DNA of 64,000 bases, taken from Pseudoxanthomonas sp. JBR18. Its GTDB lineage: Bacteria > Pseudomonadota > Gammaproteobacteria > Xanthomonadales > Xanthomonadaceae. Position 1 is the stretch's first letter, and each line of letters opens with the position of its first letter. Positions 1 to 64,000 of this stretch are shown here, one piece after another. The stretch is from the NCBI RefSeq assembly GCF_028198165.1, contig NZ_CP116339.1:682001-746000 (forward strand), written 5' to 3'. The position numbers and the translations under genes were made by a program. The notes beneath the pieces were generated by a model. It was not told where the DNA came from. It saw only the letters and a list, made by a program, of their open reading frames with translations, and did not search any database.

Positions 1-60
1 CATGGTAGCCCCGGCCGGTCCCGGCACGGACGGATCGAAGGCGGTGGCGGAATCAGTCAT
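1..60 (-). CDS. 5' end of an unidentified gene, cut by the left edge
   Basis: An ATG at 58-60 on the minus strand overlaps the TGA stop of the TauE/SafE gene (57-59) as ATGA. The frame stays open for 20 codons to the window edge and reads MTDSATAFDPSVPGPAGATM. The overlap suggests translational coupling to the upstream permease. This stretch is too short to assign a family, so the product is unknown. The start is supported only by the ATGA junction and the open frame. Confidence 0.45.
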   Translation of the reverse strand, partial: MTDSATAFDPSVPGPAGATM

Positions 61-809
61 AGGACGTTGAAGTGTTTGAGCAGGGTGCGGGTACTGAGCG
101 CGATCACCAGCGCGCCGACCACGCCCAGCATGGGGCGCGGACGCACGCGCTTGACCAGCCATGCACCGACTGGTGCGGCCAGCACGCCGCCGATGGCCAG
201 CGCGGCGATGATCTGCCAGTGCCCGACCCCCAGAGTGAGCAGGAACACCGCCGAGGCGGTGAGGGTGACGAAGAACTCCACCGCGTTGACGGTGCCCACG
301 GTCAGGCGCAGGTCGTTGCCGCGTGCCAGCAGGTTGCTGGCCACCACCGGTCCCCAGCCACCGCCGCCCAGCGCGTCGACCAGCGCGCCAAAGAAGCCTA
401 GCGGGCGCAGGTGCGAGGCCACATTGCGCGGCTGGTAGGGACGGAAGGCCCGGACCACGATCCACACCCCCATCAGCAGTAGGTAACCGGCGATCCAGGG
501 TTTCATCAGATCGCCCGGCAGGCTGGCCAGCAGGTAGGCCCCCACCGCCGCACCGATCACGCCGGGTAACAGCAGGCGCCGGAACAGCACCCGGTCGATG
601 TTGCCGAAGGCGTGGTGCGAGGCGGCCGAGGCGCCCGTGGTGAAGCACTCGGCCGCGTGCACCGTGGCGCTGGCCACCGCCGGGGGCACGCCGGCGCCCA
701 GCAGCAGCGTGGAGGCGGTGATGCCGTAGGCCATGCCCAGCGCGCCATCGACCAGCTGCGCGCCGAAGCCGATGGCGACATACCACAACAGGTCGGCGGA
801 GAGGTCCAT
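57..809 (-). CDS. TauE/SafE family sulfite exporter-like membrane protein
   Basis: This is a predicted inner-membrane transporter of the TauE/SafE family, whose members move sulfite, sulfoacetate or other organosulfur anions. I start it at the ATG giving MDLSADLLWY (250 aa) because the longer upstream frame is Arg/Gly-rich and runs into the cysJ promoter region. The protein is a series of hydrophobic helices, including the family's N-terminal G-A-Q-L-V-D-G-A-L-G-M-A-Y-G segment near residues 16-28 and a repeated G-x-W-G-P segment around residue 150. It is divergent from cysJ, so a role in sulfite or sulfate traffic beside sulfite reductase is likely. Substrate and direction of transport cannot be read from the sequence. 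Confidence 0.85.
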   Translation of the reverse strand: MDLSADLLWYVAIGFGAQLVDGALGMAYGITASTLLLGAGVPPAVASATVHAAECFTTGASAASHHAFGNIDRVLFRRLLLPGVIGAAVGAYLLASLPGDLMKPWIAGYLLLMGVWIVVRAFRPYQPRNVASHLRPLGFFGALVDALGGGGWGPVVASNLLARGNDLRLTVGTVNAVEFFVTLTASAVFLLTLGVGHWQIIAALAIGGVLAAPVGAWLVKRVRPRPMLGVVGALVIALSTRTLLKHFNVL

Positions 810-962
810 ACGGGAATCGAAGAGCGGGGCGGCGCAGTATCCGCAGGGGTGGGAGGCGGCGGAAATGCGCGGATGGCATAAGCGCATAACCGTTGATCCT
901 TTCCGCGCTCGCGTGGGGCCCCCTAGCCTGCGAGCTCTGTCGCTCCGCCCTGCCCGCCGCTC
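810..962. promoter_or_regulatory. Divergent promoter region between TauE/SafE gene and cysJ
   Basis: This 153 bp non-coding stretch must carry the promoters of both divergent genes. It is locally AT-richer around 876-900 and contains ATAAG at 878-882 and ATAAC at 886-890. ATAAC is the half-site of the perfect dyad found between cysB and cysG at 17544-17558, so CysB could bind here too. The second half of the dyad is not conserved, so this is only a weak candidate site. Confidence 0.4.
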
Positions 963-2807
963 ATGTCCAGCGCCCTGCCCGTCCCGCCCCTGCCCCTGTC
1001 CACCGATCAGGCCGATGCCCTGCACCGCCTGACCCGCGACCTGGACGCCGCGCGCCTGTGGTGGCTGTCCGGCTACGCCGCCGGCCTGGCCCAGGGCCAT
1101 CCCGTGGCCTCGGTCGGGGCCGTGCCGGCCGCCACGTCCGCACCCGCGGCCAGCGCAGGTGAGCGCGCCACCGTGCTGTATGGCAGCCAGACCGGCAACG
1201 CCAAGCGTGCCGCCGAGGCCCTGGCGTCAGAGCTGGAAGGCGCCGGCCTGGCGGTGCGCCTGGTCCGCGCCGACCGCTACGCCACGCGCGAGCTGGCCGG
1301 CGAGCGCCTGCTGTACCTGGTGATCAGCACCCAGGGCGAAGGCGATCCGCCGGACGATGCCATCGGCTTCACCGAATTCCTCAGCGGCCGCCGCGCGCCC
1401 AAGCTGCCGGAACTGAAGTTCGCCGTGCTGGGCCTGGGCGATTCCAGCTACGCCGACTTCTGCGGCATTTCCCGGCGTCTGGACGCGCGCCTGGCCGAAC
1501 TGGGCGCCACGCGCCTGTTCGCCGCCGGCGAAGCCGACCTGGACATCGACACCGTTGCCGCGCCCTGGCGCGCGCAGGCCTTGGAGCAGGCCAGGAACGT
1601 CCTCAAGTCCGCCGCTGCGCCCAGTGCCACGGTCACCCCGCTGCGTCCGGCCGCGGCCACGCCGGTCTACTCGCCCAGCGCGCCGTTTCAGGCCGAGGTG
1701 CTGGCCAGCCAGCCCATCGCCGGGCGCGACTTCAAGGGCCCGGCGTTCGGTCGCCACGGCGCGCCAGACAAGCAGGTGCGGCACATCGAGCTGTCCCTGG
1801 AAGGCAGCGGCCTGTCCTATCTGCCGGGCGACGCGCTGGGCATCGTCCACCGCAACCCGGATGCGCTGGTCGAACCGCTGCTGGAAGCCTTGAAGCTGGA
1901 CGGCGATGCCGCCCACCACATCGACGGCAGCGAACGCAGCGTGCGCGAATGGCTGGCCGGTCATCGCGAACTGACCAAGCTCTCGCGCCCGTTCCTGGCC
2001 GCCCATGCCAAGCTGGCCGGCGCGCGCGAGCTGGACGACCTGCTCACCCCCGGCAACGCCGACCTGTCCGCGCTGCTGGGCAGCCACCAGGTGATCGACG
2101 TGCTGCGCCGCTGGCCGGTGGAATGGAACGTGGCCGAGCTGCTGGGTGCGCTGCGCCCGCTGGCCCCCCGCCTGTATTCCATCGCCTCCAGCGCCAAGCG
2201 CGTGGGCGAGGAAGTGCACCTGACCGTCGACGTGCTCAACTATGACGCGCACGGCCACGCGCACAGCGGCTCGGCCAGCGGCTTTCTCGCCTCCCTGGCC
2301 GAAGGCGACCACGCCGCGGTGTATGTCGAGGCCAACGAGCGCTTCCGCGTGCCGGCCGACGGCACGCGCGACATCATCATGGTCGGCCCGGGCACGGGGG
2401 TGGCGCCATTCCGCGCCTTCACCCAGGAACGCGCCGAAACCGGCGCCTCGGGGCGCAACTGGCTGTTCTTCGGCGCCCAGCACTTCAACAGCGGCTTCCT
2501 CTACCAGAGCGAATGGCAGGAGGCGCTCAAGCGCGGCGAACTCAACAAGCTGGACCTGGCCTTCTCGCGCGACCAGGCCGACAAGATCTACGTGCAGCAC
2601 AAGCTGCGCCAGCGCGGCCGCGAGGTCTATGACTGGCTGCGTGGCGGCGCGCACTTCTACGTGTGCGGCTCGATCGCCATGGGCAAGGACGTGCATGCCG
2701 CGCTGACCCAGATCGTCGCCGAGCATGGCGCCCTGGATGCCGAAGCCGCCCACGACTACCTCACCACCCTGCAGTCCGAGGGACGCTACAGCCGCGACGT
2801 CTACTGA
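963..2807 (+). CDS. cysJ: Assimilatory sulfite reductase (NADPH) flavoprotein subunit
   Basis: CysJ passes electrons from NADPH through FAD and FMN to the CysI hemoprotein, which reduces sulfite to sulfide. The 614 aa protein has the usual CysJ length. A flavodoxin-type FMN domain begins near residue 68, with SQTGN at 75-79. It is followed by an FAD-binding region with RLYSIASS near 402 and an NADPH-binding region with GPGTGVAPFRAF near 475. The C-terminus RYSRDVY is typical of the family. It leads a cysJ-cysI-cysH cluster, 63 bp before cysI. The ATG at 963 is the first in frame after the 153 bp divergent promoter region. Confidence 0.97.
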   Translation: MSSALPVPPLPLSTDQADALHRLTRDLDAARLWWLSGYAAGLAQGHPVASVGAVPAATSAPAASAGERATVLYGSQTGNAKRAAEALASELEGAGLAVRLVRADRYATRELAGERLLYLVISTQGEGDPPDDAIGFTEFLSGRRAPKLPELKFAVLGLGDSSYADFCGISRRLDARLAELGATRLFAAGEADLDIDTVAAPWRAQALEQARNVLKSAAAPSATVTPLRPAAATPVYSPSAPFQAEVLASQPIAGRDFKGPAFGRHGAPDKQVRHIELSLEGSGLSYLPGDALGIVHRNPDALVEPLLEALKLDGDAAHHIDGSERSVREWLAGHRELTKLSRPFLAAHAKLAGARELDDLLTPGNADLSALLGSHQVIDVLRRWPVEWNVAELLGALRPLAPRLYSIASSAKRVGEEVHLTVDVLNYDAHGHAHSGSASGFLASLAEGDHAAVYVEANERFRVPADGTRDIIMVGPGTGVAPFRAFTQERAETGASGRNWLFFGAQHFNSGFLYQSEWQEALKRGELNKLDLAFSRDQADKIYVQHKLRQRGREVYDWLRGGAHFYVCGSIAMGKDVHAALTQIVAEHGALDAEAAHDYLTTLQSEGRYSRDVY

Positions 2808-2870
2808 CGTCCAGGCCCTTCCCCGCCGCACACCGCGCCTGCGGACACCGCGATTCAAACAAAGAAGATC

Positions 2871-4589
2871 ATGAGCAGCCATTCCGTCGAAGACATCAAA
2901 GCCGAAAGCCGCCGCCTGCGGGGCAGTCTGCTGGAGAGCCTGGCCGATCCGGTCACCGGCGCGCTGCGCGAGGACGACCAGACGCTGATCAAGTACCACG
3001 GCAGCTACCAGCAGGACGACCGCGACCTGCGCGACGAGCGTCGCCGCCAGAAGCTGGAGCCGGCCTACCAGTTCATGATCCGCACGCGCACGCCGGGCGG
3101 CGTCATCACCCCCGAGCAGTGGCTGAAGCTGGACGCCATCGCCACCCAGTACGGCAACCACTCGCTGCGTGTCACCACGCGTCAGGCCTTCCAGTTCCAC
3201 GGCGTGATCAAGCGTGAGCTCAAGGCCACCATGCAGGCGATCAACGCCGCGCTGATCGACACCCTGGCCGCCTGCGGGGACGTCAACCGCAACGTGCAGG
3301 TGGCGGCCAACCCGCTGCTGTCCGACGCGCACGCCACGCTCTACGCCGATGCGGCGGCCACCTCCGAACACCTGCTGCCCAACACCCGCGCCTATTACGA
3401 GATCTGGCTGGACGAAGAAAAGGTCGCCGGCGCCGGCGAGGAGACCGAGCCGGTCTACGGCGACACCTACCTGCCGCGCAAGTTCAAGATCGGCTTCGCC
3501 CTGCCGCCGACCAACGACGTGGACGTGTTCGCCAACGACCTGGGGTTCATCGGGATCACCGATGACGCCGGTCAGGTCGTCGGCTACAACGTCAGCCTCG
3601 GCGGCGGCATGGGCGCCAGCCATGGCGATGCGGAAACCTATCCGCGCGTGGCCGACGTGGTCGGCTTCATTCCGCGCGCGCAACTGCTCGATGTCGCCAC
3701 CGCCGTGGTTACCACCCAGCGCGACTTCGGCAACCGCGATGTGCGCAAGCGCGCGCGCTTCAAGTACACCATCGACGACAAGGGCCTGGACTTCATCAAG
3801 GCGCAGATCGAGCAGCGTGCCGGCGTGCAGTTCCAGCCCGCGCGCGCGTTCGCCTTCGACCACAACGGCGACCGCTTCGGCTGGACGCAGGGGACCGACG
3901 GTCGCTGGCACCTGACCCTGTCGATCTCCGCCGGCCGCATCGCCGATGTCGATGCCGCCACCCATCTGACCGGCCTGCGCGAGATCGCCGCGCTGCTGCA
4001 GGAGGCGGGCATCGGCGAGTTCCGCATGACCGCCAACCAGAATCTGGTGATCTCCAACCTGGATGATGCGCTCAAGCCGAAGGTCGACGCGCTGATCGCT
4101 CAGCACGGTCTGGACGCCGGTAACGCCTTGCCGACCGCACTGGCGCGCAAGGCCATGGCCTGCGTGGCCCTGCCGACCTGCGGGCTGGCCATGGCCGAGG
4201 CCGAACGCTACCTGCCCGCGTTCACCGACAAGCTGCAGCCGCTGCTGGACAGGCATGGCCTGGCCGAAGCCCCGATCGTGCTGCGCATTTCCGGCTGCCC
4301 CAACGGCTGCTCGCGCCCGTACCTGGCCGAGATCGCCTTGGTCGGCAAGGCGCCGGGCCGCTACAACCTGATGCTCGGTGGCGACCACCGCGGCCAGCGC
4401 CTCAACACCCTGTACCGGGAGAACATCACCGAGGACGAGATCCTCGGCGCGCTCGACCCGTTGTTCGGCCGCTACGCCGCCGAGCGCGCAGGCGACGAGG
4501 GCTTCGGTGACTTCCTGCATCGGGCCGGCGAGATCGACTTGCCGCCCTACCCCACCCATCGATCCATTCCCGTGGAGATGCACGCATGA
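2871..4589 (+). CDS. cysI: Assimilatory sulfite reductase hemoprotein subunit
   Basis: CysI holds siroheme coupled to a [4Fe-4S] cluster and performs the six-electron reduction of sulfite to sulfide with electrons from CysJ. The protein is 572 aa, normal for CysI. The four cluster/siroheme cysteines are intact: C431 and C437 in C-x5-C (CVALPTC), and C476 and C480 in C-x3-C (CPNGC). The N-terminal half contains the expected sulfite/nitrite reductase half-domain, with [12 protein letters not shown] near residue 100. Its TGA overlaps the cysH ATG by four bases (ATGA at 4586-4589), so translation of the two is probably coupled. The siroheme would come from CysG, encoded at 17.6 kb. Confidence 0.97.
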
Positions 4590-5317
4590 ACGCGCTGCCT
4601 GCCAACACGCCGCGCCCGCGCGCGGCCGACGCCATCGACCTGAAAGCCGCCAACGCCGCGCTGGAGAAGCTGGACGCGCCCGCGCGCGTAGCCTGGGCGC
4701 TGGAACATGGCCCGGGCGTGGCCGCGCTGTCCTCCAGCTTCGGCGCGCAGTCGGCGGTGGCCCTGCACCTGTTGACCCAGCAGCGTCCGGACATCCCCGT
4801 GATCCTGGTTGATACCGGCTATCTGTTCCCGGAAACCTACCGCTTCGCCGACGCCCTGATCGACCGGCTCAAGCTCAACATCCAGGTGTTCCGCCCCCTG
4901 GTCAGTCGCGCCTGGATGGAAGCGCGTCACGGCCGGCTGTGGGAGCAGGGCGTGGTCGGCATCGAGCAGTACAACAACCTGCGCAAGGTCGAACCGATGC
5001 GCCGTGCGCTGGACGAGCTAGAGGTCGGCACCTGGTTCACCGGCCTGCGCCGCCAGCAGTCCACCAGCCGCACCGACACCCCCATCGTGCAGCTGCGCGG
5101 CACGCGCTGGAAGGTCAGCCCCATCGCCGATTGGACCGACCGCGACATCTGGCAGTACATGAAAGCCCACGACCTGCCCTACCACCCACTGTGGGATGAG
5201 GGTTACGTCTCCATCGGCGACATCCACACCACCCGCCGCTGGGAGCCGGGCATGCGCGAGGAAGACACCCGCTTCTTCGGCCTCAAGCGCGAGTGCGGGA
5301 TCCACGAGCAGCTTTGA
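4586..5317 (+). CDS. cysH: Phosphoadenosine phosphosulfate (PAPS) reductase
   Basis: CysH reduces PAPS to sulfite with thioredoxin or glutaredoxin as donor, the step before CysJI. The protein is 243 aa and has the sulfonucleotide-binding [10 protein letters not shown] loop near residue 48, an R-T-D-T-P-I-V-Q segment, and the C-terminal catalytic ECGIH motif with Cys237. It lacks the two Cys-Cys pairs that ligate an iron-sulfur cluster in APS-type reductases, so PAPS rather than APS is the likely substrate. It overlaps cysI by four bases and is followed by a hairpin terminator at 5347-5371. Confidence 0.96.
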
Positions 5318-5346
5318 CTCGCACGTACCGTCCTATCTCCCTTTCA

Positions 5347-5371
5347 GGGCCGGCCTCATTACCGGCCCTTT
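5347..5371 (+). terminator. Terminator after cysJIH
   Basis: GGGCCGG (5347-5353) pairs with CCGGCCC (5362-5368) across an 8 nt loop, followed by TTTCC. It lies 30 bp after the cysH stop and would end the cysJIH transcript. Confidence 0.75.
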
Positions 5372-5420
5372 CCATTCCAGCCCGCCCTGCCGAGCTGACG
5401 CAGAGGCAGGGCGGCCCAGA

Positions 5421-5873
5421 TCAGCGATGCGCACGCTCGCGCACATCGTCCAGCGCCAGCTTGGTGTCCTCGTCAGCCTGATCGTCAGCGGGACCGACGT
5501 TGCAGGCAATGATCATGCGCGGCCGGCCGTCGGCGCTTGGCGTCGCCACATTGAACACCGAATGCCTCGTCCGGTTGTCGCCGCAACCGCTGCCGCAGTA
5601 CAGGTCAAGCTGTCGCAGCCTGGGGCCGCGCAGGGTTTCGAGCACCTCAAAGCGCACCAGGTCGTAGGTTTCGGGCATGCCCGCAATGCGGGAATACGGC
5701 GTGAGCACGTGCCCACGGGACAAGACTTCATGGGGAACGATGACATAGACGTCCTCCGCACGGCGAAGGCGGGTCGGATAGTGGTCGCAACTGAGCGCTA
5801 GGCTGTTAAACGACCACGCCAGGAACATCACCAGGCCCACGAGGGAAACGACCCGTCGTCCACGCTTTTTCAT
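5421..5873 (-). CDS. Small exported protein of unknown function
   Basis: This encodes 150 aa starting MKKRGRRVVSLVGL. A basic N-terminus and a hydrophobic stretch ending near SLALS form a likely signal peptide, so the product is probably periplasmic or secreted. The ATG at 5873 is preferred over an upstream in-frame ATG at 5912 because GGAGG lies just before it. The mature part has three cysteines, one after the signal sequence and two in CGSGC, which could form disulfides. I do not recognise the family. It is a single-gene unit convergent with cysH. Confidence 0.7.
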   Translation of the reverse strand: MKKRGRRVVSLVGLVMFLAWSFNSLALSCDHYPTRLRRAEDVYVIVPHEVLSRGHVLTPYSRIAGMPETYDLVRFEVLETLRGPRLRQLDLYCGSGCGDNRTRHSVFNVATPSADGRPRMIIACNVGPADDQADEDTKLALDDVRERAHR

Positions 5874-6047
5874 GACACCTCCGTGCGCCACCTCGGGTGC
5901 GCAGCCTGACATGGATCAGGCGTGCATGTCCCGAATGGACAGCCCTGGCCTCGCCCGACCGATGTGCGCACCTTGAACGATGCCATGGCGGCGAGATGTC
6001 GCTGACAACGATACGCCAGCGCACTGAACCGGTTACTGTTCCGGACA

Positions 6048-7691
6048 ATGGATTCCGGACACATGGGCATGGTCAAGCGCGATTACTTCGAACACCTGCG
6101 TACCTTGGACACCACGCCCGCGCCGGGCCCGGTCAACGCCTGGCAGACCTGCGTCGGCGCGCACCTGGGCCGGCAGCGCGAGGCGCTGTGCTGGATCGAC
6201 CTGCAACGCGTGGTGCGTCGCTATACCTTCGAGCAGTTGGACGCGTGGTCGGCCCAATTCGCCCACTTGCTGCTGTCCCGTGGTGTCGGCCCGGGCGAGG
6301 TGGTGGCGGGCCTGCTGCCGCGGCGGCTGGAGTTGCTGATCGTGGTGCTGGGCACCTGGCGCCTGGGCGCGGTCTACCAGCCGCTGTTCACCGCCTTCGG
6401 CCCCAAGTCGCTGGAGCACCGCCTGTCTTCCAGCGGCGCCAGGCTGGTGGTGGCTTCGGCCGACCAGCGGCCCAAGCTGGACGAGGTGCCGGGCCATCCA
6501 CCGGTGCTGACCCTGGGTAGCGGCGATGCCGAGGATTTCTGGGCCGCGCTGGAAGGCCTGCCGCAGGCGTTCGATCCGGTCGCCCGCGACCGCGAGGACC
6601 CGTGCATGGTCATGTTCACCTCCGGCACGGCCGGCGCGGCCAAGGGTCTGCTGGTCCCGCTGCATGCGCTGGACGCGATCGCCACCTACATGCGCGAGGC
6701 GGTGGACGTGCGCGAGGACGACGTCCTGTGGAACATCGCCGATCCGGGTTGGGCCTACGGCCTCTACTACGGCATCACCGGTCCGCTGGCGCTGGGCCAT
6801 TCGGTGACCTTCCACGAAGGGCCGTTCACCGTGGAGAGTTGCTACCGGACCATTGCCGAACTCGGCGTGACCAACCTGATGGGCGCGCCGACGGCCTACC
6901 GCATGCTGATGGCCGCCGGTGACGCGGCCGCCGCGCAGGTGAAGGGCCAGCTGCGCGCGGTCAGCAGCGCCGGCGAGCCGCTCAACCCGGAGGTCATCCG
7001 CTGGTTCGACAAGGCGCTGGGCACGATCATCCACGACCACTACGGCCAGACCGAAACCGGCATGACCCTGTGCAACCATCACGCGCTAGCGCATCCGGTG
7101 CAGGCCGGCAGCGCCGGCTATCCGCTGCCCGGCTATCGGCTGGACGTCTTGAACGAGGACGGCCAGCCGCAGCCGGTCGGCGTGCCGGGGATGCTGGCGG
7201 TGCACATTGCCGATTCCCCCGCGCTGTTCTTCCGTGGCTACTGGAAGGCGCAAGCGCAGCCGTTCAAGGATGGCTGGTACCTCACCGGCGACACGGTCGA
7301 GCGCAATGCCGATGGCAGCATCGCCTTCGTCGGCCGCAGCGACGATGTGATCACCTCGGCCGGCTACCGCATCGGCCCGTTCGACGTGGAAAGCTGCCTG
7401 CTCGAACATCCCGATGTGGTCGAGGCCGGCGTGGTCGGCAAGCCCGATCCCGAACGACGCGAGCTGGTCAAGGCATACGTGGTGTTGCGGCCGGGCGTGG
7501 AAGGCAGCGATGCGCTGGCCACCGAGCTGGCCGGATACGTGAAAAAGCGTCTTTCCGCGCACGCCTACCCGCGCGAGATCGCCTTTGTGGCCGAACTGCC
7601 CAAAACCCCCAGCGGCAAGATCCAGCGCTTCCTGCTGCGCCACCAGGCCAGGGCGGAAGTCGAAGGCGTGCAGGCGTCAGCGGCGGACTGA
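6048..7691 (+). CDS. AMP-forming acyl-CoA synthetase, acetyl/propionyl-CoA synthetase-like
   Basis: This ANL-superfamily adenylate-forming enzyme should activate a carboxylic acid with ATP and CoA. It is 547 aa, shorter than typical Acs (about 650) and closer to medium-chain acyl-CoA synthetases. Motifs in order: the phosphate-binding TSGTAGAAKG at 191-200, YGQTETG at 332-338, the GWYLTGD motif, and the catalytic lysine K524 in TPSGKIQR. In-frame ATGs also occur at 6063 and 6069 and no strong ribosome site separates them, so the exact start is uncertain. A direct repeat TTCCGGACA (6039-6047 and 6053-6061) straddles the first ATG. The acid used is unknown. It has no operon partner. Confidence 0.88.
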   Translation: MDSGHMGMVKRDYFEHLRTLDTTPAPGPVNAWQTCVGAHLGRQREALCWIDLQRVVRRYTFEQLDAWSAQFAHLLLSRGVGPGEVVAGLLPRRLELLIVVLGTWRLGAVYQPLFTAFGPKSLEHRLSSSGARLVVASADQRPKLDEVPGHPPVLTLGSGDAEDFWAALEGLPQAFDPVARDREDPCMVMFTSGTAGAAKGLLVPLHALDAIATYMREAVDVREDDVLWNIADPGWAYGLYYGITGPLALGHSVTFHEGPFTVESCYRTIAELGVTNLMGAPTAYRMLMAAGDAAAAQVKGQLRAVSSAGEPLNPEVIRWFDKALGTIIHDHYGQTETGMTLCNHHALAHPVQAGSAGYPLPGYRLDVLNEDGQPQPVGVPGMLAVHIADSPALFFRGYWKAQAQPFKDGWYLTGDTVERNADGSIAFVGRSDDVITSAGYRIGPFDVESCLLEHPDVVEAGVVGKPDPERRELVKAYVVLRPGVEGSDALATELAGYVKKRLSAHAYPREIAFVAELPKTPSGKIQRFLLRHQARAEVEGVQASAAD

Positions 7692-7711
7692 AGACCGCCG
7701 CTGCCAGTGGC

Positions 7712-8059
7712 TCATTCGGCGACGGCCGGGGCGGCCAACGGTACCTTTTCCCCGCAGGCCAGGCACTTGCGATACGCCACACCGCGCTTGCGACGCGGGC
7801 GCGAGAGCAGGCCGCCGCAGTGGCACCTGCCCTGCTCCAGGCCACGCAGCCACAGATAGAGTCGCCAGCTGGCGAGCATCGCCCAGATGAATCCCAGCGC
7901 AGTCCCCAGCAGCGAAAGCAGGGACGCCGCATGGTGCGCGCCCTCCACGCCGAGCACGCCACGCGCGTGCTCGGCCGCGAAGGACAGGCCCCAGCCAGTG
8001 GCGACCAGCACCGGCGCCGGTGCGTAAAGACGCGCCACCATTCGCGAAAGACGCTTCAT
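7712..8059 (-). CDS. Small membrane protein with C-terminal zinc ribbon
   Basis: This predicts 115 aa starting MKRLSRMVARLY; an ATG 11 codons upstream is possible. Two hydrophobic segments (about residues 12-32 and 45-70) suggest a two-helix membrane protein. A cytoplasmic-type tail carries C-H-C-G and C-L-A-C-G, a four-cysteine zinc-ribbon arrangement. The family is not recognised. It is convergent with the acyl-CoA synthetase and only 64 bp downstream of the PCuAC gene on the same strand, so it may be read with the copper operon. Confidence 0.65.
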   Translation of the reverse strand: MKRLSRMVARLYAPAPVLVATGWGLSFAAEHARGVLGVEGAHHAASLLSLLGTALGFIWAMLASWRLYLWLRGLEQGRCHCGGLLSRPRRKRGVAYRKCLACGEKVPLAAPAVAE

Positions 8060-8123
8060 GCCCGCTGTTCCCCGGTCGGCGAGGCGGACCACACCGGGTC
8101 CGCTTGGCCTCGACCTTAACCGG

Positions 8124-8594
8124 TCACATGTGCATGTCGTGCATGTCGTGGGGACCGGCCGCGCCCAGCGGCATCACCTTCAGGTGCACGACTAGGTCCG
8201 GCGCGTGGGCGAAGGACAGGGTGACCTCCACCTGCTGCCCGGCCACCAGCGGCCCGGTGGGGGCGACCAGCATCAGATGCGTGCCGGACGGGGCCAGCGA
8301 CACGGTTGCGCCGGCAGGCAGATCCACGCCATCCACCTGGCGCATGCGCATGACCCCGCCCTGCATGGCGCTCTCGTGCAGTTCCACGCGCGCCGCCGCC
8401 GGCGAGCGCGCGCCCACCAGCCGGTCGGCCTGTGCCGCGGTGTTGACCAGGGTCAGGTATCCGACCGCCGTCGGTGCATGCGGCGGTGTGGCCCGCGTCC
8501 AGGCCTCGCGCACCTGGATGGCCGGCGACGGCGTGGCGGCCTGGGCCACGGGCAACAACCCCAGCAGCCCCGCGATAACGATGGTCTTGAACAT
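8124..8594 (-). CDS. PCuAC-type periplasmic copper chaperone
   Basis: PCuA(C) proteins bind Cu(I) in the periplasm and help load the CuA site of cytochrome c oxidase. The protein is 156 aa with a signal peptide ending AQAA near residue 20. The family's copper ligands are exact: H73-x10-M84-x21-H106-x-M108. An extra His/Met-rich tail (HDMHDMHM) ends the protein. The start at 8594 gives a clean signal sequence. It is the last gene of a minus-strand cluster with a PepSY protein, a TonB receptor and a DUF2946 protein, all with Met/His-rich stretches or metal-linked families. Confidence 0.93.
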   Translation of the reverse strand: MFKTIVIAGLLGLLPVAQAATPSPAIQVREAWTRATPPHAPTAVGYLTLVNTAAQADRLVGARSPAAARVELHESAMQGGVMRMRQVDGVDLPAGATVSLAPSGTHLMLVAPTGPLVAGQQVEVTLSFAHAPDLVVHLKVMPLGAAGPHDMHDMHM

Positions 8595-8678
8595 GCGCCT
8601 TGCCCTCTCCTTCAAGGTCGATGGCGGACGACGCCGCCGTTGGGGACAGCATGCCGGCACGGTCGCCCGCTGTCTGTC

Positions 8679-10097
8679 CTACGTTGTGTGCAGACGCCGC
8701 TGCCGGCGCTGCATCCAGCCAAGATCGAACACCAGCACCAGCAGCAGTGAAACGCCCACCAACGGGAACAGCACGCCTCCCACCGCCAGCAGCGCCACGA
8801 CCATCTTCAGCGCCCGCGGCTGCGCGGGCAGCGGCGGCACGCCCAACCCGGCGCGCGGACGCCGCTTCCACCACATCACCGCCGCGCTGACACAGAGCAG
8901 CAGCGTGCAGGCACAGGCCAGCACCAGCAGCAGCCGGTTGGCATTGCCGAACTCATCGCCCATGTGCACGTTGATGCCCCACTCAAACGCCTTGGCCACC
9001 GGGCCGTAGTCGGCATAGTCCATATCCAGCAGCACCTTGCCGCTGTACTGGTCCAGGTGGATCACCCGCTGCTGATCCAGGTGTCCGTTGTAGAGCGAGG
9101 CGGTATACACGCCGCGCGCACCCTGCGGCATCGACACGCTGTAGCCGGCGCCGATGCCGCGCGCAGCGAAGATCGCCAATGCGCGGTCCAGCCCGATCGC
9201 ACCGACTTGCGGCGCGGTGCCAGCACTCCTGGCGTGACCCGGGTGATTCATGCCGGGCATGTCGGCCATCGCATCCTTGGGCATCGACTGCGGCAGGCGC
9301 GCCTGCGCCAGCGACCAGGCCGGCACCGTGGTCTGCGCCAGGCGCGCCTGCGACATCGGCACCTGCACGCGCACGCCGGCCGGATAGCCGAAGTTGTGTC
9401 CATTGACCCACTGGTTGACCTGCGCGCCCCACAGCCACGACCACGGCATCCCGGTCAGCGCCAGGAACAGCACCGCCGCGCCCGCGCCGATGCCAAGCAC
9501 CGCATGCAGGTCGCGCCAGAACAGCCGCTGCGTCGGCCTGCCGCGCACCGTGACCACGCCGCCTGTCCTCCCCCTCGGCCACCACAGGTAGACGCCGGTC
9601 AGCACCAGCAGGATCGTCCAGCCGGCGGCCAGTTCGATCAGCGCGCTGGCCCAGGCGCCGAGCAGATCCAGGCTATGCAAACGGCGCAGCGTCCAGCCGA
9701 AGGTGCCGCGATCCGGTAACGACCCCAGCACCCGCGCATCGGCCGGATCCACATAGACCACGCGGCGCGCACCGGTCGCGGTGATCACGCCGACTTCCGC
9801 CGACGCATCGGCCTGGGCCGGGGTGGTATAGCGGAACACCTGGCCCGGCTGCGCGGCCAGGGCAGCATCGGCGATGCGTTGCGGCGTCGCCTGCGTCGCG
9901 CTCGGCTGCACGACCAGCAACGCGTGATGCACCAGCCGGTCCAATGGCTTGTGATAGACAAAGCCCGCGCCGGTCAGCGCCAGCCACGCCAGGAACGGCA
10001 GCACCAGCAGGCCTGCGTAGAAGTGCCAGCGCCACACCGCGCGATACAGCGAAGCGGCACCGATGCCACGCCGGGTCGTCGTCGCAAGCGCGGCCAT
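8679..10097 (-). CDS. PepSY-associated TM helix protein, likely copper-related
   Basis: This 472 aa inner-membrane protein belongs to the PepSY_TM family found with siderophore and metal receptors, where it is thought to act as a reductase or transport partner. The family's hydrophobic helices are visible near residues 20-45, 150-175, 200-220 and 375-400, with a late one at the C-terminus. A periplasmic Met/His-rich stretch, ADMPGMNHPGH, resembles copper-binding sequences. The start is fixed by the junction with the TonB receptor: its ATG shares one base with the receptor's TGA (TGATG). That overlap and the PCuAC gene downstream argue for copper rather than iron as the metal. Confidence 0.85.
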   Translation of the reverse strand: MAALATTTRRGIGAASLYRAVWRWHFYAGLLVLPFLAWLALTGAGFVYHKPLDRLVHHALLVVQPSATQATPQRIADAALAAQPGQVFRYTTPAQADASAEVGVITATGARRVVYVDPADARVLGSLPDRGTFGWTLRRLHSLDLLGAWASALIELAAGWTILLVLTGVYLWWPRGRTGGVVTVRGRPTQRLFWRDLHAVLGIGAGAAVLFLALTGMPWSWLWGAQVNQWVNGHNFGYPAGVRVQVPMSQARLAQTTVPAWSLAQARLPQSMPKDAMADMPGMNHPGHARSAGTAPQVGAIGLDRALAIFAARGIGAGYSVSMPQGARGVYTASLYNGHLDQQRVIHLDQYSGKVLLDMDYADYGPVAKAFEWGINVHMGDEFGNANRLLLVLACACTLLLCVSAAVMWWKRRPRAGLGVPPLPAQPRALKMVVALLAVGGVLFPLVGVSLLLVLVFDLGWMQRRQRRLHTT

Positions 10098-12151
10098 CAG
10101 AAGCTCCAGGTCCAGCTGGCATAGAGCGCACGCCCGTCGCCAGGCGAGAAGCCATAGCTGCCGCTGTCGTACCACGCGTAGACGTAGAAGCGATCAGTGA
10201 CGTTCTTCAGCTGCAGCGAGACTTCGTTGCGCGCGTCCAGCGTCCAGGTCGCGCCGAGGTTGGCCAGCGCGTAGCTGCCGTAGCGGCCCAGCGTATTGGT
10301 GCGTTCGAGATAATAATCGCCCTGGCCGTTGCCCCAGGCGCTGAGCTTCACCCGGTCGGTGACCTGCCAGTCCACGCCGGCGCTCGCCAGCCAGCGCGGC
10401 ACGTTCTCGATCTGACGGCCTTCGGTCAGCGGCGCATCCGGTGCGGCCTCGGCCACCGTGGCCTTCTGCCGCGAGTAGGCGAACCACGCACTCCAGCGTT
10501 GCCCCGGCTGCAGGTTGGCCTGCAGATCCCAGCCACGCCGCAGGGTGCGGCCGACATTGGTGACATCGCTGCCGGTGCCGGTGGCGCCTAGCACGGTGGC
10601 GACCTCACCGGAGGCGCGCTGCTCCCAGTACGCCACTCGCCCGCTCAGCCACGGCGTCGGCACCAGCTTGAAGCCCGCTTCCCAGCCATCGTTGATCGAC
10701 GGACCGAGATCGTGGACGGTGGTGCGATACGCACCATCGCCGGCTCCGATCTGGAAGGTGCGACCCCAGTTGGCGTAGGCCGTCGTGGCCTCGTTCAACG
10801 CATACGAGGCGCTGAACTTGGGTTGGCGGATGGTGCCGTAGCCGTAGGTGTCGTAGCGCAGGCCGGTGATGCGGTCGTGCAGGGCGCCGTCGACACGGTC
10901 GATGCGATATGCCGGCACCAGCTTGAGCCCTTCGATCGGCTGCAGCACCGCCTGCAGATAGGCGCCGCGCGTGTCGAGCGTGTAATCCCAATCGCGGGTC
11001 AGCGCCAGGCGGGCCTGTGACGCGGTCCGCCAGCGCCGCGCGGTGTTGTCCTGCCATTGTGCGTCCGCGCCACCTTCCAGCGCGAACATGCCGCTCGGGC
11101 TCCAGGTCGCAGTCGCGAGCAGGCCCCGCTGGGTCTCGTCGTTGTCGCGCTCCTGCTGGCTGCCGGTCTGCGAGAAGCGCACGAACCGCGCATTGGTGTA
11201 GCGGTTGACGTAGGCCTTGCCGCTCCAGGTCCAGGCCTGCCCAAGGCGACCGTCCAGGTGCAGCGCGGTCTGCGCAGTCTGGCGCTGCCCGCCGTCTGCC
11301 GCCGCGTAGGACACCGCGTCGCGCGGGGTGGCCTTCGCCAGCGCATAGGTGCTGAAGTAACCCGGCTCGCGCGCGTCATTGCGGTAGTAGCGCGTGCTCA
11401 GCAGCGCGCGCCAGCGATCGTCCTGTGCGTTGTAACCCCACTTGGCGGCGAAGTTGCGCTTCACCGCGTCGGCATGATCCCGGGCGCCATCCGAATCGCG
11501 CCAGCCGAGGAAGTAGTTCTGCGTCCAAGGGCCGGATTCGAAGCCCTTGGACAACTGCACCTCGCGCGTGCCGTAGCTGCCGAGGGTGAGGTTCAGCCGG
11601 CCCTCGTTGCCGCCGGTGCGGGTGACCAGATTGACGTCACCGGCGATGGCGTTGAGCCCGTAGCGCGCATCGTTGGTGCCGCGCACGACTTCGATGGCGG
11701 CGATGTCGCCGGACATCACCGCGTCCAGGTAGGGCATCGCGCCAGCGTTGTCGTTACTGGGAATGCCATCGATCAGCAGCTTGACCGCGTTGATGCGCCC
11801 CTCGGCATTGAACCCGCGGAACGAGAAACTGCCCCCCACCGTGCCCATGCGGAACGGGGTGAGCTGCATGCCCGGCACCTTGCCGAACAACTCCCAGGTG
11901 TTGTCCACATGCTGGTCGCGCACCTGATCGGCGCCGACCACATCGACCGAAGTGATGACCTTGTGCGCAGGCAAGGCGCCGCGGTTTGCGGCCTGGACCT
12001 GCACTTGGCCCAGGGTGAGCACGGCATCGTCCTGCTCCAGGGCGGCGGCTTGGCCGGTGCAGGCCAGCAAGGCCAGGCCGAGGCAGAACGGTCGCGTCGG
12101 CGCACGACGCCACGATACCGCCCGATCGGGCGGCAAACGGAAGGATTCCAC
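10097..12151 (-). CDS. TonB-dependent outer-membrane receptor, probable copper uptake
   Basis: This predicts a 684 aa TonB-dependent receptor: an N-terminal plug (near residues 60-170, with the SFSFRGFNAEG segment) and a beta-barrel ending in the aromatic ASWTWSF. I start at the GTG at 12149-12151, which gives VESFRLPPDR and then a signal peptide ending GQAAA, with GGAG nine bases upstream. The longer frame to 12586 overlaps the DUF2946 gene and is not credible. The downstream PepSY and PCuAC genes and upstream DUF2946 gene suggest it imports copper or a copper chelate. This resembles receptors of pcu-type copper-acquisition operons; the substrate is inference. Confidence 0.88.
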   Translation of the reverse strand: MESFRLPPDRAVSWRRAPTRPFCLGLALLACTGQAAALEQDDAVLTLGQVQVQAANRGALPAHKVITSVDVVGADQVRDQHVDNTWELFGKVPGMQLTPFRMGTVGGSFSFRGFNAEGRINAVKLLIDGIPSNDNAGAMPYLDAVMSGDIAAIEVVRGTNDARYGLNAIAGDVNLVTRTGGNEGRLNLTLGSYGTREVQLSKGFESGPWTQNYFLGWRDSDGARDHADAVKRNFAAKWGYNAQDDRWRALLSTRYYRNDAREPGYFSTYALAKATPRDAVSYAAADGGQRQTAQTALHLDGRLGQAWTWSGKAYVNRYTNARFVRFSQTGSQQERDNDETQRGLLATATWSPSGMFALEGGADAQWQDNTARRWRTASQARLALTRDWDYTLDTRGAYLQAVLQPIEGLKLVPAYRIDRVDGALHDRITGLRYDTYGYGTIRQPKFSASYALNEATTAYANWGRTFQIGAGDGAYRTTVHDLGPSINDGWEAGFKLVPTPWLSGRVAYWEQRASGEVATVLGATGTGSDVTNVGRTLRRGWDLQANLQPGQRWSAWFAYSRQKATVAEAAPDAPLTEGRQIENVPRWLASAGVDWQVTDRVKLSAWGNGQGDYYLERTNTLGRYGSYALANLGATWTLDARNEVSLQLKNVTDRFYVYAWYDSGSYGFSPGDGRALYASWTWSF

Positions 12152-12228
12152 GGAATAAAGCTCCAGCGAACACGGAGTGGCCGCCGCTGGCCCACGCGAG
12201 GCCGGCAGCGGATCAAGAACGGCGTGTA

Positions 12229-12675
12229 TCAGGCGTGGAGCGGTGGGCCGCGCGCGGCGTGGGCCGGCCAGGCCGCGTGCAGGCGCGGCAGAACATGTCG
12301 CAAGGGAAGCGCACGTGACGCGGGCTGAAGCAGCGGCAGGATCAGCGCCAGCAGCACGAAGGGCAGCAGGTTGGCCGCCAGCACACAGTAGCCACAGGCG
12401 GCGCCGTCGTGCCCGGCCGGCATGGGCATGCCGTCGCCGTGGTCCATGCCCGCGTGCTCCATCGCTACGGCCGGCGCGCGCGCGCCATCGGAGAGGTGAT
12501 CCAGATCGACCAGCCGCAGGCCCTGCCCCGTGCACAGTTCCACCAGGTGCGCGACGTGCGCCTGCGCGCCGTGCCACTGCATCCAACGGCTCACCGCCGG
12601 CGCGATGGCCATCATCAGCACACCTATCAGGGCGAGCCGGTGCATGGCGAGCAGGAAGCGACGGTGACGCAGCAT
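12229..12675 (-). CDS. DUF2946 family protein, copper-operon leader gene
   Basis: This encodes 148 aa with a membrane or signal segment near residues 12-30, a Met/His-rich stretch (MEHAGMDHGDGMPMPAGHDG), a CGYC motif at 94-97 and a second hydrophobic segment. This matches the DUF2946 family, small proteins often found beside copper-linked TonB receptors. No biochemical role is established. The Met/His cluster and the cysteines suggest copper binding. It is first in a run of four minus-strand genes. No strong ribosome site marks the start; an internal ATG 10 codons later is possible. Confidence 0.78.
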   Translation of the reverse strand: MLRHRRFLLAMHRLALIGVLMMAIAPAVSRWMQWHGAQAHVAHLVELCTGQGLRLVDLDHLSDGARAPAVAMEHAGMDHGDGMPMPAGHDGAACGYCVLAANLLPFVLLALILPLLQPASRALPLRHVLPRLHAAWPAHAARGPPLHA

Positions 12676-12688
12676 GGCGTGCAGTCTA

Positions 12689-12698
12689 GACCATGGTC
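12689..12698. promoter_or_regulatory. Short palindrome before the copper operon
   Basis: GACCATGGTC is a perfect 10 bp palindrome, extended imperfectly to 16 bp (CTAGACCATGGTCCAG), 14 bases upstream of the DUF2946 start. It is placed where a repressor could act but matches no copper-regulator site I know. Confidence 0.25.
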
Positions 12699-12790
12699 CA
12701 GGTCGGGTCGCTCTTCGAACGCCATTGACGTCGCCGCATGCGCCGGTGGCTTAAGCTCGCGGCCCCGCTTTTCCGGCGCCCCTTGTGACC

Positions 12791-13990
12791 ATGGATTCGA
12801 CGAACCCAGAGCCTGCCCCCGAGGCCATCGCCGAGACACCGACGCCAACTTCTGAAAGCCTGCGCCTGGAAGCCTTGCGCAGCTACCGGATCCTGGATAC
12901 GCCAAGCGAGCCGGCCTTCGACGACATCACCCGTATAGCGGCGCTGATCTGCGGCACGCCCATGGCGCTGGTCAGTCTGGTCGACCACGACCGGCAATGG
13001 TTCAAGAGCCGGGTGGGATTGGAAGCGCCGCAGACACCAAGGACCTCTTCGATCTGCGCCCATGCGATCGCGCAGGACGCGCTGTTCGTGGTCGAGGACA
13101 CGCTGGAAGACCCGCGCTTCGTCCGCAATCCACTGGTCACCGGCGACCCGCACCTGCGCTTCTACGCCGGTGCGCTGCTCAAGACTTCGGACGGATTGCC
13201 ACTGGGGACCGTCTGCGTGCTCGACACCCAGCCGCGACGGCTTTCGGAGGCCCAGCGCGAGGCGCTGACCGCGTTGGCACGGCAGGCCATGGCCCAGCTG
13301 GAACTACGCCGTACCCTGGCCTATGCGCAGGAAGCAGCGCATTACCGTGGCCGGCTGATGGCCATCGCCGGGCACGACCTGAAGACGCCGCTGCGCGCGG
13401 CCTCCTACACGATCGAGAAGGTCCGTCGCAGTGTCGAGCCACCGTTGGCCGCGCAGCTGGAAAGCGCCAAGCAGTCCCTCGCTGGCATCGCCAAGGACTT
13501 CGAGCAGTTGGCCACCATGGCGGCGGCGGGAGGCTCGGGAACCTCGCCGCGCATGACCGAGTTCCCGATCGCCCAGGTGCTTGCGCCGGTGCTGGAAACC
13601 TGGCGCCGCCAGGCCGAGCAGCGCGGACTGGCACTGCACGCGGTCCACACGGACCTGCGCGTACGCAGCCATCCCACGCTGCTGGCCACGGTGATCGGCA
13701 ACCTGGTGGGCAATGCGATCAAGTACACCGCCACCGGCAAGGTGCTGGTTGGCTGCCGTCGACGTGGCGATCAGGTCCTGCTGGAAGTCCTGGACACCGG
13801 CCAAGGCATGGACGCGCAGACCACCCATGAGGTCTTCAATGCCTTCCGTCAGGGCGACCCGGCCAGCGACGGACTGGGCCTGGGCCTGTGGATCGTCAGC
13901 CGCACCGCCCAGACGCTGGGCAGCGAAGTCCGCCTGACCACCCACCCCGGCCGTGGGACTCGCTTCACCGTGTCCATGGCCCGCGCCTGA
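12791..13990 (+). CDS. GAF-domain sensor histidine kinase (orphan)
   Basis: This is a soluble histidine kinase of 399 aa from the ATG at 12791 (a GTG two codons earlier is possible). An N-terminal GAF domain covers about residues 40-180. A HisKA dimerisation domain follows with phospho-acceptor H195 in GHDLKTPL, then an ATPase domain with N-box NLVGNAIKY near 307, G1 DTGQGM and G2 DGLGLGLWIV. There are no membrane segments, so it senses a cytoplasmic signal or partner. No response regulator lies beside it. It is divergent from the copper operon. Confidence 0.9.
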   Translation: MDSTNPEPAPEAIAETPTPTSESLRLEALRSYRILDTPSEPAFDDITRIAALICGTPMALVSLVDHDRQWFKSRVGLEAPQTPRTSSICAHAIAQDALFVVEDTLEDPRFVRNPLVTGDPHLRFYAGALLKTSDGLPLGTVCVLDTQPRRLSEAQREALTALARQAMAQLELRRTLAYAQEAAHYRGRLMAIAGHDLKTPLRAASYTIEKVRRSVEPPLAAQLESAKQSLAGIAKDFEQLATMAAAGGSGTSPRMTEFPIAQVLAPVLETWRRQAEQRGLALHAVHTDLRVRSHPTLLATVIGNLVGNAIKYTATGKVLVGCRRRGDQVLLEVLDTGQGMDAQTTHEVFNAFRQGDPASDGLGLGLWIVSRTAQTLGSEVRLTTHPGRGTRFTVSMARA

Positions 13991-14081
13991 ATGCATCGCT
14001 GAGCAAGCCATTTCTGCTGCCTGGCAGGTCTTCAGCCCAGGACATGGTCTGCCGATAAGACAACGCGGCGTCATCCTCCCT

Positions 14082-14116
14082 GACGCTCCTGCCGTCTTTC
14101 GCCGGCATGGAGCGTC
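14082..14116 (+). repeat. Inverted repeat between kinase and chemoreceptor genes
   Basis: GACGCTCCTGCCG (14082-14094) pairs with CGGCATGGAGCGTC (14103-14116), leaving a single bulged T and an 8 nt loop. No U-tract follows, so this could be a Rho-dependent or bidirectional stop, or a structured leader 90 bp before the chemoreceptor start. Confidence 0.45.
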
Positions 14117-14204
14117 TTGGATATGAGTGCCCGGCGTTGCCGCCGGGGTGCTCGCGGAAGGGCGCAATCGCGGTCGGCTTCTTTCCTCTTCAAGGCAGTT
14201 CACC

Positions 14205-16193
14205 ATGTCCCGCATCTCTCCGCCCCCCGCCTCCTTCTGGCGCAACTGGCTGCGCTTGCGGCCGCGCGGCGATCAGCGCGCGCAACTGGCCGCCGTGGAT
14301 CGGGTCATGGCCGTGATCGAATTCGATCTGGACGGCACCATTCGGGCTGCCAACGACAACTTCCTGCAGGTGATGGGTTATCAGCGCGAGGAGATCATCG
14401 GTCGGCACCATCGCCTGTTCGTGGCTCCGGGCCAGGCCGATAGCGAGGACTACCGCCAGTTCTGGCAGCGCCTGGGCAGTGGTGCGTTCGACAGCGGGCG
14501 CTATAAGCGTCTGGGCAAGGACGGGCGCGAGGTATGGATCAGAGCCTCCTACAATCCGGTGCTCGACGCCGCCGGGCGTCCCTACAAGGTGATCAAGTAC
14601 GCCAACGACATTACCGACGCGATGCGCCGCGCTGCCGAGATGGAAAGCCGCATCACTGCGATCGACAAGGCCATGGCGGTGATCGAGTTCGACCTGAACG
14701 GGCACGTGCTGGAGGCCAACGAAAACTTCCTCAAGGCCATGGGCTACACGCGCGAGGAGATCCTGGGCAAGCACCATCGTCTGTTCGTCGATCCGGCCGA
14801 GCGCAAGGACCCGGCCTATCAGAGGTTTTGGGAAAAGCTCAGCCGGGGCGAACTGGATGCCGGCCGCTATCGACGCATCGACCGGCACGGCCGGGAGGTC
14901 TGGCTGCGCGCCTCCTACAATCCCATCCTCGATGCGGACGGGCGGCCCTACAAGGTGATCAAGTACGCCACCGACATCACCGACCAGGTGACCCGGGCCG
15001 CCGACTGCGAAAGTCGCATCGCGGCCATCGACAAGGCCATGGCGGTGATCGAATTCGATCTGCGGGGCAACATCCTCCATGCCAATGCCAACTTTCTGGA
15101 CCTGTTGGGTTATCGCCTGGAGGAGGTGCGCGGCCAGCATCACGGCATGTTCGTGGACCCCGCCACCCGCGCCAGCGAAGACTATCGGCGGTTCTGGGCC
15201 AAGCTGGGGAGCGGTGCACTGGACGCCGGCCGATATCAGCGCCTGCGCAAGGATGGGCGGCCGGTATGGATTCAAGCCTCCTATAATCCGGTGCTGGACG
15301 GCGCCGGGCGTCCTTACAAGGTGGTCAAGTACGCCAGCGACATCACCGCCCAGGTGAACGATAGCGCGCGCATGACCACGCTGGTCGAGCAGGCCGGCGC
15401 CGTGGCCGCCCGGGTCGACGCCAGCGCGCGGCATATCGCCGACAGCAACCGCGATCTGTCCACGCGTATCCAGGCGCAGTCCGCCTCGGTGCAGCGCACC
15501 GTGGCCTCGATCAATGCCCTGGCCGAGACGGTGCGCGACAACGCCCACAATGCCGATGCCGCCCGCGACGGCGCCGAGCGCTCGGCTGCGGTGGCGCGGC
15601 AGGGCGCCGAGGTGATCGCAGGCGTGGTCACCGGCAGCGGACAGATCCGCGCCGCCAACGACCGGATCACCGACATCATCCAGGTCATCGACGGCATCGC
15701 CTTCCAGACCAACATCCTGGCGCTCAATGCCGCGGTCGAGGCCGCGCGTGCAGGCGAGATGGGACGGGGCTTTGCCGTCGTGGCCAGCGAAGTGCGCAAC
15801 CTGGCGATGCGCTGCACCGCTTCGGCTCGGGAAATCCGCACGCTGATCGAGGACGCCACCGCCCGCGTCCACGACGGCGAACGCCTGGCCGGCGAGGCTG
15901 GCGCGGTGATGCAACAAGCGTTGTCAGCGGTGCTGGAGGTCAGCCAGTCAGTCGCTGGCATCGCCAGCTCCAGCCGCCAGCAACTGGAGGGAGTCGTGCA
16001 GGCCCGTCAGGAGCTGCAGGCCATCAACGACCGCAGCCAGCAGGAGTCGACGGTGGTTCAGGCCATCGCCGCCTCGGCCGGCGACCTGCAGCAGCAGTCT
16101 TCGCGCCTGTACGCCCTGGTGGGAAGCGAGACGGACAGCGAGGCACCGGCGTCTGCTCTGGGCAAGCACGTCGCGCTCCCATCGACCTGCTGA
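14205..16193 (+). CDS. Soluble methyl-accepting chemotaxis protein with three PAS domains
   Basis: This 662 aa chemoreceptor has no membrane segments. Residues about 35-400 are three tandem PAS units of 122 aa, each containing MAVIEFDL, an N-FL-MGY segment, HH--FV, and ASYNP followed by D--GRPYKV-KYA--IT. The rest is a helical signalling domain with the hairpin tip [20 protein letters not shown]. The layout resembles cytoplasmic PAS-MCPs such as Pseudomonas BdlA (biofilm dispersal), but with one more PAS. PAS ligands such as heme or FAD are common but not shown here. The ATG at 14205 gives a compact N-terminus. Confidence 0.93.
14307..15404 (+). repeat. Three tandem 366 bp PAS-coding repeats
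   Basis: Equivalent ATGGC(C/G)GTGATCGA motifs begin at 14307, 14673 and 15039, exactly 366 bp apart (122 codons). The units are closely similar in protein and still recognisably similar in DNA, pointing to tandem duplication within one gene. Confidence 0.9.
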
Positions 16194-16395
16194 CGCCAGT
16201 GCGCCAGCGGCAGTGAGCATTCACCGGCGCCGCGCGACGTGCCGGCGCCAGCACCGCTTGCGGCCACACGACCCGGCGATGATCGCCGGTGGGGGCCGGA
16301 CCCGCCTTACCCGCACAGGACGCCACCAGCGCGTTCGCCGTAGGCCCGCCTCAAATGGTCTGGACGCCGTAGTCCAGGATCGACGGCCGCTTCAA

Positions 16396-16428
16396 GTCCG
16401 CGTGTTCCTCCTTGGAGGACGCGCAGAC
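16396..16428. repeat. Imperfect hairpin between convergent chemoreceptor and cysB genes
   Basis: TCCTC and GAGGA flank a CTTG loop, with further pairing GCGT/ACGC on either side of small bulges. It sits in the 289 bp gap between two convergent genes and may be a terminator. No U-tract is present. Nothing else is recognisable in the gap. Confidence 0.3.
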
Positions 16429-16482
16429 TGGGGTTGACCAGACCGATCACCCTCCACACGAGATGCCCCCGGGCGGGACCGG

Positions 16483-17469
16483 TCAGCTGGTGATGGTCTG
16501 GGTGAGCGATTCCCAGGTTGGCGGCAGCGGCCAGTCAGGCTCCCGATTGCCGTCCATCACCTGGCGCAGGTCGCGCTTGTCGATCTGCGGGGCGAGCACG
16601 TTGACCAGGTCCAGCGCGTAGTCGCGCAGGACGCGTTCGCGCGGCAGCACGGCCCAGGCGATGCACTCGCTGATCTCCCTGGGCGCTGGCCACGCGCGCA
16701 GGTCGGTATCGCCGATGCTGACCGCCATCTCCGCCAGCAGGCCCACGCCCATGCCGGTGCGCACGTAGGTCTTGATCAGGTCCGCGTCCAGCGCGGTCAG
16801 GGCGATGTCCGGTTCCAGCCCGGCCTCGGCGAAGGCCCGCTGCAGGGACGAGCCGGGCCGGGTGGAGGATTCGTAGCTGATCAGCGGCTGCGCGGCCAGG
16901 GTCGCCAGGTCCGGCGCGGGCGCGCCCTTGCGATCCAGCGCGTGGCCGCGCGGCACCACCACCAACCGCCGCCAGCGGTACAGCGGAACGGCCAGCCCGG
17001 CCGGCGGTACGTCGCCGGAGGTGCTGATCACCGCCATGTCGGCGTCGCCGCGCCCCAGCAGGTCCAGGGCATCGGACTCGGCCGCCTGCTGCAGGTGCAC
17101 GCTGACCTGCGGATAGGCGCGCTTGATCTGCGCCACCGCGTGGGGCAGGACGAAGCGCGACTGGGTATGGGTGGTGGCCAGGACCAGCTGGCCCTGGCTC
17201 TCGCGGCGCTGGTTGGCCGCGTAGGTGCGGATGTTGTTGGCTTCGGCCAGGACCAGGCGCGCGCGCTGGATGACTTCCTCGCCGGCCGGGGTCACCGACT
17301 CCAGGCTGCGCCCCTTGCGCACGAACAGCAGGAAGCCCAGCTCGTCCTCCAGTTGCTTGAGCTGCTTGGACAGCCCGGGCTGGGTGGCGTGCACGCGCGC
17401 GGCCGCCACGGTGATGTTGAACTCCGCATCGGCGATGGCGACCAGGTAGCGCAGCTGGGTCAGGGTCAT
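16483..17469 (-). CDS. cysB: CysB-type LysR transcriptional regulator of sulfur assimilation
   Basis: LysR-family regulator of 328 aa. It has an N-terminal winged helix-turn-helix (about residues 18-40, ending TQPGLSKQLKQLE) and a substrate-binding domain. TTHTQSRFVLP near residue 100 is characteristic of CysB, which senses O-acetylserine or N-acetylserine and activates the cys genes. It is divergent from cysG-cysK, and a perfect ATAAC-N5-GTTAT dyad lies between them. The context of cysG, cysK and cysJIH in one window supports the assignment. Confidence 0.9.
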   Translation of the reverse strand: MTLTQLRYLVAIADAEFNITVAAARVHATQPGLSKQLKQLEDELGFLLFVRKGRSLESVTPAGEEVIQRARLVLAEANNIRTYAANQRRESQGQLVLATTHTQSRFVLPHAVAQIKRAYPQVSVHLQQAAESDALDLLGRGDADMAVISTSGDVPPAGLAVPLYRWRRLVVVPRGHALDRKGAPAPDLATLAAQPLISYESSTRPGSSLQRAFAEAGLEPDIALTALDADLIKTYVRTGMGVGLLAEMAVSIGDTDLRAWPAPREISECIAWAVLPRERVLRDYALDLVNVLAPQIDKRDLRQVMDGNREPDWPLPPTWESLTQTITS

Positions 17470-17543
17470 CGGGAAGGCTCGCGCGTCCGCCGGCGCGGGT
17501 GGGAAGGGGATGCCGACTCTACGTGCTCAAGCCGTGCGCGCTT

Positions 17544-17558
17544 ATAACGTAGGGTTAT
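17544..17558. promoter_or_regulatory. LysR-type operator candidate between cysB and cysG
   Basis: ATAAC-GTAGG-GTTAT is a perfect dyad with 5 bp arms and a 5 bp spacer, in an AT-richer patch of the 169 bp divergent region. It lies 75 bp from the cysB start and 81 bp from the cysG start. The size and spacing fit a LysR-type site, so CysB binding and autoregulation are likely. Confidence 0.65.
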
Positions 17559-17638
17559 CTGAACGCAGCGGCAAGTCATTTCCGATGGCCATGGGCCGCG
17601 CGTAGCGTCGTGCCCCCGGACCACCCGACGCCCTGCCC

Positions 17639-19090
17639 GTGAGCGCTGCCCTGTTTCCCCTGTTCGCCGACCTGCGTGGCCGCGCCGTACGCGTGGTGGG
17701 CGGAGGTGCGGTGGCCGAACGCAAGATCGAGGCCCTGCTGCATGCCGGCGCCCTGCCCCGCGTCGGCGCGCCCGCGCTCACCCCACGCCTGGCGCAGTGG
17801 GCTGCCGAAGGCCGCATCGCCTGGCAGCGCGGCGACTTCACCCCGGACTGGCTGGACGCGGTGTGGCTGGTGATCGCCGCCACCGACGATGGGACCGTCA
17901 ATCGCGCCGTGGCCGCCGAAGCCGAGGCCCGCCGCCTGCTGGCCAACGTGGTCGACGACGCCGAGCTGTCCAGCTTCCAGGTCCCCGCCCTCGTCGAACG
18001 CGGCGACCTGCAGATCGCCATCTCCAGCGGCGGCCATGCGCCGATGGTGGCGCGCCACATCCGCCGCCATCTGGAAACCCTGCTGGACGACTCGTGGGGC
18101 GCCTTGGTCTCGCTGCTCGGCCGCCAGCGCACGCGCATCCGCGCACGCTTCCCGGAGATGGGCGCGCGCCGGCGCTTCTTCGAGCAGTTGCTGGCCGGCG
18201 CGGTGCCGCGCCTGCTGCGCCAGCGCCAGGACGCCGCCGCCCTGGCCGCGTTCGACCAGGCCCTGGTCAGCGCCGCCGCCGCGCCCGCCGTCGGCACCGT
18301 GACCCTGGTGGGCGCCGGCCCCGGCGATGCCGGCCTGCTCACCCTCAATGCCCTGCGCGCGATGAACGAAGCCGACGTGATCCTGCACGACCGCCTGGTC
18401 AGTGCCGATGTCCTGGCGATGGCGCGTCGCGACGCCACCCGCATCGAGGTCGGCAAGTCGGCCCGAGGCCACAGCACCCGCCAGGAGGACATCCACGCCC
18501 TGATGCTCGAGCACGCCCGTGCCGGCAAGCGCGTGGTACGGCTCAAGGGCGGTGATCCGTTCGTGTTCGGCCGCGGCGGCGAGGAGCTGCAGGCGCTCAA
18601 GGCGCACGGAGTGCCATTCGAAGTGGTGCCCGGCATTACCGCGGCATTGGCCTGCGCGGCTTACGCCGGTATTCCGCTCACCCATCGCGACCATGCCCAA
18701 GCCGTGCGCCTGGTCACCGCCCACTGCAAGGACTCGATGGACACCCTGGACTGGCAGGCGCTGGCCCAGGAGCGCCAGACCCTGGCCGTATACATGGGCG
18801 TGGCCGGGCTGGCGACCTTCCGCGACCAGCTCATCGCCCACGGCCGCGCCGCGACCACCCCGTTCGCGCTGGTGGAAAACGGCTCGCGCCGTGAGCAGCG
18901 GGTGGTCACCGGGACCCTGGCCGACCTGCCCGACACCGCACGTGCGTTCGACGTGCATTCGCCGGCGCTGCTGATCCTCGGTGAAGTTGCCGCGCTGGCC
19001 CACACCCTGCACTGGTACGGCGCCGCGCCGTTGTCAGCCCCCAGCGCCCCGTCCAACGTTGACGCGCCTTCCCTGTCGCGCGCCGCCTGA
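17639..19090 (+). CDS. cysG: Siroheme synthase
   Basis: A single chain makes siroheme, the cofactor of CysI, from uroporphyrinogen III. Residues about 1-205 form the precorrin-2 dehydrogenase/sirohydrochlorin ferrochelatase part, with the NAD-binding [11 protein letters not shown]. Residues about 217-465 form the uroporphyrinogen-III C-methyltransferase, with [18 protein letters not shown] and the [16 protein letters not shown] segment. The 483 aa length fits trifunctional CysG. The start is the GTG at 17639. It is followed 30 bp later by cysK and is divergent from cysB. Confidence 0.95.
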
Positions 19091-19120
19091 TTCCACGCTT
19101 CGCAACGGAGACCGTTTCGC

Positions 19121-20080
19121 ATGGCCATCTACGACAACATCCTGGACACCATCGGCCGCACCCCGGTGGTCAAGCTCAAGCGCCTGGCACCAGCGGGCAA
19201 GACCGTCTACGTCAAGGTCGAGTCCTTCAATCCGGGCGGCTCGGTCAAGGATCGCCTGGCCCTGGCGATCATCCTGGACGCCGAGGCCAAGGGCCTGATC
19301 AAGCCTGGCGACACGGTGGTCGAGGCGACCTCGGGCAACACCGGCGTGGCCCTGGCGATGGTCTGCGCCGCGCGCGGCTACAAGTTCGTGGCCACCATGA
19401 CCGAGACCTTCTCGGTGGAGCGCCGCAAGCTGATGCGCGCCTACGGCGCCAAGGTCATCCTGACCCCGGCCGCCGAGCGCGGGAGTGGCATGGTCAAGAA
19501 GGCCAAGGAACTGGCTGACAAGCACGGCTGGTTCCTGGCCAGCCAGTTCACCAACCCGGCCAACCCGGCCTATCACCGCAACACCACCGCGCCGGAAATC
19601 CTGCGCGACTTCGCCGGCCAGCGGCTGGACTTCTTCGTCAGCGGCTGGGGCACCGGCGGCACCCTGACCGGGGTGGGCGAAGTGCTCAAGGCCGCGCGTC
19701 CGGAAACCAAGATCATCGCCACCGAGCCGGCCGGTGCCGCCCTGCTCAAGGGCGACGAATGGAAGCCGCACAAGATCCAGGGCTGGACCCCGGACTTCAT
19801 CCCCGAGGTGCTCAACCGGGACGTCTACGACGAACTGGTGACCGTGGACGATGCGCGCGCGATCGAGACCTCGCGCCGGTTGGCGGCCGAGGAAGGCATC
19901 TTTGTCGGGATCTCCTCCGGGGCGACCCTGGCCAGCGCGCTGGACATCGCCGAAAAGGCGGTGGACGGCTCGGTGGTGCTGGCCATGCTGCCCGACACCG
20001 GCGAGCGCTACTTCTCAACGCCGCTGTTCGCCGACGTCAACGATGGCAGCGACGACGACTGGCTGGCCGGCCTGCCGTAG
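19121..20080 (+). CDS. cysK: Cysteine synthase A (O-acetylserine sulfhydrylase)
   Basis: CysK makes cysteine from O-acetylserine and sulfide, the last step of the pathway begun by CysHIJ. The protein is 319 aa. K43 in NPGGSVKDR binds PLP, and TSGNTG at 70-75 is the substrate loop. A second glycine-rich loop (GWGTGGTLTGVGEVL) binds the PLP phosphate. It lies 30 bp behind cysG in the same direction and ends at a strong hairpin. Confidence 0.96.
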   Translation: MAIYDNILDTIGRTPVVKLKRLAPAGKTVYVKVESFNPGGSVKDRLALAIILDAEAKGLIKPGDTVVEATSGNTGVALAMVCAARGYKFVATMTETFSVERRKLMRAYGAKVILTPAAERGSGMVKKAKELADKHGWFLASQFTNPANPAYHRNTTAPEILRDFAGQRLDFFVSGWGTGGTLTGVGEVLKAARPETKIIATEPAGAALLKGDEWKPHKIQGWTPDFIPEVLNRDVYDELVTVDDARAIETSRRLAAEEGIFVGISSGATLASALDIAEKAVDGSVVLAMLPDTGERYFSTPLFADVNDGSDDDWLAGLP

Positions 20081-20102
20081 TCCACGGCAACGCTTCCCAA
20101 AC

Positions 20103-20133
20103 GCAGACGGGCCGCATCGCGCGGCCCGTCTGC
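20103..20133. terminator. Bidirectional hairpin between cysK and the purine locus
   Basis: GCAGACGGGCCGC (20103-20115) pairs perfectly with GCGGCCCGTCTGC (20121-20133) around ATCGC. It sits between two convergent units and would serve both. U-tracts are weak. Confidence 0.75.
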
Positions 20134-20154
20134 TGTCGTACTGGAGGACACCCG

Positions 20155-21000
20155 CTACTTGAGCGGCTCGGCCGCGCAGGTCGGACGATTGGTCACCAGC
20201 GCATCGATGTGGTACTTGCCCACATAGTCCAGGTAGGCCCGGCAACCGTCCTTGGCGACCTGATCGGCGAGGATGTCGGTGCCGGTCAGGGCGTCCTGGT
20301 TCACATCGCTGATGACCACCGCCCCGGCGTCATGCGCGTCGGCATAGCGCGAGGACTTGGCCCCCTGCGGGACATACATCGCCAGGGGACGGCCCGCGGC
20401 GATGCGCTGGTAGTAGGCGATGTCCGAGCCGGTGTTGACCAGGACCGAGACCATGGCACCGTTGGCATGACGCAAGGCCTCGATCGCATGGGGCCGATCG
20501 AAGGTCAGCAGGATCGTGCGGCCAGCGAGCTGGCGCGCCTGCAGCAACGGGGCGACCTTGGACACCGGCGTGCCCTTGAGGTCCAGCATCAGGAGCACGT
20601 CCGGGACACCGGCGGCCCAGTCCAGCACCTGGGTCAGACGAGGCAGCGACTGCGCGGTCACCTGACCCTTGCCGTCCTTGAGGTGCAGCGCGTCCAGGGC
20701 GGTGCTGTCCTGCGCACCGATCGGCCCGTGACCATCGGTGGTGCGGTCCAGGGTGTCGTCGTGCAGCAGGTAGAGCACGCCATCGCGGCTGCTGGCCAGG
20801 TCCATCTCCACGGCGACCTTGAGGCCGGCGACCTGCTGCATCTGGGCCAGGCTGTTCTCGGGCTGGTCGGCCGAAGCCCGGCCGCGATGGGCCACGATCA
20901 GCGGGCGCTGACTCAACCGGGCCTGTGCCCAGGCATCGGCCAACGGGGTCAACAACGCCAGGGTGAAACAGGACAACAGGATGGGACGCAACGGGCGCAT
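20155..21000 (-). CDS. Exported glycerophosphodiester phosphodiesterase family protein
   Basis: GDPD-family enzyme of 281 aa with a signal peptide (cleavage near ADAWAQA), so periplasmic. It shows VAHRG at 36-40, the QPENSLAQ segment, E-M-D and LLHDDTLDRTTDG, all typical of the metal-dependent GDPD barrel. The family usually hydrolyses glycerophosphodiesters to glycerol-3-phosphate. The ATG at 21000 is 7 bp after the preceding gene and has AAGGAG upstream. As the last gene of the purine locus it may act on other extracellular phosphodiesters or recover phosphate; that part is inference. Confidence 0.85.
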   Translation of the reverse strand: MRPLRPILLSCFTLALLTPLADAWAQARLSQRPLIVAHRGRASADQPENSLAQMQQVAGLKVAVEMDLASSRDGVLYLLHDDTLDRTTDGHGPIGAQDSTALDALHLKDGKGQVTAQSLPRLTQVLDWAAGVPDVLLMLDLKGTPVSKVAPLLQARQLAGRTILLTFDRPHAIEALRHANGAMVSVLVNTGSDIAYYQRIAAGRPLAMYVPQGAKSSRYADAHDAGAVVISDVNQDALTGTDILADQVAKDGCRAYLDYVGKYHIDALVTNRPTCAAEPLK

Positions 21001-21007
21001 CAGGGAA

Positions 21008-22024
21008 TCACTCCTTCGGCACGCCCCGCGCCCAGACATCCCAGCGCGCGAGGATGTCGGCGACCAGCGCGTGCCCAACACGGTAGGCATTGTGGGTAGC
21101 TGGCAGGAAGCCACCCGATTTGGCTGACAACGATGCCCCGACCTCCTGCCCGGGCGCCTCGCGGTCGAAGTTGGAGGCCGTGCGCAGCAGCGCGATGCGG
21201 TCGAACCGCAGCTTGCCGGCCTCGGCACCCCGCTTGAGCGCGGTCAGCGTGGCATTGTCCTCCATCTGCGTGGTGCAGTAGTTGCCCTTGCCCTCGGTAG
21301 TCAGCTGCACGTAAGCCTGCAAGGCCTGCGCGATGAGGCTGCCATGCCAATAGGTGTCGCCGGTCAGCGTGTCGCAGATGCCAACCCCCGGTGAACTGTG
21401 CGCGGCGGTTTGCGGATAGCGCTGGCGGTAGGCCTTGGCCACATCGCTGTCCTCCAGCGGGACCTGGGCGCTGAGCGCATAGGCCTTCTGCAGCAGCGCT
21501 TCGTCGAGCTGGAACAATTCGTTGTCAGTCCTCCAGGTGCTCTTCTGCCCCGGTGCGTTGGCCCCCAGCATCAGGACGTTGGAGGACCAGCCGGCGGGCT
21601 GCTGGCGCGGATCGACCAGGTGCACCAGGCCACCGTCGATCGCATAGCGCGCCCACAGGGCCGAACCCAGCGTGGCATCGTCCGGATCGACGCCGCCGAT
21701 GCCCGCGATCAGGAAGTAGGTCTGGCGCAGGTCGAAGTCCGGCGAGACCACCAGGGCCGTAAGCGTGCTGGCCGCGTTGGCCTTGCCCATGTCGGTGGTG
21801 ACCAGGCACAGGCCGGCGTCCGTGCAATCGACCTGCGGGTAGCGCGGCGACAGCCCGACGACCTCGACATGCCGGGTGAAGCTTTCCGCCTCGCGCCAGG
21901 GGGCCGCTTCCGGCCCGAACATGGTGATCACCATGACCTTGGGCGCCAGCGGCGCCGCGCGGGCCGGCATGATCGCCGCGGCGAACAGGGCCAGCAGGCA
22001 GATGAGCTGGGTGGGACGGGACAT
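21008..22024 (-). CDS. Exported NUP-family (purine nucleoside) protein, copy 1
   Basis: NUP family (purine nucleoside permease) of 338 aa, starting MSRPTQLICLL with a signal peptide ending ARAA. Family features include KVMVITMFGPE, TDMGKANAA, IAGIGGVDPD, GDTYWHG and LLRTASNFD. Despite the family name there are no membrane helices after the signal peptide. The fold is related to purine nucleoside phosphorylases, so a periplasmic nucleoside-binding or cleaving protein is more likely than a permease. It is a paralog of the gene at 24664-25761, and the two flank a TonB receptor. Confidence 0.85.
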   Translation of the reverse strand: MSRPTQLICLLALFAAAIMPARAAPLAPKVMVITMFGPEAAPWREAESFTRHVEVVGLSPRYPQVDCTDAGLCLVTTDMGKANAASTLTALVVSPDFDLRQTYFLIAGIGGVDPDDATLGSALWARYAIDGGLVHLVDPRQQPAGWSSNVLMLGANAPGQKSTWRTDNELFQLDEALLQKAYALSAQVPLEDSDVAKAYRQRYPQTAAHSSPGVGICDTLTGDTYWHGSLIAQALQAYVQLTTEGKGNYCTTQMEDNATLTALKRGAEAGKLRFDRIALLRTASNFDREAPGQEVGASLSAKSGGFLPATHNAYRVGHALVADILARWDVWARGVPKE

Positions 22025-22206
22025 GCGCACGCTCCGGTGACGTCGAACTTGGATAAAGCGATGCCTGTCGCCCGGGACGCGCGGACGCGATGGACGGCAG
22101 GCATCGACGAGAAAGGCGCGCCACGTCCCGGAGACACCGGGCCGTGGCGGTGCAGGGTCCGGGCGGCGATCGAAGCCGCCACGCCGGGCCGTGCGGGACA
22201 ACGGTC

Positions 22207-24522
22207 TTACAGGTCGAACGAACCGCCGAAGGTCACCATGACCGTGCGGTCCTGCAGCAGCTGCCAGGAGGCCGCCGCCGCGCTGGTGCTCAGCGAGGTC
22301 GTCGACGAATAGGTCAGCGCCTTGCGGTCGCCCAGGTTGTACAGGTTCACCTTCACGTACGGCTTGTGCAGGCCACCGAAGTCCTGGAAGTTGTAACCGC
22401 CGTTGAGGTTGACCACCGCGAAGCCACCGGCATCGGACCCGTCGTAGTTGAGGAACGTGCCCCAGATCTTGCTCTGCGCGTTGACGCTCAGGCTGGCCCA
22501 GAAGGCCGCATCGGTGAAGTTGACCGAGGCGTAGCCGACGTTCTTGGGGGCGTTGACCATGGTCTTGCCGTCGGTGGCATAGGTCGTGGTGCCCAGGGTG
22601 ACGTCGCTCTTCATCTCGTTCTTGTTGTACGCATAGGACGCGTACACCGACCAGTTGTCGTCGAACTTGTAGCTCAGCTCGGTGTTGACGCCGCGCATCT
22701 GGGTGCTGCCCAGCTGGTAGTACACCGGCGCACGGGTCACCGGGTCCGAGCCGCTGAACTGCTTGTGGTCGAAGTTGGTCGCATACAGGTCGACCACCGC
22801 GCTCAGGCTGTCACCGTAGAAGCGCCAGCCGATGTCGGCGGTCAGCGACTGCTCCGGCTCGGCATCGCTGAGCGAGGGCTGGCCGCCGATGGCGTTGGCA
22901 TAGGCGGCGTTCCAGAAGTCATACAGCGCCGAGGTATTGATCGGGGCGCGATAGGCCTGGCCGACGCCGGCGAAGAACTGGTTCTGCTCGTTGGCCTGGA
23001 ACTTCACGCCCACCGACGGGGTGAACTTCTTGTAGGTGTGCGAGCCGGACGCATAGAGCGTGCTGGACGCGGGCGAGGTCAGGCTGATGCCGTTGTCCGC
23101 ACCCGGCCAGGTCGAATACCAGCCTTCACGCTTGACCCAGGTGTAGGCGCCGCCGGCGGTGATGGTCCACTGGTCGTTGGGCGTCCAGGTATTGGTCGCG
23201 AACACGCGATAGGTCGGGGTCGTCGAGTAGAAGCGATACGCCACCCGCGGGGTGCCGTTGGCGTTGTGCGAGTAGTACTGGCTGTCGTGGCCCCAGATGT
23301 CAGCCGGATTGCCCTGATCGTCGGCCGGCAGATAGACGTTGGAGCCCTGCTGACGCGGGCGCTCGGCCAGGAAGCCGAACTCCAGGCTGTCGTTCATGCC
23401 GAAGTCCTGCTTGAACTTGACGTGGATGCCCGGGCGGTAGGTGTCGGAGGTGAAGAACACGTAGGTGTTGGCGAAGCCGTAGCTGCCACCGCCGTAGCCA
23501 TAGACCATGTACGGTACGACCGACAGATGCAGGCTGTCGTTGAGGGTGAATTCCCCGTCCAGGCTGGCGATCCAGCTGCGGAACGGATTGACCTCGGTGC
23601 CCACCCAGTCGCCCGCATTGGCCGACTCGTAGGACTCGGTGTAGCCGTAGTGGTAACCGTTGGCGGCGATCTGCGCCTTGGTCAGGTTGCGGTAGTTGTT
23701 CTTGACCTCGCGGTTGTACTGCACCGAGCCGGTGATCGAATCGCCGTCGTCCATGGTCCACACCGACTTGGCGTCGATCTTGGTGACCTTGGACTGACCG
23801 GCACCGCGCCACAGGTCGGTCTGGTTGTTGGAGTAGGAGATCCACGAACGCACCGGGCCGGTGTCGCCGGTGTTGTAGCGCAGGAAGGTGCGCTTGTAGT
23901 TGTTGCTGCCGAAGCTCTGGCTGAAGTCCAGGCCGGCATCGTGGGTCGGATCGACGGTGACCCAGGCGATGTTGCCGCCGGCCGCGCCGATCACCGGCGA
24001 GGTCACGCTGGGGTAGCCCTGCTCGACGGTGATGTCGCCCATGTTCTCGGTGTCGCCGTACTCGGTGGCGTACATCTTGTAGTTGCCCGAGTCGTTGATC
24101 GGCACGCCGTTGACGGTCACACCGACTTCGTCGGCCGGGAAGCCACGCACGGTGAAGTTACCGTCGTTCAGGCCGGTCACGTCGTTGGTGGCCGAGACCG
24201 CGCCCGGGATGCTGGTCAGCATCTGAGTGAAGTTGGCGCCCGGCGCGGTCTTGAGGATGGCTTCGCGGCCGATGGTGGACACCGCCTTGGGCGCGTCCTG
24301 GATCTGCATGTTGCCGCCACCCAGCGACAGCGTGGTGCCGGAGACCTTCACCGTGTCCAGCTGGCGCGCGCGCTGGGTGGCATTGGAGTTGGTGGTGTTG
24401 GAGGTGGTGGTGACGCTGGAGCGCTGGGCGCTCTCGTCGCCCGTCGCTTCCTGGGCGAAGGCGACACCGGCGGTCGCATACAGCGCGGCCGTCACGGCGA
24501 GGGTCAGGATGCCTTTGTTCAT
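22207..24522 (-). CDS. TonB-dependent receptor of the purine-scavenging locus
   Basis: TonB-dependent outer-membrane receptor of 771 aa. The N-terminus MNKGILTLAV with a signal peptide ending GVAFAQ is followed by a Ser/Thr/Asn-rich linker, the plug (about residues 60-180, with NFTVRGFPADEVGVTVNG) and the barrel, ending VTFGGSFDL. It lies between two exported NUP-family genes and downstream of nucleoside-degrading enzymes and a purine permease. It is therefore the likely outer-membrane importer of nucleosides or nucleotides. The substrate is inferred only from neighbours. Confidence 0.88.
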   Translation of the reverse strand: MNKGILTLAVTAALYATAGVAFAQEATGDESAQRSSVTTTSNTTNSNATQRARQLDTVKVSGTTLSLGGGNMQIQDAPKAVSTIGREAILKTAPGANFTQMLTSIPGAVSATNDVTGLNDGNFTVRGFPADEVGVTVNGVPINDSGNYKMYATEYGDTENMGDITVEQGYPSVTSPVIGAAGGNIAWVTVDPTHDAGLDFSQSFGSNNYKRTFLRYNTGDTGPVRSWISYSNNQTDLWRGAGQSKVTKIDAKSVWTMDDGDSITGSVQYNREVKNNYRNLTKAQIAANGYHYGYTESYESANAGDWVGTEVNPFRSWIASLDGEFTLNDSLHLSVVPYMVYGYGGGSYGFANTYVFFTSDTYRPGIHVKFKQDFGMNDSLEFGFLAERPRQQGSNVYLPADDQGNPADIWGHDSQYYSHNANGTPRVAYRFYSTTPTYRVFATNTWTPNDQWTITAGGAYTWVKREGWYSTWPGADNGISLTSPASSTLYASGSHTYKKFTPSVGVKFQANEQNQFFAGVGQAYRAPINTSALYDFWNAAYANAIGGQPSLSDAEPEQSLTADIGWRFYGDSLSAVVDLYATNFDHKQFSGSDPVTRAPVYYQLGSTQMRGVNTELSYKFDDNWSVYASYAYNKNEMKSDVTLGTTTYATDGKTMVNAPKNVGYASVNFTDAAFWASLSVNAQSKIWGTFLNYDGSDAGGFAVVNLNGGYNFQDFGGLHKPYVKVNLYNLGDRKALTYSSTTSLSTSAAAASWQLLQDRTVMVTFGGSFDL

Positions 24523-24663
24523 GTGGGGATTGCCTGTGTGGGGAAGGGTTGGAGCGATGGAAATGTCGGCCTCCCGCCTGTCGCACCGGCGCTGCGTCCG
24601 GTGACTTCATGCGGTGCGCCCTGTGGGCCATTCCCTGGGCCAGAACTGCTGAAAACTCCTGCT

Positions 24664-25761
24664 TTACTTCGCCTGCGTGGCCGCGCCGGGCAGGACGTCG
24701 CGGTACTGGTCCCAGTGCCGCAGGAGCTGGTGCACCACCGGCACGCCCACGCGGTAGTTGGCTTCGTAGGCGGCGACCTGGCCGGGCGTCTCATCGCCGA
24801 TGGTCGCCAGCGGATCCTGGCCCGGCGGTGGCATCGAGGGGTTGCTTGCGGTGCGCAGCACCAGGACACGCTGGGGATCGACCAGGCCCATCTGGCCGTA
24901 GCGCTTGATCCGCTGCGCGGCGTTCTGGCTTTCCATGTTGGTCATGGCAAAGCGCCCCTTGCCGCCGGTCCACAGCTTCACCCAGTCCTGCGCCCACTGG
25001 TTGCGCATGGAGCCATGCCAGTAGCGCTTGGAACCCAGGGTCTCGCCCAGGATCACGCGCGGCGGCCGCTGCGCGTTGGGGAAGCCCACCCAGGCCTTGC
25101 GCCGCGCAGCCAGCGCGGCGGTGTCGGGGATCTTCACGTCGCGGGTCAGGGCATAGGCCCACTGCACCAGCGCGGGGTTGAGCGTATAGGCCATGCCCAG
25201 CTGCTCGGGGGTTTCCACGCTGCCAAACCCGTTGGGGTCGGTGGGCAGGGCGTTGGGCTTCATCGCACCGATGGCGAACAGGCCATACGGCCAGTTCTTG
25301 GGAATCTGGCGGTCGTCGAACTCGCGCAACTGGTCGCCATTGACCACCCAGCGTGCCCACGCCGCGCTGCCAACCGAGACCAGGTTCGGGTCGCCACCGG
25401 AGATGCCGGTGAACAGCCAGTAGGTATGGGTGAGATCGAAGCGCGGGTCGATCACGAACGCGTCCATGTCCCCGAGCATCAGCCCGTACAGGCCATCGGC
25501 GTTGCGCCGGATCGGATGCTCGGCGCCGCGCACGGCGATGGTCTGGTCCAGATGCTCGCGCTCGACCCAGAACTGGTACTCGCCGGGCTTGTCGCCGGTG
25601 TCCTGGCCGTTCTCGAAGTTGGCGACCACCACCATCTTCACCGGGATGCGGGCGCTGGGTTGGACCTGCGCCGGCACCGGCGGCTCGGCGGCCTGGAGCA
25701 GCGGTGCGACCAACGCCAGGACAGCCATGGCCAGGCCACGGCGGAACATCGACCACGACAT
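24664..25761 (-). CDS. Exported NUP-family (purine nucleoside) protein, copy 2
   Basis: NUP family, 365 aa, starting MSWSMFRRGLAM with AGGA upstream and a signal peptide ending LLQAAE. Shared family segments include KMVVVANFENG, FTGISGGDPN, SAAWARWVVNGD, RYWHGS and LRTASNPS. It has no membrane helices, so the name permease probably misleads; a periplasmic nucleoside-handling enzyme fits better. It is 59 bp behind the nucleoside hydrolase gene and upstream of the TonB receptor. Confidence 0.85.
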   Translation of the reverse strand: MSWSMFRRGLAMAVLALVAPLLQAAEPPVPAQVQPSARIPVKMVVVANFENGQDTGDKPGEYQFWVEREHLDQTIAVRGAEHPIRRNADGLYGLMLGDMDAFVIDPRFDLTHTYWLFTGISGGDPNLVSVGSAAWARWVVNGDQLREFDDRQIPKNWPYGLFAIGAMKPNALPTDPNGFGSVETPEQLGMAYTLNPALVQWAYALTRDVKIPDTAALAARRKAWVGFPNAQRPPRVILGETLGSKRYWHGSMRNQWAQDWVKLWTGGKGRFAMTNMESQNAAQRIKRYGQMGLVDPQRVLVLRTASNPSMPPPGQDPLATIGDETPGQVAAYEANYRVGVPVVHQLLRHWDQYRDVLPGAATQAK

Positions 25762-25820
25762 CGGAATTCCTGCAAAGCGAAGGGTGGACACGGGCGTGCC
25801 CAGAGAGGAGAGGACAAGAC

Positions 25821-26960
25821 TCACGGCACCGCTGCTCCCACCGCCGGCGGCTGCGGCCGGGTGAGCAGGCGCGTCATCAAGGCCTCGAAGCGCGGCACGT
25901 CGATCTGGCGCACCACCGTCTCGCGCTGCTCGCCCAGGCCCGGCGCGTAGGGCGGGCTCCAGGACAGGATGTCGCCATAGCCGGGGCCGTGGTCGATGTT
26001 GGTGTCGACCATCAGCTGCTCGGATTCGGTGATCAGCGATGGGTCCAGCCACACCGCCACGGCCAGCTCGTCCCACAATGGGAAGCCGGTGGCGCGGCTC
26101 GCCAGGGCCTTGGCGATCGGCGTCTTTGCATCGCGCATGCGCGCCAGCAGGTCGGGCGTGACTTCGGTGGCGGTGGACGGATCGACCGGCACCATCACGA
26201 TCTTCTTCCACGGCGCGCGCATCACGATGCTGGCCGCCTCCGGGTCGAAGCGGATGTTGAACTCGCGCCGCGGCGTGTTGACGAATTCGCGCGCGAACTG
26301 CCTGGCCGCCGCGCTGTCACGCGCCTGCCGTGGCTCCAGCGAGCCGCCCATGTACACCAGCTGCTTGGCCAGCGAGGCGAACTGCGGGTCCAGGCGCTGG
26401 GCCAGGGCCAGATTGGTCAGCGGCCCGGTGGCGATGATCGTGACCTGACCGGGATGGGCGTGGACCATGCGCAGCAGGAACATCGCCGCAGGTTCGGCGG
26501 CGGCCTTGACCACGCTCGGATTGCCCAGCTTCAGGTCCGGAACCACCTCCGGGCCGTGGTAGGCGGGGTCGCCCTGGAAGTTCGGCTCGACCCAGTGCTT
26601 CATCCACGCGCCCTTCCACACCAGCTTGCCGTACAGCGCTTCCCAGCGCTCGGTCTCGGTCTCGGTGTTGACCAGCGGATTGATCGCCCCCTGCACCGCC
26701 GGCACCTCGGGATGGCCGGTGATTTCCAGCATGCGCCGGGCATGGGCGGTGGCCTCGTTGGCCCAGACGTTGCCGCTGACGGTGGTCAGGCCCAACACCT
26801 GCACGTCCGGCGCTTGCAGCGCCATCACCTGGGCCGGGGCAAAGCCATCCAGGTCATCGTCCAGGATCACCAGCTGCTTGTCGCCCGCCCGCGCCGGCAG
26901 CGTGGCCAGCATGGAGAGCAGCCACAGCGCACCGGCAAGCAGGCCGTGGGGACGCCCCAT
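25821..26960 (-). CDS. Exported inosine-uridine nucleoside hydrolase family protein
   Basis: IUNH family, 379 aa, with a signal peptide ending PARAG. The family hydrolyses the N-glycosidic bond of nucleosides using a calcium-binding aspartate cluster. Here the N-terminal motif reads DDDLDGF at 34-40 instead of the usual D-x-D-x-G-x-D-D. The C-terminal His-Asp pair of classic enzymes appears as W-D-E-L-A-V-A, so the catalytic histidine seems replaced. It may act on altered nucleosides or be a divergent subfamily. The ATG overlaps the stop of the adenosine deaminase gene (TGATG), which supports the start. Confidence 0.82.
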   Translation of the reverse strand: MGRPHGLLAGALWLLSMLATLPARAGDKQLVILDDDLDGFAPAQVMALQAPDVQVLGLTTVSGNVWANEATAHARRMLEITGHPEVPAVQGAINPLVNTETETERWEALYGKLVWKGAWMKHWVEPNFQGDPAYHGPEVVPDLKLGNPSVVKAAAEPAAMFLLRMVHAHPGQVTIIATGPLTNLALAQRLDPQFASLAKQLVYMGGSLEPRQARDSAAARQFAREFVNTPRREFNIRFDPEAASIVMRAPWKKIVMVPVDPSTATEVTPDLLARMRDAKTPIAKALASRATGFPLWDELAVAVWLDPSLITESEQLMVDTNIDHGPGYGDILSWSPPYAPGLGEQRETVVRQIDVPRFEALMTRLLTRPQPPAVGAAVP

Positions 26961-28510
26961 CAGCGGGCCTCCCGCAGCTGCGCGGTCTCGAAGGCGGCCA
27001 GGTCGCGCTCCAGCTGCCACTGGCGGCGGGCCTTCTCGCTCTGCTTCAACAGCGCGGCGCAGCCTGCATCGGTGCGCCCGGCGGCCAGCGACGCCGCGCA
27101 GGCCTTGCCGGGCGTGCGGCCGTCGGCGGCCCACAGGCTCTGGCCGGGGATGAAGGCATAGGTCAGGCCGTTGCGCGCGATCTGCTTGAGCGTGGCGTAG
27201 TCCAGGCCCTGCTCGGTGACCGCACGCTGGTATTCGTGGGTCATGTCGCTGCGCGAGACGCCTTCGTCATCGGTGGACAGCACCACCGGCACGCCAGCAT
27301 CCAGGTACATGTGCAGCGGATGCTCGGTGCCTTTCACGCCCAGGATCCCGTCGTTGCTGGACAGGTTGATCTCCACCGCGACATGCCGGTCCCTCATCTC
27401 CCGCAGCAGGCCGGCGGCATCATCCTCGTAGCCGATGTCCACGCCGTGACCGATGCGCCGGGCGCCCGCGTCGACGGCATCGCGGATGTGGAAACGCAGG
27501 TCCGCCGGCGGCACCAGGCCCAGGGTCAGCTCACCGGCATGCAGGGTCAGCGGCACCTGCGGGTAAGGCCCGGACAGGAACCGGAACATGTCCATGTGCA
27601 GCCGGTAGTCGCGTAGCGCGACCGGGTTGTCCTCGGGCGCGACGATGTTGAGCGCGGCAAAACGCTGCGGGTCGGCCTGGACCAGCGCGTAGCCCATGAC
27701 CATCTGGCCGAACACCACCGGCGGTGGCAGCACGCGCAGCACGTAGGGCTGGTAGCGGTAGCCGACCTGGCAGCCCGGACTGGCATCGGCCTGGCCGCAG
27801 CGCAGGAGTTGGCGCACGCGCGCATCGAGTTCGGCGAAGGAGGCCCGCGCCTGTTCCACCAGCGCCGGCAGCTCGGCCTGCAGCGGCGCCAGGTCGGCGG
27901 CGAAATCCTGGCCGTTCCAGGCCAGTGCGCCGGCCTTGGCGCCCAAGGTCTTGGACTGCGCGGGATTGGCGATGAGCTCCACATACGACACGTGGTCGCG
28001 CGCGGCCTGTTCCAGGGTCACGGCCACCGCCTCGGCACGACGATCTTCCAGCCCACTGAAGCGCCCGAAGGTGCTGAAGAACTGGTCGTGTCCCGAGGCC
28101 GCCGGATGGCCGGGGATGTAGTTGCGCATCGACAGCGCGTCGACCGTCTCGGCATAGAAGGCCGGGTCACGCGCGTCCAGGCCCTTGGCCGGCACCTGGC
28201 CGTCGCCGCACGGCGGCATCACCAGCGCGTGGTCGGCCACGCTGATGCAGGCATCGTCCTGCGCGGCCCACTTGAGGAAGTCCTCGGCGTAGACGCTGCC
28301 ACCCAGATGGTTGTGCAGGTCGCCGCCCTTGGGCATGGCCTGCAGGAAGGCGCGCAGCTGCGCGCCGTTGCCGGCGACCGCCTGCATCCGCGCGGCGACC
28401 TGTGCCTCGCGGGTGGACATCGCGCGGCTACCGTCGGCGGCCCACGCCGGGCCGGCCAGCACCGCGCCCAACACCACACCCCAGATTGCCTTGCTGCCTA
28501 CCACGTGCAT
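26960..28510 (-). CDS. Exported adenosine deaminase
   Basis: Adenosine deaminase family, 516 aa, with a signal peptide ending PAWAA, so it should convert adenosine to inosine outside the cytoplasm. Metal and catalytic motifs are present: H66 and H68 in GGDLHNHLGG, LHAGE, RIGHGVDIG, VEINLSSNDGI and LSTDDEGVSRSD. It is longer than cytosolic Add (about 330 aa) and closer to secreted ADGF-type enzymes. It lies 59 bp behind the AzgA-type permease and shares a base with the nucleoside hydrolase start. Confidence 0.92.
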   Translation of the reverse strand: MHVVGSKAIWGVVLGAVLAGPAWAADGSRAMSTREAQVAARMQAVAGNGAQLRAFLQAMPKGGDLHNHLGGSVYAEDFLKWAAQDDACISVADHALVMPPCGDGQVPAKGLDARDPAFYAETVDALSMRNYIPGHPAASGHDQFFSTFGRFSGLEDRRAEAVAVTLEQAARDHVSYVELIANPAQSKTLGAKAGALAWNGQDFAADLAPLQAELPALVEQARASFAELDARVRQLLRCGQADASPGCQVGYRYQPYVLRVLPPPVVFGQMVMGYALVQADPQRFAALNIVAPEDNPVALRDYRLHMDMFRFLSGPYPQVPLTLHAGELTLGLVPPADLRFHIRDAVDAGARRIGHGVDIGYEDDAAGLLREMRDRHVAVEINLSSNDGILGVKGTEHPLHMYLDAGVPVVLSTDDEGVSRSDMTHEYQRAVTEQGLDYATLKQIARNGLTYAFIPGQSLWAADGRTPGKACAASLAAGRTDAGCAALLKQSEKARRQWQLERDLAAFETAQLREAR

Positions 28511-28569
28511 CCAGACCTCTTGAGTTTGCTTGCGAAAGAACCCACGCCCTCGGCGCGGGCACAGGTGCG

Positions 28570-29874
28570 CTACAGCGCGAAACGCAGGACGAACAGCGCG
28601 GCCACCACCCAGGTCGCCACATGCACGCCACGCCAGCGGCCGGTGCCCAGCTTTAGCAGCGCGTAGCTGACAAAGCCCAGGGCCAGGCCGTTGGCGATGG
28701 AATAGGTGAAGGGCATGGCCAGCGCCGCCAGACAGGCCGGCATCGCCTCAGTGACGTCGCCCCAGTCCAGGTCGATCAGCTCGCGCAGCATCAGGCCGGC
28801 GACGTAGATCAGCGCCGGGGCGGTCGCATACGCGGGCACCATGCCGGCCAGCGGCGAGAACAGCAGCGCCAGCAGGAACAGCGCGGCCACGGTCAGCGCG
28901 GTCAGGCCGGTGCGGCCGCCGGCCTGCACGCCGGCGGCGCTCTCCACGTAGGCGGTGGTGCTGGAGGTCCCAAGCAGCGAGCCGGCCAGGATGGCGGTGC
29001 TGTCGGCCACCAGCGCCCGGTCGAAATGCCGACGCTGCTCCGGCCTTTCTAGCAGGCCCGCACGCTGGGCCACGCCGGCCAGGGTGCCGGTGGCATCGAA
29101 CATTTCCACCAGCAGGAACACCAGCAGCACGTGCAGCAGTGCGAGCACGCCGCCGTGCTGGGTCAGCGCGCCGGCGATGTCCAGCTTGAACAGGGTCGGA
29201 GCCAGGCTCGGCGGCAGCGAGATCATGCCGGCGTAGTGCACCTTGCCCAGGGCCAGGCCGGCGCCGGTGACCGCCAGGATGCCAATCAGGATCGCGCCGC
29301 GCACGCGCAGCGCATCCAGCACGCCGATCAGGATCAGCCCGGCCAGTGCCAGCAACGGCTCGGCCTGGTGCAGGTCGCCCAGCGTGACCAGAGTGGCCGG
29401 ACTGTCGACGACCAGTCCCGCCCCCTGCAGGCCGATGAAGGCCAGGAACAGCCCGATGCCGGCAGCGATGCCGCTGCGCAGCGACACCGGGATGCCATCC
29501 ACCAGCCAGCGCCGCGCCCCGGTCAGGGTGAGCAGCACGAACACGCAGCCGGAGATGAAGACCAGGCCCAGCGCCTGCGGCCACGGATACCCCATCGCGC
29601 CGACCACCGAGAACGCGAAGAAGGCATTCAGGCCCATGCCCGGGGCCAGGCCGATCGGCCAGTTGGCCAGCAGGCCCATCAGTGCCGAACCCAACGCCGC
29701 AGCCAGGCAGGTGGCGACGAACACCGCCCCCTTGTCCATGCCGGCCGCGCCCAGGATGTCCGGGTTGACGAAGACGATGTAGGCCATCGTCAAGAAGGTG
29801 GTGAAGCCAGCCAGCAGTTCGGTGCGGACCGAGCTGCCATGGGCGGCGGGGGCGAAACCGGACCAGCGGGTCAT
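28570..29874 (-). CDS. AzgA-type purine (adenine/guanine/hypoxanthine) permease
   Basis: This 434 aa inner-membrane permease of the NCS2/AzgA group has about 12 hydrophobic segments. Family signatures include TELLAGFTTFLTMAYIVFVNP at the N-terminus, GLAPGMGLNAFF, and F-D-A-T-G-T-L with STTAYVESAAG. The start MTRWSGFAPA at 29874 precedes the conserved helix. It would import free bases made in the periplasm by the downstream enzymes. It is first in a seven-gene minus-strand run, and its promoter must lie in 29875-30185. Confidence 0.9.
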   Translation of the reverse strand: MTRWSGFAPAAHGSSVRTELLAGFTTFLTMAYIVFVNPDILGAAGMDKGAVFVATCLAAALGSALMGLLANWPIGLAPGMGLNAFFAFSVVGAMGYPWPQALGLVFISGCVFVLLTLTGARRWLVDGIPVSLRSGIAAGIGLFLAFIGLQGAGLVVDSPATLVTLGDLHQAEPLLALAGLILIGVLDALRVRGAILIGILAVTGAGLALGKVHYAGMISLPPSLAPTLFKLDIAGALTQHGGVLALLHVLLVFLLVEMFDATGTLAGVAQRAGLLERPEQRRHFDRALVADSTAILAGSLLGTSSTTAYVESAAGVQAGGRTGLTALTVAALFLLALLFSPLAGMVPAYATAPALIYVAGLMLRELIDLDWGDVTEAMPACLAALAMPFTYSIANGLALGFVSYALLKLGTGRWRGVHVATWVVAALFVLRFAL

Positions 29875-30185
29875 GCGACCCAGCCCTGGCGGCGGCGCAC
29901 GGAGGTACGGAAGGGAGGGAATGCGGCGGGTGCGTCGGGCATGCAAGGGGTCCGGGCAGACAACGGCAATCAGGGCGCCAGCGCCTCGTTGTCTGCGGGA
30001 CGTGTCCGTCATCGCCTGGCGCGCTGTCCCTGTCGCGTCCCGGCCGTCCGTCCCGCGTGTGCTCAACGAATGCTGCACAGCAGCACAGCGTTTTCACACT
30101 TTACTTACGAAAATGCAAGTTACCCGTACCGTTTTTCGTGTGTCAGCATCGACACATTCACAGCCAACCGCCGCAAGGCGCGCCG
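29875..30185 (-). promoter_or_regulatory. Promoter region of the purine locus with three inverted repeats
   Basis: This 311 bp stretch has no gene. Its distal part (about 30070-30165) is much AT-richer than the surroundings and holds TGCTG-N5-CAGCA (30071-30085), ACGAAAA (30107-30113) facing TTTTCGT (30133-30139), and a perfect TGTGTC-N6-GACACA (30139-30156). These are candidate operators. No convincing -35/-10 pair could be chosen by eye. 29875-30060 shows nothing recognisable. Confidence 0.5.
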
Positions 30186-31220
30186 TCAGGGCATTTCGAC
30201 CTGCTGGCCCTGGGTGGGCAGGATGAAGTGCACGCCGAGCCGATTGCCCGCCTGCAGCTGCGCGGCGATCTGGCTGCGTGGATCGCGCCCGGCCTTCAGG
30301 CTGGGCTTGGTGTGTCCGACCAGCACCTTCAGGCCCTTGAGCGCCTCCGGATCACTGCTCGCCTCGGCCAGGGCTCCCAGCTCGCGTTCCAGCCAGGCCG
30401 GAGTGAGATGGCCGAACAGCTGCGCATCGGTCACCTCATTGGGATAGGACGCCTCGATCAGCAAGCCCTTGAGCGCGTGGCGTCGCACCAGCGGGGCCAG
30501 CGCCTGCCAGATATCGGCCAGGTGATGACCGCCGCCGGACAAGGCATCCGGCCCGGTGTCGCCGAAGTAGGCGAAATACGCATCGCCATGGCGCAGCAGG
30601 ATCATCGAGGAGGTGATCCGGTCGTGCCACAGCGGATAGACCTGGGCCGAAAGTGTGGTGTCGGGAATGTCGAACCACTGCCCGGGCGCGGTCTCGGTGA
30701 GCCGATAGCGTCCCAGGGCCGGCTTGGCCCCGCGATCGCCGAAATTGGGCCAGGCCTGCCAGTTGAAGTAGTCATCGCTGAGCACCTGCAGGGTCGAGGG
30801 CAGGCCGTAGACCGGCTTGTGCCCAGTGTCGTCGGTGGCGGCGATGAGCAGGCCGGCGACATGGTCCAGATGGGCGTGACTGATGAAATAGCCGGCGATC
30901 AGGTCGTGGAACACATGCCCCTGCGCCGTGTCGCCTCCGGCCGGCCCGGCATCGGCGAAGGCCCCGCGCGCCAGCGCCCGGTCGATGCCCGGCAGCAGCG
31001 TGCCCGCATCCAGCGCCAGGTAGTGCGCATCGCCTTGGGCGCGGATCAGGTAGGAGGACAGGTTGCTGTCGTCCAGGCCGCCGCGCACGCCGAGTGCAAC
31101 CAGTTCGAATCCGCCCGACGTCTCGGCGCGCGCCGGCGCCTGCGCGACGCATAGCGCCAGCCCGGTCGCCAGACAGCACGTGCCCAGCACGCTGACGAAA
31201 CGGCGGACGAGGTGCGACAT
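30186..31220 (-). CDS. Exported class II 3',5'-cyclic-nucleotide phosphodiesterase
   Basis: 344 aa with a signal peptide ending PARAE. The metallo-beta-lactamase-type motif H115-A-H117-L-D119-H120 followed by VAGLLI is the signature of class II cAMP phosphodiesterases (yeast PDE1, Vibrio CpdP). The start MSHLVRRFVS at 31220 precedes the signal peptide. Export suggests it hydrolyses extracellular cyclic nucleotides to 5'-nucleotides. It is on the same strand as the purine locus, 311 bp upstream, so it could feed that pathway, although no 5'-nucleotidase is visible here. Confidence 0.85.
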   Translation of the reverse strand: MSHLVRRFVSVLGTCCLATGLALCVAQAPARAETSGGFELVALGVRGGLDDSNLSSYLIRAQGDAHYLALDAGTLLPGIDRALARGAFADAGPAGGDTAQGHVFHDLIAGYFISHAHLDHVAGLLIAATDDTGHKPVYGLPSTLQVLSDDYFNWQAWPNFGDRGAKPALGRYRLTETAPGQWFDIPDTTLSAQVYPLWHDRITSSMILLRHGDAYFAYFGDTGPDALSGGGHHLADIWQALAPLVRRHALKGLLIEASYPNEVTDAQLFGHLTPAWLERELGALAEASSDPEALKGLKVLVGHTKPSLKAGRDPRSQIAAQLQAGNRLGVHFILPTQGQQVEMP

Positions 31221-31315
31221 GACGCGACAACCGGCAGCAGGGGCTGTCCAGTGTAAGGGCGATAACCAGGCCGCCGGCCCGCGTGGTGCGCCATGCAGGC
31301 TAAGATGGCGCTTCA

Positions 31316-31849
31316 ATGAAGCAGGGAAGACCGCAGGGCGTGCTGGAAGAACGGATGATGGAGCGGGCCGGTGCCCGGCGTGGGACGGCTCCCCTGCTGG
31401 TGCGTCTGACCTCGCCGCTGCATTTCATGGCCGCCTTTGGCGCCGCCGCATTGTTGCAGCGCGTGCTCTCGCTGCCCCTGCCCCGCGACCTGCCGCTGCT
31501 GGTCATGCAGTGGGCCGGCTCGCTGCTGGCCACCGCCGCGCTCGGCCTGGCCGTGGTCTGTTTCGTCCTGTTCGGGCTGCGCCGCACGACCATCCTGCCC
31601 GGCGGCCAGCCCTCTGGCCTGGTCCTGCGCGGTCCGTACCGCTTCAGCCGCAATCCGATGTACGTGGCCCTGGTCCTCAGCTACGTGGGCCTGGCCGGCT
31701 ATCTGGTGGTGCCGTGGGCCTTGGCGCTGCTCCCGCTTCCGCTGCTGGCGCTGCAGCGCGTGCTGATCCCCTTCGAGGAAGCCCGCCTGCGTCGGGAGTT
31801 CGGCGCCGCCTACCTGCAGTACTGCGCGCGGGTGCGCCGCTGGCTGTAG
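31316..31849 (+). CDS. Isoprenylcysteine methyltransferase/PEMT-type membrane methyltransferase
   Basis: 177 aa small integral membrane protein. It contains GPYRFSRNPMYVAL and ends EEARLRREFGAAYLQYCARVRRWL, the SAM-binding pattern of the ICMT/phospholipid methyltransferase group. Two to four hydrophobic helices span about residues 35-165. The methyl acceptor is unknown. It lies 57 bp before coaE in the same direction. A second member of the same family occurs at 36342-36806. Confidence 0.8.
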   Translation: MKQGRPQGVLEERMMERAGARRGTAPLLVRLTSPLHFMAAFGAAALLQRVLSLPLPRDLPLLVMQWAGSLLATAALGLAVVCFVLFGLRRTTILPGGQPSGLVLRGPYRFSRNPMYVALVLSYVGLAGYLVVPWALALLPLPLLALQRVLIPFEEARLRREFGAAYLQYCARVRRWL

Positions 31850-31906
31850 GCAAGCAGGCCGCATCCGCCAGCCCCATCTCCATGCTGCGGCGGAGATAAT
31901 GCCGAC

Positions 31907-32518
31907 ATGAGCCAAACCTGCATCGGCCTCACCGGCGGCATCGCCTCGGGCAAGAGCGCATTGGAGCGCGCGTTCGCCGCGCGCGGGATCTTCGTGGCCG
32001 ACGCCGACCGCATCGCCCGCGAGGTGGTCGAACCCGGCACCCCGGCGCTGGCGGCCATCGCGGACCACTTCGGCAACACCGTGCTTGATAACCAGGGCCG
32101 CCTGGATCGGGCCGCAATGCGGCGCCGCGTCTTTGACGACGCGCAGGCGCGCCAGGCCCTGGAGGCCATCGTCCACCCCGCCGTGCGCGCCGGACTCCAG
32201 GCGCAGTGCCACGCGGCCGCCGGCCCCTATGCGGTGGCGATGATCCCGCTGTTGGCCGAAGGCGGCGGACGCACGCGCTATCCCTGGCTGCATCGGATCT
32301 GCGTGGTGACCGCGCCGCTGGACGTACGCATGGCGCGCTTGCTGGCCCGCGACGGGATCGACGAAGCGCTGGCCACGCGGATGATCCAGGCCCAGGCCAG
32401 CGACGCACAGCGGCTGGAGATCGCCGATGACATCGTCCGCAATGACGGGGACCTGGACGAGCTCGACCAGGCGGTGACCGAACTGGATGCGCGTTACCGG
32501 ATGATGGCCGCCGCGTAG
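31907..32518 (+). CDS. coaE: Dephospho-CoA kinase
   Basis: CoaE phosphorylates dephospho-CoA, the last step of coenzyme A synthesis. The protein is 203 aa with a P-loop GLTGGIASGKSAL (K16), the DADRIAREVVEPG segment and the LLAEGGGRTRYPWL lid region. Length and motifs are standard. It follows the membrane methyltransferase and is convergent with the Nudix-ThiE gene. Confidence 0.95.
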   Translation: MSQTCIGLTGGIASGKSALERAFAARGIFVADADRIAREVVEPGTPALAAIADHFGNTVLDNQGRLDRAAMRRRVFDDAQARQALEAIVHPAVRAGLQAQCHAAAGPYAVAMIPLLAEGGGRTRYPWLHRICVVTAPLDVRMARLLARDGIDEALATRMIQAQASDAQRLEIADDIVRNDGDLDELDQAVTELDARYRMMAAA

Positions 32519-32549
32519 GCGTGCGCCGGGCGCCCAGCGCCTTCCGTGA

Positions 32550-33560
32550 CTAGGCCTGCGCCGGCCACAGGCCGCGCATCGCGGCCACGCCCTGGGCGCC
32601 GTGCTGGCGCGCGATACCGATATCGTCCACGCCCAGGCCGCCGGTCGCGTAGATCGGCAGGGCCACGCGCTCGCGCATCCGCGTAAAGCCGGCCCAGTCC
32701 AGCGTCGGACGCTCAGGATGGCCGGGCGTGGAGTGCAGGTCGCCGAGAGTGACGAAGTCGCAGCCCAGCGCCTCGGCCTGCTCCAGTTCGGCCAGCGAAT
32801 GGCACGAGGCCGCCAGCGGGACGCCGCCCGGCAGCGGGCGCGCACTCAGCCGGGCGAGTTGTTCGCCGCGCAGGTGCAGGCCAGCGCCCAGCTCCCGCGC
32901 CAGCTTGGCGGTGCTGTTGACCAGCACCTCGGCACCGGCCCGCCGGCACAGGGCCACGGCCTGCGCGGCCAGCGCCGGCCACGCCGGATCGGCTTCCATC
33001 GAACGCGCACGCAGCTGCACGCGGCCGATGCCCTGGGCCAGCGCGACCTCCAGCGTGGCCAGCCAGGCCGCGTGGTCGGCACCCGGCTCGGGCGTGACCA
33101 GATAGCGGTCCGGCTGCTGCAGGACGGCCACCACCGGCTTGTCGGCGGCGGGCATGGGATAGCGGGTCAGCTTGTCCTGCGCGACCCAGGCCAGCGCCTG
33201 GCCCTCGACCCCGCGCGGGACGCCTTTCCACGAGGTCACCCGGCGCACGTCCAGCAGCAGCGACTTGTCGGGATAAAGGTGCGGTACGCGCATGATCGGC
33301 GCGCCGACCTGCACGGTGATGCCCAGCTCCTCCTGCAACTCGCGGATCAGCGTGTCTTCCGGCGTCTCGCCCGGCTCGCGCTTGCCGCCGGGGAACTCCC
33401 ACAAGCCGGCCAGGTCGCGCCCGTCACCGCGACGGGCCAGCAGCAGGCGTCCGCGCGCATCGGTGATGGCGGCGGCGACGACATGAATGGAGCGCGACGG
33501 TCTGGGTTCGGTGGACACGGTGGGACGTTGCTCGGTGGGGAGAGGACAGGCCGCAGTCAT
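32550..33560 (-). CDS. Nudix hydrolase fused to a ThiE/TenI-like domain
   Basis: 336 aa two-domain protein. Residues about 25-150 are a MutT-like Nudix domain with an exact Nudix box, G59-x5-E65-x7-R73-E-L-x-E77-E78-x-G80, that would hydrolyse oxidised nucleotides such as 8-oxo-dGTP. Residues about 155-336 resemble thiamin-phosphate synthase/TenI, with ATGGLGVDDIGIARQHGAQGVAAM as the phosphate-binding end. This fusion is common in Pseudomonas and Xanthomonas relatives. The role of the second half is unclear, since a separate full thiE lies at 40576. A GTG start 14 codons downstream is possible. Confidence 0.9.
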   Translation of the reverse strand: MTAACPLPTEQRPTVSTEPRPSRSIHVVAAAITDARGRLLLARRGDGRDLAGLWEFPGGKREPGETPEDTLIRELQEELGITVQVGAPIMRVPHLYPDKSLLLDVRRVTSWKGVPRGVEGQALAWVAQDKLTRYPMPAADKPVVAVLQQPDRYLVTPEPGADHAAWLATLEVALAQGIGRVQLRARSMEADPAWPALAAQAVALCRRAGAEVLVNSTAKLARELGAGLHLRGEQLARLSARPLPGGVPLAASCHSLAELEQAEALGCDFVTLGDLHSTPGHPERPTLDWAGFTRMRERVALPIYATGGLGVDDIGIARQHGAQGVAAMRGLWPAQA

Positions 33561-33659
33561 GCCCCGGCGCCATCGGACGGCATGGCACGCGGGTGAGACA
33601 GGGCGACGACAGGCCCATGGTAACGGACGCCGGTTCCGGCACCGGCGCCGCGCCGGCGG

Positions 33660-34634
33660 TCAGCTGCCGCTGGCGTAATTGGTCAGGGCCAGTTCCAGCA
33701 GCGACTTGGCCTGCTCGCGCAGCATTGGCGGGCTGACGATCTCGGCATCCGAACCGTAATGCAGCACGTCCATCAGCAGCTCGCGCGAGGCGCTGTAGGG
33801 CACCTTCAACTCGTAGCGCCCGTCGGCCAGGAAGCGCCCTTCCTGGCGCGCATGCCATTGCTCGTCGGCGACCCAGCGCGCGGCCTTGGGGCTGAAGACG
33901 ATGGTCGCCCAGCCCTTGGGTTCGCCGGAAAAGATGCCGTAGCTGGAGGCCAGGTGCTGGCTGAGCTCGTCCTTGCCCATCTCGCGCGCGACCTCGTCCA
34001 GCGCGCGGGCGTTGTTGATGCGATCCACCGCGAAGCTGCGCAGCGCCTCGCGCCCGTGGTCCCAGGCATCCAGATACCAGTTGTCACGATAGTGGGTGAT
34101 GCGCTGGGGCGAGACGATGCGTCGGGTGCGCTCGTCGGTGGAGCGGGCGCGATACTCGAAGCTCAACTGACGCCGTTCCAGCACGGTGCTGGCCACGCAG
34201 CGGAAGGCGGCCTCGTCCAGCTTGCGCCCGCGATGTGGGATCACCCGCACCCGCTCCACCGGCCAGCGCTCGGCGCCGGCATGGTCGGCCAGCAGGCCCT
34301 CCAGGCGCTTCTGCAAGGGTGCCAGCGCGCCGGCGAGCACGCCGCCACCGGTGCGCAGCAGCAGCTGCTGCGAGGCGACCAGGGCGTAGAGCTCATCGGA
34401 ACTGAGCCACAACCCGGGCAGTTCGAAACGATCACTCTCGCCGGCCGCATAACGGAACCCAGCCTCGCCATCGCCCTCCACCGGCGCCATCAGCGCATCG
34501 CGCAGATAGGCGAGGTCGCGGTAGACGGTGGCGCGCGAGCACCCCAGTTCGTCCTGCAGGCGCTTGACGGTGACCGGGTAGCGCGCCCCCTTGAGGATGC
34601 GATGCAGCGCGGTGATGCGTTCGATCTTGTCCAT
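33660..34634 (-). CDS. WYL-domain transcriptional regulator (YafY type)
   Basis: 324 aa. An N-terminal HTH (MDKIERITALHRILKGARYPVTVKR region, recognition helix near SRATVYRDLAYLR) is followed by a WYL domain (about residues 140-215, with SPQRITHYRDNWYLDAWDH) and a C-terminal extension. WYL proteins bind nucleic acid or small ligands and control stress, metabolic or defence genes. It is divergent from a lipoprotein gene (101 bp), its most likely nearby target. The ligand is unknown. Confidence 0.9.
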   Translation of the reverse strand: MDKIERITALHRILKGARYPVTVKRLQDELGCSRATVYRDLAYLRDALMAPVEGDGEAGFRYAAGESDRFELPGLWLSSDELYALVASQQLLLRTGGGVLAGALAPLQKRLEGLLADHAGAERWPVERVRVIPHRGRKLDEAAFRCVASTVLERRQLSFEYRARSTDERTRRIVSPQRITHYRDNWYLDAWDHGREALRSFAVDRINNARALDEVAREMGKDELSQHLASSYGIFSGEPKGWATIVFSPKAARWVADEQWHARQEGRFLADGRYELKVPYSASRELLMDVLHYGSDAEIVSPPMLREQAKSLLELALTNYASGS

Positions 34635-34735
34635 GCCCGGGATTATGGCCGAGCGCGGCGTGAATGCATCGGCCGACGTTCACCGCGCAAGACGCAAAAT
34701 GGCGCGGGCGCCCTTGCCCCCACCGGAGTTCCGTC

Positions 34736-35368
34736 ATGCGTTCCGCCGTCCTGCCCCTCCTGGCTTGCCTGCTGCTGGGCGCCTGCCAGGATGCCTCCCA
34801 GCGTCCCGAGCCCACCTCCGGGCCGGGCCAGGCAACAGGCGCGGGCCAGGACACCGCCCTGGCGCGGGTGGAGCAGTCGATGGAAGCCTTCATGGACGCC
34901 CGCAGCTTCCACGCCGAGATGACCCTGGAGGGCGCGCGCGAGACGGTCAATGCGCTGGACTTCGTGGCCCCCGACCGCTATCGCATGACCATGCCCATGG
35001 GGACCCAGGTCATCATCGGTGACGTGCTGTACCTGCAGTCGCAGGGCCAGACCCGCAAGATGCAGTTGCCCGAAGGCACCGTGGCGCAATGGCGCGACCC
35101 GATGCGGCTGCACGACCATCATGCCGAACTGGAGGTCCAGGCGCAGGGCAGCCAGACGCTTGATGGCGTGCGTGCCCGCGAGTACCTCGTGCGCAATGGC
35201 CCGACCGACCAGCCGGTGACCTTCACCTACTGGATCGGTCCCGACGGTCTGCCCTTGCAGCTGCGCCATCAGGGCCAGTCGCAGGGGCAGCCTTATACGA
35301 TGACCGTGCGTTACAGTCGTTTCAATGATCCGTCCATCGTGATCGACACGCCGGTCGCATCGGGATGA
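34736..35368 (+). CDS. Outer-membrane lipoprotein, LolA/LppX-like fold suspected
   Basis: 210 aa starting MRSAVLPLL with GGAG seven bases upstream. The lipobox LLLGAC places the lipidated cysteine at residue 17, followed by Gln and Asp. The mature part (about residues 45-205) alternates hydrophobic and polar residues as in the incomplete beta-barrel of LolA-type lipoproteins. The exact family and function are not recognised. It is followed by a canonical terminator. Confidence 0.75.
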   Translation: MRSAVLPLLACLLLGACQDASQRPEPTSGPGQATGAGQDTALARVEQSMEAFMDARSFHAEMTLEGARETVNALDFVAPDRYRMTMPMGTQVIIGDVLYLQSQGQTRKMQLPEGTVAQWRDPMRLHDHHAELEVQAQGSQTLDGVRAREYLVRNGPTDQPVTFTYWIGPDGLPLQLRHQGQSQGQPYTMTVRYSRFNDPSIVIDTPVASG

Positions 35369-35420
35369 TCCGGGCCTATTTCACGGCGATTCAAGTAGGA
35401 AAACCGAAGATGCGTCCGAC

Positions 35421-35446
35421 AAGCCGGCTGAACACCGGCTTTTTTC
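35421..35446 (+). terminator. Rho-independent terminator after the lipoprotein gene
   Basis: AAGCCGG (35421-35427) pairs with CCGGCTT (35435-35441) around a 7 nt loop, with a T-run at 35440-35445. It lies 52 bp after the stop codon. Confidence 0.88.
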
Positions 35447-35504
35447 GTCTTCGTTCTCCATGTATTCCCCCACTCAAGCATTCCCCACCCAAGGAGCCCT
35501 GACC

Positions 35505-36263
35505 ATGCCCCACCGCCTCGTGCCTGCGCTGCTGCTGGCGATGATCGCCCCCCTGCCCGCCCTGGCCCAGACGGCCGCCGTGACCTCCAGCGTTCCCGCC
35601 GTGGGCGGCGGCAACGACACCGGCTGGGCCGGCACGGGCGAGCTGGGCTTTTCGATGTCGCGCGGCAACACCGAGAACGATTCGTTCGTGGGCAAGCTCA
35701 ACTTCGCCTACAGCAGCTCTCAGTGGAAGCACTCCTTCGGCGCCAGCACCCAGTACGCCAAGGACGACGGCGAGGAAACCGCGCGCCGCTACGAGTTGTT
35801 CGACACCAGCGGCTTCCGCGTCTCCGACCGCAGCTACATCTGGGGCTCGGTGCGCAACGAGCGCGATCACTACACCAGCTACGAGTACCAGTGGTCGACC
35901 GCCATCGGTTATGGCTACGAGGCCATCAAGACCGACAAGCAGCACCTGACCCTGGAAGCCGGCCCGGGTTACCGCTGGTCCAAGGACCAGGGCGTGCAGG
36001 TTCACCATAACGAGGCCATCGCCCGCGGCCTGGCCGACTACAGCCTGCAACTCACGCCGACCACCTCGCTGGTGGACACCTTCCTGGTCGAGTCGGGCAG
36101 CGACAACACCTTCCTCAAGAATCTGTTTGGTCTGCAGGTGGCGATGACCGAGAAGCTCGCCCTCAAGGCCGGACTGGAAACCCGCCACAACACCGAAGTG
36201 GACGAAGGCACCAAGAAGACCGACAACCTCACCACGGTCAACATCGTCTACAACTTCAAGTAA
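35505..36263 (+). CDS. DUF481 outer-membrane protein (YdiY-like)
   Basis: 252 aa beginning MPHRLVPALLLAM with AAGGAG nine bases upstream and a signal peptide ending ALAQ. The mature chain is a string of amphipathic beta strands ending in LTTVNIVYNFK with a terminal aromatic-Lys, as in DUF481 beta-barrels related to E. coli YdiY. These are induced by salt or acid, but their function is unknown. The start at 35505 is chosen over 35460 by the ribosome site and signal peptide. Confidence 0.88.
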   Translation: MPHRLVPALLLAMIAPLPALAQTAAVTSSVPAVGGGNDTGWAGTGELGFSMSRGNTENDSFVGKLNFAYSSSQWKHSFGASTQYAKDDGEETARRYELFDTSGFRVSDRSYIWGSVRNERDHYTSYEYQWSTAIGYGYEAIKTDKQHLTLEAGPGYRWSKDQGVQVHHNEAIARGLADYSLQLTPTTSLVDTFLVESGSDNTFLKNLFGLQVAMTEKLALKAGLETRHNTEVDEGTKKTDNLTTVNIVYNFK

Positions 36264-36283
36264 GCCGCGCTAAGCGCGATCGG

Positions 36284-36320
36284 GAAGGCCGGCCGGGCAA
36301 CCGCGCCGGCCTTCTTTTTT
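36284..36320 (+). terminator. Rho-independent terminator after DUF481 gene
   Basis: GAAGGCCGG (36284-36292) pairs with CCGGCCTTC (36306-36314), followed by a T-run to 36320. It ends the DUF481 transcript just before the convergent methyltransferase gene. Confidence 0.9.
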
Positions 36321-36341
36321 CCAGGTCCCATGGATCTCGGG

Positions 36342-36806
36342 CTAGAGCCAGCGACGCACGCGCTGGCGATACGCGGTGTAGGCCTCGCCGAAGCGCGCCT
36401 GCAGCGCACGCTCCTCCGGCACGATCTGCAGCCAGGTCAGCCACAGGACCTGCACCAGCAGCGCGGGCACCACCAGTCCGGTGCGCAGCCCGACGCCCCA
36501 GCCGGCCAGCACCAGCACCTGGCCCACGTACATCGGATTGCGGCTGCGTGCGTGCAGCCCCGTGGTGACCAGCGCACGGGCCGACTGCGGACGCATGGGA
36601 TTGACCGTGGTCGCCGCGCGCCGGAAGCGGCGCTTGGGCGCCACATTCCAGTACCCCCCCCCCAGTGCGATCGCCGCCCCGATCCAAGGCGCGCCCGACC
36701 ACGCGCTGGTCCAGTCCGGCCAGCGGCGAGCGGCCCACCACAGCCCGATGCCCAGCAACCCAAGCAGCACCGGGGGTGGCAACCGGGTTTCCAGCGCACG
36801 CGGCAT
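36342..36806 (-). CDS. Small ICMT/PEMT-type membrane methyltransferase
   Basis: 154 aa membrane protein with three hydrophobic segments and the family motif GLHARSRNPMYVGQ, ending EERALQARFGEAYTAYRQRVRRWL. It belongs to the same family as the 31316-31849 protein and has a near-identical C-terminal pattern. It follows hemC by 21 bp on the same strand, so it is probably co-transcribed. The substrate is unknown. Confidence 0.82.
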   Translation of the reverse strand: MPRALETRLPPPVLLGLLGIGLWWAARRWPDWTSAWSGAPWIGAAIALGGGYWNVAPKRRFRRAATTVNPMRPQSARALVTTGLHARSRNPMYVGQVLVLAGWGVGLRTGLVVPALLVQVLWLTWLQIVPEERALQARFGEAYTAYRQRVRRWL

Positions 36807-36827
36807 CGTGACGGCGCGCCGGGACGC

Positions 36828-37748
36828 TCAGGCGTCCAGTTCGGCCAACAGCGCGTCGGCGCCGTTGGCCAGCAGCGCCTGGGCGACCTGATGGCCCAGA
36901 TTCTCAGGCGACAGATCGCCCGAACTCGCTTCGGCCTTGACCAGCAGGCCGTGCGTGGCCGAACCAACCAGTCCGCGCAGCGTCATGCCGTCCACACCTT
37001 CTTCGGCGAACGCGCCCACCGGCACGTGGCAGCTGCCGTGCAGGGCGCGGTTCATGGCGCGCTCGGCTTCCACGCAGCGCCGGGTCGGGACATGGTCCAG
37101 TGCGGCGAACAGCGCCAGCACCTGCGGCGCATCGCTGCGGCATTCCACTGCGATCGCGCCCTGCGCTGGCGCCGGCAGCCACGCGGGCGCCGCCAGGCGC
37201 GCGGCGATGCGCGCTTCCAGGCTCAACCGTTGCAAGCCGGCGCAAGCCAGGATGATGGCGTCGTACTCCCCGGCATCGAGCTTGGCCAGGCGGGTATTGA
37301 TGTTGCCGCGCAGGTCGGTCAACTGCAGGTCCGGACGCAGCGCCCGCAGCTGCGCCTGGCGACGCAACGAGGAGGTGCCCACGCGCGCACCGTGCGGCAG
37401 CGCGTCCAGCCGGCGGTAGGCGTTGGAGACGAAGGCATCGGCCGGATCGGCACGCGGCAGGATCGCCGGCAGCGCGAAGGGCCCGTCCAGCTCCATCGGC
37501 ACATCCTTGAGCGAATGCACGGCGCAATCGGCACGGCCGTCGAGCATGGCCAGCTCCAGCTCCTTGAGGAACAGACCCTTGCCGCCGATGGCGGCCAACG
37601 ACCGGTCCAGCACCTCGTCGCCGCGCGTGCTCATGGGCACCAGTTCGACGGCCAGACCAGGATGGGCCAGGCGTAATTGTTCGGCGACGTATTCGCTCTG
37701 CCACAGGGCGAGCGCGCTCTTTCGGGTGGCGATGCGCAGCGATCTCAT
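36828..37748 (-). CDS. hemC: Porphobilinogen deaminase (hydroxymethylbilane synthase)
   Basis: HemC joins four porphobilinogens into hydroxymethylbilane, the precursor of heme and siroheme. The protein is 306 aa from [11 protein letters not shown]. Motifs: SLKDVP near 79-84, [13 protein letters not shown], and the dipyrromethane-cofactor cysteine C240 in [10 protein letters not shown]. The upstream ATG at 37793 adds a non-conserved tail and is rejected. It lies next to the LytTR regulator/kinase pair, the same order as algZ-algR-hemC in Pseudomonas and Xanthomonas. Confidence 0.96.
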
Positions 37749-37808
37749 CGGCGCATTATCGCCGCAACGCGAGGCTGCCAGGGGGGCCATCACTCATGCC
37801 GGGCGCCG

Positions 37809-38543
37809 CTAGAGCGTCTTGACGGTCTCGCGCAAGGCCGGCACACAGCGCCGGCTGACTTCCAGCGGTGCCGGCGCGTGGCGCAGGACGGCCTGCACCT
37901 TGCCATCGTCGACCCGACGCAGCTCCATCAGTTCGTGCCGCGCCACCAGGCAGTTACGGTGGATGCGCACGAAGCGACTGGCGAATTCCTCCTCCAGCGA
38001 TTTGAGCGATTCCTCGATCAAATCCTCGCCGCGGGCGTGATGCACCACCACGTACTTTTCCTCGGCCTGCAGATAGTGGATCTCGTCCAGCGGGATCAGG
38101 CGCAGGCTGCCACGCAAGCGCGCGCACAGATGCGTGCGCGCCTGTTGGCTGGTGGGGGCGGGCGTGGACGCGCGGCCAGCCAGGAAGGTGCGGGCGCGCT
38201 CCAGCGCCGAGGCCAGGCGTTCGGCACGCACCGGCTTCATTAGGTAGTCGATGGCCGCGGCTTCGAACGCCGACAGCGCATGCGCGTCGTAGGCCGTGCA
38301 GAACACCACCGCCGGGCGCGGATCGAACGCGGCCAGATGCCGCGCCGCCTCCAGGCCATCCACGCCGGGCATGGAGATGTCCAGCAGCACCACATCCGGA
38401 CGATGCTCGGCGCAGGCCTGCAGCGCGGCCAGGCCATCGCCGGCCTCGGCCACGATGGTCACATCGGGCTGACCCGCCAGCAGGCTACGCAGGCGCTCAC
38501 GCGCCAGGGGCTCGTCGTCGGCGACCACCACGGTCAGGGGCAT
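37809..38543 (-). CDS. LytTR-type response regulator (AlgR-like)
   Basis: 244 aa. The receiver domain (1-120) has the acidic pair DDE at 9-11, phospho-acceptor D55 in LLDISMPG and the KPVRAERL lysine. The C-terminal LytTR DNA-binding domain spans about 140-240. In relatives, AlgR controls exopolysaccharide, pili and virulence. The start at 38543 is 7 bp after the kinase stop. Genes of the kinase, regulator and hemC run in order on the minus strand. Confidence 0.92.
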   Translation of the reverse strand: MPLTVVVADDEPLARERLRSLLAGQPDVTIVAEAGDGLAALQACAEHRPDVVLLDISMPGVDGLEAARHLAAFDPRPAVVFCTAYDAHALSAFEAAAIDYLMKPVRAERLASALERARTFLAGRASTPAPTSQQARTHLCARLRGSLRLIPLDEIHYLQAEEKYVVVHHARGEDLIEESLKSLEEEFASRFVRIHRNCLVARHELMELRRVDDGKVQAVLRHAPAPLEVSRRCVPALRETVKTL

Positions 38544-38550
38544 GCGCACC

Positions 38551-39603
38551 TCAGGCCAGGGGAATGGCGAGTTCGCAGGCATAGTAGCCCTGCGCCCAGA
38601 GCCCCGTCACCTGCGCACCGGCACCGAAGCGATAAGACAGGCGATGGGCGATGCTGCGCTGCGCGTGGCCAGCGCCGCGCCCCACCGCCAACGCGGGCGC
38701 AGCGGCGGGATCCGGTGCCGGGTTGCGGACCACGATACGCAGCATGCGGCCCTCCACCCGCAGCGCGATCTCGATCAAGCCACCGGCCGGCAAGCGCGAA
38801 ATCCCGTGCAATACCGCGTTTTCCACCATGGGCTGCAGGACCAGACGCGGCAGCACCAAGTCCCAGGGCAGCGGCTCGGGTCGTTCCCAGGACACGCTCA
38901 GGCGTTCCCCAAGCCGCAGCGACTCGATCGACAAATAGCGCTCGGCCAGCTCGACCTCCTGGGCCAGGGTCGAGTTGTCCTCGCCCGCGCCGAGCGCGGC
39001 GCGGAACAGGTCGGACAGATCGAGCACCGCGCGCTCGGCCACCTGCGGCGCGCTATGCAGCAGGCTGGCGATGAGGTTCATGCTGTTGAACAGAAAGTGT
39101 GGGCGGATGCGTGCCTGCAGCGCATCGGCCTCGGCCCGGGCGCTGGCCGAGAGCTGCGCCGCCCAGCGGTCGCTGACGTAAAAGTAGCGCAGCGCCAGCG
39201 CGGTGATCAGCATGACGACCGCCGCACTGCCCAGCGTAAAGCGCCAGAAGCCCACGGCGCGCGCACCGATCTGCGCTCCGGTTGCGGTATACAGCGTGTA
39301 GAGCGCACAGGCCGAGAACATCGCCACAGCCCCGGCCACCAGCACCGCCGCCACGGCTCCAAGCCCCTGCGGCAGGCGCGACAGATGCGAGCGCAGCACG
39401 CACAGTAAGGCGGTGACCGCGATGGCCTGCCACAGCGCAAAGGCGCTGGCCGAAAGAAAATGCTCCAGCGTCCAATGGGGCGCGCCATCAGGCGACAGCC
39501 CCAACAGCACGATCACCAGTTCGGCCAGGCCCAGCATCACCATCAACCGCGGCAACGTGCACAGCTGCGGCAACCAGTCCTGCCCAGGCTCGGACGCGTC
39601 CAT
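38551..39603 (-). CDS. LytS/AlgZ-family sensor histidine kinase
   Basis: 350 aa with four hydrophobic segments (about residues 20-36, 50-70, 80-107, 122-143), then a His_kinase domain with H169 in RPHFLFNSMNL. The ATP-binding lobe has PMVENAVLHGI (N-box). The usual glycine-rich G-box is altered to GRGAGHAQRSIAHRL, as if ATP binding were weakened, which is also noted for AlgZ/FimS kinases. It is paired with the LytTR regulator downstream. Confidence 0.9.
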   Translation of the reverse strand: MDASEPGQDWLPQLCTLPRLMVMLGLAELVIVLLGLSPDGAPHWTLEHFLSASAFALWQAIAVTALLCVLRSHLSRLPQGLGAVAAVLVAGAVAMFSACALYTLYTATGAQIGARAVGFWRFTLGSAAVVMLITALALRYFYVSDRWAAQLSASARAEADALQARIRPHFLFNSMNLIASLLHSAPQVAERAVLDLSDLFRAALGAGEDNSTLAQEVELAERYLSIESLRLGERLSVSWERPEPLPWDLVLPRLVLQPMVENAVLHGISRLPAGGLIEIALRVEGRMLRIVVRNPAPDPAAAPALAVGRGAGHAQRSIAHRLSYRFGAGAQVTGLWAQGYYACELAIPLA

Positions 39604-39606
39604 GCC

Positions 39607-40275
39607 TCAGCCCAGGCGCTGGGACATCCAGTCGCCGAGGTCACGGATCTCCTCGGCGCAGACCGAATGGGCCATCGGATAGCTGTGCCAGTCCACGGCG
39701 AACCCTGCGCCCTGCAGCGCCTGTGCGCTGCGGTGTCCGAACGCCTGCATCACCACCGGGTCCGCACTACCGTGCCCCATGAAGATTGGCTGGGCCTTGG
39801 CGGCTTCGGCCGCGAATCCAGCCAACTGGTCGGCGCCCGGCAGATAGGTGGACAATGCAATCAAGCCGGCCAGCGGCACACGGCGGCGCACGCCGGCGGC
39901 CAGGGTGATCGCCCCGCCCTGCGAGAAGCCCGCCAGCAGCACGTGGTCGGGCCCGATGCCGCGCTCGGCCTCGCGCGCCAGCAATGCCTCGACCTGGACG
40001 ATGGATTCGTCCACGCCCGCCGCATCGGCCCGGTTGGCGAAGTCCATGCCAGCGATGTCGTACCAGGCGCGCATCGGCAAGCCATTGTTGATGGTGATCG
40101 GCCTCACCGGCGCATGCGGGAACACGAAGCGCAGCGCAGGCCAGCCAGGCCGCACCAGTTCGGGCACGATCGGGGCGAAGTCGTTGCCGTCGGCACCCAG
40201 GCCATGCAGCCACAACACGGTCCAGGTGGGATGGGCGCCGGTTTCCAGTTCGACGGCGTCGAGCAGCTCGGGCAT
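39607..40275 (-). CDS. Carboxylesterase/phospholipase-type alpha/beta hydrolase
   Basis: 222 aa carboxylesterase of the YpfH/EstB group. The oxyanion segment LWLHGLGADGNDF occurs at 21-33, the nucleophile S118 in AGFSQGG, and the late Asp/His (GSADPVV, SYPMAHSV) complete the triad. The start at MPELLDAVELETG is chosen because the longer frame overlaps rubredoxin. There is no signal peptide, so it is cytoplasmic. It follows the rubredoxin gene by 44 bp. Confidence 0.9.
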   Translation of the reverse strand: MPELLDAVELETGAHPTWTVLWLHGLGADGNDFAPIVPELVRPGWPALRFVFPHAPVRPITINNGLPMRAWYDIAGMDFANRADAAGVDESIVQVEALLAREAERGIGPDHVLLAGFSQGGAITLAAGVRRRVPLAGLIALSTYLPGADQLAGFAAEAAKAQPIFMGHGSADPVVMQAFGHRSAQALQGAGFAVDWHSYPMAHSVCAEEIRDLGDWMSQRLG

Positions 40276-40319
40276 GGTGTCCTCGGAGGTGTCGGGGAAA
40301 GGGGGACCAGCGCGCCGGC

Positions 40320-40511
40320 TCAGTCCATCTCCACCATTTCGAAATCGTCCTTGGTCACACCGCAATCCGGGCATGTCCAGGTGTCGGGAATGTCGTCCCA
40401 GCGCGTGCCGGGTGCGATGCCTTCCTCGGGAAGGCCATCGGCTTCGCGATAGATGAAGCCGCAGACCACGCACATCCAGTTGCGATAGGTGGTGTCGTCG
40501 GGTTCGCTCAT
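40320..40511 (-). CDS. Rubredoxin
   Basis: 63 aa one-iron electron-transfer protein. C14-V-V-C17 and C47-P-D-C50 provide the Fe ligands, with [14 protein letters not shown] between them. It starts at the ATG at 40511 and is divergent from thiE by 64 bp, the gene order seen in other xanthomonads. Confidence 0.93.
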
Positions 40512-40575
40512 CGGATAATCGCAGGACCTGGGCGCTCCATTGTCACACAGCCGCGCCCGCACCCCGGAAGCCGCC

Positions 40576-41196
40576 ATGCCCTCCTCCGCCCCCCGTGGCC
40601 TGTACCTGATCACGCCCGACCTGGACGACACCACCCTGCTGACGCGCGTCCAGTCGCTGCTGGACAGCGGCGCTGTCACCTGGCTGCAGTACCGCAACAA
40701 GACAGCGGACACCGCCCAGCGCCAGCGCCAAGCGAACACGCTCCTGCCGCTGTGCCAGGCCGCCGGCGTCCCGCTGATCATCAACGACGATCCCGACCTG
40801 GCGCGGGCCATCGGCGCCGCCGGGCTGCATCGCGAGGACCTGGACACCCCGCTAGCCGACCTGCGTGACGCCCTAGGGCCGCAGGCGGTGCTCGGTGCCT
40901 CTTGCTACGACCAGCCCGAGCTGGCCGAGGCGGCGGTGCGCGAAGGCGCCAGCTACGTGAGCTTCGGTGCGTTCTTCGCCAGCCGCAGCAAACCGACCAC
41001 GCACCGCGCTACACCCGCGGTCTTCGCCGCAACGCGTGATATGGGCGTCCCGCGCGTGGCCATCGGCGGGCTGACGCCAGACAACGCTGGGCCGGCCGTC
41101 GCGGCCGGCGCCGATCTTGTGGCCGCGATCGGCGGCGTCTTCAACGCACCGGACCCGGTGGCCACAGCGCGCGCGTTCCAGGCGCTGTTTGCCTAG
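40576..41196 (+). CDS. thiE: Thiamin-phosphate synthase
   Basis: ThiE couples the pyrimidine and thiazole units of thiamin. The 206 aa protein has the family's GLYLITPD start, [24 protein letters not shown], and [13 protein letters not shown] segments, and the phosphate loop AIGGLTPDN. The ATG at 40576 has GGAAG just upstream; the TTG at 40540 is too early. In other gammaproteobacteria hemL follows directly; here the two are separated by 5 kb. Confidence 0.93.
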
Positions 41197-41206
41197 AACG
41201 AACGTC

Positions 41207-41238
41207 GCCCGGCTTCAAGCCCTGCAGTGCCGGGCTTT
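41207..41238 (+). terminator. Hairpin after thiE
   Basis: GCCCGGC (41207-41213) pairs with GCCGGGC (41229-41235) across a 15 nt loop, followed by TTTC. A weak but well-placed terminator. Confidence 0.55.
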
Positions 41239-41299
41239 CACCTAGCGAGGCGCGACACATCGCCCCCTTGGCCGTGGGGACCTGGCATTAGGCAACGAA

Positions 41300-41324
41300 C
41301 ATCGGCCCCTGCCCCAGGCCGATG
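41300..41324 (-). terminator. Hairpin after the dipeptidase gene
   Basis: CATCGGCC (41300-41307) and GGCCGATG (41317-41324) are perfect inverted arms 11 bp beyond the dipeptidase stop, read on the minus strand. Confidence 0.6.
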
Positions 41325-41334
41325 CGCTACCGGC

Positions 41335-42594
41335 TTACTCCAGCGCCGCCTTCACCGCTTCCGGATCGGCCAGCGACTGCACCTTCTCGATCAGGCGTAC
41401 CGTGTTGCCACCCAGGATCGCGGAGACCTGCGCGTCGTTGTAGCCCGCGTCCAGCAACGCCTGCACCACCTTGGGCAGTGCCGTGATGTCTTCGTAACCG
41501 ACCACGCCGCCGCCGCCGTCCCAATCCGCGCCCAGACCGACGTGCTCCCAGCCGGCCACCTTGATGATATGCAGCAGGTGGCGCATGTAGTCGTCGAAGT
41601 TGGCCTTCTTGATGCCGTACTTCTCGTCCAGCGCGGCGATCTGGTCCATCGCCTGCTTGCGCGCGTCGGCATCGAGCCCGCGCCGACCGCCGAAGGACTG
41701 GTAGATCTTGCCCAGCTCGGCGCGATACGCCGGGGTGGCGCCGGTGTCGATGAGGTAGCCGCCCAGGGAGTTGACCTGAATCACGCCACCGTGCGCGGCC
41801 AGCACCTTCAGCCGCTTGTCGTCCAGGTTGCGCGGATGCGGGTAGACGTCCCAGGCGCCGCTGTGGGACAGAATGATCGGCGCCTTGGACAGGGCGATCA
41901 TCTGGTCGAACACCTCCGGCGAGGCATGCGAGTGGTCCAGGATGATGCCGAGCTTGTTCGCTTCCACGATCATCTGCCGACCCTTGTCGGTCAGGCCCTC
42001 GCGCGCGGTCACCGCGCCCGGCGCGGTGCCTGCCGAATCGGCGAAGTCGTTGTGGCTGCCATGCACCAGCGAGAGCATGCGCAGGCCGGCCTTGTAGTAA
42101 TAGCTCAGCAGGGTGGGATCGTGCGAGAGCGGATAGGCATTCTCCATGCTGATGTAGACCGACTTCTTGCCCTCGGCCTTGATCCGCGCCGCGTCGCCGG
42201 CCACGGTGGCCAATGCGAACTTGTCGGGGTTGGCCGCGACCATCTCGCGAATCTCGCCCAGGCGCTTGAGACCGAAGTCGCGCGCTCTGAGCTTGCCCAT
42301 TTCATCCAGCGGCCCCTGCCCGGTGTAGACCACCCAGAAGCCGCCATCCAAGCCGCCTTCGACCATGCGCGGATAATCGATCTGGCTGCCGTCTTCGGCG
42401 CGACTGTGCCGGTCGGTGATCTTCCAGCCCGGCTGCCCGAACAGCGCCGGCGTATCCAGGTGGGTGTCCAGATTGATCGCGGCGGCCTGCAACTGGCGCG
42501 CGTGCTCGCCCACCACCACCTCACCGGCCTGCGCCGCAGTGCCTGACAGGCCGGACAGCAGAACCGCGGCCAGGAGCGTCTTTGTCTTCATCAA
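41335..42594 (-). CDS. Exported membrane-type dipeptidase (peptidase M19)
   Basis: 419 aa with a signal peptide ending TAAQA, so periplasmic. M19 dipeptidases cleave dipeptides, often with D-residues or dehydro groups, using two zinc ions. Metal ligands are visible: H45-x-D47 in NLDTHLDTP, E in YISMENAYPL, H in LVHGSHND, LDHSH and LSHSG, and the late GLGADWDGG. It is downstream of an Oar-like TonB receptor, which may import its peptide substrates. A strong terminator ends 16 nt before its ATG, while its ribosome site (GAGG) lies just after the U-tract, so expression seems to depend on read-through. Confidence 0.93.
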   Translation of the reverse strand: MMKTKTLLAAVLLSGLSGTAAQAGEVVVGEHARQLQAAAINLDTHLDTPALFGQPGWKITDRHSRAEDGSQIDYPRMVEGGLDGGFWVVYTGQGPLDEMGKLRARDFGLKRLGEIREMVAANPDKFALATVAGDAARIKAEGKKSVYISMENAYPLSHDPTLLSYYYKAGLRMLSLVHGSHNDFADSAGTAPGAVTAREGLTDKGRQMIVEANKLGIILDHSHASPEVFDQMIALSKAPIILSHSGAWDVYPHPRNLDDKRLKVLAAHGGVIQVNSLGGYLIDTGATPAYRAELGKIYQSFGGRRGLDADARKQAMDQIAALDEKYGIKKANFDDYMRHLLHIIKVAGWEHVGLGADWDGGGGVVGYEDITALPKVVQALLDAGYNDAQVSAILGGNTVRLIEKVQSLADPEAVKAALE

Positions 42595-42610
42595 TGCTTG
42601 CCTCGTGCTG

Positions 42611-42641
42611 AAAAAAAGGGCGCCGCCGAAAGGCGACGCCC
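42611..42641 (-). terminator. Intrinsic terminator between TonB receptor and dipeptidase
   Basis: Read on the minus strand, GGGCGTCGCC pairs with GGCGGCGCCC (one U-G pair) around a TTTC loop and is followed by seven T (42617-42611). It ends the receptor transcript 66 bp after its stop and stands only 16 nt before the dipeptidase ATG. Confidence 0.92.
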
Positions 42642-42707
42642 CGCTGTGGGATTGCGGATATTTGATGCACTGCCACCCCGGAACTGCCCGCGTGGCGGCC
42701 TCACGAG

Positions 42708-45700
42708 TTACCAGTCGTAGTTCACACTCAGTCGTGCATAACGAGGCGGCTGATAGACCACGGGCTGGTTCCAGAGCGGATTGACGCTGCCGTCAGGCAG
42801 CTGCGAGAACGGATAAACGGTGCTTGCGGCGTCCTCGTTCGTGAGATTGAACACGTTGAGGTTGAAAGCAAGCTTTCCATCGGCAAAGTTCGGCTTGTAA
42901 GTCAGCCCCATATCAAGCTGGTTGATCCAGCCAAGCCGTCCATGTGACCCCGGAGGAGATGGCTCGCCTGTACCCGTTTCTGGGTTGTAGCAAAAGTGGT
43001 ATGTCCCGCCTGTAATGGAACTACTGCCATAACCGCTACTCGGATTTCGGGGATTTTCACCCGGCTGATAATTGTCCCCGTAATAGTTGCCCAGGCACGG
43101 GCGCGGACCACCGGAGATCATGCTCAGATTTGCAGAGATGCCCCATTCGGGCGTCATCTGGTAATAGCCATAGAGCTTGAACTGGTGGCGGTGATCATTG
43201 GACTGGTCGCCATTGATGTGTTCCATCAGCTGCGAATAGTCCCAGCTCTGCGTCGTCGACACGGCGGCCTGTCCCTGATAGCTGCCCAACGCACCACCAC
43301 TGCGATACAAGTCTGACCGCAGCTGCCCCTCAGTCGTGCCATAGCTATGCGACCAGACGTAGTTGAGCTTGGTGTACCACTTCCCGTCGAACGGTCGCTC
43401 CAGGTTGAACTCGATCGCTGAATAATTACGCTTAAGTTTTGGGAAGCCCGCAGCCTCGCGGGTCACGTCAACCTGATAGAACTGACCATCGGTGCCGATC
43501 ACACCCCAAGAGTTCGTTTCTCCGGGATTGATCAATGCTGCACCGGAGACCTGCGACCAGTCGATGGTGATGCCCTGGGCCGCAGCAGCCTCCACCAGTG
43601 CCCTGTTGTTGCTGTCGTAGTTCTGATCGTCGATACCAGCATTCAGGCGGCGATGCGTCCCACGCATGCCAAAAATCCAGCCGTTCTCCATCTCTTTGGT
43701 GAAGCCCAAGATGATTTCGTCCTGGTTTTCTCCCTCGATGTCATCTACCACCGCAGTGCGCACATCCGCGATATTTCCGAAACGTGAGTTGGCCGAGACA
43801 GGCGCGGCTAGCTGCGTCGCCAAGACCGGTGTGCCGTCAGCGTTGATACCACTGTATGTGTAATAGGTACTGGTCGAGATTGAGGGCGTGAAAAGTCCAA
43901 CTGGAGACAGAGGAAGCCCAAGGTAGTAACGCCCGACGTTGCCGAATACTTTGAGGCTTGAGTCACCGTGCACATCCCAGCTGAAGCCTAGCCGTGGCGC
44001 CCAGGCATTCTTTAAATTGATGTACGCCTGGCCGAAGGGTGTGTAGTTAGTGAACTCGTCGTTGCGCAATCCCAAGCTCAGCAGGACATTGTCAGTTACC
44101 TGCCACTTGTCTTCGATGTACCAAGCCTTCTGCTCGGCCTCGTACGAATAAAGGCTGGTATTGATGTTCTGGATGACGTAGTACCCCTCCGATCCGTAGG
44201 TCGGATCGGCCAGGCCAGGGCTAGGCACACCGGCGCTTCCGTCGGCGGCGGGATAATCATTCAGGCGGCCGTTGGTTTGAATTCCCAAAGGATCTCCAGT
44301 CTGCCCATAAGTCCACGAATATCCGGGCCCGGACAGCACGGACCCCACGTCAATTCCTTTGGATTTTTGGTTGTCGATACCGACGCTGACGGCGTGATCG
44401 CCCAGGCGCCACTCCAGATTGAGGCGCAGATTGGTTTTCTCGTAAGCACGGTCAGAGGCGCTCAGGGAGCCGACCAGCTGAGAATTTTGAATCGCCGATC
44501 CACCGTTGTATGCGGGATTTTGCAAACCAGGATCATTGATCAGCGGACCGTTTGCCGCGTCGTAATTGAACGGCGTCACCCGGTCAGGTGTGCGCATCTT
44601 GCCATACAGCGCCGTCACCGTAACGTTGTCGCCGAAGTAGCCCGTGTACTTACCCAGATTGAGTGTCGGACCGGTTTCCTGCTTCTGCTCGTTGGTGTTG
44701 TATGCCAGACGGGTCCGGTTGGCGTAGTCGTAGTTGTAGATGCGGCCACCAGTTTCGGACTTGTCGCCTGCGCTGGTGAATTCCAGTAAGTGGTCGTCGG
44801 TGATGTACCAGTCCAGCTTGGCGTACCAGCGCTTCTGGGTATAGTCGTAATCAGTTAGACCACCTACACCCACCCCGTTAGTTTGGCCGGTGGCCCCAGC
44901 GTCTCGGTTGCTCAGCATACGGATGCCGTCTGACTTGGCCTCTTCACCAGCCAGGAAAAAGAACAGTCGGTCCTTGATGATCGGGCCACCCACGTAGGCA
45001 CTATAGGTCGTGCGACTGGCTTCTTCCTTGCTAAGCGGCTGGTAGAGACCGCCTGCGGCGCGCGCGTAGCGATAAGCCGTGTTATCGACCGTGGAAGCCT
45101 GGCTATCAGGACGCCAGTAAGTGTCACGCTGACTGGCCTTGAGGCTATCGGGCTCCCAAATGACCGAAGCACCGAACTTCCAGTCGTTGGTACCGCGCTT
45201 GCCGACCTGGTTGATCACGCCGCCATTGGAGCGGCCGTACTGTGCGCCGTAGCCGCCGGTGAAGATTTCCTGCTGGTCGATGGCACCATAGGGCAGGGTC
45301 AGGCCGCCCAGGTTGTTGGAGGCTGTTGTGGTATTGAAACCGTTGAGGTAGTACGCATTCTCCGACGCTGCAGATCCACCGAAGCTCGGCAGTGAACCAC
45401 CCAGCGGACCGTTGTCGTAGCCGCCACTGTTGACCACCACGCCGGGCGCCAGCAGCGCGATGGCCTCGGCACTACGACCCAGCGGCAGCTGCTGGAGCTG
45501 CTCGGAGGTCACCACGGTGCGGGTGTCTACGCTGGAGACGTCGATTGGCGACATGCTCATGGCCGAGACCTTCACCGCGCCCAGATCGGTGGTTCCGGTC
45601 GCAGCGCTGGCGGCCGACAGGCCGACCTCGGTACCGGCACCGACCACGATCGAGACGTTCTCGCGCGAGTCGACCGTCTGCCCGTCGTGCATCAATGTGA

Positions 45701-45920
45701 CGGTGTACTTGCCCAGCGGCAGGCTGCCGAGCGAATAGCGCCCGTTCTCCACTTTCACCTCGCGCGAGAAGCCGCCGCTGCTCTGGACCAGCACGGTATC
45801 CGCGTCTCCGGCCCCGCTGACGGTGCCGAAGATGCGGCCGGTGGTGGACTGTGCATAGGCGCCATTGACGGCCACGGTCAGTGCGAGCGCCAAGGCGCTC
45901 CTGCGGATGAGTCGGTTCAT
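42708..45920 (-). CDS. Oar-like TonB-dependent receptor
   Basis: 1070 aa. The signal peptide of [11 protein letters not shown] ends AYAQ. It is followed by a carboxypeptidase-regulatory-like beta-sandwich domain (about 27-110), as in Oar-type receptors, then a plug (about 125-260) and a large barrel ending [11 protein letters not shown]. Oar-like receptors import peptides, proteins or other large substrates. The part from about 42720 to 45190 is visibly lower in GC than its neighbours (for example 43861-43920 is 30 of 60 G or C by my count), while the 5' end is high-GC, suggesting a mosaic or transferred gene. The start at 45920 is fixed by the signal peptide; upstream in-frame ATGs lie in the leader. 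Confidence 0.9.
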
Positions 45921-45962
45921 ATCGATGCGGTTCCCCGGAAAGGTGGTTCGGCAAGACGCCGG

Positions 45963-45991
45963 AAAAAGGCGCCACTCCCCAAAGTGGCGCC
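45963..45991 (-). terminator. Leader terminator (attenuator) of the Oar-like receptor
   Basis: On the minus strand GGCGCCACT, a TTGGGG loop and AGTGGCGCC are followed by TTTTTCC, ending about 42 nt before the receptor ATG. The 9 bp GC-rich stem plus U-tract is a textbook intrinsic terminator. No gene lies upstream on this strand, so it can only act on the receptor's own leader. On the plus strand there is no U-tract. Confidence 0.85.
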
Positions 45992-46001
45992 GCACGCGCC
46001 A
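45985..46001 (-). promoter_or_regulatory. Candidate antiterminator hairpin
   Basis: On the minus strand TGGCGC-GTGCG-GCGCCA can form a 6 bp hairpin using the left arm of the leader terminator, so the two structures exclude each other. What would switch them is unknown. Confidence 0.5.
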
Positions 46002-46099
46002 GCCTGACCACGGGACCGACACCGGCAACCCGTGGCGCAGCATGTCGCGACGCGACACGGATGCTATGCGCCGTCATGGGGCAAAGTTCGTTTCACGAC

Positions 46100-46128
46100 G
46101 GGTAGGTGGCACCCGGCCGGGTAGGTGG
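46100..46128 (-). promoter_or_regulatory. Paired activator-box repeats upstream of Oar-like receptor
   Basis: GGGTAGGTGG occurs at 46100-46109 and 46119-46128, 19 bp apart (plus strand; gene on minus). The same pair with the same spacing precedes the TonB receptor at 57317. The sequence resembles the MalT box GGGGA(T/G)GAGG. The LAL regulator gene at 47719 lies nearby. Confidence 0.65.
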
Positions 46129-46221
46129 GCAGGGTGGGCGGGGCTTCCGGGGTGGTCGCGACCGGGCCCAGCCGCGACAATGTCGGGCTTCGTCCCCGCG
46201 CGACGCCCACAGGACCCGCTG

Positions 46222-47508
46222 ATGCACCACGATCGCTCGCACGCCCTTTTCGCCCGCGCCCAGGCGCTGATCCCCGGCGGCGTCAATTCGCCGGTGCGCG
46301 CCTTCAAGTCGGTCGGCGGCGAGCCGTTCTTCGTCCAGCGCGCCGAAGGCGCCTATCTGTACGACGTGGACGGCAACCGCTATATCGACTACGTCGGGTC
46401 CTGGGGGCCGATGATCGCCGGGCACAACCATCCGGCCGTCCGCGAGGCGGTTGAACGCGCGATTCGTGACGGCCTGTCCTTTGGTGCGCCCTGCCCGGCC
46501 GAAGTCACCATGGCCGAGACCATCACCCGCCTGGTCCCGGCCTGCGAGATGGTGCGCATGGTCAATTCCGGGACCGAGGCCACGCTCTCGGCCATCCGCT
46601 TGGCACGCGGCGCCACCGGCCGCCAGCGCATCGTCAAGTTCGAAGGGTGCTACCACGGCCATGGTGACTCGTTCCTGGTCAAGGCCGGCAGCGGCATGCT
46701 TACCCTCGGCGTGCCCACCTCGCCCGGTGTGCCGGTCGGGCTGAGCGAACTGACCGCCACCCTGAGCTACAACGATTTCGAAGGCGCCACCGCGCTGTTC
46801 GAGGACATCGGCGCTGAAATCGCCGCGGTGATCGTCGAGCCCGTGGTCGGCAATGCCAACTGCATCCCGCCCCTGCCCGGCTACCTGCAGCACCTGCGCG
46901 AGCTGTGCACCCAGCATGGCGCGGTCCTGATCTTCGATGAGGTCATGACAGGATTCCGTGTCGCCCTTGGCGGCGCGCAGGCCTACTACGGCGTCACCCC
47001 CGACCTGACCACGTTCGGCAAGATCATCGGCGGCGGCATGCCCGTGGGTGCGTATGGCGGCCGCGCCGAGTTGATGAACCAGATCGCCCCGGCGGGCCCG
47101 ATCTACCAGGCCGGCACGCTTTCCGGCAATCCGGTCGCCATGGCCGCCGGCCTGGCGATGCTGGAACTGATCCAGGCACCTGGCTTTCACGACCGTCTAT
47201 CGGAACGGACTGCGGCACTATGCGCCGGGCTGGAGGCGGCGGCCCGCCAGGCAGGCGTCGCCGTGACGACCAATCAGGTCGGCGCCATGTTCGGCCTATT
47301 CTTCACCGACCAGAAGGTGGAAACCTACACCCAAGCCACGGCTTGCGACACCGGCGCATTCAATCGGTTCTTCCACGCGATGCTCGAGCGCGGGGTCTTC
47401 CTGGCGCCGTCGGCGTACGAAGCGGGCTTCCTGTCCGCCGCGCATGACGAAATTGTCATAAAAGACACGCTCGAAGCCGCGCGCACGGCGTTTTCAGCCA
47501 TCGCGTGA
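46222..47508 (+). CDS. hemL: Glutamate-1-semialdehyde 2,1-aminomutase
   Basis: HemL makes 5-aminolevulinate from glutamate-1-semialdehyde, early in heme and siroheme synthesis. The 428 aa protein from [14 protein letters not shown] has [18 protein letters not shown] and the PLP lysine K267 in [18 protein letters not shown]. The start at 46222 matches the family; the longer frame to 45865 covers the divergent promoter region. Confidence 0.96.
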
Positions 47509-47718
47509 AGGCGAACGCGCGCATCGCGCGATGACCAGCCACTTTGCAAAACGCTACTTACGTGGCATATCTGTCATCGAAAGGTGCCCAGAGGATGGGC
47601 ATGGGCGGGGGCCCCGACACAGGACCATGACAGATGCGCAAGTTCCACCGCGCATGGAACGGTCTTGTGCCATGCGCCGGCTTACCTGGGGGGAAGCCGG
47701 TCACATGCGGAGAGCTGT

Positions 47719-50475
47719 GTGCCTGTTGCCAAGCCCGTTGCACTGATCGGCCCGCGTCCGTCCCTCACCCGTGAGGGCACCACCAGCGGCGACTGGATCC
47801 TTCCCGACAAACTCGAGCCACCCCGTCTGCACGTCGATGCCATCCCGCGATCGCGGTTGATGGCGCAGTTGGATGCGAGCCTGTCGGTCCCGCTGACCCT
47901 GCTGCTGGCCCCGCCGGGATTCGGGAAGAGCACCCTGCTCGCCCAATGGCACGCGCATCTGCTCCAGCAGGGCCAGACCCAGGTCGCCTGGCTGTCGCTG
48001 GACGAGGATGACGCCGAGCCCGCGCGGTTGCTCGCGTATCTGGCCCTGGCCCTGGGATTGGGCGCCGGCGACAGCTTCACGCCCCCCTTGGGCGCGAGCC
48101 ATTGGCGCGACCTCGATCTGGCCGCCACGCGCACCGTCCTGCTGCGCGCAGTCCGTTGCGCGCAGCAGCCGTTGGTCCTGATGCTGGACGACTACGATCG
48201 CGCCGCCAGCCCGGCCATCAATGAAATCATCACCCTGTTGGTCGAACACGGTGGGCCCCGGCTGCACGTACTGCTTGCGACGCGGCGCGCGCCTGCACTG
48301 CCGCTGTCGCAGCTGACCGTGCGCGGCGCCCTGCAGCGGATCGACGCCAGCGAACTGGCCCTGGATGCCGGCGAGACGCGCGCGGTGCTGGGGGCCTCCA
48401 GCGACGCCGATGCCGCTCGCCTGCGCGACAAGACCGAAGGCTGGCCCGTGGCGGTACGCCTGGCCGCTCTGTGGATCGCCGGCGACGGGCGTCGGGGCGA
48501 GGACGTGGCCCGGTTCTCTGGACGCTCGGCCTTGCTGGCCAACTACCTAGCCGAACAGGTCGTGCGCGACCTGGACGCCCCGCTGCGCGACTTCCTGCTG
48601 GAAACCTCCGGCCTGGAGCGCTTCAACGCAGATCTGGCCAACGCGATGCGCGGGCGCCAGGACAGCGGCCAGCTGCTGGTCTGCCTGGGTCACTTCCATG
48701 GCCTGCTGGTGCCGCTGGACGATGATCACGAGTGGTTCCGCTATCACCCACTGTTCGCCGATTTCCTCCACCAGCAGCTCGAACGCCAGGCACCTGCCCA
48801 GGCCCGTGCGCTGCACCGACGCGCGGCGCAATGGTGCGCCGATCACCACCAGCTGCCCGAAGCGGTCCGCCACGCCTTGCGCGCGCGCGACACCGAGCTG
48901 GCCGCGGCATGTGTAGCCCGCGCCGGCAGCTGGCAGATGCTGCTGCGGCATGGCACGGCCGCCGTGCGCGGCCTCCTGCGACAGTTCGATGTCCGGGTGA
49001 TCCGCGATACCCCGGCCCTCAACCTGACCCAGGCTTACTTGCACATGCGCGTGGGCGAGTTCAGCCATGCGCAGACCCTGCTGGAGCGCTTCCGTGATTT
49101 CGGCGAGGAGCTGCGTGCCCCGCTGGAACGCGACTACACCGTGGTCGTAGCCTTGCTGCGCGACTTGATGGACCAGGTCTGCGGCAATCCACGCGGCATC
49201 ACCCAACTCCATGCCCAGGCCTGCGCACTGGATCAGGATGACCACCTGGGACGCGGGACATTGCTATGCATCTGCGCCACCACCGCGCTGGGCCGTGGCG
49301 AGCTGGCCACGGCCGAGCGCTTGGCACGGGAGGCGGCCGAGACCCTGGGCCGCGCGCCAAGTCAGGAAAGCCTGGGCTATGCCCTGGTCCACCTGGGCCA
49401 GAGCCAGTTCTATCGTGGCGCGCTGGATGCCGCCGAGGACACCTACCAACGCGCGTTGGCGCTGGCCGGGCAGTCGCATGGCGGGGATTCCACGCTCATT
49501 GCGGCATGCCGCTGCCTGCTGGCCCAGCTGCAGGTCGAGCGCGGCCGCTACGATGTCGCCGCCGATCTGCTCGATGGCGCCCTGGAAACCCTCGAACGCG
49601 ATGACGGGTGGGTCGATGTCTACGCCTCCGGCTACGGGACAGCGTTGACCCTGGCACGGCAGCACGATCGTAGCGGGCGCAAGGCCTGCGCCCTGCTCGA
49701 TCGCATGGATGCCCTGGCTACCCGCAGGCACCTGGCGCGTCTGGCCGATCTGGCCACCGCCTGGCGCCTGGACGTGCTCATGGACTTGCCCGGACAGGCC
49801 GTGGCCGACGCGGTCATGGCCCGCTCCGGCGGGGAGGCCGCCTTCATCCATGCATTGTCCAGCGGCCATGGCTGGCGACAGGGCCACGCGCTGGGCATGG
49901 CCCTGGCACGCTGGCACGCCCAGGCCGGCCGTGCCGGCCAGGCGCTTTCGATCCTGCAACGCCAGCAGACCTTCGCCGTGGAAAACGGCGACGCGTTCCA
50001 TCTGGCCCGCGTGCAGCTGCGCCTGGCCCTGGTTCGGCATCAGCGTGGCGAGATGGACCAGGCCCTGCCCCCCCTGCACGCCGTGCTCGACCATGTCGCC
50101 TCCATGCGGGCCTGGCAGGTCGCCCTGGAGCCAGGGCTGCCCACCAAGTCCCTGCTGCGCAGCGCCCGCCAGCATGATCCAGAGGCCGCCGCGGGAACCA
50201 CGCGCGCCCTGACCATCCATATCCTCCTGGAGAAGCTCTCCTGCGAGGAAACCCTGGCCACCCAGCTGTTCAGCGAACGCGAGCTGGAAGTCCTGGGCCA
50301 GCTGGCCCGTGGTCAGTCCAACAAGCAGATCGCGCGACGGCTCTCGCTGTCGGAGAACACGGTGAAGTTCCATCTCAAGAACCTCTACCGCAAGCTGGAA
50401 GCCAGCACCCGCGAGGCCGCCCTGGGCAACGCCTTGCAGCGCGGCCTGATCGAGGCCGCCGGCGGCCCGCAATGA
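47719..50475 (+). CDS. MalT-like (LAL) LuxR-family ATP-dependent regulator
   Basis: 918 aa LAL regulator. The GTG start at 47719 has GGAG six bases upstream. A STAND-type ATPase domain carries a P-loop (APPGFGKST near 55-65) and a Walker B strand (LVLMLDDYD). TPR-like helical repeats fill the middle. A C-terminal LuxR HTH ends the protein (FSERELEVLGQLARGQSNKQIARRL in two parts, then TVKFHLKNLYRKL). MalT-type regulators bind a small inducer with ATP, oligomerise, and bind direct repeats near promoters. It lies between two TonB receptor operons that share MalT-box-like repeats, so it is the likely activator of both. The inducer is unknown. Confidence 0.88.
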   Translation: MPVAKPVALIGPRPSLTREGTTSGDWILPDKLEPPRLHVDAIPRSRLMAQLDASLSVPLTLLLAPPGFGKSTLLAQWHAHLLQQGQTQVAWLSLDEDDAEPARLLAYLALALGLGAGDSFTPPLGASHWRDLDLAATRTVLLRAVRCAQQPLVLMLDDYDRAASPAINEIITLLVEHGGPRLHVLLATRRAPALPLSQLTVRGALQRIDASELALDAGETRAVLGASSDADAARLRDKTEGWPVAVRLAALWIAGDGRRGEDVARFSGRSALLANYLAEQVVRDLDAPLRDFLLETSGLERFNADLANAMRGRQDSGQLLVCLGHFHGLLVPLDDDHEWFRYHPLFADFLHQQLERQAPAQARALHRRAAQWCADHHQLPEAVRHALRARDTELAAACVARAGSWQMLLRHGTAAVRGLLRQFDVRVIRDTPALNLTQAYLHMRVGEFSHAQTLLERFRDFGEELRAPLERDYTVVVALLRDLMDQVCGNPRGITQLHAQACALDQDDHLGRGTLLCICATTALGRGELATAERLAREAAETLGRAPSQESLGYALVHLGQSQFYRGALDAAEDTYQRALALAGQSHGGDSTLIAACRCLLAQLQVERGRYDVAADLLDGALETLERDDGWVDVYASGYGTALTLARQHDRSGRKACALLDRMDALATRRHLARLADLATAWRLDVLMDLPGQAVADAVMARSGGEAAFIHALSSGHGWRQGHALGMALARWHAQAGRAGQALSILQRQQTFAVENGDAFHLARVQLRLALVRHQRGEMDQALPPLHAVLDHVASMRAWQVALEPGLPTKSLLRSARQHDPEAAAGTTRALTIHILLEKLSCEETLATQLFSERELEVLGQLARGQSNKQIARRLSLSENTVKFHLKNLYRKLEASTREAALGNALQRGLIEAAGGPQ

Positions 50476-50478
50476 ACG

Positions 50479-50508
50479 ACGCCCGCCGCGGTCGACCGCG
50501 GCGGGCGT
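50479..50508. terminator. Perfect 30 bp palindrome between convergent genes
   Basis: ACGCCCGCCGCGGTC and its exact complement GACCGCGGCGGGCGT abut, giving 15 bp arms with no loop bases besides the centre. It starts 4 bp after the LAL regulator stop and serves the convergent aminotransferase gene as well, most likely as a bidirectional terminator. Confidence 0.8.
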
Positions 50509-50542
50509 TGGATTTCCTGCGACCTCGATCCGGCTTGGGTCT

Positions 50543-51766
50543 CTAGACCACCATGAAGGTGCCGTCGCGACGTTCGTCCTGGAGCAAGGTCAGCTTCAGC
50601 GGCACCGGCCCGCGCTCACCGGCCATCACCTTGGCGAAGGCGTCCTTGAACCGGCTCATCTCTTCGGCCGTGCCCACAGTGATGCGCGAGGAATTCGGCC
50701 AGCCTTCCCAGCTGCGGCCCACGAACACTCCGTAGGTGGCCATCGCCTCCATGAACTCACGCGCCGGGCGCTTGACGTCCAGCATGAAGCAGTTGCTCTC
50801 CGATGGGCTGCACGCATAGCCCTGCTGGGTCAGCCAGGTGGCGACGTCCTCGCGGATCGCGGTGTTGGCCGCGCGCCGGGTCGGGACCAGCTTCGGGTCG
50901 CGCAGGCTGGCCAGGCCCGCGGCCATGGCGGTGACCGGCAAGGCATTGGTCCCGAAGTAGGTCAGGCGTTCGAGCAGATCCGGACGACCCACCGCGTAGC
51001 CCAGGCGGATGCCGGCCATGCCGTAGAGCTTGGAGAAGGTCCGCAGGATCACCACCTCCTTGTCGGCGGCCACCAGGTCCGCGCCGGTCACCGCGTTTTC
51101 CGACAGATGGATGTAGGCCTCGTCCAGCACCAGGATGCTGCCCTGGGGCTTGTGCGCCAGGGCGTACTCGATGTCCTTGCGCGGGGTGAGCGACCCGGTG
51201 GGATTGTTCGGATTGCAGATGTAGATCATGCCGGCCGCGGCATCGGCCGCGCACATGGCCGCCACGTCGTGGCTGTAGTCGGCCCGCAGCGGCACCTTGT
51301 GTACGGGCGCCTTGACCTGGCCGGCCGTGCGCCAGGCCGCTTCGAAGGTCGGATTGGCCGTCACCAGCGAGGCTGTCGGCGAGGTGAAGGCCAGCACCGT
51401 CTGGGTCAGCGGCGGGGTCGAGCCGGCATACGGGACGATGTAGTCCGGCTTGACCCCGAGCTGGGCGGCCATCTCCTGCACCAGTTCCCCCTGCATCTGC
51501 CCCAGATAGCGCCCGCCACTGGGCGCGATGCCATCGATCGCCTTGAGCGCCTCGGCGCTGGGGCCCAAGGGGTTCTCGTTGGCGTTGATCATCACCGGCT
51601 CCAGGCCGAGGGCCTTGGCCTGCTCGGGGTCCACGCGCGGCCGGCTGGGCGGGTTGCGCTTGGCGAAGGCCGACCCGGCCAGGCCGAGCAGCGGTGCGCC
51701 AACGGCGGTGCCGGCAGCCAGGGCGGAGCCACTGAGGAAGCGGCGACGGGAGAGCGGTGCTTTCAT
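50543..51766 (-). CDS. Tat-exported PLP aminotransferase, HisC-like
   Basis: 407 aa class I/II aminotransferase with a twin-arginine signal, LSRRRFLSGSA, and an Ala-rich hydrophobic core ending GSAFA. PLP contacts are intact: NENPLG, NPNNPTG at 185-191, DEAY at 215-218 and catalytic lysine K246 in RTFSKLYGMAGIR. Histidinol-phosphate aminotransferases have this sequence pattern but are cytoplasmic. Tat export would allow folding with PLP before transport. It is the last gene behind RidA, cytochrome c and amine oxidase, so it probably handles an amino acid in the periplasm. The substrate is unknown. Confidence 0.9.
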   Translation of the reverse strand: MKAPLSRRRFLSGSALAAGTAVGAPLLGLAGSAFAKRNPPSRPRVDPEQAKALGLEPVMINANENPLGPSAEALKAIDGIAPSGGRYLGQMQGELVQEMAAQLGVKPDYIVPYAGSTPPLTQTVLAFTSPTASLVTANPTFEAAWRTAGQVKAPVHKVPLRADYSHDVAAMCAADAAAGMIYICNPNNPTGSLTPRKDIEYALAHKPQGSILVLDEAYIHLSENAVTGADLVAADKEVVILRTFSKLYGMAGIRLGYAVGRPDLLERLTYFGTNALPVTAMAAGLASLRDPKLVPTRRAANTAIREDVATWLTQQGYACSPSESNCFMLDVKRPAREFMEAMATYGVFVGRSWEGWPNSSRITVGTAEEMSRFKDAFAKVMAGERGPVPLKLTLLQDERRDGTFMVV

Positions 51767-51801
51767 GGGGTCACTCCGATAGCAGGGCGGGGAACGGATG
51801 A

Positions 51802-52296
51802 CTACGGACGTACGGCGATGACTTCGATCTCCACGCGCGCGGCCGGATTGCCCAGCGCCGCAATCTGGAAGGCCGAGCGGGCCGGCAGGTTCATCTGCTT
51901 GGCGTCCTTGCCGAAGAACTGGGTGTAGCCTTCCATGAAGCCCTTGAAGTCCATCTTGCCGTCGTTCTCCGGGCCGCCGACCAGGAAGGCCTGCATCTTG
52001 ACCACGTCCTTCATGTCCAGGCCCATGCTCTGCAGCTGCTTCTGGATCTGGGTCAGCACGCTGATGGTCTGGACCTTGGTATCGCCATAGGCCTCAAGCG
52101 AGCCCTTGGGCGCATCGGGGTTGGCGACGGCTGCCAGCTTGCCGCTGAGATAGATGGTGGACTTGCCAGCCGGGACTTCGACCGCCGAGGCGATCGGGAA
52201 GTCGCTGCCGGGGATGCCGTGGCGCACGACATCCTGGGCCTGGGCGGCCACGGGTGACAGGAGGGCGGTCAGGAACAACAGGCGGGACAGGCGCAT
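51802..52296 (-). CDS. Exported RidA/YjgF-family imine deaminase
   Basis: 164 aa beginning MRLSRLLFLTALLS with GGAG upstream and a signal peptide ending AAQAQ. The mature part is a RidA domain (VPAGKSTIYLSGKLA, LAAYGDTKVQT-like helix, KMQAFLVG, and the final PAARVEIEVIAVRP with the family's conserved arginine). RidA proteins hydrolyse reactive imines/enamines made by amino acid oxidation or PLP enzymes. Most are cytoplasmic; export here fits a periplasmic amine oxidase upstream. It sits 35 bp before the aminotransferase and 37 bp after the cytochrome. Confidence 0.9.
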   Translation of the reverse strand: MRLSRLLFLTALLSPVAAQAQDVVRHGIPGSDFPIASAVEVPAGKSTIYLSGKLAAVANPDAPKGSLEAYGDTKVQTISVLTQIQKQLQSMGLDMKDVVKMQAFLVGGPENDGKMDFKGFMEGYTQFFGKDAKQMNLPARSAFQIAALGNPAARVEIEVIAVRP

Positions 52297-52333
52297 GGGA
52301 ACTCCGTAGGAAAAAGGGAACAGGGACACGCGA

Positions 52334-52780
52334 TCACTCGTCGGAGGTCGAAGCACTGTCCAGCGAGGCGCGCAGTGCCTTGACGTCGTCGGCGGTGACC
52401 GGGTCATCGTAATGGTTGCCGAAATGGGTCCGTACATAAGTGGTGACCTCGGCGACCTGCGCATCGTTGAGCATGCCGCCGAAACCCGGCATCGCGCCGT
52501 GCCCACCGAGCACCATCATCTCCACGTACGGCGCCGCACCCAGCTTGGGATTGCCGGCCAGGGCCGGATATTCGCCGGCGCCCTTGGCGCCCTTGGCGCC
52601 TTCCATGTGACAGGCCTGGCAGATGGTGCCGTAGATCTGCGGGCCGTCGGCATGGGAAAAGTCGCGCGACTTCAGGAAGCCGGTGGCATCGGAGGTCTGC
52701 GCGCGCGCCGGCAGCTGCTGCCAGCCCATCACGCCCAGCGTGCCGAGCAGGCCGATCACGGTCAGGGTCTTGGTGTTCAT
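52334..52780 (-). CDS. Exported class I c-type cytochrome
   Basis: 148 aa with signal peptide ending ARAQ. One heme site, C55-Q-A-C58-H59, and a likely Met ligand, M97 in GHGAMPGFGGML, define a small class I cytochrome c. The ATG overlaps the amine oxidase stop by four bases (ATGA at 52777-52780), implying coupled translation. A likely role is to take electrons from the FAD amine oxidase and pass them to the respiratory chain, which would spare oxygen and avoid hydrogen peroxide. Confidence 0.92.
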   Translation of the reverse strand: MNTKTLTVIGLLGTLGVMGWQQLPARAQTSDATGFLKSRDFSHADGPQIYGTICQACHMEGAKGAKGAGEYPALAGNPKLGAAPYVEMMVLGGHGAMPGFGGMLNDAQVAEVTTYVRTHFGNHYDDPVTADDVKALRASLDSASTSDE

Positions 52781-54384
52781 GCCTGTCCTCCGGTCGCCAT
52801 GACCTTGCTGTGCAGACGCCCGATCACATCCAGCGCGGACAGCACCGCACCTTCCTGCCAGGCCGGGATGTAGGAGATGTGCTCGCCGGCCATCGCGATG
52901 CGGCCGTCGATCTGGGTCGCGGCCTTGTAGTGCTGCGCGCGCAGGTCCTCGCTCCACTGGCCAAAGCAGCCGTGGGTCCACGGCACGCGGTGCCAGCCCA
53001 CCGACACGCCGTTATCGAACTCGGGCTTGTACTGCGGATGCAGCTGCGAGCCGTATTCCAGCGCCTGGCGCACCCGCTCTTCCGGAGTGTGCGAGGTGAA
53101 GTCGTAAGCATCCAGGCCCCAGATGTAGGCGCCCAGCAGCACGCCCTTGCCGGGGCTGTGGTAGTCGGTGCTGGGGTAGCTGATCTGGGTGATCGGCAGG
53201 TCGGTGTAGCTGATACCGCCGTAGATGGCCTCGTCCTCTTCCCAGAAACGACGCTTGAACTGCAGGCCGACCTTCACCGAGGCCGCGTAAGGCAGGTGGG
53301 TGATGGCATCGGACATCGCCTGGCCGACCTGGATCGGGATGCGGCTGAGCACCGAGAAGGGAATGGTGCAGATGCACCAGTCGGCCTTGGCGGTGCGGCG
53401 CGCGCCATCGGCGCCATGATCCTCGTAGGTCACCGTCACGCCGTGGTCGTCCTGGTCGATCTGCACCACGCGCGCGTTGTACTGGATGGTGCCCGGTCCC
53501 AACTCGCGGGCGAAGGCCTTGCCGATCTGGTCCATGCCGCCGACCGGCTGGAACATGGTGGTCTGCATCTCGTAGTTGTTGCCGGCGGCCAGGGCGGCCC
53601 ACAGGTGCGAGTTGAGCACCTTGTCCATGCCCATCGGCTCGGAGAATTCGGGCTTGCCGGAGATGCCGCCACCGGGAAACTTGGAGAAACCACGGCGCGT
53701 GCTGCTGGCTTCGCCCTTGACGTAGGCCATGTTCTTGTCCAGCGCGCCCCAGCTGCGCAGCGACTCGAGCAGCAGCTCCTGGTCGTCCTTGGTCACCGCC
53801 TGGTCCAGCGCACCCTGCTGGCAGGCCTTGGCCAGCAGCTCACTGACGTGACCCTTGTAGTCGGCGTCGATCTCGCGAAACCGCTGCGGCTTGCCGCCAA
53901 AGGCCTTGGTGTTGTGCAGCAAGGCGTTGTAGTTGACCTGGTTGAACGACTCGAGCTTGACGTTGAACTGCTTGCAGTAATGCAGCAACCCGCGGTGGTG
54001 GTGCGGGATGCGCCACGGACCCGGGTTGAGGTAGAGGTTGGAATCGAACTGGCAATGCTGGGTGTGGCCGCCGAGCTCGGTATAGGTGTCCCCGCCGTGG
54101 ATGGACCAGTTGCGACCGCCGGGACGGGCGTTGTATTCGAGGATCTTGACCTTGTAACCGGCCTTGCGCATCTCGTAGGCGGCGGTCATGCCGGCCACGC
54201 CGGCACCCAGGATCAGGACGGTCGCGCCCTTGGGATTGCCCTGCAGCTTCACCGGCCCCTTGTAGCTGGACTCGGCGGCATACCCCAGGCTGCTCATGGC
54301 CTGGTACATCATGGTGCCGCCCGCGGCCAGGCCGATTCGGCCCAGCAACTGGCGGCGGGTCAATGCAGTGGTAACGCCATTCAT
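52777..54384 (-). CDS. Tat-exported FAD-dependent amine oxidase
   Basis: 535 aa flavin monoamine oxidase/L-amino acid oxidase family. A Tat signal (LTRRQLLGRIG, R10-R11) precedes the FAD-binding VLILGAGVAGM (G60-x-G62-x-x-G65) with E83 and the RPGGR loop. The C-terminal FAD segment GRIAMAGEHISYIP is present. It would oxidise a primary amine or amino acid to an imine in the periplasm. The ATG at 54384 has AGGAAG upstream. Neighbours are a TonB receptor upstream, and cytochrome c, RidA and aminotransferase downstream. The substrate is not predictable from sequence. Confidence 0.92.
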   Translation of the reverse strand: MNGVTTALTRRQLLGRIGLAAGGTMMYQAMSSLGYAAESSYKGPVKLQGNPKGATVLILGAGVAGMTAAYEMRKAGYKVKILEYNARPGGRNWSIHGGDTYTELGGHTQHCQFDSNLYLNPGPWRIPHHHRGLLHYCKQFNVKLESFNQVNYNALLHNTKAFGGKPQRFREIDADYKGHVSELLAKACQQGALDQAVTKDDQELLLESLRSWGALDKNMAYVKGEASSTRRGFSKFPGGGISGKPEFSEPMGMDKVLNSHLWAALAAGNNYEMQTTMFQPVGGMDQIGKAFARELGPGTIQYNARVVQIDQDDHGVTVTYEDHGADGARRTAKADWCICTIPFSVLSRIPIQVGQAMSDAITHLPYAASVKVGLQFKRRFWEEDEAIYGGISYTDLPITQISYPSTDYHSPGKGVLLGAYIWGLDAYDFTSHTPEERVRQALEYGSQLHPQYKPEFDNGVSVGWHRVPWTHGCFGQWSEDLRAQHYKAATQIDGRIAMAGEHISYIPAWQEGAVLSALDVIGRLHSKVMATGGQA

Positions 54385-54452
54385 TGAAGATCTTCCTTTC
54401 GACAGTGGCCGGCACTTCCCGGCTCCGGGCCACTGCTGGTTGGACAAAGAGC

Positions 54453-54476
54453 CGCCCACTGCGTCTGCGGTGGGCG
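54453..54476 (-). terminator. Hairpin between TonB receptor and amine oxidase (proximal)
   Basis: CGCCCACTGC (54453-54462) and GCGGTGGGCG (54467-54476) pair with one mismatch around GTCT. On the minus strand it is followed by GCTCTTTG, a weak U-tract. With the hairpin at 54531-54556 it probably lowers read-through into the oxidase genes. Confidence 0.5.
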
Positions 54477-54530
54477 TCGCGACCCGGAGCAGGCCGCTGC
54501 AAATCATCGATTGAAGGGTGGATCGTCAGA

Positions 54531-54556
54531 CGCCGGCCAGGCGATCCTGGCCGGCG
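54531..54556 (-). terminator. Hairpin just after the TonB receptor gene
   Basis: CGCCGGCCAG (54531-54540) and CTGGCCGGCG (54547-54556) form a perfect 10 bp stem with a 6 nt loop, 10 bp beyond the receptor stop. No U-tract follows; it may stabilise the receptor mRNA end or be a partial terminator. Confidence 0.55.
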
Positions 54557-54566
54557 CCCGGGCCGA

Positions 54567-57317
54567 TCAGAAGCGGTAGCTCAGCTTGGCGTAGTACTTG
54601 GCACCGAAGTAACCGATCGGGCTGCCGGTCAGGTATTCGTTGTTGCCGTTCTGGTAGTTGGCCACATCGTAGTCCCACACCGGCGAGGGGATCTTGTCGG
54701 GATACTCGTTGAAGATGTTGTCGCCGCCGACGGTCAGGGTCCAGGCGTCGTTGGGCTTGAAGCTCAGGTCGAAGCCGGTCAGCGCCATGCTGCCGATTTC
54801 CTGCTTGTAGTACTGGCCACCATCCAGGGTGACCAGGTCCAGCTGGTCGGCGAACTGTTCGTAGCCGCTCAGGCTGGCGACCGAGTACTGCGGGCCGTAG
54901 ATCGACTCGCGCAGGGTCAGGCTGAACTTCTCCCAGTTGAAGGTCGCGGCCAGATTGACGCGGTACTTGGGGTTGTTGTGCTCGATGTCGGAGATGTTCG
55001 CGGCGGTGAACATCGGGATGGTCTCGAAGCCCGGCGCACGGCCGGCACGGGTGACCTCGGTCTTGTTGTAGTTGGCCGCCAGCAACCAGTCGATGGTGCC
55101 CCAACCGAACTCGCTCATGTAGTTGGTGACCCAGTCCACGCCGCTGGTCTTGGTGTCCAGCACGTTGGAGAAGAAGCTCAGGTTGATGTTGGCACGCGCG
55201 GTCTGATCGAAGCTGCCACCCGGAGCGGCGGGGTCGTTGGGATTGCTGATGAAGCCGCCGGCCACCAGGGCGTCGCCCAGGATCTGGTTGTAGGCATCAT
55301 CCGGCACGCCATCACCGTCGGTATCGGCCGGGTCGGGCAGGTCGGCGTTCCAGGTGCCGGTGGTCCGCCCGGTCAGGGTGTCGGCGGCCTGCGCGGTGGA
55401 GTAGGCGAACGAGCCGATGTAGGTCCGATCCTTGATCTTGATCTGGTAGGCGTCCAGGGTCATGGTCAGGTTCGGGATCGGGTTGAACACGAAGCCCAGG
55501 GAGAGGTTCTGGCTGGTCTCCGGCTTCAGGCCGTTGCCCACGCTGGAACCGGCCAGGGTCGCGGTGGCGCCGGTCGGCGAGACCTGGATGGCCGAGTAGT
55601 ACTGCTCACCCATGTTCGGCGCGCGGAAGCCGGTGCTGACCGTGCCGCGCAGGGCGAAGGTGTCGGTGAAGTCGTAGCGGGTGGTGAACTTGCCCACGGC
55701 CTTGTTGCCGAAGTCGCTGTAGTCCTCGTAGCGTCCCGCCACGTCGACCAGCCACTTCTCGGTCGGGTTGAGGACCACGTCGGTGAACACCGCGTAGCTA
55801 TGGCGCGAGTAGTCGCCGGTGCCCAGCGGGTTGTAGCCCGGGAACGACGAGGCGCCGGCACCGTAATACGAGGTCGGCTCGCCCGGCTCGATACCGTAGC
55901 CGTCGCGACGGTACTCCACGCCGGCCTGGAAGGTCAGCGGCGCCTCCAGCCCGATGTCGAAGTCATGCATCGCACTGAAGTCGGTCGTCCACTGGGTCGA
56001 GTAGTAGGTGCCGTCGTAGAAATCCTCCTGCGAATAGCCGAAGTCCTGCCACAGCGAGAAGTTCATCGAGTTGAGCGTATAGACGTCCATCTCGTTGCGG
56101 CCGTAGCTGGTCGACGCGTCCCAGGACCAGTCGCCGAAGTAGCCCTTGATGCCGGCGGTCAGGTCGTAGTCGTATTCCTTGGAGGCCTCGGAGGGATTGA
56201 AGCCGTTGGGATACTTGTGTCGGACCTCACCGGTGATGGGGTCGGTGTAGCCACCATCCTGCGAGGGACGGCGATAGTTTTCCTCGGACTCGGCGGTCTT
56301 CTTGCCGTAGGTACCGAAAGCGTAGAACTCCAGGCCATCGCCAAAGTCATAGCCGCCGTTGAAGGACATGATCTTGCGGTGCACTTCCGGCGGGTTGAGC
56401 CAGCCATTCAGGCCCGGGAAGCGGGCGTTGAGGATCGCGCCCTGGTCGTTGGCGATGCGGCTGAGCAGATCGCCGCGGCCATTGGCATTGGCGTAGGCGG
56501 TACAGGCATCGATGTCCAGCAGGCAGTTGGCGTAGCTGGGATTGGAGAAGCGGTAGACCGACTGACGGTTCTCCACCTCGGCGCTGATGCTGATCCAGCC
56601 GTTGTCGCCGCCCAGGCCGATGTTGCCGCTCCAGTTGTCGGTCCCGCCACCGCCGTCGGCATAGCCGGAGTAGCCGGCGTTGAGCTCGCCGCCGCTGGAG
56701 TTCTTCTTCAGGATGATGTTGATCACGCCGGCGATCGCGTCCGAGCCATACAGCGCCGCGGCGCCGTCGGTCAGCACTTCGATGTGGTCGATGGCCGAAT
56801 TGGGGATGTAGGACAGGTCGGTGGCCATTTCACCGTTGCCGGCCACGCCGAAGTTGGAGGTGACGTGGCGGCGCTTGCCGTTGACCAGGATCAGGGTGTG
56901 GTTGGCGGTGAGCGAGCGCAGGCTGGCGTTGAGCGTCTGGCTGGCCATGTCGCCGCCGGTCTGGCTGGCGTTGTAGGACGGGATCTGGTTGGCGATGGCG
57001 TTCTGCAGATCCGGCGCGGCCGACTGCTTGAGCAGCTCGGGGCTGATCAGCTGGATCGGCGCCGGGCTATCGGTCACCGCCATGTTGGCCTTGCGGGTAC
57101 CGGTGGAGATGACGCTGATCGAGTCCAGGGTCTTGGCCGCGACATCGGTGTCGGCCGTGGCCGGCGGGTCGTCAGGCGTTGCATCGGCCGCGAAGGCGAC
57201 CTGTGCGGTGGCGGCCAGCAGCACCGCCGAGGACAGGCCGCGCAGCAGGGTCCGAGAGGGCGACAACGAGGCGGCGACGGCAACGGCGAGGCGGCGAGGT
57301 GTGGGGCGACTACGCAT
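54567..57317 (-). CDS. TonB-dependent receptor of the amine-oxidation operon
   Basis: 916 aa. The start MRSRPTPRRLAV at 57317 has AAGGAG eight bases upstream. A long Tat-free signal region ends near VAFAAD. The plug (about residues 55-180) has NKRRHVT-like and DGAAALYGSDAIAGVINI segments typical of this large receptor group. The barrel ends AKLSYRF. It is first in the operon with amine oxidase, cytochrome c, RidA and aminotransferase, so it should import their substrate across the outer membrane. Two hairpins separate it from the oxidase gene. Its promoter carries the paired GGGTAGGTG repeats. Confidence 0.9.
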   Translation of the reverse strand: MRSRPTPRRLAVAVAASLSPSRTLLRGLSSAVLLAATAQVAFAADATPDDPPATADTDVAAKTLDSISVISTGTRKANMAVTDSPAPIQLISPELLKQSAAPDLQNAIANQIPSYNASQTGGDMASQTLNASLRSLTANHTLILVNGKRRHVTSNFGVAGNGEMATDLSYIPNSAIDHIEVLTDGAAALYGSDAIAGVINIILKKNSSGGELNAGYSGYADGGGGTDNWSGNIGLGGDNGWISISAEVENRQSVYRFSNPSYANCLLDIDACTAYANANGRGDLLSRIANDQGAILNARFPGLNGWLNPPEVHRKIMSFNGGYDFGDGLEFYAFGTYGKKTAESEENYRRPSQDGGYTDPITGEVRHKYPNGFNPSEASKEYDYDLTAGIKGYFGDWSWDASTSYGRNEMDVYTLNSMNFSLWQDFGYSQEDFYDGTYYSTQWTTDFSAMHDFDIGLEAPLTFQAGVEYRRDGYGIEPGEPTSYYGAGASSFPGYNPLGTGDYSRHSYAVFTDVVLNPTEKWLVDVAGRYEDYSDFGNKAVGKFTTRYDFTDTFALRGTVSTGFRAPNMGEQYYSAIQVSPTGATATLAGSSVGNGLKPETSQNLSLGFVFNPIPNLTMTLDAYQIKIKDRTYIGSFAYSTAQAADTLTGRTTGTWNADLPDPADTDGDGVPDDAYNQILGDALVAGGFISNPNDPAAPGGSFDQTARANINLSFFSNVLDTKTSGVDWVTNYMSEFGWGTIDWLLAANYNKTEVTRAGRAPGFETIPMFTAANISDIEHNNPKYRVNLAATFNWEKFSLTLRESIYGPQYSVASLSGYEQFADQLDLVTLDGGQYYKQEIGSMALTGFDLSFKPNDAWTLTVGGDNIFNEYPDKIPSPVWDYDVANYQNGNNEYLTGSPIGYFGAKYYAKLSYRF

Positions 57318-57428
57318 GACCTGAACTCCTTGCAAGGCGAAGTGAGGAAGCGACGTGAGGGAGGTGCCTGGCGGTCCGGATCCCCGTGAGCCGGTGTCAT
57401 GTGGAGTCCGCCAAACCTTCACTCGAAG

Positions 57429-57443
57429 CTAACCGCGAGTTAG
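57429..57443. promoter_or_regulatory. Perfect dyad overlapping the candidate -10
   Basis: CTAAC-CGCGA-GTTAG is a perfect inverted repeat. Its distal half includes the TAGC (57431-57428, minus strand) that lies 34 bp from the proximal GGGTAGGTGG repeat, the same distance as in the Oar-like receptor promoter. It may be a -10 element or a second operator. Confidence 0.4.
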
Positions 57444-57464
57444 GAATTCGTTGACCCCTGCGGC

Positions 57465-57492
57465 GGGTAGGTGGCCGTTGCCCGGGTAGGTG
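57465..57492 (-). promoter_or_regulatory. Paired activator-box repeats upstream of amine-operon receptor
   Basis: GGGTAGGTGG (57465-57474) and GGGTAGGTG (57484-57492) are direct repeats 19 bp apart, about 150 bp before the receptor ATG. Sequence, spacing and the following GGCAGG match those at 46100-46128. Confidence 0.65.
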
Positions 57493-57615
57493 CGGGCAGG
57501 TCGCACCCCGGCCTTGCCCACCCGCCAGCCCGGGGCGCGGGTGGAGCGGGCAGCACCCTCCACCCGTCCTTGGCCCCGGCGTATGCTTGAGGGCTGATCC
57601 CCCTCCCCCGCCCCA

Positions 57616-58311
57616 ATGCCTCTGTCCGACATGCGGGCGCCCGATGCCATTTCCTCGCGCGCCAGCCGGCGCCCCGAGCGGCGGCGCCCATCGCTGGTCC
57701 TGTTCGATCTGGATGACGTTCTGGCCTGCTACGACCGCCGTGTGCGATTGGTCGAGCTGGCGCGGCGCAGCGGCACCCATCCGCCCGCGGTGCAGGCCGC
57801 GCTGTTCGACTCCGGGCTGGAGCACGAGTCGGATATCGGGCTGTGGCGCCCGGAGGACTATGCCGACGAGTTGTCCAGGCGCCTGGGCGCGCGCCTGAGC
57901 CTGGAAGACTGCATCGTGGCCAGGACGCTGGCCACCCCGGCCGATCCGGCCATGGTCATGCTCGCCACCGAAGTGGCCCGGCATGCCCAGGTGGCGATCT
58001 TCACCAACAACGGCCCACTCCTGACCCGACACCTGGAGCGCATCTGCCCACCGCTGTTCCCGCTGTTCGCCGGCCGGGTGGTCGGCGCGGGCGACGTGGG
58101 CCTGGCCAAGCCGGCGCCGGAGGCCTACCTGCGTGCCCTGGCGCTCCTGGACGCGGCGCCGGGCGAGACCTTGTTCATTGACGACCGCGACGAGAACGTC
58201 AGCGGCGCACGCGCGGCCGGGCTGGACGCACTGGGCTTCAGCAGCGCGGCGACCCTGCGGCGCGCGTTCGATTTCTACCACCTCACCGGAGCTGCATCCG
58301 ATGCGTCTTGA
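57616..58311 (+). CDS. HAD-superfamily hydrolase
   Basis: 231 aa HAD phosphatase-like protein. Catalytic aspartates D31 and D33 are in LVLFDLDDVL, FTNNGP is motif II, the lysine is in GLAKPAPEAY, and FIDDRDENVSGA is motif IV. Small HAD enzymes of this subgroup dephosphorylate sugar or nucleotide phosphates. Its last 11 bases overlap the next gene, so the two are likely translationally coupled. The substrate is unknown. Confidence 0.85.
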   Translation: MPLSDMRAPDAISSRASRRPERRRPSLVLFDLDDVLACYDRRVRLVELARRSGTHPPAVQAALFDSGLEHESDIGLWRPEDYADELSRRLGARLSLEDCIVARTLATPADPAMVMLATEVARHAQVAIFTNNGPLLTRHLERICPPLFPLFAGRVVGAGDVGLAKPAPEAYLRALALLDAAPGETLFIDDRDENVSGARAAGLDALGFSSAATLRRAFDFYHLTGAASDAS

Positions 58312-59422
58312 AACCCTCGCCATCCACGCCGGCGGCGAATACGACCCGGCCACCGGCGCGGTCACCCCGCCGATCCATCTGGCCACCACCTTCCGCCACG
58401 GCCCGGCGGCCGAGCGCATCGCCGGCTACGAGTACCAGCGCGAGGGCAACCCCACCAACGATCGCCTGCGCGCGGCCGTAGCCGCCCTGGAAGGCGCGGC
58501 CACGGCGATCACCTGCGCCTCGGGCATGGCAGCCATCACCGTGTTGCTGGAGAGCTTGCGTCCCGGCGCGCGGATCCTGATCCCGGACGACTGCTACGCC
58601 GGCCTGCGCCTGCTGGCGGTCGAGTTCCTGCCCGAGCGCGGCGCGCAGGTTGTGCGCCTGGACATGACCGACCTGCCCGCGGTGACGGCTGCGTGCCAAG
58701 GCGGCGTGGATCTGATCTGGGTCGAGACGCCGTCCAACCCCATGATGAAGGTCTCCGACATCGCCGCCCTGGCCGAACTGGCGCATGCCCATGGCGCGCT
58801 GCTGGTGGCCGACAACACCTTCGCCTCGCCGGTGCTGCAGCAGCCGCTGGCGCTGGGTGCGGACATCGTGATGCATTCGACAACCAAGTACTTCGGCGGG
58901 CACAGCGATGTGCTTGGCGGTGCGCTGGCCTTCGCCCGGGAGGACGACTTCGCGCGCGCGGTCGCCCACCGCCTGCACATCACCGGCGCCACCCTGGCCC
59001 CGTTCAGCGCCTGGCTGACCCTGCGCGGCTGCCGCTCGCTGCCGGCGCGCATGGCCCTGCACTGCGCCAACGCCAAGGCGCTGGCCGAGTTCCTGACCGC
59101 CCAGCCGCAGGTCGAGGCGGTGCATTACCCCGGCCTGGCCAGCCATCCGGCCCACGCCCTGGCGATGCGCCAGATGCGTCAGGGCGGCGGCATGCTCAGC
59201 GTGCAACTCAAGGGCGGGCGCGAGGCGGCACTGGGCGTGGCCGGCGCACTGCGGATCTTCACCAACGCCACCTCACTGGGCGGTTGCGAGTCGCTGGTCG
59301 AACACCGCGCCTCGGTCGAAGGACCCCAGCCGGTCACCCCGCAGAACCTGCTGCGTGTGTCGGTCGGCCTGGAGCACATCGACGATCTGATCGCCGACTT
59401 CGCCCAGGCACTGAAGGCCTGA
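58301..59422 (+). CDS. Cystathionine gamma-synthase/trans-sulfuration PLP enzyme
   Basis: 373 aa Cys/Met-metabolism PLP enzyme. Landmarks include YEYQREGNPTNDRLRAAVAALEG, the D-N-T-F-A-S-P loop and the PLP lysine K196 in HSTTKYFGGHSD. The closest reading is cystathionine gamma-synthase (metB), which joins O-succinylhomoserine and cysteine; cystathionine gamma-lyase or methionine gamma-lyase cannot be excluded by eye. The start at 58301 overlaps the HAD gene. It would use the cysteine made by CysK for methionine synthesis. Confidence 0.85.
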   Translation: MRLETLAIHAGGEYDPATGAVTPPIHLATTFRHGPAAERIAGYEYQREGNPTNDRLRAAVAALEGAATAITCASGMAAITVLLESLRPGARILIPDDCYAGLRLLAVEFLPERGAQVVRLDMTDLPAVTAACQGGVDLIWVETPSNPMMKVSDIAALAELAHAHGALLVADNTFASPVLQQPLALGADIVMHSTTKYFGGHSDVLGGALAFAREDDFARAVAHRLHITGATLAPFSAWLTLRGCRSLPARMALHCANAKALAEFLTAQPQVEAVHYPGLASHPAHALAMRQMRQGGGMLSVQLKGGREAALGVAGALRIFTNATSLGGCESLVEHRASVEGPQPVTPQNLLRVSVGLEHIDDLIADFAQALKA

Positions 59423-59670
59423 AACCTTCCTGTGGGAGCCGATCGATCGGCGATGGCACGGCTCCAGTCAGGCCATGTGGGAGCAACTGTCTTCTCATGA
59501 GTGTGCGGCTTTCCCGGTAAGCCATCGCTGCAGTAGCAGCTCCCACCAAGCGGTGGTGGGTCGCCGCTGGAAATATCCCGTGGGAGCCGCCATGGCGGCG
59601 ATGGGGTTTGCCAGGGAAGCCATTCGCCGCCATGGCGGCTCCGACCGGTTTCTCGCCCGCGACACACGAC
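59423..59670. repeat. Cluster of REP-like palindromic repeats
   Basis: Five GTGGGAGC/GCTCCCAC-cored units lie between convergent genes: about 59431-59463, 59476-59484, 59539-59547, 59579-59604 and 59620-59642. Two units hold an exact 19 nt inverted match, GGAGCCGCCATGGCGGCGA at 59583-59601 and its complement at 59624-59642. The GTGGGAGC head and internal palindrome are typical of REP elements mobilised by RAYT transposases in Pseudomonas and xanthomonads. The rest of the 323 bp gap is the hairpin at 59671-59700. Confidence 0.82.
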
Positions 59671-59700
59671 AACGCCGCCGGATTCGCACCCGGCGGCGTT
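59671..59700. terminator. Hairpin terminator after YceI
   Basis: AACGCCGCCGG (59671-59681) pairs perfectly with CCGGCGGCGTT (59690-59700) around an 8 nt loop. It lies 45 bp beyond the yceI stop on the minus strand. Confidence 0.78.
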
Positions 59701-59745
59701 ATCTGTTCAGGCATGGCGCGACCTGGCATCAGGCCACGCGATACA

Positions 59746-60324
59746 TCACTTGGCCTTGGCGGCGTCGGCCTCGGTGGTGATGTGCAGCTTGACCTCGTCG
59801 CTGACCATCGGCGCGTAGGCGCCCACGCCGAAGTCCGAACGCTTGACCGTGCCGGTGGCGTCGAAGCCGATGGACTGGGTCTTCTTCATCGGATGCTCGG
59901 CGGCCTTGTTCAGGGTCACGTCCAGCACGACCGGCTTGGTGATGCCCTTGATGGTCAGGTTGCCGGTGACCTTCAGCTTGTTGCTGCCCAGCGACTGGAC
60001 CTTGGTGCTCTTGAAGGTCGCGGTCGGATACTTGGCGGCGTCGAAGAAGTCCGAGCCGCGCAGGTGTTCGTCCAGCTTGGGCACGAACGAATCCAGGCCC
60101 GCCAGCGGGAAGGTGACCTCCACGCTGGACGCAGCGACGTTGGCCGGATCATAGGTCAGCGAACCGTCGGCCTGGCCGAAATGGGCGCTGGGGTTGGAGA
60201 AGCCGAAGTGGTTCCAGGTGGCGATCACGTCGGTGTGGGTCGGATCGAGCTTGTAGGTGGTCGAAGCGGCGAAGGCCGGGGCGACCAGGGCCGACAGGGC
60301 AACGGCGAGCAGAAACTTGCGCAT
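59746..60324 (-). CDS. YceI family periplasmic protein
   Basis: 192 aa with signal peptide ending AFAAS. The mature chain is the lipocalin-like YceI barrel that binds polyisoprenoid-type lipids: Y-K-L-D-P-T-H-T near the start, FPLAGLDSFVPKLDEHLRG, DAAKYPTATFKS, and NLTIKGITKPV. The start MRKFLLAVALSA at 60324 is marked by the signal peptide. It follows the RutE-type gene by 74 bp on the same strand. Confidence 0.9.
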   Translation of the reverse strand: MRKFLLAVALSALVAPAFAASTTYKLDPTHTDVIATWNHFGFSNPSAHFGQADGSLTYDPANVAASSVEVTFPLAGLDSFVPKLDEHLRGSDFFDAAKYPTATFKSTKVQSLGSNKLKVTGNLTIKGITKPVVLDVTLNKAAEHPMKKTQSIGFDATGTVKRSDFGVGAYAPMVSDEVKLHITTEADAAKAK

Positions 60325-60398
60325 GGGGTGAGGCTCCTTGAAACGGTGGGTGATGGGGCGTGGTGGCGCGAGCGCCGGATGGATGGCGAAGCCGTGCA

Positions 60399-60989
60399 TC
60401 AAACGATGCGCGCGGCCTCGTCGAAGGACAGGCGCGGCAGGCGCGGGAACAGCCCCGTAGGATCGCCGTGGCCCAGGTTGATCAGAAAGTTGGACTTGAT
60501 CGCGGTGCCGGCGAAAAACGCCTCGTCGACCTTGGCATTGTCGAAGCCGGACATCGGGCCGGCATCCAGGCCCAGCGCACGCGCGGCCAGGATCAGGTAG
60601 GCGCCCTGCAGCGAGCCGTTGCGGAACGCGCCTTCCACGCGCCCTTCCTGCGGGCCATCGAACCACGCCTTGGCATCGGTATGCGGGAACAGCTTGGGCA
60701 GATGCTCGTGGAAATCCAGGTCGTGGGCGACGATCACCGTCACCGGTGCGGCCAGGGTCTTGTCCACGTTGTTCTCGGCCAGGGCCGGCTTGAGCTTGGC
60801 CTTGGCTTCGGGCGATTTGACGAACACGAAGCGCGCGGGGGTGCCGTTGGCCGCGGTCGGTCCCCACTTGAGCAGGTCGTAGAGGGCGTGCAGTTCTTCG
60901 TCGGTGACCGGCTGGTCGGTGAAGGCGTTCTGGGTGCGCGCGGTGCGGAACAGTTGGTCCAGCGCGGCGGCGTCGAGGGACTGGGACAT
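60399..60989 (-). CDS. RutE-type malonic semialdehyde reductase/nitroreductase
   Basis: 196 aa, the usual RutE length. The sequence AARTQNAF-like start, [38 protein letters not shown] and [10 protein letters not shown] match the nitroreductase family subgroup RutE/HadB, FMN enzymes that reduce malonic semialdehyde or nitro compounds. No other rut genes are present, so a role in uracil breakdown is unproven. The start [13 protein letters not shown] at 60989 is divergent from the ELM1-family gene. Confidence 0.88.
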
Positions 60990-61178
60990 CGTGCGACTCC
61001 GAAAAGCGAAAGGGCGACCCAGCGGGCGGCGGCGCGTGGCACGCGCTTCCGCTGGATTGGGGTGCAGTGTAGGGGGCGCGCCCGTCGGCGACACCAAGGC
61101 CACTCGCAACGGATTGTTTTGAGTTGCAGAACAAATGCATCCTTACAGGCCTGACCGTTTCATGCCTTGCAGCTTTCC

Positions 61179-62129
61179 ATGACCGCAGCGCTTACCTGGA
61201 CCCTGACCGACGGCGCCGCCGGCAACGTGCGTCAGGCCGAGGCGCTGGCGCGGGCGCTGCACCGGTCGGCGCGCGCTTGCACGCTGCTCGCGCGCGCGCC
61301 CTGGAAGCAGGTGGCCCCGCGCTGGCTACCCGGAACGGGCCAGGCTTTCGGCCCCGATTTCGCCGCCGCGTTGGCGCAGCCGCCGGAGCTGGCGATCGGC
61401 TGCGGTCGACAGGCCGCGCTGGCCACCCGCCTGCTGCGCGCGCGGGGGGCGCTGGCAGTGCAGATCCTGGACCCACGCATTGCCTCGCGGCACTGGGACC
61501 TGGTGATCGCCCCCGAACACGACCGCCTGCGCGGCACCAACGTGCTCTCCCTGCTCGGTAGCCTCAACCCGGTGGACGAGGCCTGGCTGGCTTGGGCCCG
61601 GCAGGCGTTTGTCGGGCTGGGCGCCCTGCCCGGCCCGCGCATCGCCGTGCTGGTCGGCGGGCCGACGCCCCAGGCCGCCCTGACCCTGCAGGACATCGAG
61701 GCGATGCTCGCGCCGGTCGACGCCAAGGCCCGCGCCACCGGTGGGACCGTCCTGGTCACCACCTCACGCCGCACCCCGCCTGTGATCATCGACGCGCTGC
61801 GCCGTCGCTACGCCGCAGGCCCGCACCAGGTTTGGGGCGGCGAACAGGATGGGCCCAATCCCTATGCCGGACTGCTGGCCTGGGCCGATGCGATCGTGTG
61901 CACGCCCGACTCGGTCAACATGCTCTCCGAAGCCTGCGCCACCCAGGCGCCGGTGTACGTCCATGCACCGCAACGGGCGCGGGGACGGTTGGCGCGTTTC
62001 CTCGGCCAGTTGCGCGAACTGCGGCGCATCGCGCCGCTGGCGGATGGATTGCCGCCGTTCGCCGTGGTCCCGCTGCGCGAGACCGCCCGCATCGCCGCCG
62101 AGGTCCGCAGCCGACTGTCCCTGGCATGA
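61179..62129 (+). CDS. ELM1/GtrOC1 family putative glycosyltransferase
   Basis: 316 aa of the ELM1/GtrOC1 (DUF1022) family, fold related to GT-B glycosyltransferases. Landmarks: TDGAAGNVRQAEALARAL at the start, APEHDRLRGTNVL, VLVGGPT and TPDSVNMLSEACATQAPVYVHA near the end. Family members include plant mitochondrial-fission ELM1 and bacterial LPS-linked proteins. The acceptor is unknown. ATG at 61179 is preferred to the TTG at 61167. Confidence 0.82.
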   Translation: MTAALTWTLTDGAAGNVRQAEALARALHRSARACTLLARAPWKQVAPRWLPGTGQAFGPDFAAALAQPPELAIGCGRQAALATRLLRARGALAVQILDPRIASRHWDLVIAPEHDRLRGTNVLSLLGSLNPVDEAWLAWARQAFVGLGALPGPRIAVLVGGPTPQAALTLQDIEAMLAPVDAKARATGGTVLVTTSRRTPPVIIDALRRRYAAGPHQVWGGEQDGPNPYAGLLAWADAIVCTPDSVNMLSEACATQAPVYVHAPQRARGRLARFLGQLRELRRIAPLADGLPPFAVVPLRETARIAAEVRSRLSLA

Positions 62130-62154
62130 CAGCCTCTCTGCCCGCGCGCACGCG

Positions 62155-64000
62155 CTAGGCGGGCTCCTCCTTGCCAGCGGCGAACACCAGACCACCGGCC
62201 AGGCAGGCTTCGCGCACGGTCGCGCGGGCGGCCTCCAGCGTCGGCGTCGGACTGGTCAGGCGCGGACGCCGATCCAGCGTGCAGGCCAGGCTGGCCGCCA
62301 GCAGGGTCGCGTGCGCGTCCAGCAGGGATGACGGCACCTTCAACAAACCGGCCTCGGCCAGCGCACGGATCAGATCGCGCGTATTGTGCGGGGACAGCAG
62401 CGCCGGCGCGTGGGCGGCGTGTTCAAGCACCAGCGCCTGCAGCAGGAACTCCAGGTCGACCAGTCCGCCCGCGCCCTGCTTGAGGTCGAAGCGCGCCGGC
62501 GTGCTGCGGTCCAGCTCCGCGCGCATGCGGCCGCGCATGTGCACGACGTCTTCGCGCAGAACGGCCGGGTCGCGCGTCCGGCCCAGGGTTTCGGCGCGGA
62601 TCGCCGCGAACGCCTCCAGCAGCGCCGCATCACCCGCAATCCCGCGCGCGCGCGCCAGCGCCTGGTGCTCCCAGGTCCAGGCCCGCTTGCGCTGGTAGTC
62701 GGCGTAGCTGTCCAGCGTGCTGACCAGCAGGCCCTTGGCGCCGTCCGGGCGCAGGCGCACGTCCACCGCGTACAGGCGTCCGGCGCCGGTCATCGTCTCC
62801 AGCAGGGACACCACCTTCTGCGCCAGGCGCAGGTGCCAGCGCGCGGCATCCAGGCTGCGCGGGCCTTGGGACTGCGCCCCGGCCGGCGCGCGGAACAGGA
62901 ACACCAGGTCTAGGTCCGAGCCAAAGCCCATCTCCTCACCGCCCAGGCTGCCGTAGCCGAGCAGCGCGAACTCGCCCCCGGCCACCGTGCCGTGCGCCTG
63001 GGCCACCGCGGCACGCGCCATGTCCAAGATCACCGTGCAGACCGCATCGGCCAGCCACGCCAGCTGGCGTGCCGAATCCTGCGGCGGCTGGCGCGCATCC
63101 AGCGCCGCCAGCGCGATGCGAAAGCCAAAGGCCAAGCGCACCTCGTTGAGTCGGCGCAGGGCGCGCTCGGGATCGGGTTCGGCCAAGGTCGCGGTGCACG
63201 CCGCCCGCATCGCCGCCCGGTCCGGAAGCGGACCGGCGGCACGCGCATCCAGCAGTTCGTCCAGCAATAGCGGGTACTGGGCCACGCGCTCGGCCAGCCA
63301 CGCGCTGCGCGCGACCACATCGACCAGCCGCGCCAATGCCGCCGGCACTTCATCCAGCAACGCCAGATAGCTGGTGCGCCGCAGGATCGACTGCAGCAGC
63401 GCCAGGCAGCGCTGCAGCGCGGCATCGGGCTGGTCGGACGCCGCGGCGGCCTGCAGCATGGCCGGCAGCACGCGGTCCAGGCGCGCGCGGGCACTGTCCG
63501 ACAGCTGGGCCACGCCGGGCGCCTTGAGGAAATCCTGCAGGCGCGAAGCCGACTGCGCGGCATCGGCGAAGCCGACTTCGGCTAGCGCTTCAGGCGCCTG
63601 GTCACTGTCGAGCATGCGCTGGTAAGGCGCCAGCGCAGGGGTTTCCTGCGCGTCCTCCGGGGCCGCCATCAGCGGGGCGAACGCCGCGCTGACCACGTCG
63701 CGCTGCGCGGCAAGCGCCTCGCGCAGGGCGGTGGCGTCCGCGTATCCGAGCGAGACGGCGATGCGATGCGCGTCGGTGGGATCCTCGGGCAAGGTGTGGG
63801 TCTGCGCATCACGCAGCATCTGCAGGCGGTTCTCCAGCACTCGCAGGAAGCGATACGCCGCGCGCAGCCGCGCGGCCACCTCCGGCGCCAGGATCCTCGC
63901 CTGCACCAGCGCGTCCAGGGCCGCGCGCAGGCCGCGCCGGCGCAGGCGCGCGTCGCGCCCGCCATGCACCAGCTGCAGCGCCTGGGCCAGGAATTCGATC
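62155..64000 (-). CDS. glnE: Glutamine synthetase adenylyltransferase/deadenylase, C-terminal part
   Basis: The gene runs off the right edge; about 615 of roughly 940 residues lie here. GlnE adenylylates and de-adenylylates glutamine synthetase in response to GlnB and glutamine. The visible part starts within the N-terminal deadenylylase domain ([15 protein letters not shown], as in the family's R-E-I-E-F motif) and includes the C-terminal adenylyltransferase domain with [21 protein letters not shown] in two parts, whose G-S-D-x-D is the nucleotidyltransferase catalytic motif. The stop is at 62155. Confidence 0.93.

Follow-up and report, generated by a model that had tools for sequence, protein, structure and literature searches.

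What is achieved by a row of five minus-strand genes in Pseudoxanthomonas sp. JBR18 that would place an amino-group oxidation pathway outside the inner membrane, and how is this row controlled? The window analysed here comprises 64,000 nucleotides (NZ_CP116339.1, positions 682,001 to 746,000; coordinates below count from its first letter). The first-pass annotation had described a receptor, an oxidase, a cytochrome, a RidA protein and an aminotransferase in this order. An ORF check of the window found all five as described, and the Pfam domain search agrees with each assignment: a TonB-dependent receptor of what we call type A, which occupies a variable receptor slot (54567..57317, minus strand; plug PF07715 and barrel PF00593); a Tat-signalled FAD L-amino acid oxidase/dehydrogenase (LAO) with an RR motif (52777..54384, minus; PF01593, 210 bits); an exported c-type cytochrome (52334..52780, minus; PF13442/PF00034 with CxxCH); a putative exported Rid3-like imine deaminase, RidA (51802..52296, minus; PF01042); and a Tat-signalled PtaA-family PLP aminotransferase (50543..51766, minus; PF00155). 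The ATGA at 52777-52780, where the oxidase stop overlaps the cytochrome gene, is likewise present as described. Gaps of 37 bp and 35 bp separate cytochrome from RidA and RidA from aminotransferase, and 182 bp lie between receptor and oxidase; hairpins predicted within this last gap could split the operon into separate transcripts. A scan of positions 50300-57800 for sigma-70 promoter and terminator consensus sequences gave nothing above shuffled sequences.

The identity of the oxidase bears on the substrate. It had been annotated as a FAD amine oxidase; an exported FAD oxidase with a paired cytochrome is retained, and the general amine oxidase gives way to a RoLAAO-type enzyme, since RoLAAO is the best solved relative (2jae, 298 bits). 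By a hand count on the alignment, residues R125 and Y420 correspond to RoLAAO Arg84 and Tyr371; both are invariant in all 79 aligned sequences, and we take them to bind the substrate carboxylate. Because RoLAAO is the closest solved relative and this carboxylate-type Arg/Tyr pair is invariant, simple amines were ruled out as the candidate substrate and amino acids are preferred.

RoLAAO and snake LAAOs are oxidases. This point, also made in the discussion of PMC5053998, could make the LAO an O2-using, H2O2-making enzyme of defence or competition, with the cytochrome as a peroxidase or unrelated, and the electron acceptor is not decidable from sequence. We nevertheless judge such a role improbable: the cytochrome gene directly follows the oxidase gene in 79 of 80 loci, an azurin is found at 31 of the 35 Xanthomonadaceae loci, and for Gluconacetobacter diazotrophicus ccm mutants the cited output of indole-3-acetic acid (IAA) is 5% of the wild-type level, a dependence on cytochrome c maturation (PMC5053998). 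The combination of a Tat signal and an adjacent Sec cytochrome c, moreover, is described as predicting cytochrome-using dehydrogenases well, with 25 enzymes tested (PMC12224317), and by motif and hydrophobicity the window holds just this pair of a Tat-motif FAO and an adjoining Sec-type cytochrome c.

For RidA, the closest PDB chain is 9bka, PSPTO3006, a protein placed in Rid3; Rid3 proteins act on LAAO-made imines, and imine deaminase activity has been demonstrated for PSPTO_3006 and PFL_1385 (PMC5619798). The Arg equivalent to RidA Arg105 lies in a PARS motif (residues 138-141). Among 63 relatives, 58 show the narrow form of this motif; of the rest, four carry a variant with the Arg and one is truncated. 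With this Arg present and its nearest solved kin in Rid3, the window protein is a probable Rid3 imine deaminase.

Export was judged by RR motif and hydrophobicity alone (12-residue mean >1.6 for a hydrophobic leader), without a signal-peptide program. By these measures the export signals that had been read on the four enzymes and carriers are kept across relatives. Among the 80 relatives fetched, all oxidases but one have an N-terminal RR, and that one starts at a contig edge; the aminotransferase has RR in 30 of 33, the misses being two cut-out frames without the gene start (L016, L032) and one RS (L019). Hydrophobic leaders were found in 78 of 79 cytochromes, all 79 with CxxCH, and in 62 of 63 RidA proteins. 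TatC, CcmE and three COX1 matches were found in the source genome. The idea that an exported HisC-like aminotransferase is unprecedented was rejected, since PtaA is a Tat-exported periplasmic transaminase (PMC6206403).

The window aminotransferase scores 531 bits against NF006580 (PRK09105; cut-off 444) and 407 bits against the PtaA equivalog NF051461, below its cut-off of 500; the motifs with the active-site Lys, Asp and Arg are all present. It occurs at 33 of 35 Xanthomonadaceae loci and at none of the 45 others. Given these counts and the 79 of 80 for the cytochrome, the set is more than chance, bearing in mind that the genomes are related and co-occurrence counts are not independent. Together with a TonB receptor gene that immediately precedes the oxidase gene at 32 of 35 named Xanthomonadaceae loci, they show the gene neighbourhood, whose conservation had been proposed as a check, to be kept in relatives. 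All five genomes sampled under the same genus code have no LAO, LuxR or operator, so the gene set is dispensable.

Absent from the first description are a convergent LuxR/MalT-type gene, paired operators and a second TonB receptor. The regulator, of the STAND/LuxR kind with GerE and TPR_MalT domains, lies at 47725..50475 (plus strand), its start being inferred from relatives (the longest ORF starts at 47584), and scores 312 bits against the MalT equivalog NF003420, below the cut-off of 537. Orthologs occur in 14 of 149 family genomes, all LAO-positive and each adjoining LAO; one named locus (L032) gave no LuxR match despite 3.4 kb beyond azurin. A class-III aminotransferase gene, hemL (46222..47508, plus; PF00202), is a syntenic neighbour found beyond the LuxR gene in most relatives, and its membership of the system is doubtful.

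Comparison of intergenic regions disclosed a direct repeat, CCTACCC-N12-CCTACCC, before the operon's receptor (57465..57490, minus; -10-like TAGCTT at 57431-57426) and again before the second receptor (46100..46125, minus, 97 bp upstream of the divergent hemL; -10-like TAGCAT at 46066-46061). The exact operator has two sites in the 4.6-Mb source genome, both at this locus; since the six-base form of a backward control also occurs twice there, site number alone proves nothing in this genome. Across the 149 genomes, 33 operator sites compare with 3 of the backward control. The half-site spacing is 19 bp in 61 of 64 pairs, and a TAnnnT stands at a fixed distance from the operator. Thirteen of the 149 genomes carry the operator, all within the 14 LuxR-positive ones, and none of the 135 others does; in the remaining LuxR-positive genome (G018, 44% identity) the exact operator was not found. 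This restriction to regulator-positive genomes would fit a MalT-like regulator that acts through the repeat. Each of the eight off-locus sites stands before a TonB receptor gene or a gene for cleaving peptides, amides, amines or nucleosides, including dipeptidase, gamma-glutamyltranspeptidase, acylase, ethanolamine lyase and receptor genes. As the same operator thus stands, in relatives, before further genes for uptake and for splitting amines or peptides, the whole is probably an organic-nitrogen scavenging regulon. PtaA-like genes as a whole were rejected as members: six of nine fetched paralogous regions (L084, L085, L089, L090, L096, L097), which have neighbouring genes in common, lack the operator, and three (L086-L088) have it.

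The 32 upstream receptors divide into 7 of type A and 25 of a type X; of the three loci without one, two have no upstream sequence and the third, L092, has neither type. Close kinship of the two types was rejected, BLASTP giving short matches alone (best 26.9 bits). Mapped on a tree of LAO with 32 labelled rows, from which L031 was left out as truncated, receptor type needs three changes, two of them forced by starred branches. Strict dependence of the second receptor (42708..45920, minus; PF25183/PF07715), operator-linked here, on the system was not upheld either, as G016 and G091 have this receptor but none of LAO, LuxR and operator.

Receptor and PtaA-like enzyme might instead form a unit of their own that imports and tailors one amino-compound, lao-cyt-rid being merely co-regulated. 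A comparable grouping is seen in L087, where the same operator heads a locus that lacks LAO but has a PtaA-like enzyme, a DAO-family flavoprotein and a receptor with 52% identity to that of the window; PtaA tailors pyoverdine (PMC6206403); and L092 lacks receptor and aminotransferase together, yet has LuxR, azurin and operator. We nonetheless regard it as unlikely, because each of the 12 aminotransferase copies with >=61% identity in the 149 genomes adjoins LAO, a change of receptor type leaves the aminotransferase next to LAO (L033, L046), and the receptor is kept without the aminotransferase in L008 and L093. Loci L008/L091, L092 and L093 retain LAO and LuxR without the aminotransferase. The linear sequence first suggested, from import through oxidation and imine hydrolysis to transamination, is thus putative, and transamination need not follow oxidation. 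A receptor next to LAO at 32 of 35 loci would also suit keto acids serving as iron chelators whose complexes the receptor imports, as proposed for the siderophore role, called debated there, of keto acids from the Tat-targeted Proteus L-amino acid deaminase (PMC5651824). This we hold to be very improbable: the shared operator marks nitrogen-compound genes, the exchange of dissimilar receptor types suits changing substrates, and L092 retains LAO and operator without either type.

The named family carriers are mostly Xanthomonas, a plant-associated genus. The operon could accordingly serve its 2-keto acid products, chiefly indole-3-pyruvate on the way to IAA, or other signals, with nitrogen as a by-product; the G. 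diazotrophicus lao cluster is required for IAA from tryptophan (PMC5053998), as is Chlamydomonas LAO1 (PMC10805672). Pseudoxanthomonas species are carriers too, however, no known auxin gene was found among the scanned operator targets, and the aminotransferase would be a competing consumer of the keto acid, so that this purpose seems unlikely.

From the genes present, their motifs for export, their conserved residues and linkage, and the operator, all observed here, we infer the chemistry, electron route, regulator binding, inducer and substrate of what is probably a regulated periplasmic system that removes nitrogen from L-amino acids. LAO, Tat-exported in folded form, would oxidise L-amino acids to 2-imino acids and pass the electrons to the co-encoded cytochrome c and on to the respiratory chain, not to O2, perhaps with azurin in between where relatives have one. 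The Rid3-type protein would convert the imine to 2-keto acid and ammonia, and the PtaA-like transaminase, in that compartment too, would swap amino groups between amino acids and 2-keto acids. Most likely it serves transdeamination: poor LAO substrates would donate to the keto acids that LAO forms, and LAO would deaminate the products again. The two TonB receptors may carry amino-nitrogen compounds across the outer membrane, and the convergent regulator would activate the operon and the second receptor through the repeat. More tentatively, and with doubt on our part, the Xanthomonadaceae may possess a new nitrogen-scavenging regulon that combines a MalT-like activator, a promoter repeat, exchangeable TonB receptors and periplasmic transdeamination by a cytochrome-coupled L-amino acid dehydrogenase, an imine deaminase and a PtaA-like transaminase, without carbon import. 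If true, this would be a complete nitrogen-releasing pathway, transamination included, outside the inner membrane and tied to respiration, yielding ammonia and respiratory electrons from extracellular amino acids with no uptake of their carbon. It would also supply a biological setting for the large PtaA-like enzyme family (by sequence, at least 7,971 matches at E <=1e-60 among 8,000 candidates scored). The operator is defined sharply enough for regulon members to be predicted from sequence, and therefore the regulator's inducer and the TonB substrates are directly testable.

That no named system has this composition, as first supposed, does not hold for the core, which is published as lao-cccA-ridA (GDI2456-2454) of G. 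diazotrophicus; lao mutants there lost IAA and nearly all indole-3-pyruvate, and conservation in Xanthomonas was already noted from OperonDB (PMC5053998). Both clusters have a Tat-signalled RoLAAO-like oxidase (533 aa there, 535 aa in the window) with cytochrome c and then RidA adjoining in the same order, on the same strand in the window; we relate the two clusters by their common similarity to RoLAAO, by oxidase length and by the order of the genes. The G. diazotrophicus cluster has three genes, and the available text names no TonB receptor, PtaA-like enzyme, azurin, dedicated LuxR or operator. No paper combining L-amino acid oxidase, Xanthomonas, TonB-dependent and aminotransferase was found in the one open-access library searched, and the Xanthomonadaceae additions to the known core (the receptor slot, the PtaA-like enzyme, often azurin, the convergent MalT-type regulator and the operator) look new.

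Other systems share single traits. NicA2/CycN/Pnao and other FAO cytochrome c dehydrogenases likewise pair a Tat flavin amine oxidoreductase with a co-encoded Sec cytochrome c (PMC12224317, PMC9396064); they were found from NicA2 relatives, whereas the window LAO is a candidate known from its sequence. Pseudomonas PtaA belongs to the same aminotransferase family and has Tat export and periplasmic activity; it is linked to pyoverdine tailoring, though also present in species making no pyoverdine (PMC6206403), and the window enzyme, below the PtaA cut-off, is linked to LAO. Chlamydomonas LAO1/LAO2 offers a periplasmic L-amino acid oxidase with a RidA partner in ammonium scavenging, as proposed here, but in a eukaryote and with H2O2 as product, the available text naming no cytochrome or transaminase in the cluster (PMC10805672). 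The Proteus L-amino acid deaminase is Tat-targeted, its electrons being thought to reach a membrane cytochrome and not H2O2; it is a single membrane-anchored enzyme whose activity azide was found to lower only slightly (PMC5651824). Lastly, MalT-type (LAL/STAND) LuxR activators have a MalT TPR region and a C-terminal GerE domain, as does the window regulator. They use asymmetric repeat boxes. The window regulator differs from MalT itself in falling below its equivalog cut-off and in having operator targets that relate to nitrogen compounds.

The five genes that the first-pass annotation had read as one operon, encoding a TonB receptor, a Tat-signalled FAD L-amino acid oxidase (LAO), a cytochrome c, RidA and an aminotransferase, are present in the window in the claimed order and strand and with the ATGA overlap, and domain searches upheld the domains assigned to them. 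The genes from LAO to the aminotransferase are tightly packed, since a 4-bp overlap between LAO and the cytochrome is followed by gaps of 37 bp (cytochrome/RidA) and 35 bp (RidA/aminotransferase). The receptor is set apart from the oxidase by 182 bp (54385-54566), a GC-rich stretch with strong predicted hairpins that starts right after the receptor stop codon and is a possible attenuator or stability element between the two genes.

The top PDB match of the oxidase is the R. opacus L-amino acid oxidase (2jae, 298 bits), its following matches are likewise L-amino acid oxidases, and in the LAO tree it clusters with Pseudoxanthomonas LAOs. Its residues R125 and Y420 show no variation in 79 of 79 aligned sequences (the window plus 78 relatives of more than 500 aa; the other two of the 80 were shorter and left out). 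By hand counting on the alignment they pair with Arg84 and Tyr371 of RoLAAO, which bind the substrate carboxylate. The cytochrome carries a single CxxCH, and RidA retains the Arg of its PARS motif. The nearest PDB kin of RidA are PSPTO3006 and PFL1385, which PMC5619798 assigns to Rid3 and reports as active on LAAO-made imines.

Export was predicted by motif and hydrophobicity in relatives, namely the best 80 of 160 confirmed. An N-terminal RR occurs in 79 of these 80 oxidases, the sole miss beginning at a contig edge, and in 30 of 33 aminotransferases; two of the latter misses are excised frames without the gene start (L016, L032) and the third reads RS (L019). Hydrophobic leaders are predicted for 78/79 cytochromes and 62/63 RidAs among the same loci. 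In the proposed mechanism, whose likelihoods are our own judgement, LAO would very probably hand its electrons to the co-encoded cytochrome rather than to O2, as published rules and ccm genetics suggest, and RidA is predicted, with similar confidence, to hydrolyse the imine that LAO forms.

Gene content was compared across 80 loci (the best of 160), comprising 45 from outside the Xanthomonadaceae and 35 from within, the latter set taking in [Pseudomonas] boreopolis, one Lysobacterales MAG and a second P. composti locus (L035). The expected co-occurrence of the genes in relatives stood for the cytochrome (79/80) and, within the family, for the aminotransferase (33/35, missing from L008 and L035), and failed for the aminotransferase elsewhere (0/45). 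RidA is found in 35/35 and 28/45 loci, respectively, some of the 45 stopping early at contig edges. Downstream of the aminotransferase sits an azurin-type cupredoxin gene (e.g. 13965-14426 in L039), present in 31 of the 35 family loci (missing from L005-L007 and L035) and in 0/45 others; no azurin gene adjoins the operon in the window. The convergent MalT-type LuxR regulator (47725-50475 in the window, plus strand) was matched in 33 of the 35 family loci, partially in some (L019, L020), and unmatched in L035 and in L032, whose contig continues for 3.4 kb past the azurin gene with no LuxR match. The extension beyond the LAO-cytochrome-RidA core is thus lineage-specific. Second LAO loci with a divergent RidA occur in Pseudoxanthomonas composti (L035, 9190-14165), with two LAO-cytochrome pairs in tandem, and in genome G001 (L095), with a six-base operator form before LAO.

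In 32 of these 35 family loci the gene immediately before LAO encodes a TonB receptor, of the window's type (type A) in seven and of another type in 25. The three exceptions are L035 and two loci, L027 and L032, whose upstream sequence is short or lacking. Neither type was seen in the 45 other loci, many of them short. Because the LAO tree requires at least two switches of receptor label (three by parsimony) and BLASTP between the types returns short matches only, we regard this as one slot occupied by dissimilar receptors; X. bonasiae (L046) and Xanthomonas sp. AmX2 (L033), for example, are sisters on that tree and differ in type.

Comparison of intergenic stretches uncovered a recurrent CTACCC. 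In 37 family loci and the window, 61 of 64 CTACCC pairs spaced 6-60 bp have a 19-bp period, a count that includes near-identical species and one duplicate genome and leaves out L035 and L095. In the genome that holds the window (single contig, 4.6 Mb), CTACCC-N13-CTACCC occurs twice, both at the LAO locus. One site, at 57465-57490, precedes the operon's receptor gene by 148 nt, and the other, at 46100-46125, precedes a second TonB receptor (42708-45920) by 180 nt. The start of hemL (46222-47508), on the opposite strand, lies 97 bp from the latter site. Since the backward control pattern is equally frequent there, with two sites, site number alone is no evidence, and position and conservation are what count. 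Several Xanthomonas loci (L010, L015, L016) have a one-base change in the receptor site, and in some relatives (L008, L024, L046, L092) a site is placed between receptor and LAO or immediately before LAO. Across 66 distinct aligned site regions, a -10-like TAnnnT element starts 34 nt beyond the end of the second half-site (T/A/T/T conserved at 83/88/70/83%; TAGCTT and TAGCAT in the window), as expected for an activator-dependent promoter.

A survey of 149 related family genomes, drawn evenly, found LAO in 17 (18 copies, two with an internal stop) and LuxR in at least 14, all LAO-positive and with LuxR within about 5 kb of LAO, where a limit of five scored candidates per genome makes misses possible. 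The LAO-positive genomes without a LuxR match are G041 and G042 (LAO 60% identical in both) and G092. For the stricter operator CCTACCC-N12-CCTACCC, 33 sites were counted over 13 genomes, versus three control sites; all 13 are LuxR-positive, the one LuxR-positive genome that lacks it (G018) encodes the most divergent LuxR (44%), and none of the 135 genomes without a LuxR match among at most five candidates contains it. In our judgement, the MalT-like regulator very likely binds the repeat.

In G092 (L107) LuxR is reduced to two fragments, LAO is interrupted by a stop and the receptor matches as two separate pieces; the receptor site persists with one changed base, a variant also seen in intact Xanthomonas loci, and a search allowing up to three mismatches gave no second site. 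This single case is compatible with joint decay. L019 and L107 each have a decaying-looking LAO locus, with the regulator mostly gone and stops or split matches elsewhere. Orthologs of the second receptor (at least 62% identity) occur in 15/149 genomes, 13 at the LAO locus; G016 and G091 have one without LAO, LuxR or operator, which counts against a regulon reading, as does the kinship among the sampled genomes.

The aminotransferase (E up to 1e-40) is found in 24/149 genomes in 36 copies, of which the 12 with at least 61% identity all lie beside LAO and the other 24 reach at most 57%. Six loci (L084, L085, L089, L090, L096, L097) hold PtaA-like Tat aminotransferase paralogs in a common neighbourhood, without operator or receptor. 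For the aminotransferase, a class-wide sample (n=274, E up to 1e-60) returned the window genome and one family member with a 54% paralog. All five other genomes with the window's genus code among the 149 lack LAO, aminotransferase, LuxR and operator; the named Pseudoxanthomonas loci L004-L007 have the set. Because some loci keep LAO and LuxR without the aminotransferase, we consider it accessory. It might perform transdeamination alongside LAO, a role we propose only tentatively; it may instead tailor a compound imported by the receptor. In L092 (G140), LAO, cytochrome, RidA, azurin, LuxR and operator are all present and the aminotransferase and both receptor types are missing, which counts against a fixed link of receptor and aminotransferase to LAO.

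Twenty-five of the 33 operator sites lie at the LAO locus. All eight elsewhere were inspected; they precede a TonB receptor and M19 dipeptidase (L100); an aminotransferase, a TonB receptor sharing 52% identity with that of the window and a DAO-family flavoprotein (L087); a TonB receptor, about 2.6 kb of unassigned sequence, then an M19 dipeptidase and aminotransferase (L086); a lone TonB receptor (L101); an amino-acid permease with ethanolamine ammonia-lyase EutB and EutC (L102, 281-4014, genome G043); an aminotransferase, nucleoside hydrolase and M20-family hydrolase (L088); a TonB receptor with two gamma-glutamyltranspeptidases (L103); and a penicillin-acylase family enzyme with a TonB receptor (L104). 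Judged from the predicted products, their shared theme is organic-nitrogen uptake and the freeing of amino acids or ammonia from what is taken up. Because of this theme, nitrogen scavenging is favoured over auxin or iron, and nitrogen supply is, somewhat more probably than other aims, the purpose of the system.

The LAO-cytochrome-RidA core is already known as lao-cccA-ridA. In G. diazotrophicus, lao transposon insertions leave IAA undetectable and reduce indole-3-pyruvate, and ccm mutants are cited as reaching 5% of the wild-type IAA level (PMC5053998). The same paper predicts export through Tat and, drawing on OperonDB, reports the gene arrangement to be kept in Caulobacter and Xanthomonas. 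According to PMC12224317, a Tat signal plus an adjoining Sec cytochrome c is a predictor of cytochrome-using dehydrogenases. PMC6206403 describes PtaA as a Tat-exported enzyme that works in the periplasm and is present also in species without pyoverdine production. The window's aminotransferase differs from PtaA in scoring under the equivalog cut-off (407 versus 500 bits), and passes that of NF006580 (531 bits, cut-off 444).
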